A stretch of DNA of 27,154 nucleotides from a virus, in the IMG/VR virus record IMGVR_UViG_3300021062_000037, positions 1 to 27,154 of that record, one strand, 5' to 3'. Made by a program: the position numbers and the translations under genes. Below the pieces are notes generated by a model. It was not told the DNA's origin. It did not search any database and saw only the letters and a program-made list of their open reading frames with translations. Every line of letters begins with the position of its first letter. The stretch's first letter is position 1. Below are positions 1 through 27,154 of the stretch, one piece after another.

Positions 1-1
1 T

Positions 2-247
2 GCAAAGTTGAGCGACCACCGAGACATCCTGGTGCTGAACGACGCCATCAGGTGGCAGAAGCTGCAGGCAAGCAAGGCACAGGTACTGAACAAAGTTCGC
101 AATGCGCCCAAGCTGCTCAAGCCGGGCAGCGCTCAATCAACCCAGGATCGTGCTGGTGCAGCGTCCAACGAGGCGCGCGCCAAGCTTCGCAAGAGCGGCA
201 ACGTTCGAGATGCAGCCAAGTGGCTGAGATCGACGGGCGCAGTTTGA
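2..247 (+). CDS. C-terminal end of a probable phage scaffold protein (partial)
   Basis: The reading frame is already open at the window edge, so only the last 81 residues of a longer protein are seen; the TTG at 8 is not needed as a start. The fragment is highly charged and probably helical, with the stretch RNAPKLLKPG and a C-terminal KLRKSGNVRDAAKWL segment. It lies 29 bases before the major capsid gene, where phages of this type carry scaffold genes. The scaffold role is inferred from position and composition; I see no catalytic motif. Confidence 0.6.
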   Translation, partial: AKLSDHRDILVLNDAIRWQKLQASKAQVLNKVRNAPKLLKPGSAQSTQDRAGAASNEARAKLRKSGNVRDAAKWLRSTGAV

Positions 248-276
248 GATTCGATTACAACAAAAAGAGCTGAGCA

Positions 277-1233
277 ATGACTCAACCAGCCAGTATTTTC
301 AGCGTTTATGACGCATCCGCCACGACCGGTGTAGGCCGTGGCAACCGGGAAGATCTCGTGGACATGGTCTACGACATCAGCCCCACCGAGACGCCGATTT
401 TCTCGGCGCTGCCGCGCAGTGAGGCGACTGCCGTGCTGCACGAGTGGACGCGCGATGCCCTCGCCACTGCTGCAGCCAATGAGCAGATCGAAGGCGACGA
501 CGCCACCGTCACGGCAGCTCAGGTGAAGACGCGGCTAAACAACCGCTGCGCGATCTCCAGCAAAACCCCTGGCGTCACCATGACTCAGATGGCCGTCAAG
601 AAGACGGGCATGCAGGATGAGATGGCCTACCAGGTCGCCAAGAGCATGAAAGAGCTCAAGCGCGACATCGAGGTCATGATCACCGCCAACACCGCGAAGG
701 TGGCGGGCAACGACACCACTCCGCGAAAGAGCGCCGGGCTACCGACGTGGCTGAGTACCAACGTCAACGCAGCGGGCGCGGATCCCACCGGCGACGGCTC
801 GGATACAGCCACCAACGGCACGCAGCGCGCCTTCCAGGAGTCCTTCCTTCAGGAGGTCTCGCAGGAGTGCTACGACAGCGGCGGGGAACCGACTTTGCTG
901 GTGCTGGGGACTTTCAATCGCCGGGCCGCGTCGGGCTTCGCCGGCAACCTGAACCGCAACATGGACGCGTCCAGCAAGAAGATCATCAACTCGATCGCGG
1001 TGTACGAGGATGACTTTAACGTCCTAAAGGTGGTCCCAGACCGCTTCTGCCTGTCGCGTAACGCGCTGCTGCTCGACACCGAGCAAGCGAAGCTTGCCTG
1101 GCTCCGGCCGATCGAGGTTCAGCCTCTGGCAAAGACCGGCGACAGCATTCGCAAGCTGGTCATCGGCGAGTGGACGCTCGAGGTTTGCGAGCCACGCGCT
1201 CACGGAATCGTGAGGGACCTTACGACTAGCTAG
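277..1233 (+). CDS. Major capsid protein, DUF5309 (SU10-like) family
   Basis: This 318-residue protein should form the icosahedral shell. The N-terminal region has the phrase DISPTETPIFSALPRSEA followed by HEWTRDALA, which I recognise from DUF5309 / SU10-type major capsid proteins with the HK97 fold. The length is usual for the family. It starts at ATG 277, after a weak purine-rich AAAGAG site. It follows the scaffold-like gene and precedes small beta-rich proteins and the adaptor, the expected head-gene order. The C-terminal part (WTLEVCEPRAHG) matches the family ending. The assignment rests on sequence recognition plus context. Confidence 0.9.
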   Translation: MTQPASIFSVYDASATTGVGRGNREDLVDMVYDISPTETPIFSALPRSEATAVLHEWTRDALATAAANEQIEGDDATVTAAQVKTRLNNRCAISSKTPGVTMTQMAVKKTGMQDEMAYQVAKSMKELKRDIEVMITANTAKVAGNDTTPRKSAGLPTWLSTNVNAAGADPTGDGSDTATNGTQRAFQESFLQEVSQECYDSGGEPTLLVLGTFNRRAASGFAGNLNRNMDASSKKIINSIAVYEDDFNVLKVVPDRFCLSRNALLLDTEQAKLAWLRPIEVQPLAKTGDSIRKLVIGEWTLEVCEPRAHGIVRDLTTS

Positions 1234-1337
1234 ACTTAACCACTGAACACAACGAAGTGCTCGCGGCGCGCTACGGCGTTACGCGGCACGCAATTCGGCG
1301 AATTCGCTCCAGGAAAACCTGGAAGCATCTGGAGTAA
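1230..1337 (+). pseudogene. Remnant of a helix-turn-helix tail, HNH/homing-endonuclease type
   Basis: Between the capsid gene and the next gene, one frame is open from 1230 to the TAA at 1335-1337. It encodes a peptide containing LAARYGVTRHAIRRIR and ending KTWKHLE. This matches the small DNA-binding helix-turn-helix often found at the C terminus of phage HNH endonucleases, where a tyrosine-glycine-valine turn and a final Lys-Thr-Trp-x-His-Leu are typical. The only possible start is GTG 1257, with no ribosome site, giving 26 residues. No nuclease core remains, so I read it as the decayed tail of a former homing endonuclease. A functional micro-peptide is less likely. Confidence 0.5.
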
Positions 1338-1340
1338 CTG

Positions 1341-1685
1341 ATGGCTGTACAACCGCTTGGCTGGGACACACTTACGCTTCCGATGGCGGACGTCGCCGCA
1401 GCCAGCAGCGTGCGCTTCATCGCGCCGTATGACGGCATCCTGCGTGAGGTCAGCTGCATGCTATCCGGCGCCTTGGCGACGGCAGACGCAACCCTCACCG
1501 TGTCTCACGAAGGCACCAATCTCTCCCCGACCATCGTGGTGTCGTTCACCGGATCAGCTGAAGGCGACGTGGATACCGGTCTCTACAACCGACCGGTGGC
1601 GAAAGGGGATTTGATCAAGGTCACGACCGACGGCGGCGGGGACTCAACCGTGCCGGTCACGATCCAGGCGACTTTCAGCCGCTGA
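1341..1685 (+). CDS. Small beta-rich virion protein, possible head decoration protein
   Basis: The 114-residue product alternates short hydrophobic strands with Gly/Thr/Asp turns (for example ATLTVSHEGTNLSPTIVVSF) and has no signal peptide or membrane segment. It sits directly after the capsid gene, where phages often encode head decoration or fiber proteins. GGAG at 1331-1334 serves as ribosome site for ATG 1341 and overlaps the end of the upstream endonuclease remnant. The virion role is inferred from position and composition; the exact function is unknown. Confidence 0.6.
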   Translation: MAVQPLGWDTLTLPMADVAAASSVRFIAPYDGILREVSCMLSGALATADATLTVSHEGTNLSPTIVVSFTGSAEGDVDTGLYNRPVAKGDLIKVTTDGGGDSTVPVTIQATFSR

Positions 1686-1688
1686 GCC

Positions 1689-1997
1689 ATGACGACACAG
1701 CGCTCCCAGGACACGGTTTATCGTCTGAGTATCTCTCAGGTCGTGTCCTATGACGCCAGCGTCGCAACCACCAATGGGATCTCGGCGAATATCTACGAGA
1801 TCCGCGTGGTAGCTCCCACCGCCTCATGGATTGCGATTGGCACTACTCCGGTCGCCGTTGCTGACACCGCTAACAGTCACTACCTGCCGGCCAACGTGCC
1901 GCAGATCTTTCGCGTCAGCCCGGGGCAGAAGGTGGCATTCATCAAGGCCACTGGCAGCACTGCCGGGGTTGGTTGCGTGTCTGAGTTGACCCGATGA
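1689..1997 (+). CDS. Small conserved phage virion-associated protein
   Basis: The 102-residue, beta-rich protein shows a pattern I know from many phage head modules: RVVAPTASWIAIGTTPVA, then LPANVPQIFRVSPGQKVAFIKA, then a short C-terminal strand. Members of this type usually sit between capsid and adaptor genes and have no assigned activity. The start is ATG 1689, three bases after the previous stop, and the end overlaps the next start by 4 bp (ATGA). A structural role is inferred from neighbours. Confidence 0.6.
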   Translation: MTTQRSQDTVYRLSISQVVSYDASVATTNGISANIYEIRVVAPTASWIAIGTTPVAVADTANSHYLPANVPQIFRVSPGQKVAFIKATGSTAGVGCVSELTR

Positions 1998-2392
1998 ACC
2001 AGCTCGGCGCACCTCAGAGCATAGCCGTCGAGCAGGATTGGCTCGCTACTGCCTACGCACAGACCGATGCGGCCTGCGGTATCGTGGAAGACGACATTAC
2101 CGAGCTGTGGCGCTACGAGGGCGACAACCTGGTATGCGAGCGCACCCAGGACGTTGAGCCTTACCTGGAGGCCAACAAGGCGGCGTACAACGAGGTTTCG
2201 AGCTGGCGTCCGTTCGCAGGGGTCGATAGTCGCATCGTGGCCGACATCCCAAACGTCATCATCGAGAAATGGATTCGCGAGGAGCGATTCAATATTTTCG
2301 ATGAGACTCAGCCTGACTATCAAAAGAACCTGCGGCGGCTGTTGAACTCCAACGAGTACCGATTCCTGCGCGTGACGCCGGGCAGGATCTGA
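1994..2392 (+). CDS. Unrecognised head-module protein
   Basis: The 132-residue acidic protein has no signal peptide or membrane segment. Its second half looks helical (for example VIIEKWIREERFNIFDE). The ATG overlaps the stop of the preceding gene, and the next gene begins one base after this stop, so the three are translationally coupled. I do not recognise the family. Its place between head proteins and the adaptor suggests a head-completion or connector role, but that is context only. Confidence 0.55.
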   Translation: MNQLGAPQSIAVEQDWLATAYAQTDAACGIVEDDITELWRYEGDNLVCERTQDVEPYLEANKAAYNEVSSWRPFAGVDSRIVADIPNVIIEKWIREERFNIFDETQPDYQKNLRRLLNSNEYRFLRVTPGRI

Positions 2393-2393
2393 T

Positions 2394-3026
2394 GTGGCAA
2401 TCATCTCAGGATACGCCAGCCTTCAGACCGCGATCACGGATCACCTGAAGCGCTCGAATCTCACGACTTTTGTCCCGAACTTTATCCAGAGCTGGGAAGA
2501 CAGCTTCCTGCGAGATCCGAAGAACTTCGGCCGCTGGATGGAGGCTGCGCTTTCCAGCGCGATCGCAAGCTCTGTCATAGCCGTACCCGCAGACTATCTC
2601 GGCCTGAAAGTCGCCTATGTGAACGGCCAGCGCCGGCCGGCGCTTGAGCGCAAGTCTCTCACGCAGATGTACGGCCGGTACCCGAGAGGCGTCGCCGACA
2701 CCGGCACGCCGGTTTGGATCTCGCGCGACACAACGAACTTCGTATTCGGTCCGCTCCCGGACAGTGCCTACACCATCAAGGGCACGTACTGGGCTAAGCC
2801 GACGCTGTTGCGAAACTTCGCGGCAGACGCTGCTGCCCACTGGATAATCGTCAACGCCTCGGACCTGGCGTTGTACGGTTCGCTCCTTTCCGCCGAGCCA
2901 TTCAACAAGAACGATGTGCGCATCCCGGTGTGGCAGGCGATGTACGACCGCGCGCTTGAGAGTTACCGCCAGCTGCACAAGGAAGAGGACGATTCTGGGA
3001 GCCCATTCCAGGAAGTACTCGCATGA
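2394..3026 (+). CDS. Head-tail adaptor protein (phage adaptor / gp11-like)
   Basis: The 210-residue protein fits the phage adaptor that sits under the portal ring and links it to the tail nozzle. It begins with a helical segment (SLQTAITDHLKRSNLT...FIQSWEDSFLRD), then strand-rich VPADYLGLKVAYVNG, then the Tyr-Pro-Arg turn with TPVWISRD often seen in these adaptors, and a C-terminal helix. The start is GTG 2394; the ATG at 2392 is in another frame. Its end overlaps the nozzle gene by 4 bp, consistent with a joint role. The family assignment is by pattern, not by a search. Confidence 0.65.
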   Translation: MAIISGYASLQTAITDHLKRSNLTTFVPNFIQSWEDSFLRDPKNFGRWMEAALSSAIASSVIAVPADYLGLKVAYVNGQRRPALERKSLTQMYGRYPRGVADTGTPVWISRDTTNFVFGPLPDSAYTIKGTYWAKPTLLRNFAADAAAHWIIVNASDLALYGSLLSAEPFNKNDVRIPVWQAMYDRALESYRQLHKEEDDSGSPFQEVLA

Positions 3027-4531
3027 GCCGGCGTTCGGATGGCATCGTCAAGTACGGTAAGTGGCTTCCGGATTTGCCGGTGCTCGACAATCCCGGTCTC
3101 ACCGAGGCTCTCAACGTGCTGCCGATCTCTGGGAGCTACGGTCCATTCCGGCCGCTCTCGACTCAGGCTGGCGCTTTGGCATCGCGGCCCTATGGGGCAA
3201 TCTCCGTACTCGACAGCAGTGGGAATGCGTTCCTATATGCCGGTACCGCGACGGATCTGTACGCGCGCACCGGTGCGACGTGGGCTGATCGCTCAACCGC
3301 AGTCGCATACACGACAAGCACCCTGGATTACTGGCGCTTTGCTCAGTTCGATTCGCTGGTCATCGCGACGAACTACGCGGATTTGCCGCAGTCGCTGACC
3401 ATCGGCGCCGCCGCCAACTTCGCAAACCTTGCCACCACTGGCACAGCGCCGCGGGCCCGCCACATCGGCGTGATTGGTCGCTTTGTAGTGCTCGGAAACA
3501 CCAATGAGGCAGTCAATGGGATCGTTCCGCACCGGCTGCAGTGGCCAAAGATCAGCGATCCCACCAACTGGCCGACTCCCAACACGGCGGACGCACTGAC
3601 AAATCAGGCCGGCGAGCAGTTCATGCAAGCTTCTTTCGGGCCCGTGCAGGCGATAGAGGGTGAAGGGCAGTTCGGGATCGTGTTCCAGCGCTCTGGCATC
3701 TCACGCATGAGCTACATAGGCGGGGATCGAGTCTTTCAGTTCGACGACATCGACGTGAGCCGCGGTCTGCTGTGCCCGAATGCAGTTGCGACGGTCGCAA
3801 AGCGCAGGTTCTTCCCGTCCAGCGAGGGCTTTTTCGTCACCGACGGCGTGAACGTCGAAAATATCGGCGATCAGCAGGTGGACAAATGGTTCCTCGACAA
3901 TCTCGACAGCTCCTACCCAGAGCGCGTCTATCAGGGGGTCGATCGAGCCAATAAAGTCATCTGGTGGGCGTTCCCGGGGCCCGGAAACACGGGCGGCCGG
4001 CCAAACATGCTGCTGCACTACAACTACTTGGAGCAGCGCTGGACGCATTCTGATCAGCAACTAGAGCTGTTAATCCCAGGGCTGACCATCGCCACGTCTT
4101 TGGATGACATCGACGCCCTGTTCGCGTCCCTCGACCTGGTGACACCGCCTTTGGATTCGCCGTTCTGGTCTGGCGGTGCCGCGGCGCTGTTCGGGTTCTC
4201 GAGCGACTTCAAGGTTGGCACGTTCGCCGGCACGCCAGGTACTGCGCGCATCGATGGCCAGGAAGTGGAGCTGCATCCGGGCCTGTACACCTACGTCGGC
4301 GGCATCAAGCCGCTGGTCACTGGGACTTCGGTCTCGGTCACGGTCGCGCTCGGACAGCGCAACGTCATCGACGAAGCTGCCACGTACACCTCCGCCGTGT
4401 CGCGCACCGCAACCACCGGCTATTGCGACTTCGACAACGAGGCGCGCTACAACCGCACGCGTATGCAGATCTCGGGCGAGTTCACCGAGGCCATCGGCGT
4501 GCAGTTCATCGAGCAGGAGGCCGGCACATGA
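3023..4531 (+). CDS. Tail nozzle / packaged-DNA stabilisation protein, P22 gp10-like
   Basis: The 502-residue protein is almost entirely beta with repeated aromatic-glycine strands, as expected for the propeller-like tail nozzle of podoviruses (P22 gp10 and relatives). Typical pieces are an N-terminal KYGKWLPDLPVLDNPGLTEA, a central RLQWPKISDPTNWP, the phrase VQAIEGEGQFGIVFQRSGI, and a C-terminal FDNEARYNRTRMQISG. No catalytic motif is present. It overlaps the adaptor gene at its start and the next gene at its end (ATGA at both). The nozzle role follows from family resemblance and gene order. Confidence 0.75.
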   Translation: MSRRSDGIVKYGKWLPDLPVLDNPGLTEALNVLPISGSYGPFRPLSTQAGALASRPYGAISVLDSSGNAFLYAGTATDLYARTGATWADRSTAVAYTTSTLDYWRFAQFDSLVIATNYADLPQSLTIGAAANFANLATTGTAPRARHIGVIGRFVVLGNTNEAVNGIVPHRLQWPKISDPTNWPTPNTADALTNQAGEQFMQASFGPVQAIEGEGQFGIVFQRSGISRMSYIGGDRVFQFDDIDVSRGLLCPNAVATVAKRRFFPSSEGFFVTDGVNVENIGDQQVDKWFLDNLDSSYPERVYQGVDRANKVIWWAFPGPGNTGGRPNMLLHYNYLEQRWTHSDQQLELLIPGLTIATSLDDIDALFASLDLVTPPLDSPFWSGGAAALFGFSSDFKVGTFAGTPGTARIDGQEVELHPGLYTYVGGIKPLVTGTSVSVTVALGQRNVIDEAATYTSAVSRTATTGYCDFDNEARYNRTRMQISGEFTEAIGVQFIEQEAGT

Positions 4532-4848
4532 CCCTACCGGTCCAGCAAAAGCGCGATCTGCCGGTCAACATCCATCTGTGGAACCTGACGGATGCCATCA
4601 ACCTGCTGCAGGACGGCAGATCCAACGCCGTGGGAACGGTGACGCTTACAGCGAACACGACAACCACTGTCGTGACTGACAATAAGTTCGAAAGCTCTAT
4701 GGTGGTGCTGCTCTCGCCGCTCACTGCCAACGCGGCGGCTGCAATCGCGACAACGTATGTGAGCGCTCGGACCAAGGGCAGTTTCACGCTGACGCACGCC
4801 AATAACGCACAGGTAGACCGGAGCTTCGCATATGTACGGCTCGGCTGA
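4528..4848 (+). CDS. Small conserved phage virion protein
   Basis: I place the start at ATG 4528, overlapping the nozzle stop, which gives 106 residues; a longer in-frame version from 4423 would run through the nozzle gene. The protein has Thr/Ala-rich strands (TLTANTTTTVVTD) and a recognisable C-terminal half with ATTYVSARTKGSFTLTHANN, a common motif of unassigned phage proteins. It probably forms a small beta structure on the virion. The end overlaps the next gene by 17 bp. Confidence 0.65.
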   Translation: MTLPVQQKRDLPVNIHLWNLTDAINLLQDGRSNAVGTVTLTANTTTTVVTDNKFESSMVVLLSPLTANAAAAIATTYVSARTKGSFTLTHANNAQVDRSFAYVRLG

Positions 4849-5269
4849 ACTGCAAGAGCGTGCGTTCGTGGTCCCCGGCGATCAGATAGACGAAGCCTGG
4901 CCGATCATCGAGGGGATTTGCTCGCGCGTCTCGGAAAGATCATGGAGTCTTGAGGACCTGTATTCAGACCTGTCTGAGGGCAGAGCTCAGGCATGGGGGA
5001 TTCGCACACAGGATGAGGTGCGTTGCATTCTAGTGACTAGAGTAGAAAATACCTTCTCTAGACGCTACGGCGTACTTTGGATCGCAGCGGGCAGTGGTAT
5101 TATCGACGGGATGCGGCTTTTTAGGGAGTACATAGAGCCGTGGTTCTTCGAAGATCAAGAATGCGAATGGATTGAGATTCAGGGCCGGCGCGGCTGGGCG
5201 CGCTTGCTCCAAGACTATAACGAGTCAGCCGTGGTTCTTAAGAAGCACAGGCCGACCAGGGCGCACTGA
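4832..5269 (+). CDS. GNAT-fold-like phage protein, T7 gp13-like (tentative)
   Basis: The 145-residue protein resembles the acetyltransferase-fold proteins that phages carry among virion genes. It has a helical N terminus (DEAWPIIEGICSRV), a central beta pair (RCILVTRV and YGVLWIAAGSG), then a helix and the segment EWIEIQGRRGWARLLQDY, which is usual for this group. I see no firm acetyl-CoA loop, so enzyme activity is doubtful. T7 gp13 is an internal virion protein of similar size, and the placement before ejection genes agrees. Start ATG 4832 lies inside the previous gene, suggesting coupling. Confidence 0.55.
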   Translation: MYGSAELQERAFVVPGDQIDEAWPIIEGICSRVSERSWSLEDLYSDLSEGRAQAWGIRTQDEVRCILVTRVENTFSRRYGVLWIAAGSGIIDGMRLFREYIEPWFFEDQECEWIEIQGRRGWARLLQDYNESAVVLKKHRPTRAH

Positions 5270-5270
5270 A

Positions 5271-5558
5271 ATGTTTTCGCAACTCAAGAAGAACGCGAGA
5301 GACTTTGAGCAATCTGGGAGCGCTCCAATTCCAGGCCTCACTGCAGCCAGGGGAATGGGCGCTGATATCCCTGGATTCAGTCCGATGGGCTTCGGGCCAC
5401 AGCAGGCACAGCCGTTCATGCCGGGCGGCATCGGCGATATGTCCAGCCTGACAAATCGCATCTACGGACAGCAGCCGGCGCCCATGGTCCCGCAGGGGCT
5501 TATGGAGCTTCTTGCGAGCAACCCGAACGTCTCCAGATTCTTGGGGAGGGGCGTGTAA
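5271..5558 (+). CDS. Gly/Pro/Met-rich small virion-module protein
   Basis: The start is ATG 5271, one base after the previous stop. The 95-residue product has a short charged helix (MFSQLKKNARDFEQ), a long flexible Gly/Pro/Met/Gln-rich middle, and a C-terminal helix with ELLASNPNVSRFLGRG. I do not recognise a family. Its TAATG junction with the next gene and its place just before three ejection-type genes suggest a virion component or assembly helper. Confidence 0.5.
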   Translation: MFSQLKKNARDFEQSGSAPIPGLTAARGMGADIPGFSPMGFGPQQAQPFMPGGIGDMSSLTNRIYGQQPAPMVPQGLMELLASNPNVSRFLGRGV

Positions 5559-6571
5559 TGGGCGGCTCATCTGGATCATCTAGAACCACCTCTACCACCG
5601 AGCCGCCTGCTTTCATCCAGCCGTTCCTGCAGTACGGCGCTGGCCAAGCACGCGGTCTTTACGAGACTGGCGGACCGCAGCAATTCCCCGGCTCGACGGT
5701 TGTGCCGTTCTCACAGCCGACTGAAGAAGCGCTGGCGCTGACCCGCGAGCGGGCGCTGAATGGCTCACAAGTCGGCAATGCAGCCCAGGGCTACGTGACC
5801 AACACCCTGAACTCGGCACCTAGCTCGAGTTTCGGGAACGCGTCAAACCCGTTTGCATCTGCTCCCGGCAGTGCCACGGGGCCGCGCGAGTTCGCCGGCG
5901 CCACCAATCCGTATCTCGACGCGACGTTCAACCGCGCTGCCGATCAGGTGCAGAACCGCTTGCAATCGAGCTTCGCGAGCGCGGGCAGGAACACAGGCGC
6001 CGCACGCGCCCCGGCTGCGCTCGAGCTCAATGACTTGGCCAACCAGGTCTATGGCGGCGCGTACGAGTCAGACCGTAACCGCTCGCTCCAAGAGCTTGGC
6101 CAACTTCGGCAGATCGGCTCCACTGAGCAGCAACAGCGCGTGGGGATCGGTGCGCAGGGCTTCGAGAACGCGCAGAACCGCTCGCTGGACGATATCCAGC
6201 AACAGCGGCAATTGCAGTTCGGTGCCGCCGGCCTCGCGCCTCAGCTTGCGAACCAGGACTACGCAGACCTTGCCGCGCTCGAGGGCGTTGGCGGTCGTAT
6301 CGAAGATCTGCAGGGCCAGTATCTGGACGATGAGATCGCGCGCTTCGACTTTCAGCAGAACTCGCCGCAGATCAATCTCGACCGGTATCTGCAGCGCATT
6401 ACCGGTACGTTCCCAGGGCAGGTGACGACGCAGAACACGCCGACTAATAGGAATCGAGGCGCCGGCGCGCTGGGTGGCGCGGCGACGGGCGCAAGCCTGG
6501 GCGCTTCCTTCGGGCCATATGGCGCTCTGCTGGGTGGCTTGGGCGGTGGCTTACTCGGAGCATTCGGCTAA
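5558..6571 (+). CDS. Probable DNA-ejection (internal virion) protein 1
   Basis: The 337-residue protein begins with a disordered Ser/Gly/Thr tail, continues with long Gln/Ala/Arg-rich helices (residues about 115-260, for example LDATFNRAADQVQNRLQSSF), and ends in a glycine-zipper-like tail of Gly/Ala/Leu repeats. That composition suits a protein expelled from the capsid that inserts into the host envelope. By order and size it corresponds to the first of the three P22 ejection proteins (gp7), but I claim only positional analogy. The start shares one base with the preceding stop (TAATG). Confidence 0.6.
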   Translation: MGGSSGSSRTTSTTEPPAFIQPFLQYGAGQARGLYETGGPQQFPGSTVVPFSQPTEEALALTRERALNGSQVGNAAQGYVTNTLNSAPSSSFGNASNPFASAPGSATGPREFAGATNPYLDATFNRAADQVQNRLQSSFASAGRNTGAARAPAALELNDLANQVYGGAYESDRNRSLQELGQLRQIGSTEQQQRVGIGAQGFENAQNRSLDDIQQQRQLQFGAAGLAPQLANQDYADLAALEGVGGRIEDLQGQYLDDEIARFDFQQNSPQINLDRYLQRITGTFPGQVTTQNTPTNRNRGAGALGGAATGASLGASFGPYGALLGGLGGGLLGAFG

Positions 6572-7791
6572 TGCCCTTCAGTGACTTCTTTCTGAAACAG
6601 AAGCTCCTAGCGCAGGGCGTCAACCCGGTATCTGGCGCTGGTGGACCCTCTACGCCCGGAGGCGCGCCTGCGAATCCCGGGTTGTTTCAGGGCCTGCTCG
6701 GTGCCGCATTCCCGGTCAGCGACGCAAGCGGCCTCACCACGCCAGAACAGCAGCGAGCAGCACAACAACAGGGCCTTTTGGGCTTCGGCACAAGCCTGCT
6801 GGCGAACTCTGGTCCGCAGCCAGGGCCAAGGCAGGGCTTCGGCTCGCTCGTCGGTCAGGCGCTGCAGGCGGGGCAGGGCGCGGCCACGGGCGGCATCAAC
6901 CAGCAGATACAGCAGATGCTGCTCAGCGCAAAGATCAACGAGGCGAAGAACGGCGCACAGGGTCAAGATCCTGCGCTCGTGGCAGAGTACAAGTTTGCCA
7001 AAGAGAATGGCTACACCGGCAGCTTCCAGGAATACGCAGCGACGAAGCAAAACCAGGGACAGGGCGGGATTGGCAACTTCAATCCCGGTGACTACACGCC
7101 GGAATCATTGCAGGCTTACCTGACCTCGCGCACGCCGCAGAATCAGCTCGGCGACCCATCGTTGCTCAAGCGCTACTCGGCGCCGGTCACGGCTATCCGC
7201 AACGTGGAGAACGTGCCCACGGCGATCAATGTAGATCGCACGGGTGGCGGGATCACGCAGACGCCGCTTAGCACTCTGCCGGCAACAGCGAATGCAGCGC
7301 GGACCGTGAAAGCGGCAGAGGCAGAGGGGGCGGCGACTGGCGGCGCCACTGGAGATGCGCGGGGGGCAATCCTAAAGAGGGGCATCGCTGGCGCCCAGGT
7401 GCAGGACTTGCTGAGCATTGCAGAACCGCTCATTGAATTATCGACCGGCAGCGGGGCGGGTGCGGCGACAGACTCGTTTCTTTCATTTTTCGGATTCGCG
7501 CCTGACGGTGCTTTAGCGGCAGCGCAGCTCAAACCGCTCGAGGCCGCATTAATCTCGGCTCAGCCGCGCCTTGAAGGTCCGCAGGGCGTGCTCGACTTGA
7601 AGCTATACAAGGAGGCAGCCGCCAACATCGGCGACCCTTCGGTGCCTGCGGCAGCGAAGAAAGCGGCTCTGCAGACCATACGACAGATCCAGCAGAAGGC
7701 CCAGCAGGCAGCCGGCCAGCAGCAGGGCCCGCCATCACTTTCCGGTGCGACGCCGACCAATCGCCCGCCACTCTCCTCATTCAGGCGGTGA
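6571..7791 (+). CDS. Probable DNA-ejection protein 2
   Basis: The 406-residue protein is Ala/Gly/Gln-rich. It has an N-terminal helix (SDFFLKQKLLAQGV), a Gly/Pro linker, helices around residues 100-160, and a C-terminal region containing SAQPRLEGPQGVLDLKLYKE and NIGDPSVPAAAKKAAL. I know that last pattern from phage DNA-transfer proteins. A Pro/Ser tail closes it. It lies between the other two ejection-type genes in an unbroken overlapping string, matching the gp7-gp20-gp16 order of P22. No enzymatic motif is visible. Confidence 0.65.
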   Translation: MPFSDFFLKQKLLAQGVNPVSGAGGPSTPGGAPANPGLFQGLLGAAFPVSDASGLTTPEQQRAAQQQGLLGFGTSLLANSGPQPGPRQGFGSLVGQALQAGQGAATGGINQQIQQMLLSAKINEAKNGAQGQDPALVAEYKFAKENGYTGSFQEYAATKQNQGQGGIGNFNPGDYTPESLQAYLTSRTPQNQLGDPSLLKRYSAPVTAIRNVENVPTAINVDRTGGGITQTPLSTLPATANAARTVKAAEAEGAATGGATGDARGAILKRGIAGAQVQDLLSIAEPLIELSTGSGAGAATDSFLSFFGFAPDGALAAAQLKPLEAALISAQPRLEGPQGVLDLKLYKEAAANIGDPSVPAAAKKAALQTIRQIQQKAQQAAGQQQGPPSLSGATPTNRPPLSSFRR

Positions 7792-7794
7792 CGC

Positions 7795-9507
7795 ATGCCA
7801 TTCGACGTACAAGGGGCACGCGCCGCGGGATACTCAGACGCTGAGATCGCTGACGAGCTCGCGAGAGACACGAATTTCGACACCGCGGGCGCACGATCTG
7901 CCGGTTACACCGACTCTGAGATCATCGCCGAGCTCCAGCCTGCTCGCCCAAGCGCCACGGCAACAGATCGTGTGCAGGCCATCGCCTCCGGCGCTAGCTC
8001 TGGCGTCGCCAGCACGCTTGGCTTGCCGATAGACACGGCACTCAATGCGCTCGACGTCGGGAAAGCGGCAATCGGCCTTGGCTATCTAGGTGCGGACAAG
8101 GTCAACCGAGCATTCGGCGGTGAGGGGGTGGTTGCGCCGCCGTTTGTAAACCGCACACGCCGAGATAACGTGCTCGGCAGCTCCGAGAACATCAAGAAGG
8201 GACTCAATGCCGTGGGAGTGGACACGGCCCCCGTCCGGCCTGATGATCGCACATCGCGTTACCTGAGCACCGCGGCCGCGCTTGGCTCCGGCATTGTCAC
8301 TGGCGGCATCTACAACAAACTCGGCATACCTTCTGGCATCACTCCACGCCCTGGCACGCCGCCTGGCTCGCTACCTCCAGGATCCTCACCGCCGGCTCCG
8401 CCTCCTGGAAGCCCTGGCGGCACTCCTCTGCCTGCTCCTGTCGGGCTAAACGCTACTGAGAAGGCCACGCTAGCGGCCGGCGAGCGACTCGGGCTCAAAG
8501 TTACTCCGGGCGTGCGCGCTGGCAGTCCGACCTTGCGCCGAGTGGAGGCGAGGCTCGAGAGTCAGCCGGCAACCGCTGGACCGTTCGATGCCATCAAGGC
8601 GAATAACGCCCGCGTAATCCAGCAGCAATTTCTGCGCTCTATCGGCGAATCGGGCGATGAAGTATCTAGTACCGCACTTGCCAACGCCGCAAGCAGAATC
8701 GGCAAGGTTTTCGATGAGGCAGCCGCCAACAACAAGGTTGCCTACGATCCCCAGCTTGAAGCCCAGCTTGCGCAGATCGGATCACGGGCAGCTGCAGAGC
8801 TAACCGAGGCAGAAGCTCCGCTGATCGGCAAGCAGCTGAACGAGATCGTCACAAAGGCAGCGCAAGCCGGTGGGAACATTGAAGGGCCTGCGTTCCAGTC
8901 GATCTATTCCACCCTCGGCAGGCTCTCCAAGAACGGCTCCGGTGGAGTGAAAGATCTGGCCGGCGATGTGCGCGACGCATTGCATGAGGCGCTGATCCGT
9001 TCAGCTGGCCCCAAGGCTGCCGGGACACTTCGTGAAGCCCGCGACCAGTACCGCGTTCTGCTCACAGCGGAAAAGAGCGGCGCTATAGATCCTGGGAGCG
9101 GCACTCTGCGAGCCGGCCAACTTGCTGGCGCATTTGCGCGAAGCGATAAAGGCGGCTATCTGCGCGGATACAACGACACCGGACTTTATGACGCGCTGCG
9201 TTTCGCCAACACGCGTACCTTTGGGCCAATCGTTGGCGACAGCGGCACTGCTACCCGACTCGGCGGGTTCCCGGACAGCTTATACAGAGGCACATTGAAT
9301 GCAGCCGGCAACCTGGCAACACGGGGCTATATCGCTGCCGGCAATACAGCCCCTGGCGGAGCAGTATTAAATACTGGCGTTAGAGCCGGTACGGCTACTG
9401 ATCAGATAGTGCGGGAGATGCTGAGAATTCCAGGCTACAATCCCACTCCATCGATCATCGGCCTAGATGCCGCTGAGGATGAGTTCCGACGAGGCCTATA
9501 CCAATAA
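7795..9507 (+). CDS. Probable large DNA-ejection protein 3 with N-terminal tandem repeat
   Basis: The 570-residue protein starts with two similar blocks, GARAAGYSDAEIADEL (residues 7-22) and GARSAGYTDSEIIAEL (32-47). A helical Gly/Ala region follows, then a proline-rich linker (about 180-215) and a long helical C-terminal half. Such repeats plus a long helical body are common in phage ejection or internal virion proteins, and the size is close to P22 gp16. I see no peptidase or lysozyme signature. ATG 7795 follows a purine-rich AGGCGG. Function is inferred from order and composition. Confidence 0.6.
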   Translation: MPFDVQGARAAGYSDAEIADELARDTNFDTAGARSAGYTDSEIIAELQPARPSATATDRVQAIASGASSGVASTLGLPIDTALNALDVGKAAIGLGYLGADKVNRAFGGEGVVAPPFVNRTRRDNVLGSSENIKKGLNAVGVDTAPVRPDDRTSRYLSTAAALGSGIVTGGIYNKLGIPSGITPRPGTPPGSLPPGSSPPAPPPGSPGGTPLPAPVGLNATEKATLAAGERLGLKVTPGVRAGSPTLRRVEARLESQPATAGPFDAIKANNARVIQQQFLRSIGESGDEVSSTALANAASRIGKVFDEAAANNKVAYDPQLEAQLAQIGSRAAAELTEAEAPLIGKQLNEIVTKAAQAGGNIEGPAFQSIYSTLGRLSKNGSGGVKDLAGDVRDALHEALIRSAGPKAAGTLREARDQYRVLLTAEKSGAIDPGSGTLRAGQLAGAFARSDKGGYLRGYNDTGLYDALRFANTRTFGPIVGDSGTATRLGGFPDSLYRGTLNAAGNLATRGYIAAGNTAPGGAVLNTGVRAGTATDQIVREMLRIPGYNPTPSIIGLDAAEDEFRRGLYQ

Positions 9508-9524
9508 TAACAGGGCCCAATTAG

Positions 9525-10841
9525 ATGACCGTCCGCGACTATTCGACGACTCCGGGAAGCAACAACGCAGCACCGCCCAACGGCTGGCCAGAAGGCCAAG
9601 CGCCTAGCACGGTGAACGATTGCGCTCGCCAGATGATGGCCGAGGTACGGGAAAGCTTCGAAGAGCAGCCGTACATGGACTTCGGCGATGATCCCACGCG
9701 CGTCGATAACGACACGTTCACGGTGGCCGGTGATCTGACCGCTCGGTATCCCGTCGGCGCCCGCGTCAAGTTGGTGGGCGCCACGACCGGTACAGGCCGC
9801 ATCACGGTTTCAAGTCATGCTGCGGGTACCACCACCATCGATGTGGTAATGGACAGTGGCAACGTGCCGCTCACGCTCACGCGCGTTGCGGTGTATTCGT
9901 TCCACCTTGATTTGGATGCAAATCCCTCGGGGACTATCGGCCTGTCTGCCGTCAACGGTACTGCCTCGACCTTTCTGCGATCTGACAGTGCCCCCGCGCT
10001 CTCTCAGGCGATTGTGCCGACGTGGACCGCGTCCCATACCTTCTCAAAGGCGTACTCATCCGGTACGCCGTTGAGTAACGCTGTGGTTCTTTCATCGTCT
10101 ATACCGATGATGGCATGGAACGATTCTGATGCCGCGGCAGACAATCGGCTATGGGAGATGTTCGCTAACTCGCTGCAATTTCAGTTGCGCGCCATCACTG
10201 ACGATGTAATTACTGCATCTAACCCTGCCTTTATAGGCGTTCGAAGTGGCGCGACCATCTCGTCTTTCACTTTTCCAACCGATGCCTCTGGAGGTATTGG
10301 CGGAGTGTTCAGGGTAGGAACTGCGAACACTGCCAGTGGTTTGAACAATGTGCTTGGCCAGATCAGGACTACAGCTGCTCAGTCAGCTCTTGGAGTTAGA
10401 ACTACAACTTCAGGCAATTCACCGCTGTATGTTCACAACGAAGCGACCAGCGGCGACAACTCCCTGGTCACATTCCTTACCGACGCGGCAAGCACGAGAG
10501 GCAGTATTGATTTCGACCGAGCCGGTACGGCGGTGCGCTACAACACAACCTCAGATCGAACTCTCAAGATGAACATTGTAGACGCACAGAGCGCGATCCA
10601 AGTGCTGCAGCAAATCCGAGTGCGTGCATTCAACTGGCGAGAAACAAGTGCGCGCGTCAATTTCGGATTTGTCGCACAAGAGATTAACGAAATACTGCCG
10701 GCCGCAGTTAGCCCGGGCGATGGAAATCGCAGTTGGGCTATGGATTATTCCAAGCTTGTGCCGATATTGACGAAGGCTCTACAAGAGACGATCGCGCGCT
10801 GCGCATCTCTGGAGGAGCGGATTTCCGCGCTAAAAGCTTAA
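9525..10841 (+). CDS. Tail fiber with S74 auto-cleaving chaperone domain
   Basis: The 438-residue receptor-binding protein has three visible parts. The N-terminal anchor MTVRDYSTTPG...PSTVNDCARQMMAEVRESF is typical of podovirus fibers. A beta-rich Thr/Ser/Ala shaft follows. The C terminus, from about residue 335, is an intramolecular chaperone of the peptidase S74 type. That domain carries the catalytic Ser343 and Lys348 in SDRTLKMNI, then FGFVAQEINEILP and a coiled-coil tail (LEERISALKA). In this family the chaperone trimerises the fiber and cuts itself off at the serine. The gene ends 12 bp inside the convergent lipoprotein gene. Confidence 0.9.
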   Translation: MTVRDYSTTPGSNNAAPPNGWPEGQAPSTVNDCARQMMAEVRESFEEQPYMDFGDDPTRVDNDTFTVAGDLTARYPVGARVKLVGATTGTGRITVSSHAAGTTTIDVVMDSGNVPLTLTRVAVYSFHLDLDANPSGTIGLSAVNGTASTFLRSDSAPALSQAIVPTWTASHTFSKAYSSGTPLSNAVVLSSSIPMMAWNDSDAAADNRLWEMFANSLQFQLRAITDDVITASNPAFIGVRSGATISSFTFPTDASGGIGGVFRVGTANTASGLNNVLGQIRTTAAQSALGVRTTTSGNSPLYVHNEATSGDNSLVTFLTDAASTRGSIDFDRAGTAVRYNTTSDRTLKMNIVDAQSAIQVLQQIRVRAFNWRETSARVNFGFVAQEINEILPAAVSPGDGNRSWAMDYSKLVPILTKALQETIARCASLEERISALKA

Positions 10842-11564
10842 ATGCCGTCGGATGAACTCAATACCGGTGCCGTCCTCTGGCGCGATGTGCGCATCGATAT
10901 CCAGGACCACGAGCTCGGCCCCGCTTTGCATGGCGTAGTCAATGGCCGGCTGCGTACCGACTCTCTCGTCGTTGCGCGCGATGCGGATCATGGTGGGAAC
11001 GCGCTGAGGCAGGAGGCTGTAAGTTGCGTCGCGTGGCACATCGGCGAACTCGGTCAATTGGTACAGGTCGATCAGCGCGGCATTGCCAATGATACCCAGC
11101 ACCGGTGCGCCAACGTTGCAGGCCAGGATCGCGTACGCGCCGCGGCTGGTGCCAGCCAGGAACACAGATCGGCCGTCGATGACGGCATCCAAGCGCTGAC
11201 AAAAGCGCTCCAGCCATTCTCGACGTCCCGCCTTGATCTCGAGCGCCCAGCCCTCCAGTCCCGAGGCCTCGCACATCGGCGTATCTGCACCGTGGCAAGG
11301 CGCGTCGATTGCCTCGACCACGAAGCCTGTTTCCTTATACGCCTCAATCACATCAGAACAGCAGGTGTCACCGGCAGCCAGCGTATCTGCGGCGCTTGTG
11401 CCCACGTAAATCACAGTGATCGGTGCCGCGGCGGGGGGCGCTTGCGGGGTGGCGACCGGCTGTGGAGCCGCCTGCGCGACGGGGGCTCCAGACTGATTCA
11501 TCTGGCCGCTACCACCGCCGCAGGCGCTGAGCATCAGGGCGAGTGCTGCAATTGTCGTTTTCAT
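10830..11564 (-). CDS. Secreted lipoprotein, alpha/beta-hydrolase (esterase-like)
   Basis: I start at ATG 11564, giving 244 residues. The protein begins with a lipoprotein signal (MKTTIAALALMLSAC, lipid cysteine 15), then an Ala/Pro/Gln linker to about residue 48, then an alpha/beta-hydrolase domain. The nucleophile elbow is GTSRG with Ser140; Asp199 (ARNDER) and His226 (DIDAHI) complete a plausible triad. Cysteine pairs 68/69, 90/98 and 122/149 suggest an oxidised periplasmic domain. It runs opposite to all neighbours between the fiber and lysis genes, the classic place for a moron. It may be a cell-envelope esterase that alters surface sugars, but the substrate is unknown. Ribosome site and promoter are not obvious. 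Confidence 0.75.
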   Translation of the reverse strand: MKTTIAALALMLSACGGGSGQMNQSGAPVAQAAPQPVATPQAPPAAAPITVIYVGTSAADTLAAGDTCCSDVIEAYKETGFVVEAIDAPCHGADTPMCEASGLEGWALEIKAGRREWLERFCQRLDAVIDGRSVFLAGTSRGAYAILACNVGAPVLGIIGNAALIDLYQLTEFADVPRDATYSLLPQRVPTMIRIARNDERVGTQPAIDYAMQSGAELVVLDIDAHIAPEDGTGIEFIRRHLSF

Positions 11565-11644
11565 GGGGTCGGGAGTCTGCCATCGAGGTGTGAGCCCGCC
11601 AATAGTAATTTCGGCCAATGCCCGAGATTGACCGGTAAACAGCC

Positions 11645-11947
11645 ATGACCACCCCCGAAGACCGCCGCCGCGAGGCTCCCGATGGACCGGAGGAAGAGAT
11701 GCGAATGGACGTGCACTTAGACCGGCTCCACATACCGCCATCGACCAAGTGGGCGGTAGGCGTGCTGCTCATCGGTATTGCCGGGCTGGTCTCCTGGAAC
11801 CTGCTGACGACGCTGGCGATACGCGAATCCCAGGCTGACGACAAACGTGAGATCTACATCGAGATCGGCAAGCTCCAGGCCACGGATCTGGTCACGGATG
11901 TACGATTGCGGTCGCTCGAATCCCGAGCGGACAGGGAACAAAAATGA
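11645..11947 (+). CDS. Single-membrane-span small protein, lysis region
   Basis: The 100-residue protein has a charged N-terminal domain (about 1-34), one membrane helix (WAVGVLLIGIAGLVSWNLL, residues 36-54), and a charged C-terminal coiled helix ending in EQK. The most likely topology is a short cytoplasmic N terminus with an external coiled coil. It overlaps the next gene by 4 bp. Position among small membrane genes after the fiber suggests a lysis or spanin-like role, but I see no lipobox or spanin signature. Confidence 0.6.
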   Translation: MTTPEDRRREAPDGPEEEMRMDVHLDRLHIPPSTKWAVGVLLIGIAGLVSWNLLTTLAIRESQADDKREIYIEIGKLQATDLVTDVRLRSLESRADREQK

Positions 11948-12183
11948 ACGTCGTACCTGAGCAGACAAAGGTGGAGCAGGGCGGTACTTATGCAGCCGGG
12001 GGCAAAGCAGAGATTCATGATCGCGCTGGTCTGTTCGCCGGAATCATTGGATTCGGCGTCGCCATGCTCTCGCTTGGCATTTCCTGGTGGGCGATCGACA
12101 AATCCAAGGCAGCAGAGACTCAGCTGCTGCTGCTGCGCGAAGACATTAGACAGCTGACCATCGACCAGGCCAAGGAGAAGTAA
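11944..12183 (+). CDS. Small single-span membrane protein, lysis region
   Basis: The 79-residue product has a polar N terminus, a membrane helix (LFAGIIGFGVAMLSLGISWW, residues 30-49), and a charged C-terminal helix. Its ATG overlaps the preceding stop, and its stop shares a base with the next ATG (TAATG). It could be a holin or anti-holin component. The family is not recognised. Confidence 0.55.
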   Translation: MNVVPEQTKVEQGGTYAAGGKAEIHDRAGLFAGIIGFGVAMLSLGISWWAIDKSKAAETQLLLLREDIRQLTIDQAKEK

Positions 12184-12290
12184 TGCCAGACCAGCAACGC
12201 ATCGTGATCATCACCCGCGCCACTGCCATGGTGCGCACCGTCGGCACCTGGATCGCCTCCATGTGGCAGCGGGTCACGGGGCGGGCATGA
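12183..12290 (+). CDS. 35-residue amphipathic peptide, lysis region
   Basis: A short ORF starts at the TAATG junction with the previous gene. Its product (MPDQQRIVIITRATAMVRTV...WIASMWQRVTGRA) is an amphipathic, Arg- and Trp-containing helix with no acidic residue after position 3. The exact stop-start coupling on its 5' side supports translation. A membrane-active role in lysis is possible, but this is inference. Confidence 0.4.
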   Translation: MPDQQRIVIITRATAMVRTVGTWIASMWQRVTGRA

Positions 12291-12309
12291 CTGAGCGGGG
12301 TGAGTGGCC

Positions 12310-12504
12310 ATGAAACAGCTCTACGAGTTTCTCCGCTGTCACGGCACGAAAGTGCTAGGGATCGCAACCGGCATCATCTCGGCAGTAGCCGCAGTCCCCG
12401 GTGTGATCCCGGAAAGCCAGCTCAAGTACTGGATGGCGGTGATGGGGGTGCTTGTGTACCTACGCGGCCAATTCAGCCCTGTGCAGCCGCAGGTGAAGCA
12501 GTGA
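12310..12504 (+). CDS. Holin-like small membrane protein
   Basis: I choose ATG 12310 over GTG 12304 because GGGGTGAG at 12297-12304 is well spaced for it. The 64-residue protein has two hydrophobic segments (KVLGIATGIISAVAAVPGVI, about 16-35, and YWMAVMGVLVYL, about 40-51), separated by a short polar turn with Pro-Glu-Ser. This matches small two-span holin-like proteins near phage lysis genes. Its stop overlaps the next gene (GTGA). Holin function is inferred from topology and place. Confidence 0.55.
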   Translation: MKQLYEFLRCHGTKVLGIATGIISAVAAVPGVIPESQLKYWMAVMGVLVYLRGQFSPVQPQVKQ

Positions 12505-12719
12505 AGCGTTTCGCATTGGAGTTGCCCGTAATGCGCCGCCGGCTGCGTGCCGCTCACGGCCGGGAGCTCAGCAACGGCCGCGTGCGCAAGCGCTCGCCAT
12601 TCGCGGGCTGCGCGCCTAGCGAGCACTGCGGGCTGTGCGAATCTCAGCGGATGGATGCCAGGCAGACGCGCCGCCGCGAGCGATACGAGGGCCGGGATGC
12701 AGCAAGGGTGGCCGAATGA
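12501..12719 (+). CDS. Small Arg-rich protein with Cys/His cluster
   Basis: GTG 12501 overlaps the holin-like stop; ATG 12531 is an alternative. The 72-residue product is strongly basic and carries three cysteines in the stretch GCAPSEHCGLCESQRMD, which could bind a metal ion. Arg-rich helices flank it. I do not recognise it. Coupling to the membrane genes on the 5' side is the main support. Confidence 0.4.
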   Translation: MKRFALELPVMRRRLRAAHGRELSNGRVRKRSPFAGCAPSEHCGLCESQRMDARQTRRRERYEGRDAARVAE

Positions 12720-12769
12720 GACTGAGCGCGCTGCAGGCGTGGGTCAACGAGGCGCTGGAGAGGCCCTAG
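12716..12769 (+). CDS. 17-residue terminal ORF of the late strand (doubtful)
   Basis: An ATGA overlap with the previous gene opens a 17-codon frame (MRLSALQAWVNEALERP) that stops at TAG 12767. The stop is the plus-strand half of a CTAG palindrome whose minus-strand half is the stop of the convergent gene. The peptide may be the stub of a longer gene cut off when the two modules were joined. Evidence for expression is only the overlap. Confidence 0.2.
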   Translation: MRLSALQAWVNEALERP

Positions 12770-12957
12770 AAATCAACAGAAATCGACTGACCAAGCTGCT
12801 CCCGAAGCAGGCATCGCTTGCAGATTATCTCACGGTGCTGCGCGCGCAACTGCTGCAGCTCCCGCAGCGCTGCGGCAGTATCGCTCTGTCCATCGAAAAT
12901 CCATCTGCCGTCGTGGATCTTTATCAGCTCCGCCAGCCGCTCATCTGTAATGCTCAT
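12766..12957 (-). CDS. Small accessory phage protein
   Basis: The 63-residue protein begins MSITDERLAELIKIHDGRW, a common opening of small phage accessory proteins, followed by a helix rich in Leu, Gln and Arg (ALRELQQLRAQHREI). The start overlaps the upstream gene's stop (ATGA). Function unknown. It is the last minus-strand gene before the late module, and its stop shares CTAG with the convergent plus-strand ORF. Confidence 0.55.
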   Translation of the reverse strand: MSITDERLAELIKIHDGRWIFDGQSDTAAALRELQQLRAQHREIICKRCLLREQLGQSISVDF

Positions 12958-13325
12958 TCCGTCACCTGCGGCGGGAGGGAAGTCTGGACTTCCTCAACGC
13001 CAAGGTAGGCGAACATCTCCCGAGGCGGGATGAATCGATAGGTCTTGCCATCTACGGTGAAATGCCCTGGCGGAGCACGATTGAGCATCTCGACAGTCTT
13101 CTCATGTGAGCGCTGGAGTGATACCACGGCGGTGAAGGCCAGCAGCACGAATCGGTCGACGTCACTCAGCCCCTGGGCATCCGCCGCTGTCATCGCGGCA
13201 TTGATCGTGTTGGAGTCATAGCGCGACTCCTCAATGATCTTGCGCATGTCGGCGACGCTAATCGGCGCTTTTGAATCGTCGAATCTCAGGCCGACGGCCG
13301 GCATTTCATTGTCCCATTGTTTCAT
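12954..13325 (-). CDS. Unrecognised 123-residue phage protein
   Basis: The product has an N-terminal segment with the Phe-Asp-Asp-Ser pattern, a helical middle (VDRFVLLAFTAVVSLQRSHE), and a C-terminal beta part (GHFTVDGKTYRFIPPREMF). No signal peptide. The end overlaps the next gene by 4 bp. It belongs to the group of small genes between the attachment site and the late module. Function unknown. Confidence 0.55.
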   Translation of the reverse strand: MKQWDNEMPAVGLRFDDSKAPISVADMRKIIEESRYDSNTINAAMTAADAQGLSDVDRFVLLAFTAVVSLQRSHEKTVEMLNRAPPGHFTVDGKTYRFIPPREMFAYLGVEEVQTSLPPQVTE

Positions 13326-13490
13326 GATTCATTCCTGCGTCGGGAGGGAGGAGGGATTACCACGGCATCGGCCATCTCGGCTCCCAATCCCGTCTGGGTC
13401 TGTTCTCAAACCATGGATGCATGCCGAGCTGAAGGAAAATTCGATACTCGAATCTGCGGCGCATCCAACCACCGCGACTGTATCGCCAGC
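13326..13490 (-). other. 165-base gap with no convincing gene
   Basis: Between two minus-strand genes I see only a 17-codon frame (13322-13375, MADAVVIPPPSRRRNES) that overlaps the next start by ATGA, and a 47-codon GTG frame with many cysteines. The first could be a coupling leader. Neither has other support. Confidence 0.3.
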
Positions 13491-13652
13491 TCACGGCGCC
13501 ACCCCGGGGTCAGGCAGCGCATACAGCGGCGTCACAGTCTCGCCGCACGACGGCACGCCATCCTCGGCCAAGTGCAACTCGCGCTCGCCGTTCTCGAACT
13601 CGACGAGGTAGGCGACAAGTTCGGGTTGGTTGGGATTGGTGGGGGAGGTCAT
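13491..13652 (-). CDS. Small 53-residue phage protein
   Basis: This short frame begins at ATG 13652, overlapping the stop of the gene before it (ATGA), and ends at 13491. The peptide contains PELVAYLVEFENGERELHLA and TVTPLYALPDPG. The closing motif with Pro-Leu-Tyr-Ala is common in small phage accessory proteins of early operons. Exact coupling and protein-like composition support it. No activity can be assigned. Confidence 0.55.
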   Translation of the reverse strand: MTSPTNPNQPELVAYLVEFENGERELHLAEDGVPSCGETVTPLYALPDPGVAP

Positions 13653-13969
13653 GGCTCGTCTCCGTCGTCGCCCCAGTAGATAAATTCCTCGTCGAAAGCC
13701 TGCGCGGGTGTCAGGTCGTAATCCCAGTCATCGCGGCCGGCTTCGTAGAGCTCCTCTGCGTGGGATTGCTCCAGAAGGCCAGTGGCCACTGCATATTCGA
13801 CAAACAGCGAGCGCCATGCGTTGCGACGATCGGCTTCAGTTGGCATTGGAGCGAGCCCGCAGCCGGCGCCCATGAATGGGGGCTCGTCATCGACTTCGGG
13901 GGTGCTGGCCACCTGCTGGCCACTGCTGGTGGGCGCGATGGGGATCGAACCTGTGGAATTCTGGCTCAT
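13649..13969 (-). CDS. Acidic small protein, first gene past the attachment site
   Basis: Start ATG 13969 has a good AGAGG ribosome site, giving 106 residues; a longer form from 14014 lacks such a site. The N-terminal 35 residues are polar and flexible; the rest is helical and acidic, ending EEFIYWGDDGDEP. No family recognised. It begins 72 bases after the tRNA-derived core, on the same strand as the tRNA. After integration it would therefore be the first phage gene downstream of the rebuilt tRNA. Its ribosome site lies inside an inverted repeat. Confidence 0.55.
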   Translation of the reverse strand: MSQNSTGSIPIAPTSSGQQVASTPEVDDEPPFMGAGCGLAPMPTEADRRNAWRSLFVEYAVATGLLEQSHAEELYEAGRDDWDYDLTPAQAFDEEFIYWGDDGDEP

Positions 13970-13973
13970 AAAA

Positions 13974-14035
13974 CCTCTAAGAGAACACCTGGAAACCGGC
14001 CTTTTCGGGGCCAAACTTCGGGAGGGTCTTAGAGG
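13974..14035 (-). repeat. 9-bp inverted repeat enclosing the leader of the 13969 gene
   Basis: CCTCTAAGA at 13974-13982 and its exact reverse complement TCTTAGAGG at 14027-14035 can form a 9-bp stem in the minus-strand RNA, with a 44-base loop that holds a smaller GGCC/GGCC hairpin. The downstream arm contains the AGAGG ribosome site and is followed by UUUU and the ATG. It could mask the start, or act as a weak terminator after the tRNA. No experiment is implied. Confidence 0.45.
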
Positions 14036-14148
14036 GAAATATGGCTCCCCGGGACGGATTCGAACCGCCGACCAACGGATTAACAGTCTTGCTATCGATC
14101 CGGGTATTCACTGGGAAATAATGCCTAATATCTCGCATTCTAAGACCC
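14024..14148. repeat. Inverted 10-bp repeats flanking the att core (possible arm sites)
   Basis: GGGTCTTAGA (14024-14033) and its exact reverse complement TCTAAGACCC (14139-14148) lie on either side of the tRNA-derived core, 8 and 50 bases away. A shorter copy of the 7-bp centre, TCTAAGA, occurs again at 13976-13982. Repeats around a core are typical of the arm-type sites bound by tyrosine integrases or excisionases; here the role is inferred from position. Confidence 0.45.
14042..14088 (-). other. attP core: 3' part of a tRNA-Asn gene
   Basis: Read on the minus strand, these 47 bases are the 3' portion of tRNA-Asn. They begin in the anticodon arm (loop CTGTTAA with anticodon GTT), pass through the variable region and a T arm (stem GGCGG / CCGTC with one G-T pair, loop TTCGAAT), and end with acceptor CCGGGGA, discriminator G and CCA at 14044-14042. 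The 5' side does not continue as tRNA: the anticodon stem breaks after two pairs. This is the usual form of a phage attachment core that restores the host tRNA on integration, and it lies 70 bases past the integrase stop. Confidence 0.85.
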
Positions 14149-14158
14149 TGGCCTCTAA

Positions 14159-15079
14159 TCAGCGTACCGGCTTGGTACGCAGTACCTTGCGGTACGTTGC
14201 CTCTAGCGCAGCGCCGTGTCCGAGCACTGAGTGTGCCGAATCGGTCTGAGCCTTCGCGCGCAGATCCTTGAACGACCAGCCGGCCTTGAGCCGCTTGAGC
14301 TGGCTCGCAATGCCTGAGACGCTCCAACCATAGCCGAGAGTGTTGTTGAACACGAGCTCGCAATCCGGGAAGCGATCCATCGCGCGCCGCACGAAATGCC
14401 GAACCGCATCTGACCATTCTACCGTGTGCGGCTTGCGCGTCTTGCTCTGGATGTAGCTGATACCTTCGGGCTTGAGGTGCGCTGCGCGGCTCCAGGAGAT
14501 GAGATCGGTTTGGCGGCACCCCGTAAGGTAGGCGACGGCCAACAGATCCTGAAACGGCTCATTGGCCCGGTTAAACACGTCTAGAAACTGTTCGTTGGTG
14601 ACGTAGCGTTTTTTCGGCCGCTCGGTGTTGCGGTGCACACCCCTGCACGGATTGAACTCGACGTACATGTGCCGCATGCCGAAGTTATAAGCCGCCGACA
14701 GTACGGCCATCTCTCGGTTGACACGAATGCCACCGCGGCCGATCCGCTTGCGGGTCTCAAGCCAGTGGGCGACCTGGTTAGATTTCAGCCTGCCTATCTC
14801 AAGGTGGCCGAAGGTCTTGTCGAGGCGAACCAGGATGTTCTCGTAATCCTTCTTGGTGGCGGGCTTCAGATGATCCATGCCATTGGCTTGGTACAGAATC
14901 AGCAACTCGGTCATTCGCGCCGGCCGCGGCGTTTCGAAGTCTGTGAGGGCTCGGAAGAGGGCGGTTCGGCCTTCGTCGATCCTGGACAGCTTGTGCCACT
15001 TCCCTTGAACGACTTTGTAGTATCGGCCGTCTTTTTCGAAGACGCCTGGAATGGAGACGCCCGCTGTAAGTTTTCCCAT
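14159..15079 (-). CDS. int: Tyrosine-recombinase phage integrase
   Basis: The 306-residue protein joins phage and host DNA at attP/attB. The N-terminal region with GRYYKVVQGKWHKLS is an arm-binding type domain. A core-binding domain spans about 55-150, and the catalytic domain follows. Visible active-site residues are Arg189 (LTGCRQTDL), a likely Lys213, Lys271 and Arg274 (SFKDLRAKA, with Lys in the usual His place), His288 (LGHG) and the nucleophile Tyr296 (ATYRKVL). It is the last gene before the tRNA-Asn core. It overlaps the upstream DUF4224 gene by 169 bp, and no strong ribosome site is visible at ATG 15079. Confidence 0.95.
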   Translation of the reverse strand: MGKLTAGVSIPGVFEKDGRYYKVVQGKWHKLSRIDEGRTALFRALTDFETPRPARMTELLILYQANGMDHLKPATKKDYENILVRLDKTFGHLEIGRLKSNQVAHWLETRKRIGRGGIRVNREMAVLSAAYNFGMRHMYVEFNPCRGVHRNTERPKKRYVTNEQFLDVFNRANEPFQDLLAVAYLTGCRQTDLISWSRAAHLKPEGISYIQSKTRKPHTVEWSDAVRHFVRRAMDRFPDCELVFNNTLGYGWSVSGIASQLKRLKAGWSFKDLRAKAQTDSAHSVLGHGAALEATYRKVLRTKPVR

Positions 15080-15276
15080 TGCCGTGGATCGTAGTTAGGT
15101 TCGTTTTCGTCCGGCCGACCGCCACCGAGGGCGCGGTCCAATGCAGCCAGCGTAGTCACTGGATGCCCCTTCGTGTCAATCATGTAGTGGATGCGATTCC
15201 TCGCCAGCCATGCGCACACAGCCTTCGGCCGCTTGGTAGCGGCCAGCGCGCAGAGGGTGGCGAAGTCGGCGATCAT
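14911..15276 (-). CDS. DUF4224-like protein, possible excisionase/RDF
   Basis: The first 52 residues (with KRPKAVCAWLARNRIHYMID and GHPVTTLAALDRALGG) match the small DUF4224 helix-turn-helix type domain regularly found just before phage integrases. By position such proteins are thought to control the direction of recombination. The normal size is about 70 residues; here the frame runs on to 121, and the last 55 or so codons lie inside the integrase gene in another frame and look low in complexity (Ser/Lys/Thr). The start overlaps the upstream stop (ATGA). The excisionase role is inference. Confidence 0.65.
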   Translation of the reverse strand: MIADFATLCALAATKRPKAVCAWLARNRIHYMIDTKGHPVTTLAALDRALGGGRPDENEPNYDPRQWENLQRASPFQASSKKTADTTKSFKGSGTSCPGSTKAEPPSSEPSQTSKRRGRRE

Positions 15277-15521
15277 CCGCCATCCGCCTCACTCTCGTCC
15301 TTCCGGCTCTCCAGCGGAGATCTCCTCACGAGTTCTTGCTTGGCCAGTTCACAGACGATGCTTGACCGTCCGCGACCATCGGCTGCCATTTGTTGCAGTT
15401 CGCCATCGCTTACCGCTATTGGCGGCAGCGAAGCACAGGCGCACGGTTTTTTCGGATCGCCTGAAGCGCCATAGTGCTTAACGCATGTGTTCTTGTGCGA
15501 TGTGTCCTTTCTGACGATCAT
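15273..15521 (-). CDS. Small Cys-containing early protein
   Basis: The 82-residue product has four cysteines (CVKHYG, then CACAS, then IVCELAK), a basic N terminus and an acidic C-terminal tail. It overlaps both neighbours by 4 bp. A small metal-binding protein is possible. Family not recognised. Confidence 0.5.
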   Translation of the reverse strand: MIVRKDTSHKNTCVKHYGASGDPKKPCACASLPPIAVSDGELQQMAADGRGRSSIVCELAKQELVRRSPLESRKDESEADGG

Positions 15522-15937
15522 GTCTTGATCTCCAACGCCTCCGCGATCAGCGGGGCGAAGATGTCTTTCAAGCTCTCTGGCGGCTTAAGGTCATCTAGAA
15601 CACTGATCCCTACGTGGCCATAGATCCCGTAGTTGTCGATTGCTACACCAAACTTTACACACCAACGCACCGCCTCAAGCAGCAGATTGGATCGCCCGAT
15701 AGCCTCGTCTCTCTGATGGACAGGCACTAGGCCAGTGTTCTCAAAGTAGTGCGCCAGGTCCGATTCCAGCTCCGCCACGCGTTCGCGCAGGCGTCCAACT
15801 TCAGCGCCATTAGCCAGCGCCTGGTCGAAGTGTGACTTTGCTTCGGCGCGCAGTCGGGCGAGCTCGGCGTCTACTTCACGTTGATCATAGATCTCTGTAT
15901 CGCCGCTATATTCGTAGGCTTTGCAAGTCTTAATCAC
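15518..15937 (-). CDS. Coiled-coil early protein
   Basis: The 139-residue protein has a coiled-coil middle (about residues 20-65, with RLRERVAELESDLAHYF) and a C-terminal globular part with LKPPESLKDIFAPLI. It is coupled to both neighbours by ATGA overlaps. This architecture resembles the many Ead/Ea-type accessory proteins of phage early operons. Function unknown. Confidence 0.55.
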   Translation of the reverse strand: MIKTCKAYEYSGDTEIYDQREVDAELARLRAEAKSHFDQALANGAEVGRLRERVAELESDLAHYFENTGLVPVHQRDEAIGRSNLLLEAVRWCVKFGVAIDNYGIYGHVGISVLDDLKPPESLKDIFAPLIAEALEIKT

Positions 15938-16245
15938 TTGCCACCTCGGGCTGCGTCGATGGCCGAGCGCAGATCATCGTGGTCAGTTCGGATCAGCGAA
16001 TAACGGTTGACCCAATGCCCTGGTGACCACATGTAAGTGTGTTGCGTGCCTTTCTTTTCTAGCCAATCCAATCTCGCTGCATCCTGCCTCAGCCCCGCGT
16101 TCTCGGCGGAGAGGCGCTTGTTCTGACGGCGCTCGTGGTCTCGGTGTGCTCGGACCTCGGCGAGCTGGGCCTCCAGCAGCTCTATGCGGGCGCGCAGTTG
16201 CACACATTCCTGGCGGTACGTGTCTATGCATTCTTTTTCAGCCAT
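15934..16245 (-). CDS. Coiled-coil accessory protein with LDWLE...AIDAA ending
   Basis: Start ATG 16245 is chosen over 16266 because AGGAG lies at good distance, encoded within the end of the upstream gene. The 103-residue protein has a heptad-rich N-terminal half and the C-terminal pattern ARLDWLEKKGT...DLRSAIDAARGG. That pattern is widespread in small phage accessory proteins, where the Leu-Asp-Trp-Leu-Glu motif ends a variable coil. It overlaps its upstream gene by 8 bp. Biochemical role unknown. Confidence 0.65.
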   Translation of the reverse strand: MAEKECIDTYRQECVQLRARIELLEAQLAEVRAHRDHERRQNKRLSAENAGLRQDAARLDWLEKKGTQHTYMWSPGHWVNRYSLIRTDHDDLRSAIDAARGGK

Positions 16246-17458
16246 TGCCGGTCTCCTGCTCAGCAAGATATTCGCAAACGAATGTCAGCGACCCTGGCTT
16301 GAATCCGCATCGACAGAACGGATAGGAATGGCAAGTCCGATGCTCCTTCTGCTCCCCCTGCGGCTGGGCGAGGGCGCGCTTCAGTGGATATGCCCGGTCG
16401 GCACGCTTGGTGAATTCGTAGATTGCATTATCCAATGCGCGCCATGACTCACATTGCGACTGCTTTGCCTCGTCCAGCCTGTTTAAAAGGCCATCGGCCT
16501 CATTCTGGGTATCTGTCTCGTCCTCATCGACAGCTTGCTGAGCCGACCATACAGCGTTGCACGCGTCCATGAATTCTCTCGCGGCGGTCGCAAGGTACCG
16601 GCCATGCTCGATGGCGTACTGCTCTGGCGTGCGGCCCTGTGGCTGCGGCTGGGCGAGGGCGGCGCTCTCCACCGGCGCGGGCGAGGCGGCGAGGGTGGCG
16701 CGCAGTGCTTCGGTCAGCTTCCTTGCCGATGTGTCCGGCTCGTCATATCCAAGCGCTTTGAGTTCTGCGATTGCCAGGTCGTCTGCTTCCAAGATCAGGC
16801 TGCAGATGTTGCGCAACTGCCGCTCGCGCTTCCTGCTGGCTTCCAGCTCAGCTTGTCTATGAGTGGCATACTCGACGCTCTGCTCAGCCTGGCGGCCCAT
16901 CTGCGCAATGCGCTCCCTCAGCCCCGCCATCTCCGCGAGCATCACTTCATGCGCGTTGGCATAGCGGGCGCAGTCTTGGGCGAGGGTGTCGTAGGCGTCC
17001 AGTACAAGCTTGGCCAGCTCAGCGCGCACGACTCCGGCGGCGCAGTTCTCGTAGCTCAATGTGATCTGCTTGCGCGCATTGCCGAGCAGCGCGTTCGCCT
17101 CCGCCGCCACCGGCTTGCGCAGCTCGGTGAGTTGCTGCTTGACGGATTCGAGTTCGTCATCCATCTCACAAATGGTCTGATCGCGCACTTGAACCTTCCG
17201 CTCAAGTCCCTGGACCTGATTACGATGACCGTTCGCACGCTTGCACAGAGCGTCCACAGCTCGCACGGCGTCAACTCCGTCCTCGCTCTCGAACTCCTTC
17301 CGTATGTCTGCCCAAGGGCGGCGCAGCTCGGCGATGGTGGCTTCGCGCTCGCGAATATCTCTTATCAGATCTCTCAGTAAATTGGCTATCGGGCCCTGGC
17401 TTTGCCCGTACACGTTCTCGATCGCCTGCAGCTGCTCGTCGGTGATGGGCATGCTCAT
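16238..17458 (-). CDS. Long coiled-coil early protein, modular, Ead/Ea22-like
   Basis: This 406-residue protein is mostly coiled coil (about 25-230). Two linker-like repeats rich in Ala/Leu/Gln/Pro follow (AALAQPQPQG near 277 and RALAQPQGEQ near 367). The Cys/His C-terminal block has HRTCHSYPFCRCGFKPGS. It begins MSMPITDEQLQAIENV, typical of phage early accessory proteins. The ALAQPQ linkers look like joints where modules have been swapped. A structural or host-interaction role is possible; nothing enzymatic is seen. ATGA overlap at its start, 8-bp overlap at its end. Confidence 0.6.
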   Translation of the reverse strand: MSMPITDEQLQAIENVYGQSQGPIANLLRDLIRDIREREATIAELRRPWADIRKEFESEDGVDAVRAVDALCKRANGHRNQVQGLERKVQVRDQTICEMDDELESVKQQLTELRKPVAAEANALLGNARKQITLSYENCAAGVVRAELAKLVLDAYDTLAQDCARYANAHEVMLAEMAGLRERIAQMGRQAEQSVEYATHRQAELEASRKRERQLRNICSLILEADDLAIAELKALGYDEPDTSARKLTEALRATLAASPAPVESAALAQPQPQGRTPEQYAIEHGRYLATAAREFMDACNAVWSAQQAVDEDETDTQNEADGLLNRLDEAKQSQCESWRALDNAIYEFTKRADRAYPLKRALAQPQGEQKEHRTCHSYPFCRCGFKPGSLTFVCEYLAEQETGNG

Positions 17459-17718
17459 GCTCCGTTCAGTGCCTTGGCGGCTTCTTTCGAGGTCAGACCG
17501 ATGACCATGCAGCCGTGCAGTGTCGCGCTGAAATAGTCAGGCCGGTACTCGAAGGCCAGACCTTGCGCTACAAGGCGCTGCATTGACGCGTAGCTGTCAC
17601 AGCCTTGGTTACTGTTGAAGTAATTGCGATAGCACCAGCGCTTGCGGGGGCGCTCGCTACAGACGCCCAGCATGTGCCGCAGGTTGTCCATGTCTTGAAT
17701 CAGATGCTCGGTGATCAT
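17455..17718 (-). CDS. Conserved small phage protein (DNA-binding-like)
   Basis: ATG 17718 overlaps the upstream stop, giving 87 residues. The sequence has the pattern LRHMLGVCSE...WCYRNYF...MQRLVAQGLAF...ATLHGCMVIGL. I know it from many siphovirus and podovirus early regions; it suggests a winged-helix-like fold. A regulatory role is only a guess. Coupled by 4 bp to both neighbours. Confidence 0.6.
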   Translation of the reverse strand: MITEHLIQDMDNLRHMLGVCSERPRKRWCYRNYFNSNQGCDSYASMQRLVAQGLAFEYRPDYFSATLHGCMVIGLTSKEAAKALNGA

Positions 17719-17945
17719 TGTTGCTCCCCAGTCAATAGCTTGGTCTTGCGATAGCAGGCCATCGGAAAGTCGCCAACCTCGGCGCACTGGCAGCATTCGC
17801 TATCACATGGCTCGCTAACCTCAACCGGCTCCAGCAATCCATGCAGCTCTGCGAGCTCCTGGATCTCGAAGCCGTCAGGGCACGCATCAGGGAAGTCCTT
17901 GAGGATCGCGTTTGCGAAAGCTCGCAATTTAGATATTTCGCTCAT
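17715..17945 (-). CDS. Conserved small phage protein with Cys cluster
   Basis: Start ATG 17945 overlaps the lipoprotein stop. The 76-residue protein follows a known pattern in early operons: LRAFANAILKDFPDA...GFEIQELAELHGLL, then a cysteine group (PCDSECCQCAEVGDFPMACY) and KLLTG. The four or five cysteines may bind a metal. Function is not known. Confidence 0.65.
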   Translation of the reverse strand: MSEISKLRAFANAILKDFPDACPDGFEIQELAELHGLLEPVEVSEPCDSECCQCAEVGDFPMACYRKTKLLTGEQQ

Positions 17946-18196
17946 GGCACAACCTTGGCTCGTGTATTTCGAAAGCCACGCGCTGATATGTAGTAAGCCT
18001 GAGTGCCGCACTCCTCTACTACCTCGGACCAGTCGTTGTACTTGGTACTGTTAGGCCCGTTAGGCAACGACTTGAGGCATTCGAAAAACACATCACGTCG
18101 TATATCCTGGTCGTAGTAGCCGCCGGTTGGCGGCGCTGGGTTTTCGCAGCCAGCCAGCACAAAGGCGGAAAGCGCTATGGATATTTTTATTTTCAT
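17942..18196 (-). CDS. Small lipoprotein in the early operon
   Basis: The start at ATG 18196 is supported by AAGGAG seven bases upstream and by the signal peptide. The 84-residue protein begins MKIKISIALSAFVLAGC, with lipid cysteine 17 and Glu after it; then a Pro-rich linker and a small domain with two cysteines (FFECLKS and VEECGTQ). It should be anchored in the envelope. Early-expressed phage lipoproteins sometimes block superinfection, which is possible here but unproven. Confidence 0.65.
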   Translation of the reverse strand: MKIKISIALSAFVLAGCENPAPPTGGYYDQDIRRDVFFECLKSLPNGPNSTKYNDWSEVVEECGTQAYYISARGFRNTRAKVVP

Positions 18197-18876
18197 GCCT
18201 GCTCCTTGTGCTTTGCCGCCGCCTGCAACACCTCGTCGACGTTCTTCTGCAGCACTTCGAAAGTCAGCGCCCACACGAAAGGATCAGCGTCCCACGCGCC
18301 GGCGCCGTTGATTGAGTCCCAGAGCCGTCTATAACCCTCAACGTGGGGGCTGCTGCCGCCATCTGGCGCAACAAGCAGCGGCTCTGCGCCCTCAGCTATC
18401 GCATCCGCCTCATTGATTTCCTGCAGCCGCTGCACGCGCACCTCGGTGATGCGCAGGGTCATGCGAGAGTGCTGGCGCGGCATGAAGATCGAAGGGCCCC
18501 AAGGCTTCGAACTTGGATCGTCATCTCTCTTGAGATACTCGGGCCGATCCGCGCGATAGGCGATCGTCTCGCCATCCTGGTCTGGCGCTTCATGCTCACG
18601 CCACGTCTCGCGCACCCACGCCAACTCGCCGGCAGCCCATGGGCACCACACGTCATCCTCATCCCCGTCCGGGTAGTCGGGCCCGACAACTCTCCAGTGA
18701 TGCCAATCACCGAAGGGCTTCGAACGGTCGCCACCCGCAAATCCAAACATAGACTGGATGCCTTGCCAGTGACTGACATCCGGCTGCGGCTTTACGACGC
18801 GGCGCGTCTGTGTCTTCGTGCCGGCAAGCAGAGCGCGGATCATCGGCGCCGAGAACAGGATGGGACGGGCGTTCAT
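18193..18876 (-). CDS. ASCH/PUA-like phage protein
   Basis: The 227-residue protein opens with RPILFSAPMIRALLAGTKTQ and TRRVVKP, continues with GELAWVRETWREH and PSIFMPRQHSRMTLRITEVR, and ends with YRRLWDSINGAG...DPFVWALTFEVL. I recognise this as the phage ASCH-like family (a PUA-related RNA-binding fold). The Gly-Thr-Lys-Thr-Gln-Thr-Arg-Arg motif is its hallmark. The molecular target is unknown; RNA or modified-nucleotide binding is family-based inference. Its last codons (KEQA and stop) provide the ribosome site for the lipoprotein. Confidence 0.75.
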   Translation of the reverse strand: MNARPILFSAPMIRALLAGTKTQTRRVVKPQPDVSHWQGIQSMFGFAGGDRSKPFGDWHHWRVVGPDYPDGDEDDVWCPWAAGELAWVRETWREHEAPDQDGETIAYRADRPEYLKRDDDPSSKPWGPSIFMPRQHSRMTLRITEVRVQRLQEINEADAIAEGAEPLLVAPDGGSSPHVEGYRRLWDSINGAGAWDADPFVWALTFEVLQKNVDEVLQAAAKHKEQA

Positions 18877-19064
18877 GCCTGCTCCTTCGCGCGTTGCTCG
18901 GCCCGGCGATAGCGAGACTCCTGCGACATTGCCCGCGACACCAAATCGTCAGCGTACTTTCTGGCCAGCTCAGCAGCTGCGCGGGCGTCGGCCTCGGTAC
19001 TGAAGCTGATCTGCTCGTGGCCTTCGAGCCTGAATGTGTTGTCGTAATCGCGATAGGGAATCAT
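18873..19064 (-). CDS. 63-residue early protein
   Basis: ATG 19064 overlaps the nuclease-gene stop; longer in-frame forms run antisense-like through the neighbour and are rejected. The product starts MIPYRDYDNTFRLEGHEQIS and has an Ala/Arg-rich helix ending in KEQA. Its last 15 bases, AAGGAGCAGGCATGA, are identical to those at the next junction. No function recognised. Confidence 0.5.
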   Translation of the reverse strand: MIPYRDYDNTFRLEGHEQISFSTEADARAAAELARKYADDLVSRAMSQESRYRRAEQRAKEQA

Positions 19065-19360
19065 GCTGCCTCCGTCTTGATATGCCCGTGCTTTTCCAGC
19101 CAGCTCAGCCACTGACAGAGGCCGCGCAGTGCGTCTGCGTCCATCTGGGCTCGGCTGTGGGGTGATTTCGATCTGCCATCGAGCGCATCGTGACAACTGC
19201 TGCAAGCCGGCAGGGCGCAAATAGAATGCGGCTTTATGCCAACGCCGCCCAGGCCACCGCGGCGGATGTGGCATAGGACTGTGGTTTCCCGGTTGCCGTT
19301 GCAGACGGCCGGGAAGCGAAGGTGGCACTGCTGGCCGCGGGCTAGGTTCTCGATTTTCAT
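19061..19360 (-). CDS. DUF1364 / YbcO-like nuclease
   Basis: The 99-residue protein belongs to the family that includes the prophage DNA-recombination nuclease YbcO. Marks are an N-terminal CHLRFPAVCNGNRETTVLCH with Cys12, Cys20 and His31, the phrase GGVGIKPHSICALPACSSCH, and a C-x-x-C-H metal site (Cys53, Cys56, His57) typical of HNH-like folds. It follows the SSB and NinB-like genes, so it likely acts on recombination intermediates. Family assignment is firm; activity is inferred. Confidence 0.8.
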   Translation of the reverse strand: MKIENLARGQQCHLRFPAVCNGNRETTVLCHIRRGGLGGVGIKPHSICALPACSSCHDALDGRSKSPHSRAQMDADALRGLCQWLSWLEKHGHIKTEAA

Positions 19361-19755
19361 GCAGCCTCCTGCTCGTTAGGATCCGGGATGTAAATTCCTT
19401 TCTCGGCCATGGCTTGCTGGATGTGCGCCACGTAGTCATTGAACTCGGCAGTGTTGAGCCGCGAGCTGCGGCGAATTGGCTTCATGCGCTTGCGTCCAAG
19501 GCCTTGAAGCACTTCCCAGCCGCTCCACTCACCGAGGCAAAATTCGTGAACGTCCTCTGCCGTCCAGCCGTCCAGGTGCTTCAGGATCTCGGGATACACC
19601 ACGCCCCAGAGGTAGCGATTCTGCTGGTCACTCCGCCTCGGCCTGTGCTCCTTGACGACAATCTCTACATCCTTGTCACGCAGCAGCGCCGAGACGTACG
19701 CCACCAACCGCGTCAGTTGCGCGCCTTTGCGGAGGGTGAAGCGTTCTTCGGTCAT
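19357..19755 (-). CDS. NinB-like recombination protein
   Basis: I use ATG 19755 (132 residues); a TTG-start form from 19827 would overlap the ssb tail. The motif HRPRRSDQQNRYLWGVVYPE, with the Arg-Ser-x-x-Gln-Asn core, resembles NinB of lambda-like phages, a DNA-binding recombination mediator. The middle contains WTAEDVHEFCLGEWSG, and the C terminus YVAHIQQAMAEKGIYIPDP. It sits between SSB and a YbcO-like nuclease, forming a recombination block. The NinB name is by motif and context. Confidence 0.55.
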   Translation of the reverse strand: MTEERFTLRKGAQLTRLVAYVSALLRDKDVEIVVKEHRPRRSDQQNRYLWGVVYPEILKHLDGWTAEDVHEFCLGEWSGWEVLQGLGRKRMKPIRRSSRLNTAEFNDYVAHIQQAMAEKGIYIPDPNEQEAA

Positions 19756-19760
19756 CGCAG

Positions 19761-20255
19761 TTAAGCCGTGTAACTGATGAAGCTGGAAGCCATCAAAAGC
19801 TTGCTCAACAGCCCGGCGATGATCCAAACGAACGGGATGTCGTCGGAGAAATCATCGGCCGGCGCATCGCTGCTCGGCTCGTTTACCGCAGGAGTCGGTT
19901 CGCTCCGTGCGCCGGCTGGCTTCCCGCCCAGCATCTGCATCTGGTTGGCGATGATCTCAGTGGAGTATCGATCCTTGCCTTCCTTGTCTTTCCATTTGCG
20001 GGTTTTGAAAGCGCCCTGGATGAATACCTGCGAGCCCTTGCGAAGGTATTGCGAGCAGATCTCCCCCAGCTTGTCGAAGGCGACGATATTGACCCACTCC
20101 GTGGATTCTCTAGCGTCGCCGGTGCCCTTGTCCTTCCAGCTAGAACCGACGGCGATGCTGAAGTTTGAAACTGCCTTACCATTGGGCATGTACCGCGTCT
20201 CGGGATCGCGACCCAGACGGCCGATGAAGCAGCACTGGTTCAGATCGTTGCTCAT
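19761..20255 (-). CDS. ssb: Single-stranded DNA-binding protein with extra C-terminal tail
   Basis: Residues 1-112 are a standard OB-fold SSB (NQCCFIGRLGRDPETRYMPN, STEWVNIVAFDKLGEICSQY, GKDRYSTEIIANQMQML). A disordered linker leads to the acidic tip DDFSDDIPF (residues 134-142), which normally ends the protein and docks partner proteins. Here 22 more residues follow (from VWIIAGLLSKLLMASSF to SYTA), hydrophobic enough to be membrane-like. The gene overlaps the Sak4-like ATPase gene by 4 bp, so both are made together and probably cooperate in strand annealing. Confidence 0.92.
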   Translation of the reverse strand: MSNDLNQCCFIGRLGRDPETRYMPNGKAVSNFSIAVGSSWKDKGTGDARESTEWVNIVAFDKLGEICSQYLRKGSQVFIQGAFKTRKWKDKEGKDRYSTEIIANQMQMLGGKPAGARSEPTPAVNEPSSDAPADDFSDDIPFVWIIAGLLSKLLMASSFISYTA

Positions 20256-21424
20256 GCTGGGATCTTCTCGGATTCGGCCTGATCGTTGATGGCTTCAGCA
20301 TTTGCGGATGCCTGCGGCGGTGGCTCGGCGCCGTACTGATGGCCCCGAGACTTCACCCACAGCTTGTTGCGGATTTCCTGGACCTGCAGCAGCCGCATGC
20401 TTTCTAGCTTGGTCCATGCGCGAGTGCCGGCTATCTCTTCGAGCAACTGTGACTTAGCAGCCTTGGTAGCCGCATCCATCCCGTGGCCCAGCAGCCTTAG
20501 AATCTCTTCCTTGATCTCATCTAGCGCCACTTCCTTGCGTCGCAGTTCTGCTGAGTAGTTATCGTCACCGGTCTCGGTGAATCTCTCCCTGGAATCGCGT
20601 GCCTGCATGGAGCCGAAGTGCTCGCCGCCTAGGTTCAGACAGTCGAAATGCGGCCGGAGCTTCTCGTAGTTCGGATAGGCGATCTCCTTACCGTTGAGCT
20701 TGTCAGCCCGGTCTTTGACGATGACCGCGGTGTTTACGATCTTTCCCTCGTCGTATCGTCGCTCCATCTCGATAAGCAGGGATGGCTCGTGGCCCATTTC
20801 CTTCTCTGTGGCCATCTTGGTTCCGACGGTGATCAGCTCCTTTTTACCGCCGTCCTCCTTCTCCTGGTACTCGTACACGCTGCCGGCGCGACCGCAGACA
20901 ATCATGTGTATCTTGGATGACAGGAAGAGGTCGGTGAATCCGCTCCACTCGCGCTTGATAGGGCCCCAGTCCTGGAACTCAAGGGAGCCGCGCGGCTTAA
21001 AGCGCCAGCCGTTCTCCTTGCACTTGCGCTCCTTGGAGTCATTCATGCGTGCAAGGTAGGATTCCTGCAGGTCTCGCCAGATGTGCGTGATCGAATCGGT
21101 GATCAGCACAGAGCAGACGGGGATTGCTTCCTCCATCCACTTCATCAGGTCGCTGAATGCACGGCTCTCGTCGTAAACCATGAACTCGATGCCGGCCTTC
21201 TCGAATAGCGGGATCAGGAATGACGCGCCTGGCTCGGTGTCGAACATGGCTACCGGCTTGGTCAGCTTCGCGTGCTTGTACAGTCCAATGGCGATCTCGG
21301 CGGCAGTGCGCGACTTGCCGGCACCTTGGCCCCCGTAGATTCCGATCTTTGCATAGGCCATTTTGTTGACCGCCTTTTTGAGCATGCTCAATGGAATACC
21401 CTCGGTTATATGTTTGAAACTCAA
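20252..21424 (-). CDS. P-loop ATPase, Sak4-type (AAA_24) recombinase
   Basis: The 390-residue protein has a Walker A loop GGQGAGKS (residues 31-38), a Walker B strand SVLITD with Asp110, and a RecA-like core continuing to about 260; the C-terminal part is a helical tail rich in charges. Size and order fit the Sak4/AAA_24 group of phage recombinases, which act with a phage SSB. The start is TTG 21424, overlapping the upstream stop (TTGA) with GAGGG close by; ATG 21385 is an alternative. It directly precedes ssb, which supports the recombination role. Confidence 0.8.
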   Translation of the reverse strand: MSFKHITEGIPLSMLKKAVNKMAYAKIGIYGGQGAGKSRTAAEIAIGLYKHAKLTKPVAMFDTEPGASFLIPLFEKAGIEFMVYDESRAFSDLMKWMEEAIPVCSVLITDSITHIWRDLQESYLARMNDSKERKCKENGWRFKPRGSLEFQDWGPIKREWSGFTDLFLSSKIHMIVCGRAGSVYEYQEKEDGGKKELITVGTKMATEKEMGHEPSLLIEMERRYDEGKIVNTAVIVKDRADKLNGKEIAYPNYEKLRPHFDCLNLGGEHFGSMQARDSRERFTETGDDNYSAELRRKEVALDEIKEEILRLLGHGMDAATKAAKSQLLEEIAGTRAWTKLESMRLLQVQEIRNKLWVKSRGHQYGAEPPPQASANAEAINDQAESEKIPA

Positions 21425-21642
21425 GCCACCCTCGGCGGATCAGGCTGATTAGGCCGCAGCGCCACAACCTTCGCCGGCCTGAATGCCTGCTCTATGCGCT
21501 CGGCCATGTGCAGGCCGAGGTAGAGCAGCCGCAGGGCATCCAGCGAGCGCTTGCCGTCGTCTAGTTCGGCCACTGCGCGGCGCAGAACCGCTGCGTCCTC
21601 GGCGCGGTGTTTGGTCGTGATTTCGCGGAGTTCGCTGGTCAT
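21421..21642 (-). CDS. Small helical early protein
   Basis: ATG 21642 overlaps the upstream stop, giving 73 residues. The protein is nearly all helix (EDAAVLRRAVAELDDGKRSL, then RLLYLGLHMAERIEQAF) and ends in a Pro-rich tail. It precedes the Sak4-like gene and may be a partner, but no family is recognised. Confidence 0.5.
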   Translation of the reverse strand: MTSELREITTKHRAEDAAVLRRAVAELDDGKRSLDALRLLYLGLHMAERIEQAFRPAKVVALRPNQPDPPRVA

Positions 21643-21881
21643 TCGCCTAACTCCCGTAGCTGCGCCCGCAAGCGCTGGACATTCCCCGGCGTGGTGTCGC
21701 GCTGCCATGCTGGCCAGTCCAAGCCCGTGTACTCCCGGCGCCGTGGCGCAACCTGCGTGACCGTGCGCGACTGTCGGCGCAACCTACGGTCGGCCAGCAA
21801 CTCGCGAATCAAGTACGAGCCGAAGATCACAAACAGGATCAGCCCGATGCAGCCCAGTATCAGCTTTGCAAGGATGCTCAT
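21639..21881 (-). CDS. Small membrane protein of the early operon
   Basis: ATG 21881 has AGGAG upstream, within the end of the preceding gene. The 80-residue product starts with a membrane helix (LAKLILGCIGLILFVIFGSY, residues 4-23), then a strongly basic stretch, then a helical tail. One span with a cytoplasmic basic domain is likely. Function unknown. Confidence 0.5.
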   Translation of the reverse strand: MSILAKLILGCIGLILFVIFGSYLIRELLADRRLRRQSRTVTQVAPRRREYTGLDWPAWQRDTTPGNVQRLRAQLRELGE

Positions 21882-22570
21882 GACTGCGGCGCTCCTGGCA
21901 GCGGCATCCAGTGACTTGGCTGGTATTCCCAAACCTTCAGACGCCGGCCTTTCCACTCCCAGCGGGTTTCGTTCTCATACAAACGGCAATCGGGACTGAG
22001 CAGAACGCCCGTCGCCATTTCCCAATTCCTAACCTTGCCGTCATCATCGCGGTCTGTGACGATGTAGAGGAGGATTGCGCGCATCTCAGGGGCGCTTGAA
22101 ACATCCTGCCACTCCCGGTCGCTCAGCTGCTGCCTAAGCTCCTCAACCTCTTTGCGCATGTCGGCTACGCCTCTCGCGTAACCAGTCTCTTCTTCCCTCC
22201 GCAAAGCCTGCTGATGATCGGATTGCATCGAATACATGGCGCGCTGCGTGTCGCTATCTTCCGCGCGGTACCGAGCAAGTTGGTCTTCGGCGTTACGCAG
22301 CGCTTGCAGTAGCGCGAATTCTCCCGGTTGTTTTATCTGGCACGCTGGCTCCGATCCGGGCAGAGAACCGAAGTGGTTGCGAGCGTCGACCTCGGACCGG
22401 CACACCTCGCCGCAGTAGTAGCATCGCCAGGTGTTCTGAAGCACCGGGATCTTGCGGAGCAGGGCGACAGCGCGGCGTATCTCTTGCTGCGAAGATAGGC
22501 TGATGCCCTCGAATTCATCGTCTAGAGCTTCCGCCACCCGATCCGCGTCCTCGAGCTTCACGTCAGTCAT
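21878..22570 (-). CDS. DUF551-domain protein with Cys/His segment
   Basis: ATG 22570 overlaps the upstream stop, giving 230 residues. Parts in order: an N-terminal helical region; a possible zinc site (WRCYYCGEVCRSEVDARNHF, then EPACQ) near residues 47-75; a coiled coil (about 85-150); and a C-terminal DUF551 domain. That domain has EWQDVSSAPEMRAILLYIV and PSHWMPLPGAP. DUF551 domains are mobile modules of phage accessory proteins, often at the C terminus of coiled-coil proteins. Function unknown. Confidence 0.7.
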   Translation of the reverse strand: MTDVKLEDADRVAEALDDEFEGISLSSQQEIRRAVALLRKIPVLQNTWRCYYCGEVCRSEVDARNHFGSLPGSEPACQIKQPGEFALLQALRNAEDQLARYRAEDSDTQRAMYSMQSDHQQALRREEETGYARGVADMRKEVEELRQQLSDREWQDVSSAPEMRAILLYIVTDRDDDGKVRNWEMATGVLLSPDCRLYENETRWEWKGRRLKVWEYQPSHWMPLPGAPQS

Positions 22571-22842
22571 GGCGCGGCTCCAGTGAACGCACGCGGACAA
22601 AGCCTTACCTGGTCTGCCTCGCCGACCCTGACGACCGTTCTCCAAACATGGCTGCACTGATCCGCCCGCATGCCCACTGGCGGCCTGAGCCAATGGCCGT
22701 TCCAGTGCTCCTGGACTTGGAATACTTTAGAATAGGCAGTTCTGGCGTGTTCAGCAGCCTGATTTGGCGTCGAGAATCCCAAGCTGGAAACCCATTGATA
22801 ACCACCCGAATTTCGTAAACCGTTGTGCCAAGTGACGCTCAT
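22567..22842 (-). CDS. 91-residue early protein
   Basis: ATG 22842 overlaps the upstream stop; a start at 22884 would overlap by 45 bp and is less likely. The protein has several Trp and His residues (MSVTWHNGLRNSGGYQWV, EHWNGHWLRPPV) and two cysteines. No known family seen. Confidence 0.45.
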   Translation of the reverse strand: MSVTWHNGLRNSGGYQWVSSLGFSTPNQAAEHARTAYSKVFQVQEHWNGHWLRPPVGMRADQCSHVWRTVVRVGEADQVRLCPRAFTGAAP

Positions 22843-23057
22843 GACCGTGGCACCACTGGAATCACCGAATCTGACTTCATGCACGTCATGGTGGATCCGT
22901 CGATCAGCCCTATGCCTCCACTGCGCGCGCAGTCCTCTCGGAATGCGCTCTCTTTGTTCGATTCATAAACCGCACAGGCTATGAGCAATATGAACATCAC
23001 TCCAAAAAACCCAAACACCGAGAAAAGAAAGACATCTTCCGTTTCGTATCTATTCAC
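22839..23057 (-). CDS. Small membrane protein with external Cys pair
   Basis: The start is GTG 23057 in a GTGA overlap with the upstream gene. The 72-residue product has one membrane helix (VFLFSVFGFFGVMFILLIAC, residues 9-28) and a tail with two cysteines (DCARSGGIGLIDGSTMTCMK) that could form a disulfide in the periplasm. Function unknown. Confidence 0.5.
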   Translation of the reverse strand: MNRYETEDVFLFSVFGFFGVMFILLIACAVYESNKESAFREDCARSGGIGLIDGSTMTCMKSDSVIPVVPRS

Positions 23058-23338
23058 AAAAGATCCTCCATCCCCAACGAATCGACATACCGCAGCTCCG
23101 CCGAGTCCTCATCGCAAGGCTCGCAAACCTCACACACGCCATCCGCGCAGTCCTGGCAGCACTCGCACTTCGCCTGCGGGTGCCAGCACGTCTCACAGCG
23201 CGGGGGCGTCTGCTGGCATGTGCAATCGTCCTCGATCACGCCTGAGCCGCAGGGGCAGGGGATCGATGCCGGCGCTGGCTTGGGCTCGGCGTAGATGATG
23301 TCGAGCGCGTACAGCATGGATTTGATGGAAGCGCTCAT
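23054..23338 (-). CDS. Cys-rich small protein, probably metal-binding
   Basis: The 94-residue protein holds 13 cysteines between residues 28 and 75, beginning with PCPCGSGV (resembling a SEC-C type start) and continuing with C-x-C, C-x-x-C and CC groups. The flanks are ordinary helices, ending GMEDLL. Several zinc ions could be bound. It is coupled to both neighbours. No specific family fits the whole pattern. Confidence 0.55.
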   Translation of the reverse strand: MSASIKSMLYALDIIYAEPKPAPASIPCPCGSGVIEDDCTCQQTPPRCETCWHPQAKCECCQDCADGVCEVCEPCDEDSAELRYVDSLGMEDLL

Positions 23339-23517
23339 TTCTCCTCCAGCAATTCTCTGAGCCTCTCGATAGCGTGCTCCTCGCTAAGCCCCGAGCTGAT
23401 CGGCATGCCCAGGTCCCAGTCGGGCTCGCATGCGATGTATCCGCCGTTGCCGTCGTATGTGACCTCTATCGGCACGTCCACGCCGTTGACGCGCACGGTT
23501 GTTTGCTTTGTGGTCAT
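23335..23517 (-). CDS. 60-residue early protein
   Basis: The product begins MTTKQTTVRVNGVDVPIEVT, a beta hairpin, followed by GNGGYIACEPDWDLG and a C-terminal helix (EEHAIERLRELLEEK). The layout resembles HicB-like or other small alpha/beta folds, but the match is loose. ATGA overlaps join it to both neighbours. Confidence 0.5.
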   Translation of the reverse strand: MTTKQTTVRVNGVDVPIEVTYDGNGGYIACEPDWDLGMPISSGLSEEHAIERLRELLEEK

Positions 23518-23837
23518 GAATGCCGGCCCTCGGCTTTTGCTATTGCCGCCTTAGCTGTTTTGGCGATCGCCCAGAAATCGGCAGCCACTTCGTCTGGATC
23601 GTCCGTAGCTCCGCATTCAACGATAGCCAATATGCTCTGCAGCGCTGATATAAGATCTGGCGCGGCGGCGATAAGCTGCGCGTTGGCTGCTCCTTCCTGA
23701 GCATCTACTCTGCCCTCCATACCGTAGCGACCCTTCAGGTGGTGTATCTGAGCCACTATTCCGCCGTGTGGCGCGCGCACGTTGTAAGCCTCACCAAGCT
23801 CGGCCACCCAAGGGCCTGGCGTGTGGCTGGCGCTCAT
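23514..23837 (-). CDS. Conserved HTPGPW-type phage protein
   Basis: ATG 23837 overlaps the small membrane gene upstream, giving 107 residues. The protein shows the well-known phage pattern HTPGPWVAE...NAQLIAAAPDLISALQSI, found in a great many early operons without a known role. The N-terminal part is beta, the C-terminal part helical. Expression is supported by coupling on both sides. Confidence 0.75.
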   Translation of the reverse strand: MSASHTPGPWVAELGEAYNVRAPHGGIVAQIHHLKGRYGMEGRVDAQEGAANAQLIAAAPDLISALQSILAIVECGATDDPDEVAADFWAIAKTAKAAIAKAEGRHS

Positions 23838-23953
23838 ACACTCACCGCCGCATTCATGACCCACAGCGGGAGCGAGGTCATCGCCACATACGCACCGCAG
23901 ATCAGCATGCCGACCAGGGTGTGAGTAGAGAGGCTGTCGAGCCAGGCGCACAT
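23834..23953 (-). CDS. 39-residue membrane peptide
   Basis: This short frame starts at ATG 23953, sharing one base with the upstream stop (TGATG), and ends in an ATGA overlap with the next gene. The peptide is almost entirely hydrophobic (LVGMLICGAYVAMTSLPLWV) and should span the membrane once. Perfect coupling at both ends makes expression likely. Confidence 0.5.
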   Translation of the reverse strand: MCAWLDSLSTHTLVGMLICGAYVAMTSLPLWVMNAAVSV

Positions 23954-24372
23954 CAGTGCACGTCCTCTGCAATCACAGCCATCTGCTGCACCTTCGCAAC
24001 GATGTCGCGAGCGAAGTTTGAATCGGCCGGGTGGTAGCGGTCGGCGTAGACACGCATCGCCTTGGCACATTTCTCGGCATTGCTCCGCCACTCGTAACAA
24101 GTATCGCCGTTCGCTTGCTTTGAGCATTGGCTCATGCGCTCGTAGAACACCAAGGTGGTGTCTGGAATGCCCATGAATCTAGAGACATCCAAATTGCTGG
24201 CGGTTGAAAAATCGTAACTAGATTTGACCTGTGCGAAGAATCCAATCCAGCCAAGGACGCATCCAGGCGTCCCGCATTCACCGGGCGGCACTCGAAGGCA
24301 TTTGAAATCGAAAAGAGACGGATTGCGCTCGATATGAGCTGCAGCCTTCAAGATCGCTTGTCTGATGTTCAT
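23953..24372 (-). CDS. 139-residue early phage protein
   Basis: ATG 24372 overlaps the upstream stop. The protein begins MNIRQAILKAAAHIERNPSL and includes VPPGECGTPGCVLGWIGFFA, a Cys-Gly-Thr-Pro-Gly-Cys motif I know from small phage proteins in similar operons. It ends in a helical region with HPADSNFARDIVAKVQQMAV. A fold or role is not known. Confidence 0.6.
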   Translation of the reverse strand: MNIRQAILKAAAHIERNPSLFDFKCLRVPPGECGTPGCVLGWIGFFAQVKSSYDFSTASNLDVSRFMGIPDTTLVFYERMSQCSKQANGDTCYEWRSNAEKCAKAMRVYADRYHPADSNFARDIVAKVQQMAVIAEDVH

Positions 24373-24608
24373 CGCGAAACCCTCTGCTGAAACTCCACAG
24401 CGCACGGCGTGCGGTAGATCGTCTGCCGATACGCGCGCTTGCTAAAGAACACTGGATATGGATCGCCGCTGGCGTCGATCTGGACCAGCGTGCGCTGACC
24501 GCGGACTACGGCGAGGCGCACGTACCTGGCAGGCTCGGCGAATATCTCTCTGTGGGCTGCTCGGGCTGCGAGCATCATGGCGAGGCTGTAATCGGCGCGG
24601 TTACGCAT
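24369..24608 (-). CDS. 79-residue basic early protein
   Basis: I start at ATG 24608, which overlaps the end of the preceding gene by 8 bp. The product has an N-terminal helix (YSLAMMLAARAAHREIF) and a beta-rich second half (RYVRLAVVRGQRTLVQID, then DPYPVFFSKRAYRQTI). It is basic and could bind nucleic acid; no family recognised. Confidence 0.5.
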   Translation of the reverse strand: MRNRADYSLAMMLAARAAHREIFAEPARYVRLAVVRGQRTLVQIDASGDPYPVFFSKRAYRQTIYRTPCAVEFQQRVSR

Positions 24609-24813
24609 CGGCGTCCACCTTTGGGTAGCCGTGAGTCCCGTTTGCCATCTGACGGCGACGGCGGGCACACTCCGCTGAGCCTTGATGAGGCTTCGTCCAC
24701 TTCGACCGGGAGCGCTTGCCGCTGCCAGTCGAGATCTTTTGGCTTGAGTGGCCAAAGTACGGCATGACTGAAAGCATTGCTGCGAGGGCAGCGCCTGTGT
24801 GTATTCGCTTCAT
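24601..24813 (-). CDS. Small basic protein with signal-like N terminus
   Basis: ATG 24813 overlaps the upstream stop. The 70-residue product begins MKRIHTGAALAAMLSVMPYF, which could be a signal peptide or membrane helix, followed by a very basic region (GKRSRSKWTKPHQGSAECAR). The phrase KWTKPHQGSAECARRRR recurs in small phage proteins. Function unknown. Confidence 0.45.
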   Translation of the reverse strand: MKRIHTGAALAAMLSVMPYFGHSSQKISTGSGKRSRSKWTKPHQGSAECARRRRQMANGTHGYPKVDADA

Positions 24814-24908
24814 GCCGCACCGCCGAGCGAGATCAGGGCCATTGCGGCGAGGCAGGCGTAGGCGCCAAGGGCGAGGAACCAAGGACTCGCGTGCTTTCTG
24901 GTGCTCAT
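24810..24908 (-). CDS. 32-residue membrane peptide
   Basis: A short frame from ATG 24908 to TGA 24810, in ATGA overlaps with both neighbours, encodes a basic start (MSTRKHASPW) and a single membrane helix (FLALGAYACLAAMALISLGG). Small size hides it from ordinary gene finders; the double overlap is the main evidence. Confidence 0.5.
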   Translation of the reverse strand: MSTRKHASPWFLALGAYACLAAMALISLGGAA

Positions 24909-25117
24909 GCGGCACCGCCCTGACGGTAGGCGACGTCGAAGCAGCCAGCCGAATATTCGGCGCCGTCATCATCGTAGAAAGATCCGACTTCGGAATCCCA
25001 TTGGGCTATTCCGATCTCTTTCTCGTATTCGTTGCCCTCGTAGTCGATGTCGATCTCGAACAGCGCGTACCAGGCGCCGGACTTCAGATCCTCTTTTCGC
25101 GTGATCCTGGTTTCCAT
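24905..25117 (-). CDS. First gene of the early operon, 70 residues
   Basis: ATG 25117 has GGGAG nearby. The acidic product starts METRITRKEDLKSGAWYALF and contains two acidic strands (EIDIDYEGNEYEKEIGIAQW) and a DDDG turn. It is the first gene after the operator-controlled promoter, a place where lambda-like phages put an antiterminator. However, this protein is acidic, not Arg-rich, so an N-like function is unlikely. Family unknown. Confidence 0.6.
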   Translation of the reverse strand: METRITRKEDLKSGAWYALFEIDIDYEGNEYEKEIGIAQWDSEVGSFYDDDGAEYSAGCFDVAYRQGGAA

Positions 25118-25162
25118 CTGCTGCTCCCTCGGCCGTTGTGGTGGCGGCTCGTGTGGGAGGGA

Positions 25163-25192
25163 ATTGAACACCAAACGGTGAATTGCTGTCAA
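25163..25192 (-). promoter_or_regulatory. Early leftward promoter (PL-like)
   Basis: On the minus strand a perfect -35 TTGACA (25192-25187) is followed after 18 bases by TTCAAT (25168-25163), a 4-of-6 match to the -10 with TG just before it. Transcription would start near 25155 and run into the 25117 gene and the whole early operon. One operator lies between the two hexamers and a second abuts the -35. Confidence 0.7.
25167..25182. promoter_or_regulatory. Repressor operator O-L1
   Basis: AACACCAAACGGTGAA, a dyad of CACC/GGTG with a 4-bp centre, lies inside the spacer of the early promoter. Repressor bound here would block RNA polymerase. The same element occurs in the repressor/Cro region. 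Confidence 0.75.
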
Positions 25193-25212
25193 CACCAAAA
25201 GGTGAATTTAAT
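25183..25212 (+). promoter_or_regulatory. Possible divergent promoter for the 25270 gene
   Basis: On the plus strand TTGCTG (25183) and TTTAAT (25207-25212) are 18 bases apart and embrace O-L2. The -10 is good (5 of 6), the -35 weak (3 of 6 certain). It would start a transcript towards the small gene at 25270 and share repression with the early promoter. Confidence 0.25.
25191..25206. promoter_or_regulatory. Repressor operator O-L2
   Basis: AACACCAAAAGGTGAA, 24 bp (centre to centre) from O-L1 and touching the -35 of the early promoter. The near two-turn spacing would put two repressor dimers on about the same DNA face, allowing cooperation. Confidence 0.75.
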
Positions 25213-25223
25213 TTCTCAGGCAC

Positions 25224-25248
25224 AAAAAACCCGGCACAATGGCCGGGT
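25224..25248 (-). terminator. Rho-independent terminator before the early promoter
   Basis: On the minus strand a 7-bp stem ACCCGGC/GCCGGGT with a 6-base loop is followed by a run of six T. It ends leftward transcription from the immunity genes and insulates the early promoter, which begins some 30 bases further on. The stem, loop and T run are read directly. Confidence 0.85.
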
Positions 25249-25269
25249 CACTTCAATTCAGGGGGCGGG

Positions 25270-25452
25270 ATGATGCGTTACAGAGTCATTGAGGAGCTTG
25301 AAGCGCCAGAATCAGAAAGATTCGTGGTGCAGTACGACAGATACGGCGATCATTGGCGCACCAATAGCCGACACCCAGACCAGCTGAGCGCAGAGATCGC
25401 AATGGAGCGACTAGCCAACGGGCCGCGTATAGTCGCCAAGATGGAGGGCTAA
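25270..25452 (+). CDS. 60-residue plus-strand protein of the immunity region
   Basis: Two ATG codons in tandem (25270 and 25273) follow GGGGGCGGG. The product (MMRYRVIEELEAPESERFVV, then YGDHWRTNSRHPDQLSAEIA, ending VAKMEG) looks like a real small alpha/beta protein. It is the only plus-strand gene between the early promoter and the Cro-like gene. Its stop overlaps the stop of the convergent gene. It may be fired from a promoter overlapping the operators. No family recognised. Confidence 0.55.
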   Translation: MMRYRVIEELEAPESERFVVQYDRYGDHWRTNSRHPDQLSAEIAMERLANGPRIVAKMEG

Positions 25453-25628
25453 GGCTTCCTGGCTACTTGCCCTATCGCATTTCCCATCAGTACCAACTGA
25501 ACCCTGATCTCTTCAAGTCGATCGGAGATTTCTTCAAGGGCAACCACCTGGCGCTCTTCCTTGTTCATCGCCTCACGCTGCTCCTTGCGGTGCTGCTTCA
25601 CTATGTCGCCCTTATTGGAAGTGCTCAA
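25449..25628 (-). CDS. 59-residue coiled-coil protein with TTG start
   Basis: TTG 25628 is preceded by AAGGAG at eight bases, an excellent ribosome site that decides the start. The product (MSTSNKGDIVKQHRKEQREA, then ERQVVALEEISDRLEEIRVQ) is a charged helix with heptads and a short hydrophobic end. It lies downstream of the RcsF-like gene on the same strand and upstream of the terminator, so it is probably in the immunity transcript. Function unknown. Confidence 0.55.
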   Translation of the reverse strand: MSTSNKGDIVKQHRKEQREAMNKEERQVVALEEISDRLEEIRVQLVLMGNAIGQVARKP

Positions 25629-25679
25629 GGTCCGATCTCCTTGGGAGTAGTAGGTTATGATGGTGAAGGCGAGTTCTCA

Positions 25680-26048
25680 CTACTGCTTCAAGCGTATGGC
25701 ATCGCCTATGCACTTGACGGAAGAAAAGCAGTTGTTCAACACATCAGAATCTGAGCGTCGCTGGCAGAAAGTGTTGATCACCGCATCAGCACCGAGCTTC
25801 GCCGCTCTTATCTTGACTCCTTCAAGAGCCTCGGCTTCCGTGACATTCCCGGCTTGATATGCATTTCTGTGACAGGAAAGACCGCTTACTTCGCCGATCT
25901 TCTCGTAATCCACAGTCGGTGTGTCCTGCAGCACAACTATCTTTGAAAGTCGCGCCCTCTGGTCGGATGTAAGGCTGTCCACGGATGGGTTCGTCATGCA
26001 ACCAGATAAGCCAGCAGACAGGCCCAAGCCGATGATCAACATCCTCAT
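25680..26048 (-). CDS. RcsF-like outer-membrane lipoprotein
   Basis: The 122-residue protein starts with a lipoprotein signal (MRMLIIGLGLSAGLSGC, lipid Cys17), with GAGGGA as ribosome site. The C-terminal domain resembles RcsF, the sensor of envelope stress: IGEVSGLSC, then KIRAAKLGADAVINTFC, then the ending VKCIGDAIRL. Four cysteines (59, 95, 107, 113) are spaced much like the four disulfide cysteines of RcsF. In the Rcs system RcsF signals through IgaA. Here the gene lies beside the repressor, so it may be expressed in lysogens and alter envelope sensing. Homology is by pattern. Confidence 0.7.
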   Translation of the reverse strand: MRMLIIGLGLSAGLSGCMTNPSVDSLTSDQRARLSKIVVLQDTPTVDYEKIGEVSGLSCHRNAYQAGNVTEAEALEGVKIRAAKLGADAVINTFCQRRSDSDVLNNCFSSVKCIGDAIRLKQ

Positions 26049-26124
26049 TTAGCGTCCCTCGCGTTGTCCTTACTAACCGGCTAAGAACCCCAAGACATCA
26101 CGATCCACCCCCCAAGCTGGCGCG

Positions 26125-26148
26125 AAAAGGGGCCAAGGCATTAGGCCC
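26125..26148 (-). terminator. Probable terminator after the repressor gene
   Basis: On the minus strand GGGCC and GGCCC pair around a 9-base loop that includes the repressor's TAA stop, followed by C and four T. The stem is short but all G-C, so read-through into the RcsF-like gene is possible. Confidence 0.45.
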
Positions 26149-26521
26149 TCAGTCTCCGGTGCTTCTTTGCCTTGAGTTGTATGACGTATTCGAAAGCGTC
26201 TTTTTTGCCGGCCTCGTCGAGATCCTTGTAAATCGGGTCAATTGAGTCTGGAGGCTTGGCAGCCCTGCTTGGATCCCTCGTCAGGGGGCTATTCTTTATC
26301 GAAAGCTGCCCACGGATAAGTCCGGCTCCTGACTCGATGGCCATCACGGCTTTCTCGCCGAAAGATGGCTTCCGACCTGCAACCAAGTCGTTTATGTAGG
26401 AAGGGCTCTTCTCGCATTCTCTGGCCAGCGCAGCTGCGTTTCCTGCGAAATCGCGTCTTATAAGCGCAATTAGGTTCTCAGTTCGAACCAGTTTGAGATT
26501 TTTCAGTTCCGAGGAGTCCAT
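26141..26521 (-). CDS. Short phage repressor, HTH without peptidase domain
   Basis: ATG 26521 gives 126 residues. The N-terminal half is a helix-turn-helix of the XRE/CI type (TENLIALIRRDFAGNAAALA, then CEKSPSYINDLVAGRKPSFG). The C-terminal 40 residues are a charged helix (DEAGKKDAFEYVIQLKAKKH). The S24/LexA-like peptidase domain of a full CI protein (about 230 residues) is absent. It is divergent from the Cro-like gene and separated from it by three operators. No clear ribosome site exists, and a promoter places the start of RNA near the ATG. Confidence 0.75.
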   Translation of the reverse strand: MDSSELKNLKLVRTENLIALIRRDFAGNAAALARECEKSPSYINDLVAGRKPSFGEKAVMAIESGAGLIRGQLSIKNSPLTRDPSRAAKPPDSIDPIYKDLDEAGKKDAFEYVIQLKAKKHRRLRA

Positions 26522-26528
26522 GCCCGGA

Positions 26529-26557
26529 ATGCTAGGCGCGTGACACCATTTGGTGAA
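26529..26557 (-). promoter_or_regulatory. Possible repressor maintenance promoter (PRM-like)
   Basis: Minus-strand TTCACC (26557-26552) and TAGCAT (26534-26529) are 17 bases apart, each 4 of 6. The start point would fall at or next to the repressor ATG, giving a leaderless message like lambda cI. The -35 lies within operator O-R3. Confidence 0.35.
26542..26557. promoter_or_regulatory. Repressor operator O-R3
   Basis: GACACCATTTGGTGAA, nearest the repressor gene. The 12-bp centre CACCATTTGGTG is a perfect palindrome apart from nothing more than its A/T core. Binding here would shut off the repressor's own promoter. Confidence 0.7.
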
Positions 26558-26573
26558 TTCCCCGTTTGGTGTT
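26558..26573. promoter_or_regulatory. Repressor operator O-R2 (one mismatch)
   Basis: Read on the minus strand this is AACACCAAACGGGGAA, one base different from O-L1. It abuts O-R3 with no gap (16 bp centre to centre) and covers the -35 of the rightward promoter. Confidence 0.6.
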
Positions 26574-26595
26574 GCATCATTCAACACCGTATGGT
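26566..26595 (+). promoter_or_regulatory. Rightward promoter (PR-like) for the Cro-like gene
   Basis: TTGGTG (26566) and TATGGT (26590-26595) are 18 bases apart. Both hexamers are imperfect (4 of 6), but position between operators and just before the Cro-like ATG supports them. The leader would be only a few bases. Confidence 0.4.
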
Positions 26596-26598
26596 GAA
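26583..26598. promoter_or_regulatory. Repressor operator O-R1
   Basis: AACACCGTATGGTGAA, next to the Cro-like start and overlapping the rightward -10. It keeps the full CACC/GGTG dyad and lies 25 bp from O-R2. Confidence 0.75.
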
Positions 26599-26606
26599 GT
26601 AGCGGC

Positions 26607-26867
26607 ATGGAGCTAAAAGAGTTTCTCAAGAGCAGTTCAGTCGCCGAGCGAGAGTCGTTTGCACGTCGCTGCGGAACAACCTTGCGACATCTCAATAATG
26701 TCGCGTACGGCTGCAAGACCTGCGGTGAATCTCTTGCGGTCAACATAGATAGAGAATCTGAGGGCCTGGTTTCGTGCGAGACCATGCGGCCCGATGTTGA
26801 CTGGGCGTACCTGCGCGGCTCGCGCTCCTCGCCCGACGGATCGACCACCCTCAAGCGTGCGGGCTGA
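26607..26867 (+). CDS. YdaS/Cro-like DNA-binding regulator
   Basis: The 86-residue protein follows the YdaS/Cro pattern: MELKEFLKSSSVAERESFAR, then CGTTLRHLNNVAYGCKTCGE with the recognition helix, then SLAVNIDRESEGLVSCETMR and RPDVDWAYLRG. It is divergent from the repressor and should bind the same operators to favour lytic growth. The family is also met as the antitoxin-like member of the YdaST pair, but no YdaT gene follows here. Ribosome site weak (GAAG). Confidence 0.85.
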   Translation: MELKEFLKSSSVAERESFARRCGTTLRHLNNVAYGCKTCGESLAVNIDRESEGLVSCETMRPDVDWAYLRGSRSSPDGSTTLKRAG

Positions 26868-26879
26868 CTCTCGTCCGCC

Positions 26880-27154
26880 ATGCTCCATCCCCCCCTCAAT
26901 CCCCCGCGCATCCGATGCGCTGTTTATGTCCCTCCGGGCTTGTTTCGCAATGTAACTGTCAGCCCGTTCTGTAGAGACTCTGTGAGGAATTGCCGACAGT
27001 CTACCCTCGGAAAACACAGCGAAACCGCAGAACTTGCTGCAGGTTATTGCTCTAGTTACTTGACAGGCGTGGGAGGGGGTGAACGGGAGGGCGATTGGAT
27101 TAAGTACAGCGGTCATGACTCGGTAGGTATTTGTTCTTACAGCCGAATCATCGT
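26880..27154 (+). CDS. Open frame running off the window end (doubtful)
   Basis: After the Cro-like stop the same frame stays open to the window edge (about 91 codons from ATG 26880). The early part (MLHPPLNPPRIRCAVYV) looks unlike a protein start. A later GTG at 27069 would begin the more protein-like GEREGDWIKYSGHDSVGICS. This may be the beginning of the next rightward early gene (CII- or replication-type position). The first 200 bases otherwise hold no feature I can support. Confidence 0.25.
   Translation, partial: MLHPPLNPPRIRCAVYVPPGLFRNVTVSPFCRDSVRNCRQSTLGKHSETAELAAGYCSSYLTGVGGGEREGDWIKYSGHDSVGICSYSRII

Follow-up and report, generated by a model that had tools for sequence, protein, structure and literature searches.

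A lipoprotein gene lies beside the repressor in the immunity region

The window, by which we mean the whole stretch of DNA analysed here, comprises 27,154 bases and corresponds to a complete, linear virus record. The closest matches of the phage's head protein, ATPase and integrase are only distant ones and come from mixed hosts. An earlier note on this DNA had pointed to an open reading frame with a lipobox and the phrases IGEVSGLSC and VKCIGDAI, and all of these are indeed present at the named place, on the minus strand (Table 1). The gene starts with ATG, preceded at about 8 nt by GAGGG as a plausible ribosome site. The lipobox of its product reads L14-S-G-C17, with Met at the +2 position followed by Thr, and the two phrases occupy residues 51-59 and 111-118, respectively.

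Table 1. Coordinates of the features discussed in the text
Feature	Coordinates	Strand	Remarks
Lipoprotein gene, 122 aa	25680..26048	-	signal peptide 1-16, lipidated C17 (predicted), folded domain ~21-120, C59/C95/C107/C113
Phage repressor, 126 aa, helix-turn-helix	26141..26521	-	PHROG 5736 transcriptional regulator, E=3e-9; Pfam HTH_3 weak
Small ORF downstream of the lipoprotein gene (ORF59), 59 aa	25449..25628	-	TTG start after AAGGAG; no family match
Intrinsic terminator closing the presumed repressor-lipoprotein-ORF59 transcript	25228..25249	-	RNA fold -15.2 kcal/mol, z -2.6
Right operator-like cluster, repressor/Cro-like gap	26543..26598		three ACACCNNNNGGTGAA-like sites, a single mismatch in one of them
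Left operator-like cluster, ahead of leftward early genes	25168..25206		two ACACCNNNNGGTGAA sites
Cro-like/YdaS-like regulator, diverging from the repressor	26607..26867	+	PHROG 35, E=3e-11; Pfam YdaS_toxin 26.6 bits, below the cut-off of 30

The immunity-region setting proposed in the same note is borne out by the repressor gene, the divergent Cro-like gene and five operator-like sites. These sites form two clusters flanking the presumed lysogenic operon, a number that none of 100 shuffled sequences reached (mean 0.38). The repressor gene comes first in this operon, and the lipoprotein gene follows it on the same strand after a gap of 92 bp. The repressor, lipoprotein and ORF59 genes have a GC content of 52%, compared to 60% for the phage. 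A scan around the operon revealed no site resembling a sigma-70 promoter. Because the lipoprotein gene sits in the repressor operon, its expression in lysogens is predicted; the earlier suggestion of such expression is supported as far as the place of the gene is concerned.

The region between the repressor and N is a common site of morons, rexAB being one example, and bstA of phage BTP1 is co-transcribed with cI over an 88-bp gap (PMC7067206). In lambda (rexAB) and in BTP1/P22-like phages (bstA) the cargo likewise lies 3' of the repressor, in the same orientation and before the leftward operator (PMC7067206). However, the rexAB and bstA products are cytoplasmic or inner-membrane proteins and unrelated to the one described here, which is predicted to be an exported outer-membrane lipoprotein.

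Two minor observations concern the surroundings of the operon. The YdaS-like protein occupies the position of Cro, and an ORF of 60 aa without a family match (25270-25452, plus strand) starts just beyond the terminator, tail to tail with ORF59. A search for relatives of the repressor in viral contigs found none, and contigs that share the Sak4-like ATPase gene of this phage have different regulatory regions.

The lipoprotein is predicted to contain an RcsF-type core

It had been claimed that the protein resembles RcsF, and comparisons at the level of both profile and structure agree with this. The Pfam RcsF family (PF16358) matched with E=3e-7 and 30.8 bits, a narrow pass of the curated gathering cut-off of 29. 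In a phmmer search against solved structures, RcsF chains were the best matches (E about 0.003), and the family profile also retrieved RcsF chains (E 3e-5). The phmmer match to the T4 baseplate protein gp53 (E=1.1) was rejected as noise. PHROGs contained no family for the lipoprotein, and PADLOC gave no match.

An AlphaFold model built from an alignment of 14 family members reached a mean pLDDT of 82.7. Its top match in the PDB was RcsF (2y1b; TMt 0.85, rmsd 1.7 A, prob 1.00), followed by RcsF in the IgaA co-crystal (9biy), RcsF with BamA (6t1w) and then YbjQ/DUF74 proteins; matches ranked beyond 14 were discarded as noise. As the best PDB matches are RcsF and then YbjQ/DUF74, the core is predicted to be an RcsF-type domain.

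The four cysteines are spaced by 36/12/6 residues, nearly as C74/C109/C118/C124 of E. coli RcsF (35/9/6), again as claimed earlier, and all four RcsF disulfide cysteines are aligned in 16 of the 16 family members. They would be expected to form two disulfides. The phage lipoprotein and RcsF (PF16358; PRK10781/NF008048; PDB 2y1b, 2l8y, 6t1w, 9biy), the outer-membrane stress sensor of E. coli, thus have in common a lipobox, a core fold of about 85 residues, four cysteines at nearly equal spacing and the VSGxSC and CxG motifs. At the sequence level, this likeness is more than chance.

Parts of RcsF that serve signalling are missing from the family

In RcsF, a disordered linker of about 32 residues joins the lipid anchor to the core, and in cells with a widened periplasm signalling could be regained by lengthening this linker (PMC5736177). 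This 32-residue linker is absent from the phage lipoprotein, in which about 20 residues separate the lipid anchor from the first core strand. Residues 21-40 are predicted to be folded (block pLDDT 91-93, with a helix at 28-34).

The second loss affects the loop that carries A55, L58 and F63 of RcsF. These residues bind IgaA, and the substitutions A55K, L58Y and F63A weaken the binding (PMC13317618). Residues 53-65 are predicted to extend across the lumen of the porin, the same region contacts outer-membrane proteins (OMPs), and OMP assembly needs S127 (PMC9907809). In the phage family the loop is three residues shorter, and L58 is deleted in every aligned member. The F63 equivalent is Y/H/A/S across the family: it is Tyr in the window protein, Ala in a Serratia phage and similar lambdoid contigs, and Ser in an E. 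coli prophage copy; IgaA is expected to be present in the hosts of the Serratia phage and the lambdoid contigs and in E. coli. The position of S127 is occupied by an invariant Asp. Unlike RcsF, the phage protein also has a folded helix at its N-terminus, with a motif centred on R31, and its gene is phage-borne and placed in a repressor operon.

The NCBIfam RcsF equivalog PRK10781 scored the lipoprotein at 30.5 bits, 110 bits short of its cut-off of 140. In the two metagenome-assembled genomes (MAGs) that hold the closest cellular relatives, IgaA was not detected at E<=10, with a positive E. coli control, though these MAGs may be incomplete.

By these tests, the lipoprotein appears to have an RcsF core without the RcsF signalling parts. 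The earlier note had called it a copy of the envelope-stress sensor, and it is here that we depart from it, because the linker is absent, the contact loop is shortened, the equivalog cut-off is missed and the relatives' genomes have no detectable IgaA. We strongly infer that the lipoprotein would be unable to perform Rcs signalling. The same note had proposed that it could act on the Rcs response and so on capsule or receptor display; direct signalling via IgaA is unlikely. It is plausible, on the other hand, that it alters the surface of the lysogen by a non-Rcs route.

The family is rare, scattered and mainly phage-borne

A scan of viral contigs with the single lipoprotein sequence found no relative. 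A four-sequence profile retrieved eleven, and a wider profile added none. Besides these 11 IMG/VR contigs, members were found in Serratia phage BZS1, in E. coli prophages and in two MAGs; searches of plasmids gave no match. The family is small, rare, scattered and mainly phage-borne, and 7 of 15 members match PF16358 at E<=0.01. It falls into two groups, one near the window protein (46-52% identity), whose members were found in unrelated phages, and an enteric group (33-36%) whose members have an inserted loop.

Among the E. coli prophage genes, the one encoding WP_000717788.1 (L022, 2198-2629), annotated as a hypothetical protein, is a family member by alignment, and it has a DNA match in at least 19 of 5,426 complete E. 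coli genomes. Profile searches in the taxonomic classes of the two MAGs returned, for the first (274 genomes), only the starting genome together with two borderline matches (E about 5e-5) and, for the second (289 genomes), the starting genome alone. The two cellular copies lie outside clear prophages, near restriction, PIN-domain or integrase-like genes, and probably sit in mobile islands. In the alphaproteobacterial MAG (L004; 7956-12212 and 16069-16323), the genes beside that of the lipoprotein encode a PIN_12 protein and a large protein that is uncharacterised; an integrase-like fragment lies close by, and this neighbourhood suggests a mobile island.

The gene behaves as accessory cargo in other phages

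The place of the gene differs from one phage to another. In three contigs (L005-L007) it is antisense to both of its neighbours and stands beside late genes (endolysin or terminase), with endolysin genes nearby in L005 and L006. Elsewhere (L002, L009-L015) it lies between replication/Q genes and lysis genes, and in L012 it is flanked by two terminator-like sites. HicA/HicB-like toxin-antitoxin genes adjoin it before the lysis genes in three contigs (L009 and L011, 5157-5789; L013, 6568-7200), upstream in two of them and downstream in one. Cargo is commonly found in the slot that separates Q from the lysis genes. None of the six records sharing the Sak4-like ATPase gene carries the lipoprotein gene. 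Since the sites vary and the presence is patchy, as is the case with cargo genes, we consider the lipoprotein gene to be accessory cargo.

A prophage accessory gene acting at the envelope is the favoured explanation

The lipoprotein signal, the RcsF-type core, the four conserved cysteines, the operon layout, the operator-like sites and the putative terminator can be read directly from the DNA and its translation. The identity of the protein, its predicted fold and its placement in a lysogenic operon, taken jointly, are held with high confidence. We speak, with a probability of about one half for the reading as a whole, of a moron, an accessory gene that the prophage carries in its lysogenic operon, probably serving superinfection exclusion or lysogenic envelope conversion.

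In the mechanism that we propose, the repressor, lipoprotein and ORF59 genes would be transcribed together in the lysogen, between the two operator clusters and as far as the terminator. The lipoprotein would be exported by Sec, lipidated at C17 and sorted by Lol to the outer membrane, as judged from the E. coli Lol rule (no Asp at +2; here the residue is Met), and its two disulfides would form. Because it has no long linker, it would remain near the outer membrane's inner face, neither threading a porin nor reaching IgaA. There it may bind an outer-membrane or phage-derived partner, and the lysogen might in consequence become harder to infect by other phages, or its envelope might be otherwise changed. 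Superinfection exclusion is favoured as the specific benefit, though it is somewhat less likely than not, by analogy with other small phage lipoproteins that block phages (PMC11893012).

After exclusion, we would rank general lysogenic conversion, lysis timing, an Rcs decoy and an Rcs agonist, in this order of decreasing likelihood. The first of these holds that the lipoprotein aids the host cell itself, by envelope repair, metal or peptide binding or antimicrobial resistance, and does not exclude phages. The protein belongs to the same fold superfamily as the YbjQ/DUF4156 proteins, and the cellular copies in two MAGs outside clear prophages would fit such a function. However, those copies probably sit on mobile islands, members of the family are very seldom found in cells, and we regard this explanation as rather unlikely.

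It might also be assumed that the protein is a late product which adjusts the disruption of the outer membrane or the timing of lysis. A lysis-linked role was proposed by the authors who described Serratia phage BZS1 (PMC7556043), in which, as in similar lambdoid contigs, the gene stands directly before those for the holin, lysozyme and Rz. In the enteric phages, read in the late direction, the gene comes ahead of the lysis cassette, which would also fit this role, as would the endolysin genes near it in two further contigs. On the other hand, the window gene is in the repressor operon, away from the lysis genes, the gene in L005-L007 runs antisense to both neighbours, and the slot before the lysis genes is one that cargo commonly uses and that HicAB genes share in three contigs. 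An involvement in lysis thus seems quite unlikely.

A decoy that silently occupies the partners of RcsF (OmpA/OmpC/OmpF, BamA or IgaA) and dulls a response that would otherwise hinder the lysogen or the induced phage is a still weaker candidate, and we consider it very improbable. A dominant-negative form might resemble an RcsF core that lacks the signalling loop, and several members are in enteric-type prophages. Nevertheless, contacts with OMPs are made by the very loop region that is deleted, the S127 needed for OMP assembly is replaced throughout the family (PMC9907809), and relatives occur without detectable IgaA. The opposite effect, in which an RcsF copy made by the lysogen binds IgaA and activates Rcs so that capsule shields against other phages, is the least credible of all: the fold, the cysteines and the Pfam score are those of RcsF, and Rcs and capsule have been linked to E. 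coli survival of phage attack (PMC10746221), but the linker with its known role (PMC5736177) is absent, L58 is lost and F63 is replaced by Tyr, Ala or Ser in the shortened A55/L58 loop (PMC13317618), and the search of the two cellular genomes with close relatives gave no IgaA match at E<=10.

A more far-reaching scenario, which we deem unlikely, is offered as speculation. Phages may have repeatedly taken up the RcsF core and shed its linker and partner-binding loop, the outcome being a disulfide-locked, prophage-expressed outer-membrane lipoprotein, a version of the stress sensor that is dominant-negative or directed to a new target and that guards the envelope of the lysogen against other phages.

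Relation to other phage lipoproteins

RcsF-like lipoproteins of phages were already known as annotations in BZS1 (PMC7556043) and in Pseudomonas phage vB_PaeM-G11 (PMC10142737); the present analysis adds the family as such, the loss of signalling parts common to its members and the location in a repressor operon. In the literature on RcsF-like phage proteins, we found none with a tested function. The BZS1 protein p65 (vB_SspM_BZS1; QNO00959.1), an 'RcsF-like outer membrane lipoprotein' for which its authors found no viral relatives (PMC7556043), now forms a family with at least a dozen phage contigs. It is about 36% identical to the window protein, and the two have the same cysteines and a short N-terminal segment. 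However, p65 has an extra loop of ~17 residues after the first cysteine, and its gene precedes the lysis cassette and is not in a repressor operon. The E. coli prophage protein WP_000717788.1 likewise shares the lipobox, the four cysteines and the lack of a long linker with the window protein, and differs from it by the enteric-type loop insertion and by a gene site directly upstream of antiterminator Q. ORF2 of vB_PaeM-G11 (WEM05591.1), annotated as RcsF (PMC10142737), is a phage lipoprotein that aligns with the same superfamily, but it is divergent, keeps two of the four cysteines and is encoded next to the integrase; tblastn with the window protein did not find it.

Cor (phi80, N15, HK022), Llp (T5) and Lpp of mEp021/mEp010 are also small phage-encoded outer-membrane lipoproteins (PMC11893012), the likeness being one of type alone. 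Those that were tested block superinfection, and OmpA- or LamB-dependent phages are excluded by other small phage lipoproteins of this kind (PMC11893012). Genes of the Cor/Llp type are mostly found in structural-gene regions, in contrast to the window gene in its repressor operon.

The difference from RcsF is shared by the whole family and is testable. Should these proteins exclude phages or alter the envelope, an exported class with the RcsF fold would join the cargo of repressor operons. The family also cautions against taking phage genes automatically annotated as 'RcsF' for Rcs regulators.

It needs to be added that the window contains a second lipoprotein gene (MKTTIAALALMLSACGGG...), at 10830-11564 on the minus strand, with weak matches to alpha/beta-hydrolases. 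It opposes the structural genes, just after a tail-region gene, and looks like further cargo.
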